Positions 1 through 48,260 of a stretch of 48,260 bases of DNA are shown here, piece after piece. A program made the position numbers and the translations under genes. The DNA is from a virus. The stretch spans positions 1 to 48,260 of IMG/VR virus record IMGVR_UViG_3300032770_000032; one strand, given 5' to 3'. The notes below the pieces were generated by a model. That model saw nothing but the letters and a program-made list of their open reading frames with translations. It searched no databases and was not told where the DNA came from. Numbering within the stretch: position 1 is the first letter of the stretch; each line of letters starts with the position of its first letter.

Positions 1-1702
1 TCATTTTGTTTCCGATCACGAGCCCGGTGCCGACATTCGGGTGACGCTTGAGTCCGCCCTGCTCCAGCGCGAGCTTGATCGAGATTGCTTGGCCGAGATT
101 CTGAAGACCCGCGATCAGATTTGCGTCGCCGACGTTGGAGACAGCGAGATCGCCGCTCGCCGTGAGTTGAATATCAACGCCGTATGCCCGCTCCTGTTCA
201 CTCATGTTCTTCGTGATATTGTAGATTTTATTCTGGTTGATGCCCGTATCGACACCGGCCTTGTCCTGCGGGAGCAGGATGGCTTGACCAGGCATGAGAG
301 TGCCAGGAATCGGTGAGCCCGTAGTGTTGATGTACGGCGGCTTCAGATTGTTGAGCAGGATGATATCGCGGTACTTGTCCGGGTTCCCGAACTCCCGAGA
401 GGCGATGGTCTGAATGTTATCGTCCGCCAGGATGGTCACAGGGCGGACGGAGTTCGGAGTGCTGATCTGCACGTTCGAATTCGGATTCGAGTTGATGATC
501 GAGATGGTGCTCGCGTCGGCTTGGAACACGTTCTCATCGAAAAGCTGCGACTGAGAGTTGAGAAGTGCAATCGCCTGATTTGCCTGCTGGAAAGCGTTTA
601 GAACTGCGTATTGCTGATAGGTCGGAGTCGTACCGACCGGCGCAGAGAGAGTCGCCGTGCGCCCGGTCGCCGCATTGTATCCGCCCATGTTGATTCCAAA
701 CGCATCCGCCAGGTTGTTCGAAAACGTGGTGAGTTGAGTCTGGAGCGCCGACGTAAAGAGGCGTGTGATTCCATAGGGTCCAAGAAGCTGGTTTTCGCCG
801 CCCTTGATCGCGAGGAGTGCCGTGTTCAATTGCTGAAGAGGTTGGAGAATGGCCTGAGTCACTCCGCGCTCGACGCGAGTGATGATTCCGATTGCTCCCT
901 GCATGGTCTGAGTCGCAAGTTGGATGGAGCCCGTGACGGTGTCGAGCACGCTGTCGATGGTGCCAAACAGATTCTTACCGCCCGTAGTGTCCGCAACCGG
1001 AGCGCCATAAACACCGATGGCCTTCAGCACGATGTTGTAATCGTAGAGCAACGGACGCGAGGCCGACCGCTTCATCGAGAACTTTTGCGGCTCGACGTAG
1101 AGGAACTCCTTGTCCTTGTAATTCGAGAATACCATCCGTAGCTCGCCGTTTTGACGATCATCGAGTCGCTTCGCTTCCGAATACATGCGGAAGTAGGACC
1201 GCAACTCGTGGAACTCCTCAAAGCCAGAGTGACCGCTCGCGAGAATAGGATTGCCAGAATTGGCATTCGCGCCGCCCGTGGACCGGAGCGGTGAGATTCC
1301 GGTCGTACCGGAGATCACAATGTCTTTGAGAATAGTGCCGTGGTGTTCGACAAGGACGCCGCGCAGAGTGGGCGTCACTTCGATTGCGAAAATTTCATCC
1401 TGCGAGAGTTCTTGCGGATTGATCTGAAGCCTGAACTCCTGCCAATTGGCCGACTGGTCGGTCGCATTTGAGTTGGTCGCGACGACCGCTCCAGAGACAT
1501 TCACGCGCACGACCTTGAACGAATAGCCGCGAGATTGCTGCCAGGATTTGTCAGCGTAGTTCGGGTCGTTGGTGATATCGGTATTTTTGATGCCAGCACC
1601 GACGGTGGATGGATACTTCTTGGTATTCGAACCGCCGCCGAAGACGTTCGTCAGGTTGACGAGGTCATTGATTTGAGTGCTGATATCGCCGAAGACTCCC
1701 AT
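1..1702 (-). CDS. Tail/baseplate protein with LysM-like domain (C-terminus cut off)
   Basis: Open from an ATG with a GAGGAG ribosome site just upstream to the left edge of the window, giving 567 residues without a stop. Around residues 415-475 there is a LysM-like stretch (ILADDNIQTIASREFGNP, then a YRDIILLNN segment and a closing PGQAILLP), as in baseplate proteins such as T4 gp53 or PBSX XkdP that bind or sit against peptidoglycan. The N-terminal 400 residues are not recognised. It is the last gene visible in the tail operon, after spike and hub, which fits a baseplate wedge or tail-tube-end component. The exact role is inference; the LysM reading is moderately secure. Confidence 0.75.
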   Translation of the reverse strand, partial: MGVFGDISTQINDLVNLTNVFGGGSNTKKYPSTVGAGIKNTDITNDPNYADKSWQQSRGYSFKVVRVNVSGAVVATNSNATDQSANWQEFRLQINPQELSQDEIFAIEVTPTLRGVLVEHHGTILKDIVISGTTGISPLRSTGGANANSGNPILASGHSGFEEFHELRSYFRMYSEAKRLDDRQNGELRMVFSNYKDKEFLYVEPQKFSMKRSASRPLLYDYNIVLKAIGVYGAPVADTTGGKNLFGTIDSVLDTVTGSIQLATQTMQGAIGIITRVERGVTQAILQPLQQLNTALLAIKGGENQLLGPYGITRLFTSALQTQLTTFSNNLADAFGINMGGYNAATGRTATLSAPVGTTPTYQQYAVLNAFQQANQAIALLNSQSQLFDENVFQADASTISIINSNPNSNVQISTPNSVRPVTILADDNIQTIASREFGNPDKYRDIILLNNLKPPYINTTGSPIPGTLMPGQAILLPQDKAGVDTGINQNKIYNITKNMSEQERAYGVDIQLTASGDLAVSNVGDANLIAGLQNLGQAISIKLALEQGGLKRHPNVGTGLVIGNKM

Positions 1703-1719
1703 GCGCTCCTCATCGGAAT

Positions 1720-2334
1720 TTAGGTAACAATTCCAGACCCAGAACCAGACCCCGGTGACGGGCTTCCGGTTGGGCTTCCTACAATCGTCACCGTGTCAAT
1801 GGGCGAGTGCCCAAGCAATTCTGTCATTAGTCCAGTGGCGACGGCATTTGCGAGATCAGGGAACTTGGTTGATGCCCAAGAACCAGGCGCCGCCGCGATG
1901 ATCGAACTCTTCACCGCCGACGCGGTGACTCCCGAATAGGCAAGCACGGTGCCTACACCAGCGAATACCGGCGTGTGTGTTGAGGTTAGAATCGCCGTAC
2001 TCATTAAATGCGTATTGATCGCCGTCGCAACCTTCGTGCAGAAATTCATCCACTCAACGCCGGGTCCATCTCTCTGCTGAGATGCCCACGCGCCATTGCC
2101 GGTTGAATAAATCAGACTGGAAATATTTGACACGTTCATACCCTTGATGCCTGACCCTGAGCCGATACCCGTACCGGGAACGGTTCCGACGTCTGCCGTC
2201 GTGAAGGTCAGCGAACCCTTAAGAGCACCCACGACACCCATGCCAATAGCATTGCAGAAATTAGTAAGCTGAGTACCCGACCAACCAGCGGATAGTGTTG
2301 ATTGAATTGCAGAAGAAAGTGCAGCACCATCCAT
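1720..2334 (-). CDS. Hypothetical baseplate-associated protein
   Basis: 204 residues, not recognised. It is rich in Gly, Ser, Ala and Thr and shows three loosely similar helical modules (around residues 5-38, 90-112 and 140-175), each with a pattern like Ser-hydrophobic-x-x-Ala followed by Asn/Asp-Phe/Leu-x-x-Ala. The C-terminus is a low-complexity Gly-Ser-Pro tail. It lies 17 bases before the LysM-type baseplate gene and 3 bases after the spike gene, so a small baseplate component is the likely role by position only. Confidence 0.65.
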   Translation of the reverse strand: MDGAALSSAIQSTLSAGWSGTQLTNFCNAIGMGVVGALKGSLTFTTADVGTVPGTGIGSGSGIKGMNVSNISSLIYSTGNGAWASQQRDGPGVEWMNFCTKVATAINTHLMSTAILTSTHTPVFAGVGTVLAYSGVTASAVKSSIIAAAPGSWASTKFPDLANAVATGLMTELLGHSPIDTVTIVGSPTGSPSPGSGSGSGIVT

Positions 2335-2337
2335 CCT

Positions 2338-3207
2338 TTAACTCGTCGTGATTCCGCCGACCGGCTGTAGAGGAATGCCAGTGATCGGGTCGTTGTTTGC
2401 AGGGTTGTTCGTGACCAGTCCACCATTCAGAGAATCGCCAGCGGCCTTGAGAGAGATCGCTCCACCGGCTTCGACACTGAGAGCGCCAGAGGATTTCACG
2501 GTGCATGGGCCAGAGGACGTGACCGTCACTCCACCGCTTGTCATTACGACCGAGTTCCCATTCTTATCCGTGAGATTCGCGCCGGAGCTATCGAGAGTCA
2601 GCGAGTTACCGAGCGCTTTGAGGAGAGCCGACCCATCGGATGCGAGCTTGAGGAGAGTGCCGACCGCCGCCTGATTCGTGATGTTTCCGTTCACGTCTTT
2701 GAGACCGACAATGGTGAGTGTGAAGTTGCCGGATTTATCTACGAACCATTCGACGCCATTGTACTCCTCGCGATCAAAGAGCCCGTCAGACCGTTTCGGG
2801 TTTTTATACTTGGCGTGTTTCGGATGCGTGTCGCCGCCGACGATGAGAGGAATATCACCATTGCCCTCGATCATCATAACGTAAACCATTTCGCCGTCGA
2901 GATTCTCCGGGTACTGAGTGTCGTCGAGAGGGCCTGAGAACGATTTCTCGGTATGCTTTCGAACGCGCTCTTTGTAGTTGTAAATGCCGCCCGCGTCCCG
3001 CATGTCGATAGCGTTCGGGTAATTCTGTCCCTTCACGCGCACGACGTATTCCATCCGGTTTTTAGTGTTCGACTGAGGGTCGTCCGGGTAAACAGTTTTG
3101 ATCACCTGACCGCGATAGATTCCAAACATTTTTCGGTGAGGGTCGTATTGACCGCCCACCGGCATCTTTGAAGAAACTACGCTGCCATCGCCGTTGACTG
3201 AGCCCAT
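2338..3207 (-). CDS. Baseplate spike / assembly protein V (gp5-like OB-fold plus beta-helix)
   Basis: 289 residues. Residues 25-140 look like the OB-fold of gpV/gp5 spikes: the FGIYRGQVIKTVYPDDPQ segment leads into a beta-rich domain. Residues 190-270 are a run of short Gly/Ser/Thr/Asn-rich strands with repeated patterns such as TLDSSGANL, VTVTSSGP and VEAGGAISL, typical of the triple-stranded beta-helix at the tip of contractile tails. It pierces the outer membrane during contraction. It sits directly downstream of the hub gene (TAG then ATG) with a GGAG site. No lysozyme domain is present, unlike T4 gp5. Confidence 0.85.
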   Translation of the reverse strand: MGSVNGDGSVVSSKMPVGGQYDPHRKMFGIYRGQVIKTVYPDDPQSNTKNRMEYVVRVKGQNYPNAIDMRDAGGIYNYKERVRKHTEKSFSGPLDDTQYPENLDGEMVYVMMIEGNGDIPLIVGGDTHPKHAKYKNPKRSDGLFDREEYNGVEWFVDKSGNFTLTIVGLKDVNGNITNQAAVGTLLKLASDGSALLKALGNSLTLDSSGANLTDKNGNSVVMTSGGVTVTSSGPCTVKSSGALSVEAGGAISLKAAGDSLNGGLVTNNPANNDPITGIPLQPVGGITTS

Positions 3208-4914
3208 CTATTTTCTCTCCGTTCTGACCTTGTTGAGATAGGCGTTTGTGATCGTGGTGTCGGCGGCTCCGAAGTCTCCTGGTCCGATCTCATCAACAAA
3301 GATATTGGGGTCCTTGTTGTCCCCTTGAGAAAACTGTCCGTGTGTGACGGTGAACGTGGTTCGCCAGGCCGACGGGAATGTCCACTCGTGATCGTAGCCC
3401 TCGATGTAAAAGAGTTTCTTCCTGGAGCCTTGGAGAGATGGGTCGTTCAGCACCACGAGAGCCTTGCCGAGTTCGGCTTCGAGAACTCCGGTGCAGGTGA
3501 TCGTCCCGACGTCGTAGAGATGATTCGCGTAGTTCATGTCGTAGACCTGAATCATAAACGCTTTGAAAAGCGCGAAATCCGGCTCTGGCGCTTGAACGGC
3601 AGTGCCGTCGGCTGCCTGGGCATAGCAGAAGTCGAGAAGCTGATCGAATCGCTTCAGCCCATATCGCTGAATGGAGTCGCGCCGGAATGTGGGGTTCGCG
3701 ATAGCGGTCTCTTTGACGTTGGCGACTTTCGAGTAGGCATATTCGAACGATTGTTGCGTGCGAAGCCAAAACATATTCATGCGCGAGTGATCGTCTTTAC
3801 CGAGGTCCTCGTAGATGATTTCGGCGGGCGATATCTCCACAAAGCTCGTCGTACCGAGGTCCTGCAAGGTTTGATAGTGACCTTTGAGCGATGGACGAGC
3901 CGCCGAATCCTCTGAGCCGAACTGCGAGCCGGATGGGTTCTTGTTCAGGAAGAACGGCGTGTTTAGAGGGCGCGGACGGAGCACGAGAGTTGGCTTTGCA
4001 TTTCCGTCCTGATCTCTGATCTCATCGACAAACACTTCATTCACGAGTTCATTACACGACCGCTGAACCATCTGCCACACGGAGCCCGAAGACTCCGGCG
4101 AGAGCATGTTGCGAGCCTTGAATCCTGGGAGACCCGGCGTGATCACACGCTTGAGAATGTCGTAGTAGGACGGTTTGGATGAACCGAGCGCGAAGCTATC
4201 GACGCCGAATAGATTGGCGACCTCAGAGGGAATCCGCCATTGTCCGAGGGACTGAGTCTTCTGCGAGTTGAGTTGGGTGCCAGGACCGAGAAAAATATCG
4301 AGAACCTGTTTGACCATCGTCGAAGGATTGCCCGTGATCTCAAGACCTGCCGTCCTCAGAGCCACGTCGAGCGTGGATTCCTGAGTCACATATGGGTCAA
4401 ACCAGATATCGGTCTCCTCAAGTGCTTTCGCGCTGGAGCGACCCGACACCACGAACGACAGAGTGACCTTATCAGAGTTCTCATCCTTTTGGAGAGTCCG
4501 CGAGACCCGGTCGATATTGCCGAGCATGATCAGGTTTTGCGTGTCGGTTTCGTTTGATTTCTTCTGGCGATATTTGTCGAAAATGTAGATCGCAACCCAG
4601 TCGCCAGGCGAGAGTACGGTCTTCCAGTTCTGTGTGGGCTTCAGGTGAAGCTCGAATGTGCCGGACGCTTGCGAGAGACTCTTTGACACTTTCATCGAAG
4701 CGACTTCGTCCTCGATCACGCCGGTTTGACATTGGAACACCGTCGAGTCAGGGAACACGGTATTGGTCACATTCGTCGGTACGCCGAAATTCTGTTTGAC
4801 GTAGTGAAAGTATTTGACCGAAACAAACGACGTCCGCGAGCCGAGCACACGACGCTGCGCTGGGAACGAAGTGAACGGTGTCTTCCTATTGTTTAAGACG
4901 TCTTCAGTGGACAC
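3208..4914 (-). CDS. Baseplate hub protein (gp27/gpD-like)
   Basis: 568 residues, starting at GTG with an AGGGAG site; the start overlaps the end of the tape-measure gene by 11 bases. Residues 60-170 are beta-rich with a SLSQASGTFELHLKP and WKTVLSPGDWVAIYIFD pattern, characteristic of the hub proteins that form the platform between tail tube and spike. A C-terminal segment (LFYIEGYDHEWTFPSAWRT) also resembles gpD-type hubs. Position between tape measure and spike is the usual one. Family assignment is by pattern and synteny. Confidence 0.8.
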   Translation of the reverse strand: MSTEDVLNNRKTPFTSFPAQRRVLGSRTSFVSVKYFHYVKQNFGVPTNVTNTVFPDSTVFQCQTGVIEDEVASMKVSKSLSQASGTFELHLKPTQNWKTVLSPGDWVAIYIFDKYRQKKSNETDTQNLIMLGNIDRVSRTLQKDENSDKVTLSFVVSGRSSAKALEETDIWFDPYVTQESTLDVALRTAGLEITGNPSTMVKQVLDIFLGPGTQLNSQKTQSLGQWRIPSEVANLFGVDSFALGSSKPSYYDILKRVITPGLPGFKARNMLSPESSGSVWQMVQRSCNELVNEVFVDEIRDQDGNAKPTLVLRPRPLNTPFFLNKNPSGSQFGSEDSAARPSLKGHYQTLQDLGTTSFVEISPAEIIYEDLGKDDHSRMNMFWLRTQQSFEYAYSKVANVKETAIANPTFRRDSIQRYGLKRFDQLLDFCYAQAADGTAVQAPEPDFALFKAFMIQVYDMNYANHLYDVGTITCTGVLEAELGKALVVLNDPSLQGSRKKLFYIEGYDHEWTFPSAWRTTFTVTHGQFSQGDNKDPNIFVDEIGPGDFGAADTTITNAYLNKVRTERK

Positions 4915-7078
4915 CGACTCCCTTTCCTACGCGGCCTGGGCGACCGCCACGCGAAGTGGTTGAGATAACCTGAGTGAGTTGCCTGATCGCCATTGTGTTC
5001 TCTGACGTGGCCTCGGTATTGTCGTCGGAGCTATCGGAGAGTCCCGCGACACCGCCCGTATTGGCATCGAGATTCGGATTTTTCGCAATCTTCTCTCGTG
5101 CTTTCGCTATCGCCTGATCGCCGGTCAGATTCGCCATCATTTTGTCTTCGCCGGTTCCGTACATGCTGTTGAACTCATCGTCGCTCGTCGAACCGGGCAT
5201 CCACGACGGCAGCATATTTGAGAGTCGAGCAATTCCGCGCTCGGCCATGTTTGACTTCTGACCATAGCGATTTGTTTGCGTCGTGTATTTATCGAGGAGC
5301 GGATTGGCAATGTACTTACCCGCGCCATAGCCAGCGAGACCCGCAGCGCCAACGGCAGCGCCGCCGAGTAGCATTCCACCAACGCCCATTCCACCTGCGG
5401 CAGCGGCACCGCCTTCGACAGCGGCAGCACCTTCCGCACCGGCAGCGCCCTCAGCCGCTTCACCGGCACCGACACCGAACTTCTTGAGAATGGATTTGAT
5501 CGTGTAGGCTCCGACCGCTGCGGTTCCAAGTCCGATGGCCGCGCCGCCAATATCAGCCGCATGGCCGCCAGAGAGTTTGTTGATCGCATCGACGATATCT
5601 TTGCCGATGCTGAAGACGGCATCCGAGAGGTCCTCAACGCCTTGCTCGATAGATTGTTGAACCGTCGAATCGAGATCGAGAACTCTGCCGTCGATGGAGT
5701 CCATCGTCGTTTGCAGCTTGTCCTCTGGGCTCATCGTGGCTTTTTGAAAGTCCTTCTCAGAGAGACCGGCTTTCGCGAGATTGCCGCCCGATTTGATCGC
5801 CTTCGCAGCGATCTCCATACCGCCCTCACCCTTGAGACCAAGGCGCTGCATCACTTCATAAAGCTGGTTGTCCGGGCTCATGCCCTTTGTGGCACCCACG
5901 GCGTTCTTGACGAGGTTCGAGAGCACCCCGCCAGGTCCACCCCTGAAAGCTCGCATCGTGCCCTTGGCGCCGATACCAGAGAGCATCTGCATGGTCTCAG
6001 GTCGCAGGGTCGCAAAGAGGCCCATCGTGCGCCGCTGTTCGATTGCTGCGGGTCCTACGCCGCCGCCTGCGGCGCCCTGGATGGCTCGTGCGGCTTGCGC
6101 TTGCTGGAAGCGGTCGCCCTTCTGGAAAGCGTCATTCAGGCCCTTGATCTGGTCGAATGCTTTGGACGGGTCAGATTTGAAGAATGGCAGAGTCGAGAGG
6201 GCCGCCGCAAAGCCATTCAGCGACTCCGAGTCCACGGTGATTCCGTTATGGCTCATCTCCTCAAGGGCCGCCGAGGACTCCTGTAGGAACTCCCCGATAC
6301 GCGAACCTTCGAGTTTTGCCGCAACCGCAGCGCCAATAGTTTGACTGAGGTACTTTGTCTCCGTGCCAGAGCCGAGATTTTTTCTCGCGACCGTCATTGC
6401 ATTGGCGGTCTCACCACCCTGAATGCCGTAAGCTCTCTGCACCTTCTCAGAGACGTCGGTCAGATTGCCAAGGTCCGCCGCTGAGAGATTGCGACCGACG
6501 GCTCGCTGAGTTTCGAGCATTCGTGCGCGGCGTTCTTCCGGTGTGAATCCGAGTCTTGATCGCTCGGTCGCCGTCGTCGATGAACCGCCGAGTTCGCGGA
6601 TACCGATGCGCTCCTTTGCCATCTGCACGCGCTTCGTGTAGATCGCCATAGCGCCGATTGCGAGACCGAGGCTCTTTGCCATCGTGGAGATAGAGCCAAG
6701 GACTCCACCACCGCCCGCGCCTTCAGACTCCTCAGCCTTCGCACCGAGGCCGATTTTCGCGACCTCTTGTTTTTGTTTTTTCAGTTCTTTGACCGCGCCG
6801 GTTAGCTTCTCAACGCCAGCGATGGACTCTTCGAGGCGCTTGGGGTCCATGATCGAACCCTTGCCGACCTGCTCAAGACGCTTGTTGAGACCGTTGAGTT
6901 TCGTCTCGGCTTGCTTGATCTGCCGGTCCAACTGCTCGCCGAAAAGCTTTTTGAAACCCTCAGCGGCTTGCGGGGTGAGCTTGATCTTTGTGAGACCCTC
7001 GACAGTTTTCTTCGCCTGATCGACGGCCTTTTTCAGTGAACCGATATCCGCCGATATGGAAATCTTGGCCTGTTTCAT
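4904..7078 (-). CDS. Tail tape measure protein
   Basis: 724 residues. The N-terminal 100 residues are a Lys-rich coiled coil; the middle is Ala/Gly-rich and helical; residues about 500-600 hold hydrophobic Gly/Ala segments (around GGAAIGLGTAAVGAYTI and GGMLLGGAAVGAAGLAGYG) that could insert in membrane. This is the usual make-up of tape-measure proteins, which set tail length and later reach the inner membrane. Its ATG overlaps the stop of the chaperone ORF (ATGA). With about 0.15 nm per helical residue it predicts a tail near 100 nm, an inference. Confidence 0.87.
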   Translation of the reverse strand: MKQAKISISADIGSLKKAVDQAKKTVEGLTKIKLTPQAAEGFKKLFGEQLDRQIKQAETKLNGLNKRLEQVGKGSIMDPKRLEESIAGVEKLTGAVKELKKQKQEVAKIGLGAKAEESEGAGGGGVLGSISTMAKSLGLAIGAMAIYTKRVQMAKERIGIRELGGSSTTATERSRLGFTPEERRARMLETQRAVGRNLSAADLGNLTDVSEKVQRAYGIQGGETANAMTVARKNLGSGTETKYLSQTIGAAVAAKLEGSRIGEFLQESSAALEEMSHNGITVDSESLNGFAAALSTLPFFKSDPSKAFDQIKGLNDAFQKGDRFQQAQAARAIQGAAGGGVGPAAIEQRRTMGLFATLRPETMQMLSGIGAKGTMRAFRGGPGGVLSNLVKNAVGATKGMSPDNQLYEVMQRLGLKGEGGMEIAAKAIKSGGNLAKAGLSEKDFQKATMSPEDKLQTTMDSIDGRVLDLDSTVQQSIEQGVEDLSDAVFSIGKDIVDAINKLSGGHAADIGGAAIGLGTAAVGAYTIKSILKKFGVGAGEAAEGAAGAEGAAAVEGGAAAAGGMGVGGMLLGGAAVGAAGLAGYGAGKYIANPLLDKYTTQTNRYGQKSNMAERGIARLSNMLPSWMPGSTSDDEFNSMYGTGEDKMMANLTGDQAIAKAREKIAKNPNLDANTGGVAGLSDSSDDNTEATSENTMAIRQLTQVISTTSRGGRPGRVGKGVGVH

Positions 7079-7611
7079 CCGCCTCCCAGCGTGGCGAAGT
7101 CCTCTTCGAACTCATCGCCGCCTTTGACCGACCTTTTCTCTCCACCCAGGTCTCGCTCGAATTTTGAGTTCGGAAGGTTCCGGCCCAGGTTTTCGAGGAT
7201 GCGCTTCTCTTCCTCTGCGCTGATCTCTCCTTTATCGGTTTGAAACCGTTTTAGAATGTCTTTTTGTTTCTCAGCATACCGACGTTTCATCCTGGCCTCG
7301 TGCTCGGCTGGCATTGTGCCGTCCCACTCAGGCGCCGACCTGGACATGAACTTGCCGATCTCCTGCGGATTGTGCTCGTAGTAGTCCTCGTACATCTGGA
7401 CCAGAAGCTCTTCGAGAGTGTGGTCCTCGTAGGCTTTCGGAGCCGATTTATACTTCCGCTCCCACCAACGCTCTAACGACCGCTCGCCATCCGAGAGATT
7501 CGAGATGGCGATTAGGTGGAGATTGTCATTGTTGAAATTTGCGAGATCGTTACGGAGCAGGTACGGCAGCGTCTTTAGTCTCATTGCCCGCCTCGACTTC
7601 TTCGGGGACAC
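7075..7611 (-). CDS. Tail assembly chaperone, second reading frame
   Basis: 178 residues from a GTG at 7611; an ATG at 7584 with a GAGG site 6 bases upstream is an alternative. It lies between the first chaperone ORF and the tape measure, the classical place of the lambda T / P2 E' extension. It contains RSLERWWERKYK and a long charged helical tail. The frame is open upstream to about 7668 and overlaps the first ORF by about 118 bases, so it may be made as a frameshift fusion of about 296 residues. The frame relation is +1 (or -2), not the common -1. Confidence 0.75.
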   Translation of the reverse strand: MSPKKSRRAMRLKTLPYLLRNDLANFNNDNLHLIAISNLSDGERSLERWWERKYKSAPKAYEDHTLEELLVQMYEDYYEHNPQEIGKFMSRSAPEWDGTMPAEHEARMKRRYAEKQKDILKRFQTDKGEISAEEEKRILENLGRNLPNSKFERDLGGEKRSVKGGDEFEEDFATLGGG

Positions 7612-7969
7612 CGCCCATGAGCTTGTTCCGCCACTTCGCTTCGAACTCCATGCACTTGTTGTAGATCGTCACCACAACATTCGCATCGTAGAGATCGGAG
7701 CCGTAGTCGGACTCCTTCCACCAATCCGGGTAATCCTTCAGGGTGAATCGCAGAGTTGCCAGAGCCTCGTTGAGCGCCTTCGCGTCTTCATCGAGGTTGA
7801 TCAAATCCATATTTAGCCGGGTTTTCAGAGCCTCAATCGCGGCTCTCTCACGAAGCGTAGGACGGCGAAACATGAAATGGCCGACCCACACGATCTGCGA
7901 TTCTTCGCCTTTGATCTGAATGTCAAAGGTGTGCTCCATGCTGGGGAGCGAATACTTTTTTTGCTTCAT
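7550..7969 (-). CDS. Tail assembly chaperone, first reading frame
   Basis: 139 residues with a GAGG ribosome site. The layout (a small protein after the tube gene and before the tape measure, overlapped by a second ORF) is that of the gpG or P2 gpE chaperones that coat the tape measure during tail assembly. The sequence has MFRRPTLRERAAIEALKT and KDYPDWWKES segments, typical of this class. The end of the frame contains GTC CCC GAA, where slippage of the CCC tRNA by +1 would move ribosomes into the second ORF. Confidence 0.78.
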   Translation of the reverse strand: MKQKKYSLPSMEHTFDIQIKGEESQIVWVGHFMFRRPTLRERAAIEALKTRLNMDLINLDEDAKALNEALATLRFTLKDYPDWWKESDYGSDLYDANVVVTIYNKCMEFEAKWRNKLMGGVPEEVEAGNETKDAAVPAP

Positions 7970-8003
7970 ACCATCCTCGTCAATCTAACTGGTTTTATAA
8001 CTA

Positions 8004-8023
8004 GACCCCGGTTGGCCGGGGTC
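8004..8023 (-). terminator. Hairpin between tail tube and chaperone genes
   Basis: A perfect 8-bp GC-rich stem (GACCCCGG / CCGGGGTC) with a 4-base loop in the 73-base gap after the tube gene. On the minus strand the following bases (TAGTTATAAAACC) are AT-rich but lack a clean U-run, so this may be a weak terminator or an mRNA-stabilising attenuator. It would let tube and sheath be made in excess over chaperone and tape measure. Confidence 0.55.
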
Positions 8024-8028
8024 CATTT

Positions 8029-8043
8029 ATGTGATCATCACAT
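8029..8043. repeat. 15-bp palindrome, copy A
   Basis: ATGTGATCATCACAT is a perfect inverted repeat with a 1-base centre, touching the stop codon of the tube gene. Together with two flanking bases (8027-8043) it is identical over 17 bases to a site at 29958-29974. It may be a regulator or nuclease site; function unknown. Confidence 0.5.
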
Positions 8044-8456
8044 TAAAAGCCGGATTCGTCGGTGGACTTGATTCCTTTGAAGGACCAAGTCTCGGTCATT
8101 ACTCCCCGAGCATCGACAGAGGTTTGCCGACTTTCGAGTTTCACACCCTCCATGAGCAGAATCACCGCGTTGGTCGCCTGGTCGATCACTTCCGCCGTCA
8201 ACACGCCCTGCGTGAGCAGGTTCGCGAGAGAGGACATGATGCCCAGTTGTTTCACGCTTTGGTTCGCCACTCGGAAGGTCTGACATGAGAGGTCCACGCG
8301 ATACCCGGTCTCGGCGTATTCGAGGACTTGAATCATGTCGAGGACGTTCACTTCCTCAAGCTGGACGTTTTCGTTGTAGCTGACGTTTGAGGCGTAGGCG
8401 ATTTGATTTCCAGCTATCCGAAAAATCGCCTTCGCACCTGTCATTACTATTGACAT
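8043..8456 (-). CDS. Tail tube protein
   Basis: 137 residues with a GGGGG ribosome site 5 bases before ATG. It follows the sheath gene directly, as tube genes do in contractile phages, and has the expected size. The sequence is a beta-rich fold beginning GAKAIFRIAGNQIAYASNVSY, followed by LEEVNVLDMIQVLEYAETGY, a pattern shared with T4 gp19-like and XkdM-like tubes. It would polymerise into the inner tube through which DNA passes. Confidence 0.85.
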   Translation of the reverse strand: MSIVMTGAKAIFRIAGNQIAYASNVSYNENVQLEEVNVLDMIQVLEYAETGYRVDLSCQTFRVANQSVKQLGIMSSLANLLTQGVLTAEVIDQATNAVILLMEGVKLESRQTSVDARGVMTETWSFKGIKSTDESGF

Positions 8457-8483
8457 TGAAACCCCCTAATTCCTTTCCTCGCG

Positions 8484-10628
8484 TTACGCGCTCTGCTGAA
8501 TGTCTGCCAGGTAAATCGTCGGCAGGATAAAGTCGATTCCTTGAACCGGAGTCACACAGACATTGATGATCGCAGTGTCACCTTGAATGTCCACGTTAAG
8601 GTTCTTGTAACCGAGTTGTTTGTTGTCGTCGTCGCCCACGATAATGTCAGCGGCGAGGTACTGCGACATGCGAGCCTTGATGAAGTTCGCAATCGCTTCC
8701 GCAGAGCCGGTCTTCGCCTTCGTACCAGTGAAGGTGAGATCGAGGTTGTAGCGCAGGTCGTAGGCCACGTAGCCCGCTGCCTGAACCACAGATTCACGGT
8801 TCCACACGAAGTTCGCGTCCACCCCGTAGGTCGTGTTGCCGAGGTCGATTTTGAACCCACCGCCATCGAGAGGCTTCCCGATGGTCACGCCCGCGTTGAT
8901 CATGTCGTTGTAATCCACTCGCGGGTTCCACGATTTGTCAGCCACGAAGAGATTGTTCACGTTGATGATCTTTCCGGTCAGAGGCTCGCCGACTTCGGCG
9001 CCAGCCCGCATTCCGGCAGCGATACATGCGAAAGCCCAAGGGTCCTTGTCCGCGAGAGTTCCGGTCGAATCGAGCACCGTCACGCTCTGTCCAAACATCA
9101 ACGTGTACGCGGACTGGAGAGTCTGCGCGGCGGCGATCAGGCCCGCCTTGTTGGTGAGCTTGGATACGAAGCAGGACCGCTCGGAGCGACCGACAGTGGA
9201 CCAACCCCAGATCGCGTGGCTCGCGGCGAGAGCATTGATCGAGTCGATGCTCAGAGAGCCTTGGTCCGCAGAGATCAGAGGGACGACCACGTTGATTCGC
9301 TCTTCTTGGAAGGCCGTGAAGCCGTTGGCGAAAATCGAGTTGCTGCTTACGCCATCGACAGCGCCGCTCAAGAAGACCGGGCTTGAGGTCACACCGAGGG
9401 TGCCGATCACGTTCGAAATCTTGGTCGCGTTCACCAACTGCGAAACCGCGTTGATGTTGTCGGCAATCGCCTGTACGTCAGCGCGAATTGCTCCAGCGAC
9501 CGTTTTGATCGGCAGGTTGAGGTAATAGTCGAGACGGTTCGTGTTCATGGCCGGGTTCGGGCCGAGAACGACAGCGGTGTACTTGCCGGTCGAGTTGATG
9601 AAGTCCACTAACTGTTGCAGCGTCAGCGTCGGATTTCCGTTCACGTCCTGGATGATGATGCTGAGGTTGTCCCCAGCCGCACCCGTGCAAGTCGTGGTCA
9701 GAGTCTTTGTGCTGTTGATGCCGCCCGAATCCTGGATGCTCAGAACCGCTGCCGTGCCGGAGCCGGTGTAGAGAATCGAGAATTGGTCAACGCCGCCCGT
9801 ATCGAGCATCTGCTCGTTGATGAGTCCTTGCTTGAAGGACACCACACGCGAGCCGTGGAAGCCGCGAGCGGAGCCCACGATTCCAAGGATGGTGTCGAGA
9901 GTCGATGCCGGGTCCACCTGAATCCAACCGTAATCGCGGAACGCTGCGGGAATGGCGACGGAATCGACCGCGACGTCGATGAATCCGGTGACTAAGTCCA
10001 CGCTCGCGATCACCGGCTTGCTCGGTGCCCAGTTGCCCGCGTTGTTCAGGTCCACCACCATCTGCGCTGCGGTTTGCGAGCCGGTCAGCGAACAGGTGTA
10101 GGTGTAAGACGTGCCGTTCACGATCAGGATGAGCGTATCGGTGTTTGCAACCGTGTACGGTCCTGCGATGGCGCCGTCGAGTGTGGCGTTTTGACCGATC
10201 ACCCGTCCTTGAGCAACCGAGAAGCTGTCCTGGTTTTCAGCCGAACCGTAGTTGTCCGACTTCATCGCCAGGATTCCAACCGGGCTCGAAGCGGTATTGA
10301 CCGCGTTGGCCTGAGACTGCGTCGATGGATTCGTCTTGTAGACGACAATCGTGCTCGCGCCGTTGGGAATCCGAACGTCTTTCGACGGATTCACCAAGAG
10401 ATCGAGAGCGTCAGCAATCGGGCCGGATTTGTAACGCGCTTTTGCGGATTGGATTTGCGTGCTGGTCAAAATATCCAGTACGCCAGGCTGTCCGCCAGCC
10501 GCCTCACCGATGATTCCAACCGTGCCCGTGGGCAGGAGCGGGAACCCGTTGAGGTTCTGGACGATGATCTTTGAATACGCGCCGGGGTCCAGAATCGTCG
10601 CGCCGTTGAATGTCCTTGTGATAGCCAT
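8484..10628 (-). CDS. Tail sheath protein
   Basis: 714 residues with an AAGGGGG site. The N-terminal part (TILDPGAYSKIIVQN and GTVGIIGEAAGGQPG) and the C-terminal domain (QAAGYVAYDLRYNLDLTFTG, then NFIKARMSQYLAADIIVGDDDN) are characteristic of contractile sheath subunits. The middle, around residues 130-380, is a long Thr/Ser/Asn/Gly-rich insertion that would project outward. The order sheath, tube, chaperones, tape measure is canonical. It drives contraction of the tail. Confidence 0.92.
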   Translation of the reverse strand: MAITRTFNGATILDPGAYSKIIVQNLNGFPLLPTGTVGIIGEAAGGQPGVLDILTSTQIQSAKARYKSGPIADALDLLVNPSKDVRIPNGASTIVVYKTNPSTQSQANAVNTASSPVGILAMKSDNYGSAENQDSFSVAQGRVIGQNATLDGAIAGPYTVANTDTLILIVNGTSYTYTCSLTGSQTAAQMVVDLNNAGNWAPSKPVIASVDLVTGFIDVAVDSVAIPAAFRDYGWIQVDPASTLDTILGIVGSARGFHGSRVVSFKQGLINEQMLDTGGVDQFSILYTGSGTAAVLSIQDSGGINSTKTLTTTCTGAAGDNLSIIIQDVNGNPTLTLQQLVDFINSTGKYTAVVLGPNPAMNTNRLDYYLNLPIKTVAGAIRADVQAIADNINAVSQLVNATKISNVIGTLGVTSSPVFLSGAVDGVSSNSIFANGFTAFQEERINVVVPLISADQGSLSIDSINALAASHAIWGWSTVGRSERSCFVSKLTNKAGLIAAAQTLQSAYTLMFGQSVTVLDSTGTLADKDPWAFACIAAGMRAGAEVGEPLTGKIINVNNLFVADKSWNPRVDYNDMINAGVTIGKPLDGGGFKIDLGNTTYGVDANFVWNRESVVQAAGYVAYDLRYNLDLTFTGTKAKTGSAEAIANFIKARMSQYLAADIIVGDDDNKQLGYKNLNVDIQGDTAIINVCVTPVQGIDFILPTIYLADIQQSA

Positions 10629-10639
10629 AGTCTTCCCCC

Positions 10640-10951
10640 TTAGAAGCCTTTAAAGATTTCTTTCCACTCTGCGAGTGTGGCCGACTTGACTCCCTTGGCC
10701 TTGGGATAAGCTAACAATGCTGCCTTGTGGTCGGGACGAATCCCGGCCAGTTGGACGTAAACATCGAGCGAGATTTTCGCATCGTCAGCGATGGCTTTCG
10801 GGCCTTCACCGATTTGTGCGAGATACTCGTTCTTTTTATGTTCCGGCAGCTTCGAAGCGCGAATAGCATCCGCCTTCGATTTCGGAGCCGCAGGTTTCTC
10901 AACGGGTGCCGCTTTCTCAGCGACTTTTTCAGATTTGTCTTCTTTTGCCAT
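10640..10951 (-). CDS. Small Lys/Ala-rich protein upstream of sheath
   Basis: 103 residues with a GAGG site. The first 35 residues are a disordered Lys/Glu/Ala/Pro tail; the rest (PEHKKNEYLAQIGEGPKAI through ATLAEWKEIFKGF) looks like a small helical domain. Not recognised. It lies 11 bases before the sheath gene, so it is probably translated with it and may assist tail assembly. Confidence 0.7.
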   Translation of the reverse strand: MAKEDKSEKVAEKAAPVEKPAAPKSKADAIRASKLPEHKKNEYLAQIGEGPKAIADDAKISLDVYVQLAGIRPDHKAALLAYPKAKGVKSATLAEWKEIFKGF

Positions 10952-10965
10952 GCCTCACCTCGGTT

Positions 10966-11748
10966 TTAAGTTCCGTCACAATTACCAGACCCACCATCGA
11001 CGTTGATTCCGGCAGGTATGCCGTCGCCCGTTCCGTACACGCTATCGGATGGTGCGATATTCACACCCACGAACTTCTTCACAATCGGGAGTTGACCGGC
11101 GTCGATACGGGCGAACGATATGCACGAGAAATTGATGAACCGCGAGTAGACGTTCGACGGCAGGTATTCATTGAGCTTTGAAAGGTCCGTCGCGGCGAAG
11201 GTGCTCAGATGAAGGCCGCGCTCCCGAAGGTCCGGTTTGAACAGGAGCAGGATATAAACGACCAGATAGTAAATGTACTTGGTCAGGTCCGGTGTATCCG
11301 CCGTGTGGATGCCGATATGCACCGTGTCCGAGATCGGCGAATATTTGATCTGTGACCGGCCCATTACCTCTTGGTTGGCATTTAAAACGTCCGCATAGCC
11401 CTCGTGGTCATTCAAACCCGTGTGGGGTATGTCTTCGCGCCCGTCGAGAAGCTGGATGCTCAGGCAGGGGAGTTGCTGGGGAATCATCGCGAAGCTTTGG
11501 ACGATGTTGAGTTGGTACTTTTTCAGGAACGAAATGATCTCCTGGACCTTTGCCTCACCATATTTCGGGTCGAGGAACTGAGTCGAGAGATGCGAAAAAA
11601 CGGCGTCCGGCGCGGACGGGTCTGAGAGGAACCACTTGAGGCCGACGCGGAGTACGTCCTCGATCAGAAAGTCCACCGGGAATACGCCGGTCCCCTGGTC
11701 CTCTGGGTCCGGCAATGGTGGGAACTGAAGTTGCTGTGGCTGAATCAT
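10966..11748 (-). CDS. Neck / tail-completion protein (predicted)
   Basis: 260 residues. Not firmly recognised, but a protein of this size just upstream of the sheath usually caps the tail or joins neck to tail. Visible features are an N-terminal Pro/Gln-rich stretch, a hydrophobic YIYYLVVYILLLF segment around residue 160 that is probably a buried strand or helix rather than a membrane anchor, and a Gly/Asn/Asp-rich C-terminus. Its ATG overlaps the stop of the preceding gene by 4 bases. Confidence 0.65.
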   Translation of the reverse strand: MIQPQQLQFPPLPDPEDQGTGVFPVDFLIEDVLRVGLKWFLSDPSAPDAVFSHLSTQFLDPKYGEAKVQEIISFLKKYQLNIVQSFAMIPQQLPCLSIQLLDGREDIPHTGLNDHEGYADVLNANQEVMGRSQIKYSPISDTVHIGIHTADTPDLTKYIYYLVVYILLLFKPDLRERGLHLSTFAATDLSKLNEYLPSNVYSRFINFSCISFARIDAGQLPIVKKFVGVNIAPSDSVYGTGDGIPAGINVDGGSGNCDGT

Positions 11749-12527
11749 CGACCGCCTCTAAAGATGAAGTTGATCATCCGTTCCATGTCTTTATCGACCC
11801 AGGCGCTTACTTCCTTCAGGAGATTGGCCGGTTTTAGTCCTGGGTGAATCCAAGACTCGGGCGGCGAGTTCTCGCTCATCACACGGAAAGTGTTGAGTTG
11901 GCCGGTGCGCTTCATGCCGCCTGTGCGCGTAGCCTGGGCGTATTCGGTCTTCTGCAAGCCCTTCAGGTACGGATGGACTGGAGCATTTCGCGGTATTCGT
12001 CGCGTGGCGACTTCGCCGACTGACGACGTCAGAGCCCTATCGAGCCCATACTGTTTGACGACCTTTTTCAGTTGACCCTTGAGATCAGGTCTGACACCCG
12101 CAGCTTTGCCGGTGTAGCCGAAGCGCGTGTCGCCGGTCGAATGGCGAAATGGAATCACGATATATTTGGAACCATCTTTAGCGGTCTTCGCCTTCCCGCC
12201 GCCAAGCCAGCCGGGTCGCACAGTTTTCATGTCGAACGAGCCCATGCCGAACTCGAAGTTATTTGGCATCACGCCGACGAGTTGAATCGTCGCCTGGAGA
12301 CCGCCGCCAGAGGAATCCTCAACCTTGAAACTCTCGGCCTGTCTGAGACCGTTGATGTAGATTTCCTTTGAGGTTTTAAACCGGGCCTGCGCAAGTCTCA
12401 CCCATTCGTCTCTGGCACCCTTGGCAACCTCGACGACTCCCTGGCAAAACGCCAAACGAAGGCCCTCTTCGATGCCCTCAATAATATGGCCGAGCGATTT
12501 GGCTTTGTCTTCTACGCTAAAAATCAT
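11745..12527 (-). CDS. HK97-gp10-like tail/neck protein
   Basis: 260 residues starting at the ATG that overlaps the upstream stop (ATGA); the frame also runs further upstream, but that part lies wholly within the preceding gene. The C-terminal motif TFRVMSENSPPESWIHPGLK is the hallmark of HK97-gp10-like neck or tail-completion proteins. A Gly/Lys-rich loop and the VIPFRHSTGDTRFGY segment support the same fold. It would link the connector to the tail. Confidence 0.75.
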   Translation of the reverse strand: MIFSVEDKAKSLGHIIEGIEEGLRLAFCQGVVEVAKGARDEWVRLAQARFKTSKEIYINGLRQAESFKVEDSSGGGLQATIQLVGVMPNNFEFGMGSFDMKTVRPGWLGGGKAKTAKDGSKYIVIPFRHSTGDTRFGYTGKAAGVRPDLKGQLKKVVKQYGLDRALTSSVGEVATRRIPRNAPVHPYLKGLQKTEYAQATRTGGMKRTGQLNTFRVMSENSPPESWIHPGLKPANLLKEVSAWVDKDMERMINFIFRGGR

Positions 12528-13408
12528 GGCGATGCAGGCGGTATCGTCACTTGATTCCCGCTCCCTCTCGCCAGATAGTCCCATCGAATGACCGCTTCCT
12601 GTGGCATATGGACCGGCACTTTATTGGGCAATTTGAAATCGACATAATAATAGCGATGCTCGTGCGAGAGATCGAGAACTCGGAACGTCGGCAGCACGGC
12701 GTAGATCAGCGTATAGAGATCGCCGACTGCCGGACCCTTGCCGGGTTTCCAGGTGAGTTGATTCCCCTTCATTTTGAAGTCTTTATTCAGGAGCCATTGC
12801 TTGCCGGTCTTGTCGATGGCGAGCATGGGAATATCCGGTGTCGGCAGAGTCGCCGTCTCTGGCTGAGGAACTTCATCCACCGTGATTGCACCGATTGGCG
12901 CGACCTGATAGCGGAGATTGTCCACCTGTCCCGGCGCCCGCTTGAGGATTTGGTTGTAGGGAGCCGCGAAATCGAGGACCTCAACCTTGTACCAATAGTA
13001 GAGCTTCACGCCCTGCTGACAGGTGATTTTCGCATCCTTCACATCGAACACGCCCTGAACCTGAACGTCCTTCTCGAAGTTGATTCCCTGGATGAGCGCC
13101 CAGCATTCCTGAGCCTGGCTCGCGACGTCGATCAGTTGGTCGCCATTACAGAGTGGGCAATCGAGGACATGGTTCGTGTCAGTGAGATCAGTGCGGTTCG
13201 GACAGAGGATGCTCGGAGTGACCCGCACCATCACGCCTTGGTCTTCGATGGCGTTGTCAAACTCCTGCACCGTGATCTGAACGCGAGAGGACGGCTTGGC
13301 ATTCGCCCGCTTCGGACGCACGTTTGCAGTCGCCGGATTTAAACCGGCCAACTGCTTCGTATGTGGGGGAGTGAAAAACCCCTTATCCTCTGTGTCGTCT
13401 ACAGCCAT
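12524..13408 (-). CDS. Neck protein with zinc-knuckle motif
   Basis: 294 residues. Residues 69-88 contain a CPNR motif and, after about 15 residues, DCPLCNG, a likely structural zinc site. The rest is beta-rich, with YKVEVLDFAAPYNQILKR and a C-terminal HRYYYVDFKLP segment. Position between the connector-like and gp10-like genes suggests a head-closure or neck component. Specific family not recognised. Confidence 0.7.
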   Translation of the reverse strand: MAVDDTEDKGFFTPPHTKQLAGLNPATANVRPKRANAKPSSRVQITVQEFDNAIEDQGVMVRVTPSILCPNRTDLTDTNHVLDCPLCNGDQLIDVASQAQECWALIQGINFEKDVQVQGVFDVKDAKITCQQGVKLYYWYKVEVLDFAAPYNQILKRAPGQVDNLRYQVAPIGAITVDEVPQPETATLPTPDIPMLAIDKTGKQWLLNKDFKMKGNQLTWKPGKGPAVGDLYTLIYAVLPTFRVLDLSHEHRYYYVDFKLPNKVPVHMPQEAVIRWDYLARGSGNQVTIPPASP

Positions 13409-14239
13409 TTAGCACACCTGCATTTGAAGACCGATGTAAAACTCCTTCAGATACTTGAGCATGGACGCAATCTCTTTCTCGCGCTGTTTGACGTTCGCGG
13501 TATAACCAGTGTTCTCAGCGGACGCGGTCGTCACGATGCTCTGAGAGAGACCGTCGATACCGATGGACTTCGACGCGATACCGGCGCCAGCGATCAAGTC
13601 ACCGGCTACGGTCAGCGGGAAGAGAGACGCCTTCAGCCCGATGATATTTTTGATATCGTCAGGAATGTTGTTCTTCGTGAAGCCCGCCGTGTACTGGATA
13701 TTCCAGATCGTCGGCACGTTTTGGAGACCCTGATAAAAGAGCGGCAGAAAGTTCCCGCCCATCGAGAGCAGGATGCTTGAGAACGTGCCCGCTGTCGGAA
13801 CCAACTGCACCTGCGCACCGACAGACTCCGTGCGATACCAAGTCGGGTCGAACGTGAGAAGCTGGGTCGCGAGAGGGAACTGGATTTGCACATTCGTCAC
13901 GGACTGTACCGGATACCGGAAGAGCTTGATGAAATTGTAGCTCACGTAATCCGTGATGTAGTAGTCGTGCTTTTCATTCAGCGTCGTCGGAAATAGTTGG
14001 AGACCCGGAATCTCTTTCTGGAGCCAATACATCGCCGAACGAATCTGTCCGTTGAGTGCATCCTCAGAGTAAGAGTTACCATTGTCGTCCGTGAGATCGA
14101 CGCCAAACAGATAGGTCGATTTTAGTTCCGCCGCCGTCATTACCATCTGATTCTTTTCGATCAGAGGGCGAATGTTGTTCGCCGGTTGTGGAACCGTGTT
14201 CGGACTATTTGGGTCGCCGAATTCGTCTTCGCTCGCCAC
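13409..14239 (-). CDS. Head-tail connector / adaptor-like protein
   Basis: 276 residues from a GTG with a GGGGG site. The N-terminus is disordered; a helical part (SEDALNGQIRSAMYWLQKE) and a beta part (HDYYITDYVSYNFIKLFRYP and WNIQYTAGF) follow. Mixed helical and YTAG-type strands of this kind occur in gp6-like or gp15-like adaptor proteins that bind the portal. Gene order (fibre, this, neck proteins, sheath) supports a neck role. Assignment by pattern only. Confidence 0.65.
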   Translation of the reverse strand: MASEDEFGDPNSPNTVPQPANNIRPLIEKNQMVMTAAELKSTYLFGVDLTDDNGNSYSEDALNGQIRSAMYWLQKEIPGLQLFPTTLNEKHDYYITDYVSYNFIKLFRYPVQSVTNVQIQFPLATQLLTFDPTWYRTESVGAQVQLVPTAGTFSSILLSMGGNFLPLFYQGLQNVPTIWNIQYTAGFTKNNIPDDIKNIIGLKASLFPLTVAGDLIAGAGIASKSIGIDGLSQSIVTTASAENTGYTANVKQREKEIASMLKYLKEFYIGLQMQVC

Positions 14240-14250
14240 TTAAACCCCCG

Positions 14251-14799
14251 TTAACAGAAACGATCAATTAGATTGAGCGCACCTGGATATTGAACATAAG
14301 AAGTGATGCCGCTCTTAACCAGTTTGATTTCAAAATCAGCCGAAGCCAATGTGTCGGTGTCTGTCGGGTACAGGTGGATTTTCACCTTCCCCCAATTGAC
14401 CGGCGACAGGAGAACTACGTCGCCGACGAGAAGCGATTGTGCCGAGGCCGTAGCCGTGGCGTTCACCGAAATCTTTATCGTGTTCGCAGCACTTGGACTC
14501 GATGCCGAGTCCGGCAGACTCACGATGGTTGCACCTGCCGGAATGCCGGGACCGGAGATCGGCAGTCCCTCAAGGCCACTGAGGAATGCCAGAGTCGCCG
14601 AATCGACGTTCGAGAGAATTTGGCTCGCGCTCGTCGTATCACCCACGACAGGAATATAGGCTTTGTAAAACGACCCGGCGTCGTTCTGAAAGCACGCTCG
14701 CAGAAATGAAATACCAGTCAGGTCGTAGGGGTCTCCATCGGTGTCGTTGATTTTCGCAACGATATCTCTGTCAGAGCCCTTGATCACGTCCAAAGCCAT
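14251..14799 (-). CDS. Small fibre/whisker protein with Ig-like N-terminus
   Basis: 182 residues with a GGGGGA site. The start (IKGSDRDIVAKINDTDGDPY DLTG in two parts) resembles the beta-sandwich N-terminal domain found in BppU-like baseplate and fibre proteins, with a Thr/Ser/Ala-rich middle and a C-terminal KVKIHLYPTDTDTL strand pattern. It sits directly downstream of the large fibre gene, so it may be a second component of the same fibre. Confidence 0.6.
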   Translation of the reverse strand: MALDVIKGSDRDIVAKINDTDGDPYDLTGISFLRACFQNDAGSFYKAYIPVVGDTTSASQILSNVDSATLAFLSGLEGLPISGPGIPAGATIVSLPDSASSPSAANTIKISVNATATASAQSLLVGDVVLLSPVNWGKVKIHLYPTDTDTLASADFEIKLVKSGITSYVQYPGALNLIDRFC

Positions 14800-14808
14800 T
14801 GAGTCCCC

Positions 14809-16518
14809 CTATTCAACCGTTCCTTCGAGGTCCGGCGCGAGATTTACGACAGCGGTGAGTGCATCAACCGATGCCTGAGATGCTTTCGAATCAACCGACG
14901 TTTGCGAAGAGCGGGTCTTCAAATCCACGGCAGCGGAATTTGCACCGACATGCGCGGTCAAATCCTCGTCCCACACCGCGTCCGCAATGGCGCCGGGGTC
15001 CACTTCCATATTGATATTTTTCAAAGCCACACCCGCACTGTTGGCGACATTGTGGCCGGTCAAGTCTTCGTCCCATACCGCTTCCGCGATAGTTTCTGGA
15101 GAAGCTGCACCGCCAGCGTCGGACAGATACTTGCCCGCGCTTCCGGCAGTCAAATGGCCGCTCAGAGGTTCGTCCCATACGATATTTTTCACACTACTGA
15201 TCGCGGCATCGAGATTATTGAGACGCGAATCAGACGTGAGAAGAGGATTTGTCGGAATCGCTGCGACGGCTGATTCGATGGATGCGATACCGGCATTGTC
15301 CGGCGCCACATAGCTGCCAGTCGCCAAGCGTGAACTGACCGCCACATCGAGATCGTCCAATTTCGCAGCCCGCGCCGAGGTGTAGTCAGCGTTCGACACC
15401 GCCGTAGCCGCTGGAGCGCGAGAAGAGATCGCCGCATCGAGATCATTGAGTCGCACGTCATTGGTCAATAACGGATTCGTCGGAATCGCCAGGACGTGCG
15501 CGTCAGTGGCCCTCGAAGAGATTGTCGCATCAAGGTTGTTGAGTCTCGCATCATTCGTGAGCAGAGGATTGGTCGGAATGGCGAGGACATGCGCGTCAGT
15601 GGCACGAGACGAGATCGTTGCATCGAGGTTGTTCAGACGTGCATCGTTCGTCAAAAGTGGGTTTGTCGGAATCGCCAACACATGAGCATCGGTTGCTCTC
15701 GTAGAGATCGCCGCGTCGAGGTTGTTCAAACGCGAATCGCTTGTGAGAAGCGGATTCGTCGGAATCGCGAGAACGTGTGCATCGGTCGCACGAGACGAGA
15801 TGGTCGCATCGAGATTGTCGATTTTCGCCGCACGAGCCGTGGTGTAGTCCGTCCGAATCGCATCAACCGTCTGCTGGACCGATGCAGTTTGAGTGACGGC
15901 TCGGCGCTGGGCCGCGACTGCACTGATCGTGTAATCGAAAATCACCACAAGTGCGCGAACAGTGTCAGTCGAGTTTACCGTGTAGTTGTAAGAGTACCGA
16001 CCGGCAGCATCGCGAGTCATTGCCGTTTGAGAGAGAACAGTGCCGCCCGCCGTATCTGTGATCGTGATGTTGACCAAGTTCGAATCGGGGTCCTTCGTCG
16101 CGCCAGAACCGCTGACGATTCTGAAAGTCATTTTGTAGGTCTTCGTACCGGAGTCCGGCAGAAGCAATGTTTCCGGCACGCTCCATGAAGAGATCGCGGC
16201 GTTTACAAGTGTAAACAAATCCTGGTCGATGGAGCGAACCTCAAGGTCCTCTTCGGCCCACGAATAGCTAGGGTCGATGGTCCCGAAGGTTCCATCCGTG
16301 TAAATCTCGTAGCGGATAGAGTAGAAACCTTCGACCGTCGGTATGAGAGAGTTGTTGGTATAGAGCCCGTTCGCCACATGCGAGAGCGTGAACGGTGAAC
16401 CAAGCGCGGTCATTTCAGAGTTTGCAGAGTTGTAGACCCTGGCCCGGATGCCTCGATCTGTGAGTCGGTCGGGAATCTGGAGTCTGAGAAAAACCGCTGA
16501 ATTTACTTCTGCAAGCAT
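14809..16518 (-). CDS. Fibre/whisker protein with 31-residue tandem repeats
   Basis: 569 residues with a GAGG site. Residues 1-100 and 105-200 are two beta-sandwich-like domains. Residues 235-358 are four nearly identical 31-residue repeats of the type NLDATISSRATDAHVLAIPT plus NPLLTNDARLN, followed by one degenerate copy near 420-440. The C-terminus has three AVWDE(P/D)L(S/T)GH-type repeats, common in phage fibres and whiskers. The helical repeats probably form a trimeric coiled-coil shaft. Role: host attachment or neck whisker. Confidence 0.78.
   Translation of the reverse strand: MLAEVNSAVFLRLQIPDRLTDRGIRARVYNSANSEMTALGSPFTLSHVANGLYTNNSLIPTVEGFYSIRYEIYTDGTFGTIDPSYSWAEEDLEVRSIDQDLFTLVNAAISSWSVPETLLLPDSGTKTYKMTFRIVSGSGATKDPDSNLVNITITDTAGGTVLSQTAMTRDAAGRYSYNYTVNSTDTVRALVVIFDYTISAVAAQRRAVTQTASVQQTVDAIRTDYTTARAAKIDNLDATISSRATDAHVLAIPTNPLLTSDSRLNNLDAAISTRATDAHVLAIPTNPLLTNDARLNNLDATISSRATDAHVLAIPTNPLLTNDARLNNLDATISSRATDAHVLAIPTNPLLTNDVRLNDLDAAISSRAPAATAVSNADYTSARAAKLDDLDVAVSSRLATGSYVAPDNAGIASIESAVAAIPTNPLLTSDSRLNNLDAAISSVKNIVWDEPLSGHLTAGSAGKYLSDAGGAASPETIAEAVWDEDLTGHNVANSAGVALKNINMEVDPGAIADAVWDEDLTAHVGANSAAVDLKTRSSQTSVDSKASQASVDALTAVVNLAPDLEGTVE
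15445..15816 (-). repeat. Four tandem 93-bp repeats inside fibre gene
   Basis: Four consecutive 93-bp units, each encoding NLDA(T/A)IS(S/T)RATDAHVLA and IPTNPLLT with a variable end. Copies differ mostly at third codon positions, so the protein repeat is selected while the DNA has drifted. Such repeats can gain or lose copies by recombination and change shaft length. Confidence 0.85.
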
Positions 16519-16520
16519 AT

Positions 16521-17216
16521 TTACCTCGTTGCCGACAGTTTGTAGTCGAGGACAAAATAGTCGATGTAAACGCTTCGGGCCGTCGTCCCCAAAGTTTTGA
16601 TCATCGTCGCAATCGGTGAAATGTCGGAAGTGGGAATGTTTGAGTTGATCGTCCCAACCGTCGTTCCATTGATCGCCAAACTAAAAGAAACCGCCGCGTT
16701 ATTCGTAAACAGTTGGAGCTTGGTCCAAGAACCCGCCGCCACTGCAATGCTCGTCACGACGCTCGTTCGAGTTGAACCGTTGGCGGCCTTGAGAGACCAG
16801 TTGGCCGACACTGACGAGTCGTACTCCATGTAGATTCCATTTTGCATGTCGCCCGATGTGAAGTCTCCGAAGCCGCAGCGAAATGCGAATTGATCGGTTC
16901 CGTTCGACAGCGTCGGGACCTGCACATACCAAGTCATTGTGAACGCGCCGGAGTATGGCTTCATCGTGCCAGCGCCGGTCGTAGCGGCTAACAGAATAGA
17001 ACTGCGACCTGTCGCTGTCGTTCCGGTATTGAGCGATAGAACGCCCGGATGATAGCTGTCAGGCGCGATCAGAGTTGTTGGAGCCGCGCCGGAGCCGGTA
17101 TTGCCCGCCTGCCAGTTGAGATTTCCCGTCTGGGCGGCAGAGCCGGTAGACGCGAGAAAATCATCCACTAGGTAAATGCGAGAAATCGGATTTGCCGGTA
17201 AGAGTTGTGGAGTCAT
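16521..17216 (-). CDS. Adhesin-like protein, paralogue 1
   Basis: 231 residues with a GAGG site. It shares length and layout with the next upstream gene: both begin with P-x-x-R-(I/L)-YLVDDF, have a NLNW motif, a STGT(T/S)ATGR motif, a FYVQVP/WYVQVP motif, a NGIY(M/F)EYD motif and end with (V/W)-x-DYFVLD. The beta-rich pattern suggests a concanavalin/LamG-like jelly roll, as in carbohydrate-binding virion proteins. It is likely a tail or head-decoration adhesin; the fold is inference. Confidence 0.75.
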   Translation of the reverse strand: MTPQLLPANPISRIYLVDDFLASTGSAAQTGNLNWQAGNTGSGAAPTTLIAPDSYHPGVLSLNTGTTATGRSSILLAATTGAGTMKPYSGAFTMTWYVQVPTLSNGTDQFAFRCGFGDFTSGDMQNGIYMEYDSSVSANWSLKAANGSTRTSVVTSIAVAAGSWTKLQLFTNNAAVSFSLAINGTTVGTINSNIPTSDISPIATMIKTLGTTARSVYIDYFVLDYKLSATR

Positions 17217-17217
17217 A

Positions 17218-17913
17218 TTACCTCACGCTCGCATTCTTTAAATCCATAACGAAATAATCAACCCACACCTGCTTCGATGTGGTCCCGACACTGCTAACCA
17301 TCTGCATGATCGGAGAGAGGCCGACAGTCGGTATATTGGTCGAAATCGTTCCGACCGATACCCCGTTAATGAAAAACGTAAACAGGCTTCCATTAGAAGT
17401 GGAGATTCCAAGCCTCACCCATGCACCGGCAGTGACCACGGTCGAAGTATTTGTGATCGTGCGCGTACCGGAGTTGGCAGTTTTGATTCGCCAATTGAGT
17501 GACTGCGAATCGTCGTACTCGAAATAGATTCCGTTCGTAAAATCGGCGCTTGGCGAATCGCCGAACCCCGCACGCCATTGAAAACGCTGAGTGGCGTTTG
17601 ATAGGACCGGGACCTGGACATAAAATTTGACGCTGAAACTTCCTGCATAGGGCTGAAAGCTTCCATTCGGCGGCAGAGTGTCGAGAGTCAGACATGTCCG
17701 ACCAGTCGCGCTCGTGCCGGTGCTCATCGCAAGTACACCTTGATGAACTGAGTCCGGGCAATTGGTCGGCTGACTTGTCGAACCTACTCCGGTACGGGTC
17801 TCGTCCCAGTTGAGCGTTCCGATATTCGTATTCAGAAATGCGGCAGCAATGAAGTCGTCCACCAAGTAGAGGCGGGTCTGTGGATTGACTTGCATTAGCT
17901 GGGCAGCAGGCAT
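17218..17913 (-). CDS. Adhesin-like protein, paralogue 2
   Basis: 231 residues, a tandem duplicate of the following gene with exactly the same length but strongly diverged sequence. Conserved blocks are RLYLVDDFIAA, NLNWDE, SVHQGVLAMSTGTSATGR, FYVQVPVLSN, AGFGD and NGIYFEYDDS. Its ATG shares one base with the upstream stop (TAATG). Probably a carbohydrate-binding jelly roll used in host recognition; not identified by name. Confidence 0.75.
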   Translation of the reverse strand: MPAAQLMQVNPQTRLYLVDDFIAAAFLNTNIGTLNWDETRTGVGSTSQPTNCPDSVHQGVLAMSTGTSATGRTCLTLDTLPPNGSFQPYAGSFSVKFYVQVPVLSNATQRFQWRAGFGDSPSADFTNGIYFEYDDSQSLNWRIKTANSGTRTITNTSTVVTAGAWVRLGISTSNGSLFTFFINGVSVGTISTNIPTVGLSPIMQMVSSVGTTSKQVWVDYFVMDLKNASVR

Positions 17914-18461
17914 TACGCACCCGCCTGAATTTCAGCCAAGAAATATTGGCGAACGGTTTGACCATCCGGCACGGTCACGTTGAAAACCGTACCGTCCATC
18001 GGCGAATCGAGAAAAGTGTTCGAGGGAAGTGTACCTAAAAGATAAGCCGCAGGAGAGAGGAGACCGAGTTGCAGATACGGGAGCAGGCTCGATAGAGCGC
18101 CCATGAGCGCGATGGAGTCCGAGGCGCTCAAATTCTTTGCGACCGCGTAATCGCGGAAGTCGAGGACCACGTTTACGCCGTAGTCCATGCGACCCTTGAT
18201 GCCGTCACGACGGACTTGCCGATCAGAGAGCCATGTCTGATAGACCGAGTTCCAAGTGTCGTAGGCGGCTTGGTTGGCGGCCTTCTGAGCGGCCAACTGA
18301 TCGGGCGTCATTGTAATCCACGGCGCCTGGTTGTACGGGTCCGGCAAAGGTGTCACTTCGTCCGGCTGATCGGGGAACTCAATGACCTGCGACGGCCATT
18401 GGCCGGGCAAGCCGTTCGGATTCAAATCGTCTTGATACAATTTCACTGCGAGCATGAGCAT
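17913..18461 (-). CDS. Hypothetical virion protein
   Basis: 182 residues from the ATG at 18461, chosen because GGGAG lies 8 bases upstream; a TTG at 18476 would add five residues but overlaps that site. Not recognised. It contains a Pro-rich stretch (around PDQPDEVTPLPDPYNQAPW), a helix rich in Ala/Gln, and a C-terminal beta part ending VRQYFLAEIQAG. Translationally coupled to the adhesin pair, so a fibre- or head-associated protein is likely. Confidence 0.65.
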   Translation of the reverse strand: MLMLAVKLYQDDLNPNGLPGQWPSQVIEFPDQPDEVTPLPDPYNQAPWITMTPDQLAAQKAANQAAYDTWNSVYQTWLSDRQVRRDGIKGRMDYGVNVVLDFRDYAVAKNLSASDSIALMGALSSLLPYLQLGLLSPAAYLLGTLPSNTFLDSPMDGTVFNVTVPDGQTVRQYFLAEIQAGA

Positions 18462-18489
18462 AAATTGGTCTCCCAAGTCTCTATCGGAG

Positions 18490-18996
18490 TTAGGCCGGAA
18501 CCGCTTTTACGAGATGCTGATATAGGCCGTAGGGCGTGATCATCTCCGTGTCGGGAATGGTTCGCACGGCTTGACGAAGCCAATCCGGTACGCCGTCCAC
18601 ATCGAGAGCCTGGGCTAGACCCACGCACAGAAATGTCCCCGGCGCGACCCACGGATTTTTCGGCGGAAGAGGTTGACCGAAAAATTTTCTTAGAATGAGA
18701 CGCCAGGCAAAATAGAAATATCCGCCGTAAGCATACCCGGCGCCATCATAACCCTGCATCGACTTCTGATAGACGCCCTCTTCCGCATCCTGGGTCATTG
18801 GCACTTCGATAGAGTAAACAACGGTATTTGATTTTAGGAAGTTCGGGAACCAGTCGATGCAAACGCCCATGAGATTGCTCTGGAATAAAAGCTGGTCTGG
18901 TTCAAAGACCATCGTGAAATGGCTGACCGGCTCCTGAAGGAACCACTTTTCGATAGGACTCAACGGAAGGCTTGAGAATGTGAAATTGAGCTTCAT
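18490..18996 (-). CDS. Possible permuted papain-like protein (YiiX/NlpC-type fold)
   Basis: 168 residues with an AGGGG site. Three blocks in order match the layout of circularly permuted papain-like proteins: EPVSHFTMVFE (His26), GTFLCVGLAQAL (Cys124) and MITPYGLYQHL (Thr-Pro 154-155). In that family His precedes the catalytic Cys and a TP-x-x-L motif follows. If active it would cleave an amide or ester bond, perhaps in peptidoglycan or lipoprotein during entry; it could also be an inactive structural relative. Seen: motif order. Inferred: fold and chemistry. Confidence 0.6.
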   Translation of the reverse strand: MKLNFTFSSLPLSPIEKWFLQEPVSHFTMVFEPDQLLFQSNLMGVCIDWFPNFLKSNTVVYSIEVPMTQDAEEGVYQKSMQGYDGAGYAYGGYFYFAWRLILRKFFGQPLPPKNPWVAPGTFLCVGLAQALDVDGVPDWLRQAVRTIPDTEMITPYGLYQHLVKAVPA

Positions 18997-19042
18997 AACA
19001 CCCCTGCGACGAGATCGGATGATCGGGCGGTACTCTCAAGAC

Positions 19043-19261
19043 CTAATACGCCAAGTCGATTGTCGCTTTACGGAGAGCCTCGAACTCCGAGCAGACCGAT
19101 TGGTGGAACTGCATCTGGAGCCGCGTAGATTCTTCCTGAGAAAGCTCAAAAAAGAAACGAGCCTTCCCAGGTCGAAGTTTTTCGATTTTGACGATCTTAT
19201 GTCCGCCCGCTTCTTTGGTTTGCAAGTACGTGGCGAACAAGTAATTCACCGTAGCAAACAT
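19043..19261 (-). CDS. Small protein resembling DUF5659 phage proteins
   Basis: 72 residues with a GAGG site. Pattern: a short N-terminal strand with aromatic residues, a KARFFFELSQEE strand-turn, then a long helix ending EFEALRKATIDLA. This resembles the small DUF5659 family known mainly from phages, of unknown function. It lies among small virion genes downstream of the capsid gene. Confidence 0.55.
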   Translation of the reverse strand: MFATVNYLFATYLQTKEAGGHKIVKIEKLRPGKARFFFELSQEESTRLQMQFHQSVCSEFEALRKATIDLAY

Positions 19262-19267
19262 GAGACC

Positions 19268-19579
19268 TCACAACGGATTCTGCATCTCGCAGATTCCGAG
19301 TATTCCGCCTGTCGTCGCCTGCACGACCGCAATCGAATCGTATTTGTCGAGCAGGAGAACCATTGGCGAGCGTGCCGGTACAAAAATATCAGCGACGGTT
19401 GCCGTATCGTTCCCGCTGGCAGCGTTCGATGAGAGGAATTGGCGGACGTAGCAATCGGTGTTTGACCAGAGTCGATAGGTCCTGCCTTGGGCCAATTGCT
19501 GTTTGGCTGACGTGCCGCTGACCGTGAGATTGTAGTTCAGGCCATTCGGTTGAGGCCAAAACGCGAAAAAACTAATCAT
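19268..19579 (-). CDS. Small predicted virion protein
   Basis: 103 residues with a GGGAG site. All-beta looking, Ser/Thr/Ala-rich, with QGRTYRLWSNTDCYVRQFLS and IFVPARSPMVLLLDKYDSIA segments. This is the pattern of small beta-barrel proteins that decorate capsids or cap spikes, and it is close to the capsid gene, so a decoration protein is one possibility. Not recognised. Confidence 0.6.
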   Translation of the reverse strand: MISFFAFWPQPNGLNYNLTVSGTSAKQQLAQGRTYRLWSNTDCYVRQFLSSNAASGNDTATVADIFVPARSPMVLLLDKYDSIAVVQATTGGILGICEMQNPL

Positions 19580-19856
19580 TGTCTTCTCCCTTTACCCGCT
19601 TGGAGAATCGCGACTGACGGTCCTTATCGACCGGCTTCACGACGTCTTCATCGCCGCCGTCGTCACCTTTCGGTGGAGCGACTTGCTTGGAGGGTTTTTC
19701 TTTCGGCGCCGGGCCGACCGGCTTGAACTGCAAAATGTCGCAGAAAAAAGATTTCTGGTCGGCTTTGATATCGAGACACCCTTCGGCGTCACAGACCATC
19801 TCTCCCCACTCAGTCGAGAGCTTTTTGTTTGCGTAGTGGGCGTGTTGAACCATCAT
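19572..19856 (-). CDS. Small acidic-tailed hypothetical protein
   Basis: 94 residues with a GGAG site; overlaps the next gene by 8 bases. The first 45 residues contain three Cys and may fold with metal; the last 50 are Pro/Lys/Asp-rich and disordered. It is the first gene after the capsid terminator. Function unknown. Confidence 0.6.
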   Translation of the reverse strand: MMVQHAHYANKKLSTEWGEMVCDAEGCLDIKADQKSFFCDILQFKPVGPAPKEKPSKQVAPPKGDDGGDEDVVKPVDKDRQSRFSKRVKGEDND

Positions 19857-19893
19857 TCTTAATCTCCTTCAATCTAACGGTTGAAAATGCAAA

Positions 19894-19913
19894 CGGGGGA
19901 CCGAAGTCCCCCG
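19894..19913 (-). terminator. Rho-independent terminator after major capsid gene
   Basis: On the minus strand an 8-bp GC-rich stem (CGGGGGAC / GTCCCCCG) with a TTCG tetraloop, followed by TTTGCATTTTC. It starts 13 bases after the capsid stop codon. UUCG loops stabilise terminator hairpins. It would allow strong capsid expression with reduced read-through into the tail genes. Confidence 0.78.
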
Positions 19914-19926
19914 CGTTCAAGACTGA

Positions 19927-21393
19927 TTACTGAGGTCCGAGAGCCGGTTGTCCAGCGAGGCGACCGATGTTTTTCACGATCACCCAGCCGCGAGGACGGA
20001 AAATGACAGGTGTATTGTAGTACAACTGCATCCACCGGATACTCGAAGCGACGGTCGCCAGCGGGAACTTGAGCATCGGGCTCAACTCGCGAAGAGTGAG
20101 AACCGATTCGTCAAGCTGACCGATGTAGGCCGTTCCCAAACCGGGCAAGTTTTCGTTGCCGTCCAGGAAGGTTGTCGTAGCGCCCGCCGAAGCAATCTGC
20201 GCGATCAGATACGGAGTTCCAGCGACACCGTCGGCGAGACGAGTGCGATAGATGTTGTATCCGGTCGTGAGATCGTTTCCAGAGACCGCTCCGCGAGTGA
20301 TCACGATTTGCACTTCCGCCGAGCCCGCGCCCGCTACGACCGCAGTAGCCGAGCCAGCGATTGCCGCCGACGAGCCGTTCTGCGATACCGCACAAACCGA
20401 GTACACATAGGAACCGTACTCTGACGATTGGAACCCGCGAGACGTGCTCTTCGCTTGCACCGTCACGACTGCCGAAGCAGGGGACGAAGCGGCGAGAGCG
20501 TTGTCCGCGACACTCGGAGCCGTTTGGTCGATGCGCAGGAACACGTCGGGACGGAGTTTCACAACTCCACCGCTCGTGCGAACTGCGTCGGCCACAAAGC
20601 CCACGGTCGCGTCGGAGTTCACAGGAATCGGGTAACGACCCTTGCTGAAGAACACCTTGTTGAAATCCGTGTGTGCGGAGTTCGGCATGTACGCATGGGT
20701 CGGGTACATGTAGTTGTCCATCAGGATGCGGGCCACTTCCTCGAACACCGACTCAGTGAGGACCGCACCACGAAGGTCGATCACAAACTGGTTGGCGGGA
20801 GTGGTGACACCGTCACCGATCAGGGTCGCGTCGCCATAACCGGCATTCAACTGCTTGTTGATACCGTCGAACGCTTGGCTGATCACAGAAGAGTTGGCTC
20901 CGAAGAGACCTTCTTCCATCCGTTGCAGCATCCACTTCGCACCGTTCTTGGTCTCCAGCGCGACCACGTTTCCGTGCGCCGGACGAACCAGCAACATCGG
21001 ATGTGTGATCTCACGGGTCGTACCCATGAACTTCACGAACGCAGCTTTACGTTGGTAAACGCTGTCGTCAGTGCGAGGCAATCCGCCCTCGTTGATGAAG
21101 AATCCACCTTGGCCGCCGTACTTCGAGAGCACGTTGTACTCTTCGACAGTGTTGTAGGCTTTGGTTTTCGGAATGTCGTTGTAGAAAATGATGTTCTTTT
21201 CTAGGAACGACACAATCTTCAGGGTGCTATCCAGAGATTCCACGCGGAGTGCGGAACCACCGGAGTAGGCTGCGGTATCGGTGCCGTAGCCAGCCTGAAG
21301 CGCCTTATTAATGTCGGCGACAGTCTGTTGGTCCGAGATACCGAAACCGTCGGTCTGGTTCTCGAACTGTTTCGTATCAATGATTGGAAACAT
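19927..21393 (-). CDS. Major capsid protein with inserted Ig/FnIII-like domain
   Basis: 488 residues. Residues 45-300 and 425-488 read like an HK97-fold capsid protein (RVESLDSTLKIVSFLEKNI near the N-terminus; RILMDNYMYPTHAYMPNSAH in the A-domain region; a C-terminal IRWMQLYYNTPVIFRP strand). Between about residues 300 and 420 sits an Ala/Ser/Gly-rich module with YVYSVCAVSQNG and GYNIYRTR motifs typical of fibronectin III or Ig-like domains, likely exposed on the capsid surface. It is followed by a strong terminator and preceded by the scaffold-like and protease genes. Confidence 0.85.
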   Translation of the reverse strand: MFPIIDTKQFENQTDGFGISDQQTVADINKALQAGYGTDTAAYSGGSALRVESLDSTLKIVSFLEKNIIFYNDIPKTKAYNTVEEYNVLSKYGGQGGFFINEGGLPRTDDSVYQRKAAFVKFMGTTREITHPMLLVRPAHGNVVALETKNGAKWMLQRMEEGLFGANSSVISQAFDGINKQLNAGYGDATLIGDGVTTPANQFVIDLRGAVLTESVFEEVARILMDNYMYPTHAYMPNSAHTDFNKVFFSKGRYPIPVNSDATVGFVADAVRTSGGVVKLRPDVFLRIDQTAPSVADNALAASSPASAVVTVQAKSTSRGFQSSEYGSYVYSVCAVSQNGSSAAIAGSATAVVAGAGSAEVQIVITRGAVSGNDLTTGYNIYRTRLADGVAGTPYLIAQIASAGATTTFLDGNENLPGLGTAYIGQLDESVLTLRELSPMLKFPLATVASSIRWMQLYYNTPVIFRPRGWVIVKNIGRLAGQPALGPQ

Positions 21394-21407
21394 AGTTCAC
21401 TCCTTCC

Positions 21408-22409
21408 TTACTGGAAAATTGCCTTGAGTTTCGGCAGCAACTCGGGACGAACAAAGCCGTTGGTCTCGAATCCGATCACATCGAGATCTTGGGCCTCACC
21501 CTTCCGTACTAATTGGCACAACGCCTCGCTCATTTGAGACTTGGCGACGTGCGGTTGTGGAGAGAGTCCTTTAAAGACCGGCTCTCCGGCTCCTTCACCT
21601 TCCAAACCCGAGGCCATTTTGCGCTCGGTTGCCTGCCCGCCTTTCGCGACGGTCGTTTCCGACTTCGCGGTACGTGCGGGAGCGTTCTCAATAATGCCGA
21701 TGCGCTGGCAAATTGCTTTGAGAACGATGCCGATTTTGGCTTGCGATTTTTGAAGGTCTTCCACCGCGTCCATCACACTCTCGTATGATTTTGCGATTCG
21801 GCCTTCGGACTTCACGACGCGCTCGGCAAGCTCGTCAATGCAGTCGCCCGTGTGATCGACAAGGGACTTCAGGAACTCAGACACGTCAATCTTTGTCTGA
21901 ATTTCTTCGGGCATGTCGTCAGTGAACGACTTCTTTGCCCGACGAGATTTTTGTTCGTCGTGCATGTCCTCTCCATGTTCTTCGCGTTCGTGTTTCTCGT
22001 GGTCGTCACCTTTCGCGCCGTAAGGCTTGCCGCTCGGCTTACCTTTGTGGTCGCTATGAGTTTCCGACTCATCCACATGGTCCGCGTCCATGTAGGATTT
22101 GCGAGCGTGAGACTTGCGCGACTTTTGTTCGTCGTGCATATCCTCACCGTGTTCCTCTTCCTCGTGCTCTTCGGAGTCGTGTCCCGCAGGGGCTTTCTGA
22201 CCACCGATCTTGCCGCCTTTTTTGGCGTGCAACGACTTTTCGGCTTTGCCGGGTTTCGGTGAGAAGTCGGACATTTTTTTGCCGCGAGCTTCTTCGCCTT
22301 CACCCAAGTCGTCCCCTTCGGGCTGATCGAGGTCGGTGTCCGATGCTTTGGACAACGTCTCTTCGAACGAGGAGAGAGCTTCTTCAACTTGGTCTTTTGT
22401 GACTTTCAT
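21408..22409 (-). CDS. Scaffold-like head protein, highly charged
   Basis: 333 residues. The first half is disordered, rich in Glu, Asp, His and Lys, and contains an exact repeat of EEHGEDMHDEQKSR about 54 residues apart. The second half is helical (LAERVVKSEGRIAKSYESV). It lies between prohead protease and capsid genes, the usual place of the scaffolding gene, and its composition fits a scaffold or internal head protein. It holds 12 Lys-Ser pairs. Family not recognised. Confidence 0.7.
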   Translation of the reverse strand: MKVTKDQVEEALSSFEETLSKASDTDLDQPEGDDLGEGEEARGKKMSDFSPKPGKAEKSLHAKKGGKIGGQKAPAGHDSEEHEEEEHGEDMHDEQKSRKSHARKSYMDADHVDESETHSDHKGKPSGKPYGAKGDDHEKHEREEHGEDMHDEQKSRRAKKSFTDDMPEEIQTKIDVSEFLKSLVDHTGDCIDELAERVVKSEGRIAKSYESVMDAVEDLQKSQAKIGIVLKAICQRIGIIENAPARTAKSETTVAKGGQATERKMASGLEGEGAGEPVFKGLSPQPHVAKSQMSEALCQLVRKGEAQDLDVIGFETNGFVRPELLPKLKAIFQ

Positions 22410-22427
22410 TTGGTTTCTCTCCTTTTC

Positions 22428-22652
22428 TTACACTTCGAGTTGTACTGGCGCGAGTGCCGCGACCAGTCCCGTGTTATACGGGTGCCCGGTGATGCTGTTG
22501 GTGTCCAACTGCGCCGCCAAAGCCTTCAGAGCCGCAATGATCGCATCCTGATTCGTTAGAATCGCTGCGACCGTGCGCTCTGGAGCATCATAAATCTGCG
22601 GTTGTCCGACCTGCGCAGCAGACAGACGTCCGAGACTTGTGCTTCCGCTCAT
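22428..22652 (-). CDS. Small hypothetical head-module protein
   Basis: 74 residues. It has an Ala/Leu-rich helix (AAILTNQDAIIAALKALAAQ) flanked by short Gly/Pro loops. Its start overlaps the protease stop (ATGA), so the two are translationally coupled. Function unknown; a small capsid or scaffold partner is possible. Confidence 0.6.
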   Translation of the reverse strand: MSGSTSLGRLSAAQVGQPQIYDAPERTVAAILTNQDAIIAALKALAAQLDTNSITGHPYNTGLVAALAPVQLEV

Positions 22653-23497
22653 AGCCTTCCCCCTTTCTTAAATAGGTGTTCGACAAAGATTGCCGCCGCT
22701 TCTTCGTCGAAGTCAGGACGGCTTTTGAGCACCCAGTCCATCGCCTCCAGTTTGTCGTCGAACTGAAGAATGGATTTGAGAGCTTTTTCTTTTTTCAATT
22801 TGAATTCCTGCGGACCCATTTTCTTCGCGTCGGAATCAAGAGACTCCTGCGCGAGCGCGGTTCCGCCAGTCTGACCAGCGATGCTTGTGGCACCCCCGGC
22901 TGACAACGCTTTCTCAGCGTCGAGAGACTTCATGGCGATCTCCTCGTCGTTGAATGATTTTGCGAGTAACTCCCAGGTGCAATCGGTGTTGACCGGGCAG
23001 TTGGTGATCGCGACATTTCGGATTCTCGCGGCCTCGATGGTTTTATTCGAGCGCCGAATGACTTTCCCTTCGATGGAGAAGCCGAGCTTCTTCCCTGGAA
23101 CGGACTGGAGAGCTTGGGCAAGTTCCCAGATACCGTCGGCACGCTTGGTGCCCTTGAGGATATAACCCTGACACGTCCAACCCTGTACGTCCCGATACTT
23201 CGGGTCCACCGTACCGAGATCGCGGTGGAACTGCACAGACTGAGGATACCCGACAATTGCCGAGGTCTCCTGAGAGTGGTTGTCGTTGAAATGCCCGTGA
23301 TGAAGAAAGTCATCGAAATCCAAGCCACGCGCAATGACCGTTTCGGCCTGTCGGTCCCGACGGTCGGTGGACATGATGCCCTTGATTTTTCGGGAGTCGT
23401 GCTGGTCTTCGGACTGAGCGGAGTCAGCGAAGAACACGTCTGGGAGCCAGACGCGAAAATCGTTTTCACCGATAAAATGTGGTTTCAGTGCTGCCAA
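22649..23497 (-). CDS. Prohead protease
   Basis: 282 residues from a TTG; no ATG or GTG lies between it and the in-frame stop upstream. GIMSTDRRDRQAETVIARG and DNHSQ (His74) followed by KKLGFSIEGK (Ser141) are the signature of HK97-type (herpesvirus assemblin-fold) prohead proteases, His and Ser being catalytic. The last 120 residues are extra and Ala/Lys-rich, perhaps a built-in scaffold part. It processes scaffold and head proteins during maturation. A promoter and palindrome precede it. Confidence 0.85.
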   Translation of the reverse strand: MAALKPHFIGENDFRVWLPDVFFADSAQSEDQHDSRKIKGIMSTDRRDRQAETVIARGLDFDDFLHHGHFNDNHSQETSAIVGYPQSVQFHRDLGTVDPKYRDVQGWTCQGYILKGTKRADGIWELAQALQSVPGKKLGFSIEGKVIRRSNKTIEAARIRNVAITNCPVNTDCTWELLAKSFNDEEIAMKSLDAEKALSAGGATSIAGQTGGTALAQESLDSDAKKMGPQEFKLKKEKALKSILQFDDKLEAMDWVLKSRPDFDEEAAAIFVEHLFKKGGRL

Positions 23498-23562
23498 CTC
23501 AAGTCCCCGAAGGTGTTGCTCCTACTCCGTCAAACTTGAGTCTCGTGAAGCGCGTGTGAATA

Positions 23563-23577
23563 CAGTGTCGGACACTG
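23563..23577. promoter_or_regulatory. 15-bp palindrome over the predicted transcription start
   Basis: CAGTGTCGGACACTG is a perfect inverted repeat with a 1-base centre. It begins right after the -10 element of the promoter at 23578-23606 and covers the expected start point (about 23571). This is a typical repressor operator position. The binding protein is not identifiable here. Confidence 0.55.
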
Positions 23578-23606
23578 ATTCAAAGATGTAAAGAGAGAAT
23601 TGTCAA
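23578..23606 (-). promoter_or_regulatory. Sigma70-type promoter for protease/capsid genes
   Basis: On the minus strand a consensus TTGACA (-35, 23606-23601), a 17-base spacer and TTGAAT (-10, 23583-23578; 4 of 6 matches). It lies in one of the few real intergenic gaps (105 bases) before the prohead protease, giving a leader of about 75 bases. The -35 overlaps the end of the upstream zinc-ribbon gene. Confidence 0.55.
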
Positions 23607-23821
23607 ATATTTTTGTCGGGCGGGACTTCGTAAACGAAGCTGGACTGGATTGCCCGCATAACATCGGGGTTGATCGCGACGTCCGTCCCGCAACTTTTGC
23701 AGACCGCAAACATGCCGGAGCGGTTCCACTTGAGGAGTTTCGAGCGCATTTTCACTTCGTCGCCGTAGGATTTCACAATGGAATCACGGCAATGCGGACA
23801 CTCAACCTCGACTTTTTTCAT
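23603..23821 (-). CDS. Small zinc-ribbon protein
   Basis: 72 residues from the ATG at 23821, which has GGAG 8 bases upstream; the open frame further upstream lies inside the previous gene. Two CxxC pairs (CPHC near residue 8, CKSC near residue 41) form a zinc ribbon. Function unknown; such proteins often bind nucleic acid or protein partners. It ends at the promoter of the protease gene. Confidence 0.65.
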   Translation of the reverse strand: MKKVEVECPHCRDSIVKSYGDEVKMRSKLLKWNRSGMFAVCKSCGTDVAINPDVMRAIQSSFVYEVPPDKNI

Positions 23822-25676
23822 CAATGAGTCTCCGTAGGTAATCGGCCTTTGATTCTGATTTTTGGAAGCTGCGCGTTGGAATGACGTAGGACTTTTTGAA
23901 TCTGACCGGGCCATTGTCCACCGGCACGCAAAGCGCCCAGGACTTTTTGACCTCGCCCTTCATCTCCTGTTTCACGATCTTAAGCAGGCCGACGGGGTCG
24001 ATGATTTTATGGGTCAGGATGTGATCGAGAGATTTCGGACCTTTGAAAATGTCGCCATGAGTGAGCCCGGCCTCGGCGAGCTTCGATGCCGGAATGTCCA
24101 CGAGGTTTTCGGCTCCCCCGCGCATCACGACATACTTGCGAAGCGCCGACTTCATCATGCCCTCTTGATACTGAGCCTGCGAGCCGGTGTGCTCTTTGCC
24201 GATGCGACCTTGTTGATTCGTGCCGACCGCTGTGGTCTGGTATGGATTCCCGCCCTCAGCCATCGTCTTTTTCGCGACGTAATTCCACACGGGCATCAAG
24301 TGGAGAGGCATCCACTCTGGCGGATATTTCGGTTTGCCGTCAGCGCCTTTCACAGCGGCATCGAAAATGTCACGCGGAACAGCGGTGCGAGTTGTCCCGG
24401 CCCACGATGGCTTCGAGCCGTGCTCGGTCCATGTCTTGATATCGCCGAATTTCGGATACGGTGGGGGAGCGGATGGATTGGCGGACGTGAAGGACTCTTT
24501 GAGAAATGGCTTGATACGAGCGAACTGTTTCGCGGCATACCCGCGCTTCATACGTTCGAGTTCCACGTTGATCGGGTCATTGTGCATCACTTCGTCGAGG
24601 GTCATAAATGTGGCCTTCTCGAAGTCCTCTCGCGGGAGCGTGCGGACGTTGCGGCCCGATAGCTCTTTGTACTTGGCGAGGAGTTGCGCTTCAGTTCCAC
24701 CGGCTCCAACTGCTTCGAGCGCCGAGAGCATGTGCTTGGCGTTGTTTCGGCGCTCCTCTTTTATATCGTGCTGGATATTGTGAAAAATATCTTTGGCACG
24801 CTTCAGATACGGGTTCTCTCCGCGCCGCTGGGCTTCGACCATCTCACGAATGGGAGCCTCGGATGCAGCGAACGACGGGTCGCTCGATGCGAGTTCACGA
24901 GCCTCTGGCGAAGTCGGCGAGGATGAACGCATGGCTTCCGCAGCGCGGGCCGCAACATTGGCGCGGGCTTCGGCGGCGACCTGACGGACCTCTTCAGCGG
25001 GCCGGACACCTACGCGGGCGCGGGCGGCGGCGAGAGCTTCGGCTGACGGTCCTGCGGGTGCAGCGGGCCGTGGAGCCGAATGGCGACCCTCACTCGGAGT
25101 GTCGTCGTGCTCTGCGCGGCCAGAAGCTATTTCCCTTTCCGTGTCCCGGCGCGACGCTTCCGCGCCCGACGTGCGACGACGACGCGACCGACTTGGAGCA
25201 GGTGCCGCAGCTTCGCTTCGCGCCGGAGCCGCCGACGAACCTGACGAGATATGGCGCTCGTAGTCTGGGTGTGCGACGTCTGAGTGTTTCGCTTCATGGA
25301 GATGGTGCTCTTCGAAGTCGTGGCCGTGGTGGGCGTGGTCGCCTTCCGGCGCTGGCGCTCCACCAAGCTTTCGCTTCCCCGCTGAACGGAGATTCGTGAT
25401 GTTTTCATTGACCTTGTGTTTGCCAACTCCCACCTCGGTCGCAATCTGTTCATTGGTCATTGCGTGATGGCCTTTGAGTCGGCCAATGATCAAGCGGCGA
25501 ATGTGCTCGCGCTGCGCTTCGTGATGCTTGTGAGGGGAGCTTGCTTCGTCGTCCGAGGAGACGAGGCGACCGTCGGGCAGCTTATACCAGTATTTGTAGT
25601 TGCCTGGCGTTCCGGTGCGCTTGACATACTTATGTCCTGCCGCCTTGAAGAGATCGCTTTCAATCGTGTACTGCAT
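23802..25676 (-). CDS. Large head-module protein with HTH segment (polyvalent-like)
   Basis: 624 residues from the ATG at 25676, preceded by GAGG and outside the upstream gene. The N-terminus (GHKYVKRTGTPGNYKYWYK) is a Lys/Tyr/Trp module seen again in the 1063-residue protein. Residues about 70-100 look like a winged helix-turn-helix (MTNEQIATEVGVGKHKVNEN). A long His/Arg/Ala-rich disordered centre follows. The C-terminal 200 residues have a folded look (RDIFDAAVKGADGKPKYPPEW; YVVMRGGAENLVDIP). Not recognised as a known enzyme; it is possibly packaged in the capsid and ejected with DNA. Confidence 0.7.
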   Translation of the reverse strand: MQYTIESDLFKAAGHKYVKRTGTPGNYKYWYKLPDGRLVSSDDEASSPHKHHEAQREHIRRLIIGRLKGHHAMTNEQIATEVGVGKHKVNENITNLRSAGKRKLGGAPAPEGDHAHHGHDFEEHHLHEAKHSDVAHPDYERHISSGSSAAPARSEAAAPAPSRSRRRRTSGAEASRRDTEREIASGRAEHDDTPSEGRHSAPRPAAPAGPSAEALAAARARVGVRPAEEVRQVAAEARANVAARAAEAMRSSSPTSPEARELASSDPSFAASEAPIREMVEAQRRGENPYLKRAKDIFHNIQHDIKEERRNNAKHMLSALEAVGAGGTEAQLLAKYKELSGRNVRTLPREDFEKATFMTLDEVMHNDPINVELERMKRGYAAKQFARIKPFLKESFTSANPSAPPPYPKFGDIKTWTEHGSKPSWAGTTRTAVPRDIFDAAVKGADGKPKYPPEWMPLHLMPVWNYVAKKTMAEGGNPYQTTAVGTNQQGRIGKEHTGSQAQYQEGMMKSALRKYVVMRGGAENLVDIPASKLAEAGLTHGDIFKGPKSLDHILTHKIIDPVGLLKIVKQEMKGEVKKSWALCVPVDNGPVRFKKSYVIPTRSFQKSESKADYLRRLIDEKSRG

Positions 25677-25684
25677 CTCGCACC

Positions 25685-26695
25685 TCAGAGTTCGTAAACG
25701 TGGTCGCACCCTTCATCGGAGAATGGCAGAGATATCTCAGCCTTAGAGACTGGCTCTGCGTCCTCTCCGGTGTATTCCAGGACCGCGTCTATTGATGTTT
25801 TTCGTTTATTTTCAGTGTCCAGGTCGCCGTAAATATCGTCCACCAACTGACCCCGGCGATATTTCTTCCCGGCGTGCTCGAAATCATCGCTTGCCACGCG
25901 CCGGAGACCGAACTCATGGCCTTTCGGAAGCATGAAAAGCTGGCATCCGCACCACGGGTGCGTGGCTTCGATGCAGGGCTTCCAGTTCGCGGCTTTGCGA
26001 CCGACATTGGATACGATCAGGTCCTTCAGGCGAAAGATTTTTGGTTTACCCTCGCTGTCCAGATATAGGCGCTTGCAATGCTTGCAGGCATTCGGTGCCG
26101 GGCGCTTATAACAGAGCGCATGATCGCCCTGCTCAGTGGACTCTCTGATCTCGTGATAGATGCCGTGCTGAATGGCGTTCTGGAGTTCGGTCGAGGCGAT
26201 TCTCTGCCAGTCGCGGCCACGATTGTCGATCAAAGTGAAAAGGTTTGATTTCAACTGGCTCGGAGTCACGCGCTCTTTGATCGCATTGGAGACTTCCTGC
26301 CGGAGCACCTCGATGGAGTTCTTCGTGGCGCCGAGGCGAACGTCGCGGACCATGTCGTCTTCAAGACCTTGGATGTATTGTCCGGCGTGATCGGTCGCAT
26401 ACTCGATGGCCTTTTTCTCGATGCCGGTCTGCGGGTGCATCCGCTTCAGCATTTCGAGAATCTGGTCGTAGGACAGCCCGCGAGCCGTCATTGGCCCGAG
26501 AGCGGCTGAGATTTTGCCGATGGTCACACCGTCGGCGATGTACTCGCGTGTGGACGCAGGAAGAAGTCCTTGAGATTTCAAATCCTCAAGTTCCTCTTCG
26601 GTCAACGCACGACGTCCCAGAGTCCTATATGAGAAAGCTCTGAACCGTTTGCGAATGATCGCCTCAATCTTTTTTAGTTGGCTTCTCGTCAGCAT
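25685..26695 (-). CDS. MuF-like minor head protein
   Basis: 336 residues. The middle has the classic head-morphogenesis motif RDWQRIASTELQNAIQHG, then a metal-site cluster with Cys195, CKHC (204-207) and CIEATHPWCGC (241-251), as in the phage Mu gpF / SPP1 gp7 family, which bind portal and may be ejected with DNA. N-terminal 120 residues are helical. No toxin domain follows: the last 70 residues are short and charged. Confidence 0.8.
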   Translation of the reverse strand: MLTRSQLKKIEAIIRKRFRAFSYRTLGRRALTEEELEDLKSQGLLPASTREYIADGVTIGKISAALGPMTARGLSYDQILEMLKRMHPQTGIEKKAIEYATDHAGQYIQGLEDDMVRDVRLGATKNSIEVLRQEVSNAIKERVTPSQLKSNLFTLIDNRGRDWQRIASTELQNAIQHGIYHEIRESTEQGDHALCYKRPAPNACKHCKRLYLDSEGKPKIFRLKDLIVSNVGRKAANWKPCIEATHPWCGCQLFMLPKGHEFGLRRVASDDFEHAGKKYRRGQLVDDIYGDLDTENKRKTSIDAVLEYTGEDAEPVSKAEISLPFSDEGCDHVYEL

Positions 26696-26849
26696 CGTCC
26701 GTTTCGGCTCCGTGTTTTTTCATCAACGCATACAGTTTAGGGTTCGTCTTTTTCATTTCAGCGAGATTAAAGTCCTCTTCCATGTCGTGGAAGTTCGGGT
26801 CGTAATCCAGTTCATCGGCATCGCTGTAGCCGTCGTTTTTCTTACCCAT
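26664..26849 (-). CDS. Small acidic hypothetical protein
   Basis: 61 residues with a GAGG site. Very acidic (rich in Asp and Glu), with a LYALMKKHG helix. It overlaps the preceding gene by 8 bases and the next by 32. Unknown function; it could bind a basic head protein. Confidence 0.6.
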   Translation of the reverse strand: MGKKNDGYSDADELDYDPNFHDMEEDFNLAEMKKTNPKLYALMKKHGAETDDADEKPTKKD

Positions 26850-29800
26850 TTGACGCCTCTCTGTGCTGGCGAGTTAGCTCTCGCCGTGCTGCCGGTGTCA
26901 GCGGAGCGTTTCGGATAAAGTGCTCACGCTGATCTGGCGGCCAACGCATTACACGTCGAATTCGCTGCGCTGTCATTCGGATATTTGTACGACCGGAGCC
27001 TACGATGCGTGGCGACCAATACTGAATCTGACGTTCGGAGATTCCCCCGCCGCCCGTACTGATGGAAGCCCTCGGAGTGACCTGGCGGGCCTGGGGTGTT
27101 GCCCGCTCGCCAGCTTGCGCGGCCTGGGCGACCCGCTGATAATTGGCTTCCAAATGCTTGACAGCCCGCTCACGGAGCGCCCGGTACGCATCGGCGTAGC
27201 GCGTGGTCGCGTTCTCCTCTTTCGAGTCCCAAGTCCCATGCCAGTGACGGCCCAAGAGATATGCTTTGCCGAGGTGACATGCCATACGAGTTGACCGGCC
27301 AGAACTGATCTCTTCCCGAGTGAGAGGATGTTCGCCTGCCGAGCCTGTGAGTGATCGCGACTGAATCTGCGCGGGCGTGAGCTTATATTGATGGACGTTC
27401 TTTATGTACTTCTTCCCGTTCGTAAATGCCGCGAAGTGGACCGGCTCGGTGAACGCCTGTAGGTCCTCGGTCGTCAGATGCACGCCATTCTCAGCGCAGA
27501 AAAGAGCGAAATTGTTTCGCATCGAATTTAGCTCGCTCGGCGATGAGAAGCTGAAGCCCTGATTGGCCCAGTTATATCCGCCGACGTCGAGGGCCGCTGT
27601 GACCTCGACAACGCCGCCATTTGGCTGACGTCGCATGAGTTCACGCTGTCCACGGTTAATGAGATCGCCGACCTTCGCGGTGCCACGATAATCGGCGCGG
27701 ACTTCCATGAAGGAATTGTAGATATGAGGGCGACCCTCTTTCTTTGACCACTGCCGAGACCAATCGCGCATGATCGGATTGCCGTCTTCGTCGTAGACTT
27801 GAAACGACATGCTAATGTGAGCGCCGCGAGCTTCAGCGGATTTGATTTTTACCTTGAGACCCTCGGCCTCGAAGTTGTACGGCCACTCTTCCTTTTTCAG
27901 CGACTTGCCAAAGATTTGTTTGATCGACTGATCGAGTTCGCGGGCCATAGCAACCCGGTCTCCACCGCGCTCCATCAAGGATGCCATATGGAAAGCCATA
28001 GAGCCGCGCAGTTCGCCGAGTTCGCGCTCCTCGCGCTCTTTCTCTTCGCGGGCACGCTGTTTGGCACGCTCGCGGATACCTTTGAGGTCTTTCGGCTTGT
28101 GCTCGGCGGCGCGGGCCGTGCGCTTCATCTCCTCAGCGTACTCTTTTGGAATGACACCTTTGTCAGCGAGCCCTTTGATGGCGCGGTTGTAGATCATATT
28201 GCCGTAAGTGCCGCCATTGCTGGTCACGTCGCCATTTTGAGAAGTGAGATCGCCCTGCGCTTGCTCGACTCTCTTCACCGACTCGTGGAGCTTTTTCAGC
28301 ATACCGCGAATCGTTTTCTGATCGCCGATCTGTGGAGCTTCATTCAGAATCGGGAGAAGCCGTTGGGCAATCGGGGTGGACGAGTGTTGGGTCAGGTAAT
28401 CCTTTGCGTGCTTGAACGCTGCCGCTATCTCTCCGTGGGCCTTTGTAAGTTGTTCGCCTGTGAGTTCCTTGTCGGCATCGTCGGTCGCCTCTGCGCGGGC
28501 AACGGTGCGTTCGAGTTCGGACTTCTTATGCCCGATTGCCTCAAGGATAGCTGCGTGATGGCGGCGCTCTTCAGGAGTTCCGTGTTGGGCGAGGAGCCGA
28601 TGGTGTCCAATGTCCTCTTCACCCATCTCTTGAATGTTTGAGACCAACTCGTGATGGTGCGCTCGCTCATGCTCTTCTCCGTGCTCGGCCAGGTGCCTAT
28701 GAGCGGCGATATCCTCTTCGGTCAGCCGATGGTGACGCTCGCCCTCGTGATAAATGTAAACCCATTCGCCGGTCGGCCCTTTGTACTTGCGGATGTATTT
28801 GTGAGGGCGCGATTTGAGGAGATCGGGGACATACGACTTGGACTGATTTGTCTCCTCGCTGTAGTCCACGTCTTTGATTTTTTCTTTGGTCTGATATTGC
28901 TGTTTGGTCGCGATACCGCCGTGAGAGAAATCCTTACCCTGAGCCTTGGCCTGCTCGCGATAGTTATTGATCGAACCGCCTGCGCGATTCTTCCCGCCAG
29001 GAATAACGAAGTAGTTCGGGTCGTCGGCCTGACCTTTGGATTTGATGCAGAGAGCTTCGAGCACGACGTTTTTCGGCGAGTGCAGATTCTCTTTGACGTG
29101 TTTCGGGAGACCGCCCTTGTGCTTAATCCACTTCCAGCTTTCGACCTCTTTATCGGGGTCGTTGACCATCGAGGTTTTCGGGCGCTCCTGAACCTCGTAT
29201 TTGAAAGCATGGATGGTCTTCTCTTTGCCGGTGTGAGTTTTTACCTTTGTGGTCTTGAGATGCTTGAGCTTGTCCGCCTCGATGCCCGACTCTTCTTTGA
29301 GTTCGCGCTTACCGCCTTCGTGGGCGTCTTCGTCTTTTTCGAGGTGTCCACCGGGGAGAGTCCATCGTCCATTGTCACGGCGCTTGCCCATAAGAATGTG
29401 ATCGCCATGAATAACGCCCACCGAAGCAACTGTGCCGTCCGCTCCCTTGCCCAGAAATTTGTCGTCACGAGTTCGCTTGCCCTCGTCATTGTATTCCTTC
29501 ACCTCTCGCGTGCGTGGCTCTTTGCCGGTCATTTTGAGGTTGGTCTGCTCATCGGACCCGTAGCTCGAACCATCCGCACCCATGTTGCCCTTGAGAGTTG
29601 CGGATGCTCCGCGAACCTGCTGGACCTTGCCGACGCCGCCAACCCAATACTGGGTCTTTGTTTCCTTGCGAGCGGGCATTTTGTGATCGGAGTAATACTG
29701 ACGGGTGTCGTTATAGGTGCGCGTGGTGGACTTCACCGCCTCGTCGCCCTCTTGTTTGAGTTCCTCTTTGACCGGGCCTGGGCGCTCCTGCCGGTTGCGC

Positions 29801-30033
29801 TCCTTGGTCTCCTGAGCACGCTCCTGCATCTTTACGTCGGCGTCCTTGTACTTCTCCCAGTCCGGGTGACGGTCGAGTACGTCCTCACGACGGCGAATCA
29901 TACGAGCGATTCTCCGGGCCATTTTCGCGCCCTGGAGTTGGTCCTCTTCGCTCTTTCTTATGTGATCATCACATAAAATGTAGAAATCACCCGTTGCCAA
30001 TGACCTCTCCGATCTCGCGTTTGATTTCGGCAA
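26842..30033 (-). CDS. Giant head-module protein with Nudix and GNAT-like domains
   Basis: Up to 1063 residues; start uncertain (TTG at 30033, TTG at 30000 after GGAGAGG, or ATG at 29922 with AGGG). Residues 197-330 are a Nudix domain; the Nudix box at 229-251 fits Gx5Ex7REUxEExGU exactly. Residues 412-428 carry HKYIRKYKGPTGEWVYIY, and two His/Glu-rich helical repeats follow at about 438-500. Residues 740-835 (YRGTAKVGDLI, VTAALDVGGYNWANQGFSF) resemble a GNAT acyltransferase fold. The rest is charged helix. Multi-domain, low-complexity proteins of this type are often packaged and injected. The substrate (a nucleotide derivative such as an (d)NTP, NADH or capped RNA) is unknown. Confidence 0.8.
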   Translation of the reverse strand: MPKSNARSERSLATGDFYILCDDHIRKSEEDQLQGAKMARRIARMIRRREDVLDRHPDWEKYKDADVKMQERAQETKERNRQERPGPVKEELKQEGDEAVKSTTRTYNDTRQYYSDHKMPARKETKTQYWVGGVGKVQQVRGASATLKGNMGADGSSYGSDEQTNLKMTGKEPRTREVKEYNDEGKRTRDDKFLGKGADGTVASVGVIHGDHILMGKRRDNGRWTLPGGHLEKDEDAHEGGKRELKEESGIEADKLKHLKTTKVKTHTGKEKTIHAFKYEVQERPKTSMVNDPDKEVESWKWIKHKGGLPKHVKENLHSPKNVVLEALCIKSKGQADDPNYFVIPGGKNRAGGSINNYREQAKAQGKDFSHGGIATKQQYQTKEKIKDVDYSEETNQSKSYVPDLLKSRPHKYIRKYKGPTGEWVYIYHEGERHHRLTEEDIAAHRHLAEHGEEHERAHHHELVSNIQEMGEEDIGHHRLLAQHGTPEERRHHAAILEAIGHKKSELERTVARAEATDDADKELTGEQLTKAHGEIAAAFKHAKDYLTQHSSTPIAQRLLPILNEAPQIGDQKTIRGMLKKLHESVKRVEQAQGDLTSQNGDVTSNGGTYGNMIYNRAIKGLADKGVIPKEYAEEMKRTARAAEHKPKDLKGIRERAKQRAREEKEREERELGELRGSMAFHMASLMERGGDRVAMARELDQSIKQIFGKSLKKEEWPYNFEAEGLKVKIKSAEARGAHISMSFQVYDEDGNPIMRDWSRQWSKKEGRPHIYNSFMEVRADYRGTAKVGDLINRGQRELMRRQPNGGVVEVTAALDVGGYNWANQGFSFSSPSELNSMRNNFALFCAENGVHLTTEDLQAFTEPVHFAAFTNGKKYIKNVHQYKLTPAQIQSRSLTGSAGEHPLTREEISSGRSTRMACHLGKAYLLGRHWHGTWDSKEENATTRYADAYRALRERAVKHLEANYQRVAQAAQAGERATPQARQVTPRASISTGGGGISERQIQYWSPRIVGSGRTNIRMTAQRIRRVMRWPPDQREHFIRNAPLTPAARRELTRQHREASNG
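29281..29349 (-). other. Nudix box segment
   Basis: Encodes residues 229-251 of the giant head protein, with every fixed position of the Nudix consensus present (G229, E235, R243, E244, E247, E248, G250). The glutamates bind the metal needed for hydrolysis, so the enzyme is probably active. Confidence 0.85.
29958..29976. repeat. 19-bp palindrome, copy B
   Basis: TTATGTGATCATCACATAA, a perfect inverted repeat with 9-base arms and a 1-base centre, lies 11 bases after the stop of the 81-residue gene. If the giant protein starts at ATG 29922, it is intergenic, like copy A at 8029-8043. The first 17 bases match copy A exactly. Confidence 0.5.
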
Positions 30034-30232
30034 TCATGGAGTTAAACTCATGGTCCCATTCCTCAAGAATCGTAGCCTGAGAAGCGTAGAACGGTTCTTT
30101 CTCGTCTTCCATCGAACCGTCCTCTTTGGGTGTGATCACCACGTTGAATTTTGAACCGGCTATCGCCTTGATGAGTTCCTCGCGCTTGGCATCGAACTCT
30201 TCCTGCGACCCGGCCTTGATCACAACCTTCAT
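29987..30232 (-). CDS. Small hypothetical protein downstream of portal
   Basis: 81 residues. Its ATG overlaps the portal stop (ATGA). Begins with a strand (MKVVIKAGSQEEFDAK), then helices rich in Glu/Lys, ending REIGEVIGNG. The size and place resemble small portal-associated proteins. Not recognised. Confidence 0.65.
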   Translation of the reverse strand: MKVVIKAGSQEEFDAKREELIKAIAGSKFNVVITPKEDGSMEDEKEPFYASQATILEEWDHEFNSMIAEIKREIGEVIGNG

Positions 30233-32181
30233 AGTTCAAGCTCCAGAGACTTTCCGAATGGCTTTTTGATCGGCGGCTTTTTCTGTTTCGCTGGCGCTGC
30301 CGGTCCATCTGATATCGCGGCCTTCTTACCGCCAGTGATTCCGCCCGGCGCTTGTGGCGGGCCTGCTTTGACGTTGCCCTTGCCAGCGGTCGGATTCGGC
30401 ATCTTTTGATTCGGCATTCCCGGCGTCACTTTCTCACCGAACGAATCCTTCGGGCCATTCGGTTTGCCGCCGCCTTCGAGTGCTGCGAGTTCGGCCTGGA
30501 GTTCCTCGATGGACATATTCTCGTAATCGGGTTCTTCCTCGGCTCCCTCTTCCTGGTCCTCGGCTAAACCATTCTCATCGGTGCCGGGCGGAAGCGGTTG
30601 GCCGTCAGGTCCCATCGGTTGACCATCCGGTCCCATTTGCTGTTGCTGAGATGCCTGAATCTGCGCGGTGACGAACGAAATGAACTGCGGGTCGAGAATC
30701 AGATTGCCCGGATTCTCTTTGATCGTTTCCATGTCGATATCGTCGAGATCGTGCTCGGCGCGGATTTCGTTCACGGTCTTATAGAGCTTGACCTGTTTCT
30801 CGGTCTTCTCCAGATCGCCCATCTCATCGCCGACGTTCAGGCCGACGAACTCAAGCTCGAAATCCGGGTTGAGTCGATAAACGATGTACTCATTGAGAAG
30901 CGTTTGGATGTGGCGAAGGAGCGGACGCAGGCCCTTGTCCTGCGAGAACATGATACGCTCCATCTGATTGCCGTTGCCGAGTCCACCGCCGCCTGCGGAG
31001 TTCTGACCGGCGCCCATGCGCGAGATATCGAATCCGATTTCGATTGGGTCCATCTGGAAGACGCCGCAAATGGTCTTGATACAATACTCCATCCACTTAC
31101 CGAACTCCATTTCACGGTTATTCGCGTGGAGAGAAACCCAATTCGCTTTCGAGTCTTTGCCTAGCGACATGATCGGGGTCCGCCAAGCATTGTTGATGCC
31201 GGTGACTTGCGCGTACCATTGACGACGGAAAGCTTCGAGTTGATCGGGCGGCACCGAGCCCTCGAACGTGAGGATGCCCTTGATGCTGGAGCCCTGAGTG
31301 AAAAACTTGCGGTTGTAGGTCTCGGCGTTCATGTGCGCGGTCAACGTCGTGACCATCATTTCGATCTCTGAGAAGCCGTAGCCCTGAGCCATGATATCGG
31401 TGCGCGGGTTTCGCACGCCGAACGCCATCTCCCACTCATCGAAAACGTGACGAATCACGCCGTTGATCACCTGGGCCGTGCGCGGATGCTTCGGCTCGAA
31501 CTCTTTGAACCATTGCTCGGAGCCGTAGGGTTGCACGATCACCGGGTCCACGTTCGGGAAGCCGACCTTCTCGACGTTTTCTTTCTTGTCCGCGATCAAT
31601 CGAATCGTGGCCGCGTCCACGGCCTTGAACTGATACGGCAGTCCGTTGTTCCGTGGCGCGACCTCAAAGTTGATCTGATCGAAGGTAAGTGAGTCGCGAC
31701 AGATTTTTCGCACGAAGGTTTCGAAGTTGTCGCGGCGCTTGAGTTCCGGCGTATCGTCAAACGTCTCGGGGACGCCGCAATAGAGCAGGAACTTCTCGAT
31801 CTCCGACGCCTCTTCGAGTTCGGCCTTCGTTGGCGTCTTGTCGATATCGCGCAAGCGGACCTTGAAGCCCACTTTGTATTTGTCGAACTGAGGGACGGCG
31901 AAACTGGCGGCCTGGTTCACCCGTGTCTGAATCACCGCTGCCACGATTGGGTCGGCGTAGGTGATCTGACGGCACTTCGGGTAATCGAGAATCGAGTACC
32001 GCTCTTTGTAGCCGTAGCCCGTGCTCTGATAAGAGAACGGGTCCACCATCGAGGCTTTCGGGTCGTAGGCAGCATTGTCCGGTTTCAACAATCCGGCTTT
32101 GATCAAATCAGCGCGGAGAGGCAGAATCTCCTCTCGCACAAATCCAATCCCTTGTGATAGTACGTCGCGGACAATACCCAT
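30229..32181 (-). CDS. Portal protein
   Basis: 650 residues. The core matches portal proteins: DYPKCRQITYADPIVAAVIQ near the N-terminus, a QPYGSEQWFKEF segment, GYGFSEIEMMVTTLTAHM and NRKFFTQGSSIKGILTFEG in the middle, and ICGVFQMDPIEIGFDI before the C-terminal stem. The last 130 residues are a Gly/Pro/Gln/Glu-rich disordered tail ending FGKSLELEL, longer than in most portals. It forms the dodecameric DNA gateway at a capsid vertex and binds the terminase. Confidence 0.9.
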   Translation of the reverse strand: MGIVRDVLSQGIGFVREEILPLRADLIKAGLLKPDNAAYDPKASMVDPFSYQSTGYGYKERYSILDYPKCRQITYADPIVAAVIQTRVNQAASFAVPQFDKYKVGFKVRLRDIDKTPTKAELEEASEIEKFLLYCGVPETFDDTPELKRRDNFETFVRKICRDSLTFDQINFEVAPRNNGLPYQFKAVDAATIRLIADKKENVEKVGFPNVDPVIVQPYGSEQWFKEFEPKHPRTAQVINGVIRHVFDEWEMAFGVRNPRTDIMAQGYGFSEIEMMVTTLTAHMNAETYNRKFFTQGSSIKGILTFEGSVPPDQLEAFRRQWYAQVTGINNAWRTPIMSLGKDSKANWVSLHANNREMEFGKWMEYCIKTICGVFQMDPIEIGFDISRMGAGQNSAGGGGLGNGNQMERIMFSQDKGLRPLLRHIQTLLNEYIVYRLNPDFELEFVGLNVGDEMGDLEKTEKQVKLYKTVNEIRAEHDLDDIDMETIKENPGNLILDPQFISFVTAQIQASQQQQMGPDGQPMGPDGQPLPPGTDENGLAEDQEEGAEEEPDYENMSIEELQAELAALEGGGKPNGPKDSFGEKVTPGMPNQKMPNPTAGKGNVKAGPPQAPGGITGGKKAAISDGPAAPAKQKKPPIKKPFGKSLELEL

Positions 32182-32200
32182 AGGCGGTCAAACTCCGTGG

Positions 32201-34210
32201 TTAGGCTACGCTGCCGGTTCGGGCATCAACCGTCACTGATTCAGCACCGCCGTAGCGTGCGTCAGCGATGATCATGCCGGGCTGATTCTGCGAAGCCATT
32301 TCAGCCTTCATCATTTCAATAAGAGCGGCGTCGGTCGGCGAGGTCGCTTTGATCACTTCACCGCCAAGCTGCAACTCAGTTTTGTTGAAATCGTTTTTGA
32401 CTGCCGGAGTGGACGGGCTCGTTTTGTTGTCGAGAGCGCCGGACTTGAAGGCTTCTTCAACCTGCTTGTCCATCGGCATACTCATCGACTTCTGCCAGCC
32501 CTCGTGGACTCCCGCGCTCACGCCCGCTTCCTCTTCCGTGTGACCGGATTTGACGAAGTTGTTCAGCGAATGGTTGTAGGCGCGTTGCTGGTCCTTTGCG
32601 ATTTGCATTTGCGTCGGGTCGGCGTGACGACTGAGCAGAACGGTCGCTTTGTCGGCGACCGGGTTGCCGGTCATTGGCCCGAAGTCAAACACCACACCGC
32701 CAGGTCCCGCGCTCTTCACGAACGGCATGGATTTATAGTGCGGATTCGGATTCTCCACGCGACCGAGGTCGTTGGAGTTCTCGTGGATGTTGGCGATGGT
32801 CTCAGGGTCATTGCGGTCCTCAACCATCTCGATCAGTGAATCGAGCACAGCCTCGGTCTCCGACTTGTTCATTTTCTTACCCTGTGCTGCGGCCTCTTGG
32901 AATTTCTTCTTGCCGTACTTCTTGCGGCCCACGTAGGCGGCGACACCGGGAGAGGTTTCGGCGGCGAGCTTTTTGAAGCCCATGTAGCCCTTGCGGAGTT
33001 CTTCCATCGCCTCGTCAACCTCAGCATAGGACTTGCCAATGTCGTGATACTTTTTCACGAGGGCGTTGATCTCGTTCTTGATACGAGCGTACATTTTCTC
33101 GGCGACCTCTTTCGCAGCGTCGTCGAGTTCCCGCTCCATGAACCACGAGCAGTTTTTCAACTCCTCAAGCTCTTTGACTTTCCATTTGAACTGCATGGCG
33201 AGGCTCGACCGTTGTTGATCGGGCGTCGGCTTGTATGGCTCGTATGCGATAGGCTCGGCCTTCTTCGGGAACAGCGACTTGCCGAACAGATCGTCCATGA
33301 AGTCAGACGACGACTTGTGGGCTTCTTCGCCGCCCTCTTCTTTGTCGAACTGACGAAGCTTTTTGATCGCACCTTTCGAGTGCTCTTTTTCTTTGGCCTC
33401 TTCATCGACAAATTCTTTGATCGGCCCTTTGCCAATCCACGGCTCTTTTTCAGATTTCATGGGAGCCATGCACTTCTTTTTCTTTTTCAGGTCTTCCATG
33501 TGATCATCGTCACAATCCGACTTGAGCAAGTCCTCGCCATTGAGATCGCCGAGAGCTTTGAGAAAGAGTTCTTCCTGGGTGAGTGAACGCTTCACGAGAC
33601 CATCGCCAGAGGTGGTCTCTTTCTCTTTGTTGATTTTCTTTTTCTGGTTGGTGTAGCGCGGAGATTCATCGCGCTTGCCCTCGCGGACCTTGGGGTTTTC
33701 TTCTTCGTCCGCGCCATGAACCGAGTCCACTTCCTCGGCCCGGTCGTTATCGACCTCTTTGCGGGTGACGATCTTATCGTCGTGGAACTGTTCGCCGTGC
33801 GTGTCTTTGATGTTTGCGGCGCCATAGTTGTCGCCGTTGTCGTCGCCTTTGGAATACTCGGACTTGCCGATGTACTGACGCATGGACTTGGCGACATTGT
33901 CATTTTGCGTGAGGGTCGCCGTCAGCCGGTCGGCGGCATTGCCCGCGAATCCGATGCGACCGTTCTCACCTTTCGCGAAGCCTTTTTCGATCATCGGCGC
34001 CACGGTGTCCTGGGTCTGCACGATGAGTGTCGGCTGTCCCACATGGATGCCGAGAGATTTCAGTTGGTCCATTTCGTCCCCCATTGATTTCTTAGTTTTG
34101 TTTCCTTCGCGGGTGAGGCCGGTCGATGCCGTGCAAACGGCATATGCGTTGACCTTCTTACCCTGTTTGGCTTTGACTTCCTTCACGCATCGTTCCCATT
34201 TTTCAGGCAT
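32201..34210 (-). CDS. Large charged head-module protein
   Basis: 669 residues from ATG 34210 (GGGAG upstream). The first 30 residues (MPEKWERCVKEVKAKQG, then NAYAVCTAS) form a motif recurrent at the N-terminus of phage head proteins. The rest is very charged with long helical segments, a basic KKKKK run near residue 246 and fifteen or so Lys-Ser pairs. It sits between the portal and an upstream protein of similar composition. Function unknown; an internal or scaffolding-type head protein is likely. Confidence 0.7.
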   Translation of the reverse strand: MPEKWERCVKEVKAKQGKKVNAYAVCTASTGLTREGNKTKKSMGDEMDQLKSLGIHVGQPTLIVQTQDTVAPMIEKGFAKGENGRIGFAGNAADRLTATLTQNDNVAKSMRQYIGKSEYSKGDDNGDNYGAANIKDTHGEQFHDDKIVTRKEVDNDRAEEVDSVHGADEEENPKVREGKRDESPRYTNQKKKINKEKETTSGDGLVKRSLTQEELFLKALGDLNGEDLLKSDCDDDHMEDLKKKKKCMAPMKSEKEPWIGKGPIKEFVDEEAKEKEHSKGAIKKLRQFDKEEGGEEAHKSSSDFMDDLFGKSLFPKKAEPIAYEPYKPTPDQQRSSLAMQFKWKVKELEELKNCSWFMERELDDAAKEVAEKMYARIKNEINALVKKYHDIGKSYAEVDEAMEELRKGYMGFKKLAAETSPGVAAYVGRKKYGKKKFQEAAAQGKKMNKSETEAVLDSLIEMVEDRNDPETIANIHENSNDLGRVENPNPHYKSMPFVKSAGPGGVVFDFGPMTGNPVADKATVLLSRHADPTQMQIAKDQQRAYNHSLNNFVKSGHTEEEAGVSAGVHEGWQKSMSMPMDKQVEEAFKSGALDNKTSPSTPAVKNDFNKTELQLGGEVIKATSPTDAALIEMMKAEMASQNQPGMIIADARYGGAESVTVDARTGSVA

Positions 34211-35315
34211 TGGCTTCTCCCTTGGGCGCCGGTTTCTTGGCCGGTGTTTCAGACCCTTGCTCTTTCGGAGTTTCGGCATGGATTCGGCTCAACGTGTGGC
34301 CGGGGAGTCGCTCCTTCATAAGCTGGGTCACGCGCTCGATGGCCTCACCGTGACTCTGCGACTCGACCTGCGGGAAGCGATGTTTGTACTCCTGCCCGTT
34401 GTGGGTGAAGTGGACTTCGACCGCGTGGTGCTTGGGCTTCATATTGGCGGACAGTTGGTGCATGAGCTTACGGGTTCCGCCGCGAGACCCTTCGTCCCCA
34501 CCGTGCATTTTGACGTGTTCGCGATGCGCCTGGTCAAGTTCCTTTGGCGGCTTCCCATCGTACAGGTGAGAGACCATCTTGTGCGTGTGCTCGGCGGCGG
34601 CTCGCACGGCTTGGTTTTTAGCCTCGTCTATGGTCGCTTGGTGACGTGTCTTCTCCTTGATGGCCTCTTCGATGGCCAGGCGCTTTGATGCGGTGCCCTC
34701 TAGCTCCCTGGCAGCATGAGCCTGGTTTTTCGGGTCTGGGTGCTGGACCCATTTGGAGAACTTCCGGTGTTCGAGCCCGGCGACCGGCACCCACTTGCCC
34801 TCAGCCATTTTTTTGTACTTGTTGCCGTCCGGCCCGACATGGACCGTGCCGACGGGGACTGGCTTGCCCTTAAATATAAAGTCCAAGTGGGACTTCCTGA
34901 ACTGAGAGAATCTCGATTGCGATTCGAGGACCGGCATGATGCGGCCCTGGAAGAGCGGATGGATTGCGCGAGGGTTCGATTCATCGCGGTCGTTCACGAT
35001 GGAGTAAAACTCGCGCACGGTCTCATATCCACCGGCTGAACGTGGGCGGGTGAATGTCTGGCCGCCATAGTTCACGGTCTCGGCTTGTTCGGCCCAATAG
35101 GTGTCCGGGTATGGCATGTAGCCGCCGCTCGGGTGCTGCATGTACGGATTGTAGTATTGGCTCTCCGGCGTCACTTGCACCGGGGAGAATGGGTCAAACG
35201 AGAGAGCCTTCATCAAGTCCTGCTCGATTGCTTCGACTTTTGTTTTCGGGCGTGTGGCGAGACCTTTGACAATGTGTTCGTCGAGGATGCTCGACAGTTT
35301 ATCCAAATCTTTCAT
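34203..35315 (-). CDS. Head-module protein, polyvalent-like
   Basis: 370 residues with a GGAG site. The N-terminal part is Tyr/Pro-rich (around QYYNPYMQHPSGGYMPYP), the middle holds a GNKYKKMAEGKWVPVAGLEH module related to the KY...W.Y modules of two other head proteins, and the C-terminal 150 residues are charged helix and His-rich. Overlaps the sigma-factor gene by 17 bases. Possibly an internal capsid protein; not recognised. Confidence 0.65.
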   Translation of the reverse strand: MKDLDKLSSILDEHIVKGLATRPKTKVEAIEQDLMKALSFDPFSPVQVTPESQYYNPYMQHPSGGYMPYPDTYWAEQAETVNYGGQTFTRPRSAGGYETVREFYSIVNDRDESNPRAIHPLFQGRIMPVLESQSRFSQFRKSHLDFIFKGKPVPVGTVHVGPDGNKYKKMAEGKWVPVAGLEHRKFSKWVQHPDPKNQAHAARELEGTASKRLAIEEAIKEKTRHQATIDEAKNQAVRAAAEHTHKMVSHLYDGKPPKELDQAHREHVKMHGGDEGSRGGTRKLMHQLSANMKPKHHAVEVHFTHNGQEYKHRFPQVESQSHGEAIERVTQLMKERLPGHTLSRIHAETPKEQGSETPAKKPAPKGEANA

Positions 35316-35976
35316 CTGGCTCCTCTTCCATCGCCGCTATCGGAACGCCGTCCTGGATAACCAAGCGTTCATCGCAAACATCGCAACGGAACTCGGTCGC
35401 TTTGTCACTGACTATGTTTTCAGATTGACATACCGGGCATAGGTGAGTGGTCAGGCCGAAGCCGAGTGGTCCGTCTTTGCGATAGTAGGCGTAGACGGCC
35501 TTTTTGATTTTCGCGAGCAGTTGATTCGCTCGGCTTTCAGAGAACTCGAACTCGGTTGCGATCTCGCGGATTGACTTGCCCTCGATACGGCATCTGAGGA
35601 TATCGAGTTCGCGGGGGGACAGAGCGATCAAGCAAGCAAACCGCTGTATGTCGATGCCTGAGTCCATTTGTTTATTTGCATTGCCGTCGTCAGAGATCAG
35701 CGCGAAGTCGAAATCGTCCACGCGCATCGGTCTGCGGGTTTTCGCCCGCTCGTCGCCGATCATCTTTCTGACCTCGTCAAGCACCGCGCCCTTGATACGA
35801 TACTCCGCGAAGGTTTTGAACTTCACGTTCCGACCGGGGTCGAATCGTTTCAGGGCTTGCGAGTAGCCGAGCATTCCGGCTGAGATCAGGACCGAGGTGT
35901 CGAGCCGCGTGAGATTCTTCTCCTTCAGCGTTCGGAGCACCACGATCTTAATCCACTTGACGATCTCTGGAGTCAT
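35299..35976 (-). CDS. Sigma-70 family factor with C-terminal zinc ribbon
   Basis: 225 residues. Residues 10-75 hold region 2: SVLISAGMLGYSQALKRFDP and KFKTFAEYRIKGAVLDEVRK, the helices that bind core polymerase and the -10 element. Residues 117-165 hold region 4: LSPRELDILRCRIEGKSIRE and a helix-turn-helix SESRANQLLAKIKK. There is no room for region 3, so it is closest to FliA/SigF-type or small phage sigma factors. Residues 180-201 are CPVC...CDVC, a zinc ribbon not usual on sigma factors. It would recruit host polymerase to late promoters. Confidence 0.85.
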   Translation of the reverse strand: MTPEIVKWIKIVVLRTLKEKNLTRLDTSVLISAGMLGYSQALKRFDPGRNVKFKTFAEYRIKGAVLDEVRKMIGDERAKTRRPMRVDDFDFALISDDGNANKQMDSGIDIQRFACLIALSPRELDILRCRIEGKSIREIATEFEFSESRANQLLAKIKKAVYAYYRKDGPLGFGLTTHLCPVCQSENIVSDKATEFRCDVCDERLVIQDGVPIAAMEEEPDERFG

Positions 35977-35979
35977 TCA

Positions 35980-36339
35980 TCAACCGCCGATTACCAAGGT
36001 GCAAGGGCATACAGTGGTGCCAGGGTTGACGACTGATATAGAGGTGAAGGTCGCCCACATCTTTGTGGACTTGCCGGGCTGGAGGTCCAACGGCGCCTGT
36101 CCATTTATGATGAGAGAGAGTGCGGCAGTCGGCTTGATGTAGAGCCATAGGCCGGTTGCGATAGTCTGCATGTTGATTGCGGTTGTGCCGGGTGCGAACT
36201 GTGCTGGCGAGAGGTTTAGGATTTGGGTGAGCGACGTGACGTCAATGTCGCTGATCTCTTCGTCAAACCGAATGTTTTGCGGTTGGTTCGACGTGTCGTC
36301 CGAGATTAGGATTTGCGTCGTCTCTAGATACCTGCTCAT
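35980..36339 (-). CDS. Small predicted virion protein
   Basis: 119 residues with a GAGGGGG site, strongest ribosome site of the area. Beta-rich and Thr/Ser/Pro-rich with QTIATGLWLYIKPTAALSL and TSISVVNPGTTVCPC segments, resembling small capsid- or fibre-associated beta proteins. Its first 77 bases overlap the end of the cold-shock gene in another frame. Not recognised. Confidence 0.6.
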   Translation of the reverse strand: MSRYLETTQILISDDTSNQPQNIRFDEEISDIDVTSLTQILNLSPAQFAPGTTAINMQTIATGLWLYIKPTAALSLIINGQAPLDLQPGKSTKMWATFTSISVVNPGTTVCPCTLVIGG

Positions 36340-36565
36340 TGTTGACCCCCTCGATCACTTTGATGTTGTGCGCTTGAGGCTTTCCAACGCCATTACGGAT
36401 TACAGCCTGGGGGTCAAACTCGACCGTCTCTCCCTTTTGGAGAACCCTGAACTCACCGGGCTCCGAATTTATTTTGGAGTAGTGAGCGAAGTAGTCAGTG
36501 TTGTCCTGACCACGGATGAAGCCATAGCCGTCTTGTACGTTGAACCAAATCACCTGTCCGCGCAT
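36263..36565 (-). CDS. Cold-shock domain protein
   Basis: 100 residues. Residues 1-72 are a cold-shock OB-fold: GQVIWFNVQDGYGFIRGQ with RNP1-like DGYGFI and RNP2-like YFAHYS, plus a KGETVEFDP strand. The last 28 residues are extra, charged and overlap the next gene. It probably binds single-stranded RNA or DNA and may chaperone phage mRNA. No clear ribosome site lies before the ATG. Confidence 0.82.
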   Translation of the reverse strand: MRGQVIWFNVQDGYGFIRGQDNTDYFAHYSKINSEPGEFRVLQKGETVEFDPQAVIRNGVGKPQAHNIKVIEGVNNEQVSRDDANPNLGRHVEPTAKHSV

Positions 36566-36619
36566 GTTATGAAGGCTATAAGACGAATTTGCGTTTGAAC
36601 AGCGAAAAATTACACCGTC

Positions 36620-36886
36620 CTACACTTTTGCAAGTTCGTCCAGGAAGCCCGGCTCTTGGTCAGAGTCATTGTTTTGTCGGTCGGCGAATGACGACTCTGT
36701 GCGGTGTAGTACGGTTGGCTCGCGGAGAGCGGATATCGCGTCTTTAAGGTCGTCGATGTAGATGGAAACGATTTCGACGATCTCGCGGACCTCGCTTGCT
36801 GTCAGCTTCTTTTTGACATGGTCTGGAAGCAACTCGTCAAAATACTCGAAGAGCCTTTGGTTCAGCCGCTCTTTCACTTCTCGCAT
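36620..36886 (-). CDS. Small charged helical protein
   Basis: 88 residues, not recognised. The first 60 residues are amphipathic helix (EVKERLNQRLFEYFDELLPD, VREIVEIVSIYIDDL) and the end is Ser/Asp-rich. It follows the lysozyme gene after a hairpin that includes its ribosome site. Unknown function. Confidence 0.6.
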   Translation of the reverse strand: MREVKERLNQRLFEYFDELLPDHVKKKLTASEVREIVEIVSIYIDDLKDAISALREPTVLHRTESSFADRQNNDSDQEPGFLDELAKV

Positions 36887-36890
36887 GAAA

Positions 36891-36913
36891 GGGCCTTCCT
36901 TGGCCCGAAGGCC
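36891..36913 (-). promoter_or_regulatory. Hairpin before the 88-residue gene
   Basis: GGCCTTC and GAAGGCC form a 7-bp stem with an 8-base loop; an alternative 5-bp stem (GGGCC / GGCCC) is mutually exclusive and puts AAGGA, the likely ribosome site, in its loop. It lies in the 39-base gap after the lysozyme gene and could act as a weak terminator or affect translation. Confidence 0.4.
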
Positions 36914-36925
36914 ATCCGTGGCATG

Positions 36926-37381
36926 TCAACTCAAAAACAAAAGCTGTTCGGCCTCGCGGCGCCGAAGCAATCCTTCAACCACCTTGCCGTTATCGTGGTC
37001 CCACTTGGGGAACTCCGCTGCGACCTCTGCGGCAGGTGCGCTGAAGTTGAGCAGTTTGAGCATGGTCGATGTTTCGAATGCGCCCACACCAACATTGTAC
37101 GCGAACGAGCAGAGGGCGCAAAACTGATTGTCAGTGACCGGGACCTTGATGTGAGCACGGACGACGTTGGCGACCGAGGTCAACTCGGCGGCCATCCATT
37201 GATCGGCCTCTTCCTGTGAGCAGGCGTCGGATGCGCAGACTGGGCGTCCGCTGATACGGGTCGTTCCCCACCCGATTGTCCACACGCCGCCCTCGTCCTG
37301 GTAAGCTTTTAATTTACAGCCCTCAAACTCTTTGATGATCGCGATTGCTGGCAAAAGGGAAGGCAATGTCGTTAGGTCCAT
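36926..37381 (-). CDS. Endolysin, GH24 (T4-like) lysozyme
   Basis: 151 residues from ATG 37381 (GAGG site). The catalytic triad is Glu20, Asp29 and Thr35 with the exact Ex8Dx5T spacing of GH24 muramidases; the next segment WTIGWGTTRISG is also typical. Size equals that of lambdoid R21/P22-type lysozymes. It hydrolyses the N-acetylmuramic acid linkage of peptidoglycan at lysis. The N-terminus has only a short SLLPAIAII stretch and no clear signal, so a holin is needed. Confidence 0.92.
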   Translation of the reverse strand: MDLTTLPSLLPAIAIIKEFEGCKLKAYQDEGGVWTIGWGTTRISGRPVCASDACSQEEADQWMAAELTSVANVVRAHIKVPVTDNQFCALCSFAYNVGVGAFETSTMLKLLNFSAPAAEVAAEFPKWDHDNGKVVEGLLRRREAEQLLFLS

Positions 37382-37410
37382 ACGTCCACCTCGCATGAAC
37401 CCTTTATCGG

Positions 37411-37785
37411 CTAAAGAGATTTGAGATCGGAGAGAAATGTGTTGGGCGGTTCTGGTTCGGGCTTGAGGTTGATATCTGGAATAATGAAGTCCACGCCGCC
37501 GTCTCCACCGCCACGAACGGTGAGATTGACTTCGATCATGCCAGCACCGGCATCGACGACTCTGATATCGCTGGCCTCCACACCGGCTGGCAATCGTTCG
37601 TGAACCATCTTTTCAACCACGCGCTTCACATTCTCGCGGGTCTCCTTCGTGTCGGCCTTGTTTTCGAACATGCCTCGCAGCGTGGAGTTCATGTAGTCTC
37701 TGAATTGCGCTTCGGTCATTGCTCCTGGCATCGAATCATAGGCGATGGGTGGACGATGCTTGTCCTCGCGTCTCGGTGCGCTCAT
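37411..37785 (-). CDS. Hypothetical protein
   Basis: 124 residues; ATG overlaps the preceding stop (ATGA). A helical N-terminal half (AQFRDYMNSTLRGMFENKAD) and a beta C-terminal half (IRVVDAGAGMIEVNLTVRGG). Resembles small gp25-like or wedge-type folds only loosely. Not recognised. Confidence 0.6.
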   Translation of the reverse strand: MSAPRREDKHRPPIAYDSMPGAMTEAQFRDYMNSTLRGMFENKADTKETRENVKRVVEKMVHERLPAGVEASDIRVVDAGAGMIEVNLTVRGGGDGGVDFIIPDINLKPEPEPPNTFLSDLKSL

Positions 37786-38099
37786 AGCTTTTTCAACTCG
37801 GTGAGAAACTCTGGGTCGTGCTCGTTTGAAAATTTCGGGTCAGCGAACGACTCGGCGATTCCCATGCCGGTCTTGATACGGGCTCTGAGATCGGCGTCGG
37901 TCTCTGGGTTGCCGTATGCGTCCACTCCGCGTGTGAGGCCATAATCCACAGCGATAAAGTCGAGCGTTTCCGATTGGGCAGTCTCTATGGTCGGGAGCTT
38001 GTCGAAGTCTCCGAGCCATTCGCGGGCCTCGTCAATGGTAATCAGCCCGGCGTTGTGTGCCGCCGTTGCCATTTCAAGCGTCTTGCTGAGTTTCGACAT
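37782..38099 (-). CDS. Hypothetical protein
   Basis: 105 residues from ATG 38099; the upstream frame lies within the preceding gene. The N-terminus MSKLSKTLEMATAAHNAGLI and TIDEAREWLGDFDKLP are helical, like the C-terminal EHDPEFLTELKKL. Not recognised. Confidence 0.6.
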   Translation of the reverse strand: MSKLSKTLEMATAAHNAGLITIDEAREWLGDFDKLPTIETAQSETLDFIAVDYGLTRGVDAYGNPETDADLRARIKTGMGIAESFADPKFSNEHDPEFLTELKKL

Positions 38100-38472
38100 G
38101 GGACTTATCGAGGATGATTTTCTGATCGTGATAGTCGCCGGAGATCGACTCAATGTTGATCTGATAGATTTTGCCGTCGAACGAGGTCCATCGGTGATTC
38201 GCGAGCCCAGTTTGCAGGGCCTTGATGAGAATCTCGGCGGGAATGGATTCGGGGTATATGATCTCGACGGTCTTCCCTATTTCCATTTTGCGTTCGCGTG
38301 GCGGCTCTGGAGTTGGCTTCGCCTCTTCGATCTCGCGCTCGATAGGCTTGTCCTTTTTGAAGCACGCCTCTGAGCAGGTGCGACTCGGCGAGTTCTTGTG
38401 GACTTTGAACTCGGTCGAGCAGACCACACACCGACGCATCACGAGTGGAAGCGGTTTCTCATCGGTGCTCAT
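38074..38472 (-). CDS. Hypothetical protein with N-terminal zinc-finger motif
   Basis: 132 residues from ATG 38472, which has GGACG upstream. Near the N-terminus CVVC (15-18) and RTCSEAC (31-37) pairs suggest a small zinc finger, followed by a Glu/Lys/Pro-rich linker and a C-terminal beta-alpha part (TVEIIYPESIPAEILIKALQ, KIYQINIESISGDY). Unknown role. Confidence 0.6.
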   Translation of the reverse strand: MSTDEKPLPLVMRRCVVCSTEFKVHKNSPSRTCSEACFKKDKPIEREIEEAKPTPEPPRERKMEIGKTVEIIYPESIPAEILIKALQTGLANHRWTSFDGKIYQINIESISGDYHDQKIILDKSHVETQQDA

Positions 38473-38584
38473 GCCACGTCCAAAAGCAAAGAAGTAGCGG
38501 CGCGATGGCCGCGATAGGATGGCCGAAGAACACGGCGGCTCCCGCCAAGCACAGATAAACAAATCTCAGAAGTATGATCTCCAC
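38459..38584 (-). CDS. 41-residue membrane peptide (holin-like candidate)
   Basis: Short frame starting at GTG 38584 with GGAG six bases upstream, ending 14 bases inside the next gene. The product has two hydrophobic segments (about IILLRFVYLCLAGAAVFF and IAAIAPLLLCFWTW) joined by a GHP turn, ending HEHR. It fills the gap between 38602 and 38472. The size and hairpin topology fit a small holin-like peptide, close to the lysozyme gene; it could also be an unrelated membrane peptide. Confidence 0.5.
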   Translation of the reverse strand: MEIILLRFVYLCLAGAAVFFGHPIAAIAPLLLCFWTWHEHR

Positions 38585-38601
38585 CCACGTCTCCAGAAAC
38601 C

Positions 38602-38859
38602 TCAAAAGTCCACCTTCACTCCCACGCCAGCCTCACACCCTTCGCCGGTCGCGCACGAGAAATGAACCTCAGCGGACACGGCGTTGTACGGTCTGCCCTC
38701 ACGGGCTTTGCGTTGCTCTTCGGGGTCGTTACCAGGACCGAACGGCACGAGTGTCGTGTAATCGCCTGGTTTAAATTCAATACCACACGCAGGGCATTTT
38801 TGTCCCACGCTAAAGTGATCGGCAGACTTTGGCCCGAACTTTCTAGGCTTGTCGCTCAC
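38602..38859 (-). CDS. Small zinc-ribbon protein
   Basis: 85 residues from GTG (coupled to the preceding 34-residue frame by a GTGA overlap). CPAC (22-25) and later Cys residues, with a conserved-looking KFGPKSADHFSVGQ start and GIEFKPGDYTTLVPFGPG; likely a zinc-binding protein of about 85 residues common in phages. Function unknown. Confidence 0.62.
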   Translation of the reverse strand: MSDKPRKFGPKSADHFSVGQKCPACGIEFKPGDYTTLVPFGPGNDPEEQRKAREGRPYNAVSAEVHFSCATGEGCEAGVGVKVDF

Positions 38860-38960
38860 GTATGAACCGCCTTATTGCGGTCCTCTTCCAGATTTGGGAA
38901 CTCTTTGTCTATGGCCTGAACGATCTCTTTTTCGAGAGCGCGGCGCCGTAAACCGATCAT
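38856..38960 (-). CDS. Possible 34-residue gene coupled to zinc-ribbon gene
   Basis: ATG at 38960 runs to a TGA that overlaps the GTG of the next gene (GTGA), the same coupling used all through this region. The product (about ALEKEIVQAIDKEFPNLEED in the middle) is a charged, coding-like helix. It is in a different frame from the overlapping C-terminus of the membrane protein gene, which here encodes an odd Arg-rich tail. No ribosome site is clear, so it could be a shifted end of that protein. Confidence 0.45.
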   Translation of the reverse strand: MIGLRRRALEKEIVQAIDKEFPNLEEDRNKAVHT

Positions 38961-39144
38961 CCATGCGTTTGAGCCAGGTCTCCCACGGCAGGATGAAGAA
39001 GAGAATGCCAGCGGCCCACATGAAGGGCGAAGTGTTTATCCACAGGAGCTTCACCGACTCGATATACCTGTCCTTGCCGATTAGGTCCTGAATCAAACCG
39101 TTGACACAGATGGCGACGCAGTAGCCGCGAACGAACTGGCTCAT
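38872..39144 (-). CDS. Membrane protein, holin candidate
   Basis: 90 residues with a strong AGGAGAG ribosome site. One clear hydrophobic stretch (SPFMWAAGILFFILPWETWL, residues about 39-58), a weaker N-terminal one (YCVAICVNGLI), and a C-terminal tail rich in Arg and Lys, as in many holins. It lies between small genes near the lysozyme. The last 30 residues overlap a 34-residue frame and may be replaced if a frameshift occurs. Holin assignment is inference. Confidence 0.6.
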   Translation of the reverse strand: MSQFVRGYCVAICVNGLIQDLIGKDRYIESVKLLWINTSPFMWAAGILFFILPWETWLKRMDDRFTAPRSRKRDRSGHRQRVPKSGRGPQ

Positions 39145-39363
39145 TTAACTCTCCTCTAGCATTTGTTCATAGTCTCGATAGGCATTGCCGAGCCGGTCAA
39201 GCTCCTTCTCACCGTGAATGAGACGGATGAGATGATACGTGATAAATCCGTAGGTGCGCGTGACCTCGTGCCGGGTCTCACCGTCGAGCCATGTCGTCGT
39301 GTAATTGTAGTTCCACCCCGAACGTCTCCAGCCGGTTGTGGCGTGGCGACCTAGTTTCGCCAT
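39145..39363 (-). CDS. Hypothetical protein
   Basis: 72 residues from ATG 39363. N-terminal basic part with WRRSGWNYNYTTTWLDGE, then a helix ending RDYEQMLEES. No clear family. TAA-ATG junction with the next gene. Confidence 0.6.
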   Translation of the reverse strand: MAKLGRHATTGWRRSGWNYNYTTTWLDGETRHEVTRTYGFITYHLIRLIHGEKELDRLGNAYRDYEQMLEES

Positions 39364-40268
39364 GTCCACGGCTTGTACCATTTGCGTTTGGGTTTACCAT
39401 TGCGAAGCTCGTCCTCTTCGGCCATGAGTCGCCGATACGAAGTGGAGTCGGCGGCCTGATAGCGTTCGACTCTGGTCTTCACCTCTTTGACGATGTTGTC
39501 CCAGCGGTCCTCGTCAATGTCCTCGATCTCACCGAGCGCGAACTCTTTGTCTTCGAGTTTGATCTTATCCACGAACTTGTCGAGCGTGAGATCGCAGAAC
39601 TCATCCACCCAGTCGGCGATGTAGTAGTATTTGTCTGGTTGATATTTGAAACGCCCGAAGAGAATCGGGTCTTTGTTTCGGATTTTCTCTTTGTTGGTCT
39701 TGAGCGGCTCGGACTTGGTGTAGTCGATGAACAGAATCCAAAACTCGTCAAAGATGTTTGCCTTCTGGAGAGCCTTGACCTTGAGTTGGACCTTGCGAGG
39801 CACGACACGCGGGAACTTTTCGAGCGGCTCCCATTTGATCACTTTCTCTTTGACGACGTTGCGGAATTTGTCGATGTGTTTGAACTCGACCCACTTGTCG
39901 ATGCCGAACGCCACGAGTTCGGATTCGCACACGAGGACTGCGACCTCTTTTGTGAGTTCCTCGTAGAGTGCTTGCTGACCCATCTCTTTCGAGTAGGCCA
40001 CGAGCTTCTGGAGTTTCGAGAGCCGTTTTTTCACGCGCTCGATCTGTACCTTGCCGAGTTTTGATTTCACGAACTTGATGTAGAGGCTCGCCGAGATATC
40101 CTTCGTCACCGGATTCTTACCGAGTTTCATCTCCATGCCGGTTCCGGCATTGGTGTAAACCTGATAGCCGAGAGTTGTACTGCCGGTGCTGAATCCACCG
40201 AAGCTGGAGTCGCCTATGAGCCAGGTCTGACCTGCCGGTGACGTGACGGTTGTTTGTGTACCTGACAT
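39351..40268 (-). CDS. Hypothetical 305-residue protein
   Basis: Has a GGGGGACAG ribosome site. The first 50 residues are Gly/Thr/Ser-rich and disordered. The rest is Lys-rich helix with some strands: SKLGKVQIERVKKRLSKLQK, VIKWEPLEKFPRVVPRKVQL and FDEFWILFIDYTKSEP. It ends in a basic, Trp-rich tail. Not recognised. It is the only long gene between lysis and terminase genes, and could be a virion or packaging-associated protein. Confidence 0.65.
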   Translation of the reverse strand: MSGTQTTVTSPAGQTWLIGDSSFGGFSTGSTTLGYQVYTNAGTGMEMKLGKNPVTKDISASLYIKFVKSKLGKVQIERVKKRLSKLQKLVAYSKEMGQQALYEELTKEVAVLVCESELVAFGIDKWVEFKHIDKFRNVVKEKVIKWEPLEKFPRVVPRKVQLKVKALQKANIFDEFWILFIDYTKSEPLKTNKEKIRNKDPILFGRFKYQPDKYYYIADWVDEFCDLTLDKFVDKIKLEDKEFALGEIEDIDEDRWDNIVKEVKTRVERYQAADSTSYRRLMAEEDELRNGKPKRKWYKPWTWRN

Positions 40269-40278
40269 TGCTGTCCCC

Positions 40279-40650
40279 CTATGCGATTAGATGAGCCAAT
40301 GGGTCAAATGATTCTACTGGCAATGAAGCGCCCTGCACGGCCACGAATCCATTCACCTCGCGGACAGAGATTGAGAAGACGCAGAAAATATCCACGACCC
40401 AATCTCGATTCTCCGGCATGGTGAAAACCTCTGGTAGCTGTGCCACATGCCCATAGCCCAAGTCAAACAAAGCCGACGCCGAATAGCTATATCGTCCGTG
40501 AGCACCGTGCATTTCGAGCAGGTGCTCGGTCTGACGTAAACAGGTTTGTATATGGTTCACGGCCTCGATCTCCAGGCGCGTCCGCACATGGCTCCAGCCC
40601 ATATTGACGACCGCCTGGTCGATTGTGAGCTTGCGGAGTTTCGCGTTCAC
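40279..40650 (-). CDS. Hypothetical protein
   Basis: 123 residues from a GTG that overlaps the preceding stop (GTGA). Mostly helical N-terminus, with a RLEIEAVNHIQTCLRQTEHL segment and a hydrophobic DWVVDIFCVFSISVREVNG strand part. Not recognised. Confidence 0.6.
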   Translation of the reverse strand: MNAKLRKLTIDQAVVNMGWSHVRTRLEIEAVNHIQTCLRQTEHLLEMHGAHGRYSYSASALFDLGYGHVAQLPEVFTMPENRDWVVDIFCVFSISVREVNGFVAVQGASLPVESFDPLAHLIA

Positions 40651-40856
40651 ACGTTTGCCAACTGTGGATTGTGTTTGATCATGGCGTCCATGCCGGTCGA
40701 TTCGAGAGCCCGGATACGAAGCTCTTGTTCAGCGAGGATGCGACCGATCTCCTCGGTGATCAGGGTCATTGCGATGCCAGCGTTCAGACTCTTCGCTGCG
40801 TTCTTGAGGCGCTGTCTGATTTGCGTGTAGACCTCGTCGTACTCTTTATCCTTCAT
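40647..40856 (-). CDS. Small helical protein
   Basis: 69 residues from ATG 40856 (GAGGGG site); the frame above it is inside the previous gene. Entirely helical-looking with KEYDEVYTQIRQRLKNAAKS. Coupled to the next gene by a GTGA overlap. Unknown. Confidence 0.6.
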   Translation of the reverse strand: MKDKEYDEVYTQIRQRLKNAAKSLNAGIAMTLITEEIGRILAEQELRIRALESTGMDAMIKHNPQLANV

Positions 40857-40863
40857 AGACCCC

Positions 40864-41268
40864 TCACATTGACTCCAATTCGGCACGCCAGTCTTTCGCC
40901 GACCGAACCTGCTTGAGCTTCCACGCCAGGTCCTTGTACTTGGACAAACGATGCTCTTCGTTTTTGACATGCTCATCGAGTTCAAAAAGTTTTTTGTTCA
41001 CGGCTTTGTCGATATCGGCCTTGTCCAACAACGAAAGCTCGTCGAGTTTGTGGAGACCGGACACGATGCAGAACTCATCACACGAGATTCCTTTGACGCC
41101 GACCTTCCCCCAGCCAGCGATCAAGTCGTGACCTTTGTAGACCTTGTCTCCGGTATCGTATTCCTGCTCGTAAGCGTCAGTGATCGCTTGCTGTAGGCCA
41201 ATGAAATCCTCGCCTTCGACAGCGGCGAACGTGTGGTTCTCAAACATTATCCAGGCCGTGAGCATCAT
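40864..41268 (-). CDS. Hypothetical protein
   Basis: 134 residues, ATGA-coupled. N-terminal mixed part with WGKVGVKGISCDEFCIVSGL, then a long helix of Lys/Glu/Leu (HVKNEEHRLSKYKDLAWKLK). Not recognised. Confidence 0.6.
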   Translation of the reverse strand: MMLTAWIMFENHTFAAVEGEDFIGLQQAITDAYEQEYDTGDKVYKGHDLIAGWGKVGVKGISCDEFCIVSGLHKLDELSLLDKADIDKAVNKKLFELDEHVKNEEHRLSKYKDLAWKLKQVRSAKDWRAELESM

Positions 41269-41600
41269 AGATTCTTCAGGCTCTCGGTGAATGGTTTTTC
41301 GTTCGTGTCCATCGTCACGCGGACCTTCATACCCATACGGTCGGACATGGCCTTGGTCATTTCTTTTGCGAGGTCCGCTGGCTCGACGTGTTTGGCTGGC
41401 GGTTTGGGGAGAGCGATCTTTAGATTGTAGACCGGCTCCTCGAATATCTCATCCGGCACGTCGAGAGTCATTTTGAGTGCGATCTCGTTGGCCTTGCAGT
41501 TCGGTTTTGATTTGACGAATGTGGCGACCGTGCTGATCTCCCACTTGCTGCCGAAGCGCGACTTGCGTGCGCCGATTTTCATCCAGACTTCTTTTGTCAC
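41265..41600 (-). CDS. Hypothetical protein
   Basis: 111 residues from a GTG coupled to the preceding gene. Beta-rich core (KWEISTVATFVKSKP, NEIALKMTLDVPDEIFEE, YNLKIALPKPP) and a C-terminal helix. Not recognised. Confidence 0.6.
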   Translation of the reverse strand: MTKEVWMKIGARKSRFGSKWEISTVATFVKSKPNCKANEIALKMTLDVPDEIFEEPVYNLKIALPKPPAKHVEPADLAKEMTKAMSDRMGMKVRVTMDTNEKPFTESLKNL

Positions 41601-41866
41601 GGTGATATTCCTTGTCGTTGCATCTCTTCGTCGATGTACTTGGCGACAAAGATCGTCGCCTCGTCGTTTAGATTCTTGAGCATCTCGATTGCGGCGTTTG
41701 GGTCTTTAGCGCCGACCCTGCCGATATCGTGCTTGAGCACGATCATGCAGTCCATCCAGGCCGCGTGAAAACAGGCTTTGAGTTGTCGGCCCTGCTCGGA
41801 CTTCTCATCCATACCCGGATAGGTCGAAGTGAAGAACTCCTGCCACTTGGATTCGATTGTGATCAT
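41597..41866 (-). CDS. Hypothetical protein
   Basis: 89 residues from ATG 41866 (GAGG site, ATGA overlap with upstream). Helical with KSEQGRQLKACFHAAWMDC, a pattern of small proteins near phage replication or packaging genes. Function unknown. Confidence 0.6.
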   Translation of the reverse strand: MITIESKWQEFFTSTYPGMDEKSEQGRQLKACFHAAWMDCMIVLKHDIGRVGAKDPNAAIEMLKNLNDEATIFVAKYIDEEMQRQGISP

Positions 41867-42144
41867 GCTGTCACCTCTTCCCATTCGCGTTTGTCTGGAA
41901 AGTCGATAATCCGCCGCGTGCTCATCGCATGGAGATTTCTCGACGCCTCAAACAGATGAATCATCTCTGGTATCACGGCATCGACCTCGATCAGTTTGCT
42001 TGCGTGATAGGGCGAGCCGTCCTTGATCGCGAGCCAAGTGACCTGCGGAATGAGAACCTCTTCGCCTGAGTGTTTGGATTTTAGTCTGACAAACGAACCG
42101 AAAAGCTGTTTGCCGATGAGAGCCATTACCTCTTCAGATGCCAT
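41863..42144 (-). CDS. Hypothetical protein downstream of terminase
   Basis: 93 residues from ATG 42144 (GGGG site). Starts SEEVMALIGKQLFGSFVRLK and has a beta segment EEVLIPQVTWLAIKDG. Nine bases after the large terminase. Unknown; could be a terminase-associated protein. Confidence 0.6.
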   Translation of the reverse strand: MASEEVMALIGKQLFGSFVRLKSKHSGEEVLIPQVTWLAIKDGSPYHASKLIEVDAVIPEMIHLFEASRNLHAMSTRRIIDFPDKREWEEVTA

Positions 42145-42152
42145 GCTGTCCC

Positions 42153-43649
42153 CTATGTTACGCCGTCGCCCACGAAGTTGAATGAGAACTGATAGCTTTG
42201 GCACGCCTCGTTCGCCATCCAGAAACTCATCACGCAGTCGTCGTGCGCTCCGAGACCCTGTAGCTTCCCATCAACCCATGTGAAGGCTTTGAGTTCGTTG
42301 ATTAGCACGTCGGTCACGCGCCTGTCACGCTCCGTCTTACGCGGTATCACGACTTTGCGGTTTTCAAAAAGAATCTGCATACTTGGCACACCCTTCTCCA
42401 GCGAGTTTTTCGCCTGAGCGGTCGTCGTGAAGCCCTCGACTGGGAGATCGGTGTTCTTGATTAGCTCGTCCGCGAACACACGCTGGAAGGCGTTGTTCTC
42501 GATCAGGATTTTGAGTGGCTTGAACGTAGCCGCCGCATCCTGGATATCGCGGAGTTGCTCGGACATGTTCTTACCTTTTGAGCGGCGGATATCGAGTATC
42601 CAGCGGTTCTTGTGTTTGTCGAGCCCGATGGTCGTGATCACCGTGTAGTCAGCGCCGACGGTGGAAGACATTGCCAAGTCCACCCCACAGAAAATCTGAA
42701 GGTGCTGCCGGTCCTCTGGGGTGAGATAGCTCGGCATCTCATAGGTCTGATCGTAGCACCCTCTCAGCATGTACTCTGGGAACAGCGATGCGTCGTCGTT
42801 GATCGGCTGACACATATACTCGCGTGCGAAACGTGTTGAGCCGACCTCGCGCTTTTTCTTCTCCAGCATCTCGCGATTGTAGCGCGTGGACCATAGCGGT
42901 TTGGTTTCGGTCGCATCGTCGAGCGCCGTGTACCGCTTGAAACAGTATTCCTCGTTCACCTGGAGTTCAGCGTAGAGGTCCATTTGATGAAATGGAGTTC
43001 CCACCACGATGAGTTGCCCGCCTGGGACAAGCATTGGGGTGAGGGCCGAGAAGAAGTAGTCCACCTGTTTTTTACGGACGAGTTCCGAGTAGATCGTTTC
43101 ATCGTTCAGAATGTCGTCACAGATAATCCAGCCAGGGTGAGCACCACGAACACGGGTGCCATATCCACGCGCTCTGACCATTGCACCGTTCGAGCACTTG
43201 ATTTCCATTTTCGACCATGCAGCGTCCGAGTCGATGGGCTCTAGGAACTGAAGCTTTGGGTTCGATGCGATCTCGGTCTTCACGAGATCGAGGAGCGCAA
43301 TCGCTTGGTCCTGAGTCGCTGAGAACAGATAGCCAAGTGACACGCGAGGAATGGACTTGCTGCCAGCGCCGGTCGGTATCCAGTTGTAGTAGAGCCGCCA
43401 GATAATGTAGGCGAACGTGAAGAAGAATGATTTGCCGTGGTCACGAGGCGCGTTGATACAGAGCTTGCCGTGTTTGGCGATGAGATTGGACCACGACTTG
43501 TGGTGATCGGCTATTTCAAGACCGAGTATGTCCTCAGCGAAGTACGACAGGTCCGCCCGTCGCATGATCTCTTCGTGGGTCTCAGTGAAAATCACTCCCG
43601 TCGGTGCATAGCCTGACGAGAGTGCGTCTTTAAACTCGGTCTCGCTCAT
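42153..43649 (-). CDS. terL: Large terminase subunit
   Basis: 498 residues. ATPase: Walker A-like APRDHGKS (67-74), Walker B WIICDD (174-179) and coupling motif VVGTP (215-219). Nuclease: Asp324 in FCGVDLAMSS, Glu384 in ILIENNAF and Asp470/471 in GAHDDCVMS. These are the signature sites of the DNA-packaging motor, which cuts concatemers and pumps DNA through the portal. The Walker A has His in place of a usual Gly/Ser, as in many phage terminases. No small-terminase gene is evident nearby. Confidence 0.93.
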   Translation of the reverse strand: MSETEFKDALSSGYAPTGVIFTETHEEIMRRADLSYFAEDILGLEIADHHKSWSNLIAKHGKLCINAPRDHGKSFFFTFAYIIWRLYYNWIPTGAGSKSIPRVSLGYLFSATQDQAIALLDLVKTEIASNPKLQFLEPIDSDAAWSKMEIKCSNGAMVRARGYGTRVRGAHPGWIICDDILNDETIYSELVRKKQVDYFFSALTPMLVPGGQLIVVGTPFHQMDLYAELQVNEEYCFKRYTALDDATETKPLWSTRYNREMLEKKKREVGSTRFAREYMCQPINDDASLFPEYMLRGCYDQTYEMPSYLTPEDRQHLQIFCGVDLAMSSTVGADYTVITTIGLDKHKNRWILDIRRSKGKNMSEQLRDIQDAAATFKPLKILIENNAFQRVFADELIKNTDLPVEGFTTTAQAKNSLEKGVPSMQILFENRKVVIPRKTERDRRVTDVLINELKAFTWVDGKLQGLGAHDDCVMSFWMANEACQSYQFSFNFVGDGVT

Positions 43650-43650
43650 T

Positions 43651-43815
43651 TCAGTCCTTCAGATGCTCTTCGATTTTAACGCTCATCACACCTTCGACGA
43701 GTTCAGCGCCGATTGGGTCTACGATCACGTAAACGTGTGGGTGACAGTTCTCACAGAGCCATTTGACGAGTGGTTCGGCGGCCTCAGTGAACTCCATCCG
43801 TTGCTCGTCGGTCAT
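43651..43815 (-). CDS. 54-residue hypothetical protein between methyltransferase and terminase
   Basis: A short frame in the 162-base gap between methyltransferase stop and terminase start. ATG overlaps the methyltransferase stop (ATGA) and the stop is one base before the terminase ATG, so it is tightly packed. The product has two Cys (around WLCENCHPHVYVIVDP) and strand patterns ending MSVKIEEHLKD. Unknown function. Confidence 0.65.
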   Translation of the reverse strand: MTDEQRMEFTEAAEPLVKWLCENCHPHVYVIVDPIGAELVEGVMSVKIEEHLKD

Positions 43816-45098
43816 TGTGTCCATTTGATCTCCTTGCCGTTGCGTTTGATTTTGGTTTTGCCAGCGAATGCCAGATAGCGAGAGATGATCACGTCACAGT
43901 ACGCGGGGTCGATCTCCATGCCGTAGCAGATACGCCTTTGCTTTTCTGCCGCGATGAGTGTCGAGCCAGAGCCGAGAAAACAGTCGCACACGATCTGGTC
44001 CTCTTGGGACGAGTTGCGGATTGCACGTTCGGGGAGACCCACAGGCTTTTGCGTGGGGTGAAACTCATTGACCGAGTCGCGCTTGAGTTCCCACACGGTC
44101 TTCTCATCCGATGGGCCGAACCATTGGGGTGATTCATCTGCGTGGTGCGCGTAGATGCACGGCTCGTAGTTGGGAATGTATTGGGCCATGAAAGCGCCGA
44201 GCCCTGAGTGGACCTTGTACCAACACAGGACGGCTCTCACCTTCAAAGGTAATTTGCCGAAGGCTTGAAACACTTCGACCGCTTTGCCGTTTGCATACCA
44301 GATGTAAAACGCTGCGTGTGGTTTTGAGAATTCGACCGCTAAGGAAATTGCGTTGCGGAATAAGTTGGTCAGCGAAGCTCCTTCAAGCTTATCGCCCTTG
44401 ATTCCCTTACGCTTCTTTTTGTTATGGCCGCCCTCGTAATCCACGCCGTATGGCGGGTCAGTGAACACGAGGTCCGCTGCCTCGTCCTGAAACAATCGCT
44501 CCCAGTCCTCTTTGCGAGTGGCATCGCCACATAGGATACGGTGCCTGCCGATCTCGTACATGTCCCCAGGCTTCGTGACGGGCTCTTTTGGGGTCTCTGG
44601 TATCTCGTCCTCGTCTTTGCCAGCCACGCCGGTCGTAGCGGCTCCTAATAGGCCCTCAGCGAAGGACTTCATGTCGATATCAGGTATGTCGGTATTGACC
44701 TTCAGCCAGTCTATGTCGATATCAGCGGCCTTGATGAAATCGCCCAGGCTCTCATCGGTGAGTTTGCCGTAGGTGGAGACCAGCCCTAAGAGGATTTTCT
44801 TCGCCCGCTTCTCGTCCTCGGCTTTGATCACGTTGGCCGGGAATTTCTTCGGGAGCTTCACGCCCTCTTCGGCCATGCGTTTGAGTGTCGTCGTCCGTTG
44901 GTGTCCGTCGAGGATGTGCTTCTGTCCGTCCGGCCCAATCCAAACGTGAAATGGCGCTGTGAACCCATTATCGAGCAGTTGTGATTTGAACCGCTCGTAG
45001 CTGGAGTCGTCGAGCGTTTTGAGTTCGCCCTGGAAATCGAGTAGCTCCGGCAGGGTCACGTCGATGGTCTTTTCAAATCGCACGATCACTTCGTTCAT
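43812..45098 (-). CDS. ParB-like domain fused to DNA methyltransferase
   Basis: 428 residues. Residues 10-140 are a ParB/sulfiredoxin-type domain with ILDGHQRTTTLKRM (GHQR at 65-68). Residues 178-412 are a DNA amino-methyltransferase: DPPY at 214-217 precedes the SAM-binding DCFLGSGST at 372-380, so the order is that of beta-class N6-adenine or N4-cytosine enzymes. ParB-methyltransferase fusions are common in phages and often orphan, protecting phage DNA from host restriction. Target sequence cannot be told. It is upstream of the terminase gene. Confidence 0.88.
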   Translation of the reverse strand: MNEVIVRFEKTIDVTLPELLDFQGELKTLDDSSYERFKSQLLDNGFTAPFHVWIGPDGQKHILDGHQRTTTLKRMAEEGVKLPKKFPANVIKAEDEKRAKKILLGLVSTYGKLTDESLGDFIKAADIDIDWLKVNTDIPDIDMKSFAEGLLGAATTGVAGKDEDEIPETPKEPVTKPGDMYEIGRHRILCGDATRKEDWERLFQDEAADLVFTDPPYGVDYEGGHNKKKRKGIKGDKLEGASLTNLFRNAISLAVEFSKPHAAFYIWYANGKAVEVFQAFGKLPLKVRAVLCWYKVHSGLGAFMAQYIPNYEPCIYAHHADESPQWFGPSDEKTVWELKRDSVNEFHPTQKPVGLPERAIRNSSQEDQIVCDCFLGSGSTLIAAEKQRRICYGMEIDPAYCDVIISRYLAFAGKTKIKRNGKEIKWTQ

Positions 45099-45301
45099 AG
45101 GTCCCTCAGTTCGTCTAGAAAATCGTTTGTGGTTGCGATTACAGGTTCATCAAAGTCGTAGTAGTGATCGGTGAGATAGTCGTCGTCCGGTGGAATCGTC
45201 GGGTCGTACTTCATAACCTCACCGCAATCCTGACAGTGCCAAACCCCTTCACGGTCACGATAGAGCACATTGCGATGGTGACAGCGTTTGCCGATGCTCA
45301 T
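45095..45301 (-). CDS. Small zinc-finger protein
   Basis: 68 residues; ATGA-coupled. The N-terminus has C-x-H (7-9) and CQDC (23-26) as in zinc ribbons: KRCHHRNVLYRDREGVWHCQ. The rest is acidic. Unknown function. Confidence 0.6.
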   Translation of the reverse strand: MSIGKRCHHRNVLYRDREGVWHCQDCGEVMKYDPTIPPDDDYLTDHYYDFDEPVIATTNDFLDELRDL

Positions 45302-45552
45302 GTCTCCAGGTCCTCTCTGCCGAGCATTCGGAGCATGGCCTTGAGAGCTTGAAACTCAGAGAGCATGTTGTCGGCGCGTTGGTGCGCGATGAGAGCCTTG
45401 GTCTCGGCCATTTTCAGTTTGAGGTCCATCTCATGTAGCTGTTGCTTTAGCTGACCGAGTTCTTCGGCCTGCACGCGATTGGTGTGCTGATAGCCCTCAA
45501 TACGCTCGTGGCACTTCTTGACCGTGTTTGGAAAGAAATATGAGTCCTTCAT
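45298..45552 (-). CDS. Coiled-coil protein
   Basis: 84 residues; ATGA-coupled at both ends. From residue 27 on, a heptad-rich helix (RVQAEELGQLKQQLHEMDLK, KMAETKALIAHQRADNMLSE). Unknown function; could oligomerise. Confidence 0.6.
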   Translation of the reverse strand: MKDSYFFPNTVKKCHERIEGYQHTNRVQAEELGQLKQQLHEMDLKLKMAETKALIAHQRADNMLSEFQALKAMLRMLGREDLET

Positions 45553-45773
45553 TTGTACCCTGCCATTAGCGCCCTCTTCAGCGCGTGTTTGAAATCAAGA
45601 TTCTGTAGCCGCCGCTCTTCACGCTTCTCCTCACTCATGCGTTCGAGTTTGCGTAAGACCTTCTGTGGGTCGTGCTTGCCGCCGTAGCCCTTGGTGCCCA
45701 TATAGCCGCCCTTGGCATTCCAGCGGTCCACCTCACCACGGAGAGACTGCTTATGCTTCGAGCCCGGTCTCAC
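45549..45773 (-). CDS. Small basic protein
   Basis: 74 residues from GTG, GTGA-coupled. Very basic, with a GGYMGTKGYGGKHDP loop and a C-terminal helix. Could bind nucleic acid. Unknown. Confidence 0.58.
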   Translation of the reverse strand: MRPGSKHKQSLRGEVDRWNAKGGYMGTKGYGGKHDPQKVLRKLERMSEEKREERRLQNLDFKHALKRALMAGYK

Positions 45774-46024
45774 ACTCTCGCCTGTGGCATCTCGTTCGGT
45801 CGTGCCGGTTTGTTTGCGAACTTGATCTCGATATGGCGTCTGAGATACCAGAGCGCCTTCTCCAAATCCTCAGCCGTCTTCGCTGGGTCTTTCTTTCCCG
45901 CCCGACAGATGTACTTCACCGTGTTGCCCAGGTGATATCCGAGTTGCTGGTCCTCGATGAACTCGATCACCTCGATTTTTCCAGCGTTGTAGTGACTCGG
46001 ATGGTTCACTTTGTCTTCGCTCAT
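45770..46024 (-). CDS. DUF3310 protein
   Basis: 84 residues from ATG 46024 (ATGA overlap). DKVNHPSHYNAGKIEVIEFI, then YHLGNTVKYICRAGKKDP and LEKALWYLRRHIE are the complete signature of DUF3310 (SaV-like proteins), found in many phages near DNA-metabolism genes. The family has been linked to nucleotide-kinase-like proteins, but its activity is not settled. Confidence 0.88.
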   Translation of the reverse strand: MSEDKVNHPSHYNAGKIEVIEFIEDQQLGYHLGNTVKYICRAGKKDPAKTAEDLEKALWYLRRHIEIKFANKPARPNEMPQARV

Positions 46025-46236
46025 GTGCTCCCCCTCGCAAGGCTGTACTCTTCGGATTCGACCTCGTCGCCCTTGAACCGAATGGTCGTGTTCATCATGT
46101 GACGCTGGAATCGCCCGCTCGCTTCGAGTGCCTCTTGACACTGGATGCAGGTGCGATGCTCGCGGTCCTTGATGAGTCTAAAGCGCGGTGCGGGAATCTG
46201 TTCGCCGCATTCGTCACACTCTCTGTTTTCTTTCAT
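46021..46236 (-). CDS. DksA/TraR-type zinc-finger protein
   Basis: 71 residues from ATG 46236. CDECGEQIPAPRFRLIKD, then RTCIQCQEALE: the four-Cys DksA C4 finger with the usual IP-x-x-R-linker. Full DksA regulates transcription through the RNA-polymerase channel; this short phage form has the zinc part and a tail of about 35 residues but not the long N-terminal coiled coil. It may modulate host polymerase. Confidence 0.75.
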   Translation of the reverse strand: MKENRECDECGEQIPAPRFRLIKDREHRTCIQCQEALEASGRFQRHMMNTTIRFKGDEVESEEYSLARGST

Positions 46237-46457
46237 GCTGTTCCCCCGTGATCTAGCAACTCTTCGAGCGCCTTTACAGTGGTGTTTGGATTGATCGCCC
46301 AACACCCGATACATATTTCCATCACAATGAAATCGGGGAGACTAAAGCCCTTCGCCTTAGCTCCCTTTTTCTCAGCCTCGTTAAAGCCGATGCTGCGTCT
46401 CAGGACGTGCTCGTGCTTACACTCTTGCTTCTTGAGTTTCGGCGGCACGAGTTTCAC
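46233..46457 (-). CDS. Small Cys/His-containing protein
   Basis: 74 residues from GTG; the ribosome site is weak. CKHEH near residue 13 and CIGC near residue 49 give a possible metal site. Overlaps the previous gene by 41 bases. Unknown. Confidence 0.55.
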   Translation of the reverse strand: MKLVPPKLKKQECKHEHVLRRSIGFNEAEKKGAKAKGFSLPDFIVMEICIGCWAINPNTTVKALEELLDHGGTA

Positions 46458-46740
46458 CTTTCGCAGCGATGTAGTTTTTGTTGAATACCGATTCGGGCGC
46501 TATCGCTGCGATGAGCCCGTTCACGAACGACCCGAACATGATATTCGAGAACGCTTGGTGCTGTTCATCGTCCATGTCACCGGCCATTTGTGCGATATCG
46601 ACGCCCTGATAGCTGGCCTCGAAATCATCCGCGATGCTGTCACAGTTGCGGCCCACGAGATTGTCCATCTCCCGGTACAGCTTCAGTGTCATTTCGTCCG
46701 GTCTCACTCGTCGTTTGTTGGTTGGCTTTGTTTCGTTCAT
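46417..46740 (-). CDS. Hypothetical protein
   Basis: 107 residues with a strong GGAG site. Helical with VRPDEMTLKLYREMDNLVGR and NIMFGSFVNGLIAAIAPESV. Its first 101 bases overlap the previous gene in another frame. Unknown function. Confidence 0.6.
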   Translation of the reverse strand: MNETKPTNKRRVRPDEMTLKLYREMDNLVGRNCDSIADDFEASYQGVDIAQMAGDMDDEQHQAFSNIMFGSFVNGLIAAIAPESVFNKNYIAAKGETRAAETQEARV

Positions 46741-47035
46741 ACTCTTCTCCTTTGAGTAGGTTTGCTTTCATTTTCAATAGTTCGGCCTCACGCTTTGGAA
46801 TCAGTATCGCGAGGCATTTGGGACAGGTGACTTGCCCGTAGGCCGTGACAGCAATGGGCATCGAGCGGTCGTCACGATCATCGACCTCGTACTCCTTCGT
46901 GCAGAGCAATCGGTACTCCGGCGCTGTTCGCGGCTGACCCCAACCGAATCGTTCATACGATCTGGTCGTGTAATAGTGCGTGAGCATCGGTATTGGCCCG
47001 GTGATCGTATTGTATGGTGAACTGCGCTCGATCAT
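46640..47035 (-). CDS. Hypothetical protein with CxxC motif
   Basis: 131 residues from ATG 47035 (ATGA overlap with the HNH gene). A GQVTCPKCLAILIPKREAEL motif follows an N-terminal Tyr/Arg/Thr-rich part. The last 35 residues are disordered and overlap the next gene. A one-sided CxxC could be half of a zinc ribbon. Unknown. Confidence 0.6.
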   Translation of the reverse strand: MIERSSPYNTITGPIPMLTHYYTTRSYERFGWGQPRTAPEYRLLCTKEYEVDDRDDRSMPIAVTAYGQVTCPKCLAILIPKREAELLKMKANLLKGEEYERNKANQQTTSETGRNDTEAVPGDGQSRGPQL

Positions 47036-47382
47036 TTCGGCCTCGTCACAATCTTTTGATTCCACTCGGTCGCATCCTTCACGACGTTCTCATTCACCGA
47101 TTTGAAATTGCCGAGATGCCCGAATAGCAAATGGCAGTTCACACCGTCGGTCTTGTTCTCACAGAGCGTGATGAAGTTCGTCGGGTCGAGTTCGAGTTGC
47201 GGGTGCAGGTGGAATGGCTTGATGTGATGGACTTCGAGCTTCTTCGAGCCGCCGCACATCGCACAGACCGGATGCTCCTTCAGATGTTGCCTGCGTGCTG
47301 CGGGCCATTTGGCAGAGCGTTTCGCACCGTTTGGAGTTTTGTCGGCCTCGCTGTGATGGACAAGCACTTCGATCTTTTTCAC
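47032..47382 (-). CDS. HNH endonuclease
   Basis: 116 residues from GTG (GTGA overlap). VCAMCGGSKKLEVHHIKPFH, with Cys40, Cys43, His52, His53, then ITLCENKTDGVNCHLLFGH with Asn69-region and Cys74/Cys83: the full HNH beta-beta-alpha metal finger. Such small genes nick or cut DNA, and in many phages they act beside the terminase in packaging; free-standing homing is the alternative. Confidence 0.87.
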   Translation of the reverse strand: MKKIEVLVHHSEADKTPNGAKRSAKWPAARRQHLKEHPVCAMCGGSKKLEVHHIKPFHLHPQLELDPTNFITLCENKTDGVNCHLLFGHLGNFKSVNENVVKDATEWNQKIVTRPK

Positions 47383-47618
47383 GGCTTCGGCTCCTCTTTA
47401 GGAGTCGGTGGATACATGAGATCGCGGAGTGTGAACTGTAGCTGTAGAGCGTCCGCCGCCCGCTGTAGCAATGCCTTCGCCTCGTCCTCTGGGAGATCAA
47501 TGACTTTGTGGCCCTGCATCTCCCAGGCGATATCCGGCGTGTCGTCTGGCGGCTTGAAACACGTCCAGGTCGCGTTATCCGGTACGGCTGAGTCCATTTG
47601 CATGATCACGATTTTCAT
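47379..47618 (-). CDS. Hypothetical protein
   Basis: 79 residues. Beta start (MKIVIMQMDSAVPDNATWTC), helix in the middle (EDEAKALLQRAADALQLQ) and a Pro/Glu/Lys tail. Coupled to genes on both sides. Unknown. Confidence 0.6.
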   Translation of the reverse strand: MKIVIMQMDSAVPDNATWTCFKPPDDTPDIAWEMQGHKVIDLPEDEAKALLQRAADALQLQFTLRDLMYPPTPKEEPKP

Positions 47619-47755
47619 AGCGGCTTATCCTCTGCGGGACAGATTACGAGTCCATCCGTGGTGTTGTGGCATAGCTCACGCTGTCGCTTTGGTTTTGAGT
47701 GCGAGCACCCTAACAGACATGCAAATGCAATAAGTGAAACAGTAAAACGGCGCAT
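47615..47755 (-). CDS. Small lipoprotein
   Basis: 46 residues from ATG 47755: basic n-region (MRRF), hydrophobic h-region and a lipobox LLGC (positions 14-17), then a short Ser/Lys/Arg-rich mature part of about 30 residues. An upstream ATG at 47809 (ATGA overlap) would add 18 residues. Cleavage before Cys and lipid attachment would place it on the outer or inner membrane. It could be a spanin-type Rz1 protein or a superinfection-exclusion lipoprotein; no Rz partner is identified. Confidence 0.65.
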   Translation of the reverse strand: MRRFTVSLIAFACLLGCSHSKPKRQRELCHNTTDGLVICPAEDKPL

Positions 47756-47805
47756 CCGACCCCCACTCCGAAGAAAAAATCCGTTCACGACGGATTGTAG
47801 TTGAT

Positions 47806-48009
47806 TCATGCTGTACGCTCCTCAAGGATTTTTATCTGCGCATCAATGTATTCGGTTGTCCCCGATGGACCAATCCTCTTTTTCATCTCTCTCCATCTCT
47901 CCAATGCCCGCAATCGGCGCTGCCTGTGCGCTATCGCATTTCTCTTCGTCTTGAACTTCTTCTTGGGCGCGAGAGGCTTGCTCTCGTCCGGCGTTTGCGA
48001 TTCTCCCAT
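47806..48009 (-). CDS. Small basic protein
   Basis: 67 residues with a strong AAGGAG site. Very rich in Lys and Arg (APKKKFKTKRNAIAHRQRRL), then a helix with IDAQIKILEER. Overlaps the preceding gene by 167 bases in another frame. May bind nucleic acid. Unknown. Confidence 0.55.
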   Translation of the reverse strand: MGESQTPDESKPLAPKKKFKTKRNAIAHRQRRLRALERWREMKKRIGPSGTTEYIDAQIKILEERTA

Positions 48010-48160
48010 CTAGGTCTCCTTGCATCTCTTGGATGCTGTCGATTTCTTTTAACACGTCCGCATAGGCGAAGGTGCGCTGTTCGAGTCCAAACTCGTCAGC
48101 AAGGTTTCTCTTCAGTTGCACAATCGTTCGTAACGCTTCTAATAAGTCCCGACGCTTCAT
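47843..48160 (-). CDS. Hypothetical helical protein
   Basis: 105 residues with a GGAG site. Helical N-terminus (LLEALRTIVQLKRNLADEFG) and charged, coding-like tail (RAQEEVQDEEKCDSAQ). The overlap of 167 bases with the next gene means only one may be fully expressed, or both use overlapping frames. Unknown. Confidence 0.5.
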   Translation of the reverse strand: MKRRDLLEALRTIVQLKRNLADEFGLEQRTFAYADVLKEIDSIQEMQGDLDGRIANAGREQASRAQEEVQDEEKCDSAQAAPIAGIGEMERDEKEDWSIGDNRIH

Positions 48161-48260
48161 GGATTCGTCTCCTTAGTTCGAGGTTCTGGGCCTTGAGTTG
48201 CAGAGCCATTTCCTGCGCTTTCCATTTGAGTCTAGTCTGTTCGAGCAGATTCTCCCGACA
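48096..48260 (-). CDS. C-terminal end of a coiled-coil protein (cut by right edge)
   Basis: An open frame enters from the right edge and ends at a TGA at 48096. It encodes heptad-like helix (LEQTRLKWKAQEMALQLKAQ, NLELRRRI), typical of a coiled coil. It overlaps the start of the next gene by 65 bases. Too short to assign. Confidence 0.42.
   Translation of the reverse strand, partial: CRENLLEQTRLKWKAQEMALQLKAQNLELRRRIHEASGLIRSVTNDCATEEKPC

Follow-up and report, generated by a model that had tools for sequence, protein, structure and literature searches.

The frameshift that yields the tail assembly chaperones G and G-T is among the best-kept features of long-tailed phages. In phage lambda, gpG and gpGT form a two-part chaperone that is encoded between the major tail protein and the tape measure, and a -1 slip provides an essential ratio of fusion to G (PMC5009743). 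A +1 shift is described for SPO1-like phages: according to the GenBank record of SPO1 (Herelleviridae), gp11.1 is expressed only within a joint product, by +1 slippage, the chaperone of phage Adastra is annotated as a +1 frameshift product, and the genome announcement of phage Moonbeam calls the +1 shift of its chaperone unusual (PMC4299906). Codons of the form UUU_Ynn have been described as liable to slip +1 in bacteria, and influenza A uses UCC_UUU_CGU as its shift cassette (PMC5009743). Two separately expressed chaperone ORFs are found in the Microbacterium cluster EA phages (PMC7302621), which are siphophages of another lineage and for which the cited passage describes neither a lost site nor a switch between modes. 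Frameshifted chaperones, +1 shifts in SPO1-like phages and the separate pairs of the Microbacterium EA phages are already known. A literature search conducted largely without subscription papers returned no description of UUU_Y conservation or of a switch from frameshifting to initiation, and within that limited search such a switch inside one family, with the lost site visible in the alignment, appears to be new.

The DNA analyzed here is the complete 48,260-base IMG/VR virus record IMGVR_UViG_3300032770_000032 of an uncultivated phage (referred to as the window). Based on the order of the ORFs and matches to PHROG profiles, a tail operon was located on the minus strand in which the G-T pair sits between the tail tube and tape measure genes:

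8484 to 10628, minus strand: tail sheath protein, 714 aa (PHROG_279 tail sheath, E 8e-37)
8043 to 8456, minus strand: tail tube protein (PHROG_985 virion structural protein, E 7e-12; 63-80% identity to close relatives)
7550 to 7969, minus strand: G, tail assembly chaperone, 139 aa (PHROG_1038 tail assembly chaperone, E 4e-7)
7075 to 7584, minus strand: T, second chaperone domain, 169 aa from ATG 7584 (homology to the T ORFs of relatives)
4904 to 7078, minus strand: tape-measure protein, 724 aa (by position and relatives; same position in L002 and L004)
3208 to 4914, minus strand: hub (ORF list and PHROG)

The end of T overlaps the start of the tape-measure gene (GGATGA), and GAGGAtggtATG precedes the start of G itself. 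The order sheath, tube, G, T and tape measure is shared with SPO1 (gp10.2 and gp10.2-gp11.1), which also has a related G and the +1 relation, and the position of the two-part chaperone is shared with lambda. Elsewhere on the minus strand, the window encodes a 569-aa protein (14809-16518) whose translation contains several near-identical units of about 30 residues (DAHVLAIPTNPLLT...), a 1063-aa protein between the head genes (26842-30033) with a NUDIX domain at residues 207-305, and, at 35299-35976 and 36926-37396, a sigma-70 region 2/4 protein with the gene of a phage lysozyme nearby; the sigma-70 protein may serve in late-gene transcription.

Together, G and T make up the two-part tail assembly chaperone of a phage with a contractile tail. 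G is homologous to known tail chaperones according to both its PHROG profile and its predicted structure: an AlphaFold2 model (pLDDT 85) matches predicted phage proteins in a structure search of BFVD, including Orf100 of Lactobacillus phage LP65 (E 1.5e-5) and the tail assembly chaperone of Bacillus phage JL (E 2.3e-4), and the same model as query gave no match in the PDB at E<=0.001. T alone matched no PHROG tail family and its model is of poor quality (pLDDT 70, pTM 0.39). An iterated T HMM grouped the window T at E<=1e-3 with the T of loci that carry the UUU_Y site described below, and the alignment with relatives (A8) shows 22-56% identity (22-27% to L112 and L114). Judged from these sequence comparisons, T is homologous to frameshift-encoded T domains.

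In the window, the open T frame extends from 7668 to 7075; the stop preceding it is the TGA at 7671-7669, and its first ATG is at 7584, 32 nt before the stop of G. The original prediction for this locus had described two overlapping chaperone ORFs with the second in +1 (equivalently -2) to the first, and the 358-nt offset between the starts of G and T bears this out. The -1 frame of the overlap holds stops, and a scan in the phase of G confirmed the accompanying statement that the overlap of the window lacks an X_XXY_YYZ heptamer. The following elements were located in and around the overlap:

7585 to 7668, minus strand: open T frame upstream of ATG 7584, 84 nt
7628 to 7633, minus strand: TGG CGG, aligned with the UUU_Y (+1) site found outside the clade of the window (alignment of 120 G proteins, codon read-out)
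7601 to 7606, minus strand: CCC GAA, part of GTC CCC GAA at 7609-7601, the previously proposed +1 slip site, not supported
7591 to 7594, minus strand: GAGG, Shine-Dalgarno-like, 6-nt spacer to the ATG at 7584-7582

The window does not have the properties of a -1 programmed frameshift of the lambda kind (T is in +1 and there is no heptamer) and probably makes no fusion. It also lacks the properties of a SPO1-type +1 frameshift, with neither a UUU_Y nor an AAA_AG slip codon at the aligned place. The overlap of SPO1 contains TCC_TTT_CGT, whereas the window has TGG CGG at that place, which cannot re-pair in +1, and a Shine-Dalgarno sequence with an ATG for T.

No close relatives of G or T were found by direct search of viral contigs, tblastn against named phages returned only four records for G (E 0.02-0.4, all Bacillus or Staphylococcus; two of them, PSU4 and Goe26, were later placed in the family) and two Flavobacterium records for T (E 0.8), and a profile scan of genome contigs with the tube alignment gave no match. 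About 190 viral-contig loci were gathered with the sheath and then with tube and sheath alignments, named phages were added by tblastn, and HMMs of tube, G and T were grown over several rounds to locate the genes. The resulting set holds 210 loci and records (the window once, the duplicate L001 removed, some contigs represented by several overlapping loci), with G in 185 and both G and T in 170, the latter forming 116 clusters at 95% nucleotide identity. Fifteen loci had G without a T match; four named phages among them (L006, L128, L130, and L131) were added on the basis of an open +1 frame or their annotation. The final 120 distinct pairs consist of a 55-row clade that includes the window and 65 viral contigs and phages outside it.

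Outside the 55-row clade, 60 out of 65 distinct G-T pairs have TTT followed by C or T at a single aligned codon of G, allowing a deviation of one codon from the column, and a CGN codon follows in 35 of these cases. The remaining five pairs carry AAA_AG in four cases and neither motif in L124. T is in +1 and open at the site in all 64 slip-codon loci outside the clade. The motif resembles the influenza cassette, and its conservation makes UUU_Y a family-wide candidate +1 frameshift site. It is found in SPO1-like, Twort-like, Listeria, Enterococcus and Lactobacillus phages, in proteobacterial phages and in many environmental contigs, with L112, L106, L114, L141, and L202 among its carriers, and spans the Herelleviridae of Bacillus, Staphylococcus, Listeria, Enterococcus and Lactobacillus as well as PHB04-like phages. 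Among the 24 named phage records examined, 20 contain TTT_Y in a +1 overlap, including SPO1 (L211); the motif is present in the Thermus phage Cumys (L129), where the assignment of T is putative, and no TTT_Y +1 pair was found in Troll (L132), the Leptospira record (L133) and Mx1 (L008). The AAA_AGT or AAA_AGC at the aligned place in L110 (4707-4911), L123, L142, and L143 is possibly an alternative +1 slip codon. Nested within the UUU_Y group, L124 (4806-4956) has no slip codon at this position and offers no ATG for T, which may reflect a sequencing error or another mechanism. The original prediction that +1 slipping is relevant to this chaperone pair therefore holds for the family, in which UUU_Y is nearly universal outside the clade of the window, through a site that the window itself lacks.

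Within the clade, the picture is different. None of the 34 overlapping rows contains TTT_Y in the stretch of overlap where T is open. Of the 56 loci in classes OV, SEP and M1, which comprise the 55-row clade and L124, 49 carry TGG at the aligned codon. Three modes were distinguished. In 34 loci, including the window, the +1 overlap is kept without UUU_Y. In 14 loci, T starts within a few nucleotides of the stop of G or after it, in any of the three frames (e.g., L041 without overlap and L103 with a GTG behind TAAGGAGG), and free T thus has clear parallels in the clade. In the remaining seven loci, T is in -1 with G_GGA_AAA/C or A_AAC_CCT before the stop of G (G_GGA_AAA in L049) and has no clear start. 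Behind the sheath gene, the members of this -1 heptamer group (L046, L049, L055, L057, L059, L060, and L064) also have separate ORFs that give three tail-tube-like matches. T lies in the frame of G directly behind its stop in L086, L088, L097, and L103; the starts of L086 and L088 are weaker than that of L103, and readthrough of the stop may occur there. In the family as a whole, L029 and L030, which lack a clear slip codon as well as a clear start, and L124 do not match any of the modes well.

We consider it probable that T of the window and its close relatives starts at its own ATG inside G, with no frameshift, and that the +1 frame was inherited from a UUU_Y ancestor; the two proteins that are joined in related phages are probably made separately in the window phage. 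Within the subclade to which the window belongs, an in-frame ATG or GTG in the overlap is present in all 24 loci, and a Shine-Dalgarno match of at least 4 nt is present in 19 of them, with L038, L066, L068, L071, and L072 as the five that lack a 4-nt match. L069 carries a GTG, likewise a valid start codon (GAGGTGGGCGGTG), exactly where the others have the ATG, GAGGCGGGCAATG is common to the window and L010, and L016 has GAGGCTGGCAATG. An LxxLLR-like N-terminus of T follows directly behind the start in the window, L010, L012, L016, L067, and L069. In 15 of the 24 loci, a stop closes the T frame at most 18 nt ahead of the start (in several of them the TAG inside GTA-GAG), which keeps a slip at the CCC position or farther upstream from reaching T. 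For the window, the 84 nt upstream of the ATG are open in the T frame, which leaves an upstream slip unblocked.

The excess of starts was evaluated with synonymous-codon shuffles of G, which treat loci without regard to relatedness. A start with a Shine-Dalgarno match occurs in 22 out of 35 overlapping +1 loci without a slip codon versus 11.9 expected (P 5e-5), compared with 9 out of 64 versus 10.8 expected in the UUU_Y control group. Chance alone provides such a start in about a third of the loci (11.9/35), and a single locus proves little. An in-frame ATG or GTG lies between the aligned site and the stop of G in 35/35 of the overlaps without a slip codon versus 35/64 in the UUU_Y group. For the P1 class, which was defined by its own slip codon, the log10 P of -34 from the shuffle test is circular, and the tree-based count of 60 out of 65 was used instead. 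Conservation of the two frames in nine loci (ungapped) was 0.33 for G versus 0.24 for T in the eight codons before the start, and 0.22 for T versus 0.21 for G in the nine codons from the start.

The original prediction had given precedence to a slip of a proline tRNA from CCC to CCG at 7606-7603, yielding a G-T fusion, with ATG 7584 and its GAGG as the competing model. GTC CCC GAA is present in the overlap as described, re-pairing from CCC to CCG is feasible, the window has an open T frame at the CCC, and +1 slipping at a proline CCC codon is known from Listeria phages (PSA, A118, and A500) and SPP1 (PMC5009743, PMC6316719). Those shifts, however, act in capsid or major-tail genes and not in chaperones, and have a stop (CCC_UGA or CCC_UAA) or a stimulator such as a pseudoknot behind the CCC, where the window has GAA. 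Of the two precedents cited for unusual shifts, the -2 shift of Mu is stated in the literature (PMC5009743), and the +1 shift of Listeria phage PSA exists but belongs to a different set of genes. Furthermore, CCC_G occurs at chance level (51 in 11,621 codons of 30 window ORFs, or about 0.17 expected per 39-codon overlap), and a CCC in the open T stretch ahead of the start is found in only 3 of 24 close relatives, including the window. In relatives that keep the overlap, the position reads CCT (L010) or CCA (L012), is absent (L016 and L004), or is followed directly by a T-frame stop (L002, with an aligned CCC GAA), and it was this loss of the site that had been named beforehand as speaking against the slip. 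A fusion through CCC_G is accordingly very improbable, and the ATG with its GAGG, matched by a start in 24 of 24 subclade loci, is the better fit.

A related possibility is that +1 or -2 slips at other, lineage-specific sites of the overlap produce some fusion, alone or beside internal initiation. The +1 relation is retained in 24/24 subclade loci, AAA_R, GGG_N or CCC_N occurs somewhere in 18 of the 24 overlaps, and frameshifting and coupling can coexist (PMC3711429). No such codon was found at a shared position, though, six of the 24 overlaps contain none, the overlap of L016 has shrunk to 12 codons, and the +1 frame is expected as a relic of a UUU_Y ancestor, which together make this explanation improbable, if less so than the CCC slip. 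In release factor 2, frameshifting is stimulated by a Shine-Dalgarno-like element; a slip stimulated by GAGG in the same manner was considered for the window and rejected as no codon close behind the GAGG can re-pair in +1. The window is a single uncultivated contig, and an assembly error or a broken gene could in principle create a shifted overlap, but the identical layout in 23 further distinct subclade loci from many samples shows that the frame relation is not an assembly or sequencing error and leaves this explanation with a negligible probability.

The direction of change was addressed with a tree built from tube, G and T with the site left out. The tree is unrooted and the root was set at the midpoint. 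The modes of making T cluster on the tree: the 55-row clade contains no UUU_Y member, and a branch with an SH-aLRT of 100 separates it from every UUU_Y locus, with L124 as the one locus without a slip codon on the UUU_Y side. Without the long branches, two changes still suffice for the slip-codon group, L124 accounting for one of them. Because of the midpoint root, the loss of UUU_Y in the clade of the window is something we infer, and loss is favored over gain because UUU_Y is spread across the Herelleviridae and the PHB04-like phages. The reverse scenario, an ancestral state with a separate start for T and a later gain of UUU_Y frameshifting outside the clade, draws on the same lack of a true root. 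The wide spread of UUU_Y speaks against it, with carriers among SPO1-like, Twort-like, Listeria, Enterococcus and Lactobacillus phages as well as proteobacterial phages and many environmental contigs; it would also make the +1 overlap, for which no shift would be needed, a matter of coincidence. We regard this reversal as unlikely, although the least unlikely of the alternatives. Comparison of the aligned sites suggests that the +1 frame of the window is what remains of a UUU_Y frameshift that has since disappeared. On balance, we also lean towards the broader view that the whole contractile-tailed clade dropped the covalent G-T fusion, with internal initiation, fully separate genes and, in a single branch, a newly acquired -1 heptamer taking the place of the +1 shift at UUU_Y.

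Under the preferred reading, an internal start that replaced an inherited frameshift, T of the ancestor would have been reached by a +1 slip at UUU_Y in G, at a codon that is now UGG. T would have kept the position given by the slip and gained a ribosome-binding site. In the window phage, a ribosome would bind the GAGG within the end of the G gene and start T at ATG 7584, such that G and a free T protein would be made from one mRNA at a ratio set by the strength of initiation and perhaps also by coupling to the translation of G.

If this is correct, the G:T ratio can be set by initiation, and free T must do the work of T without its G domain, even though the fusion is thought to be needed for tail assembly. 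For annotation, a shifted overlap by itself does not amount to a frameshift, and the UUU_Y site is worth including in prediction tools for the phage family of the window. A family that mixes +1 slips, -1 slips, internal starts and separate genes would offer natural material for asking what is needed, the fusion as such or just the ratio between its two parts.
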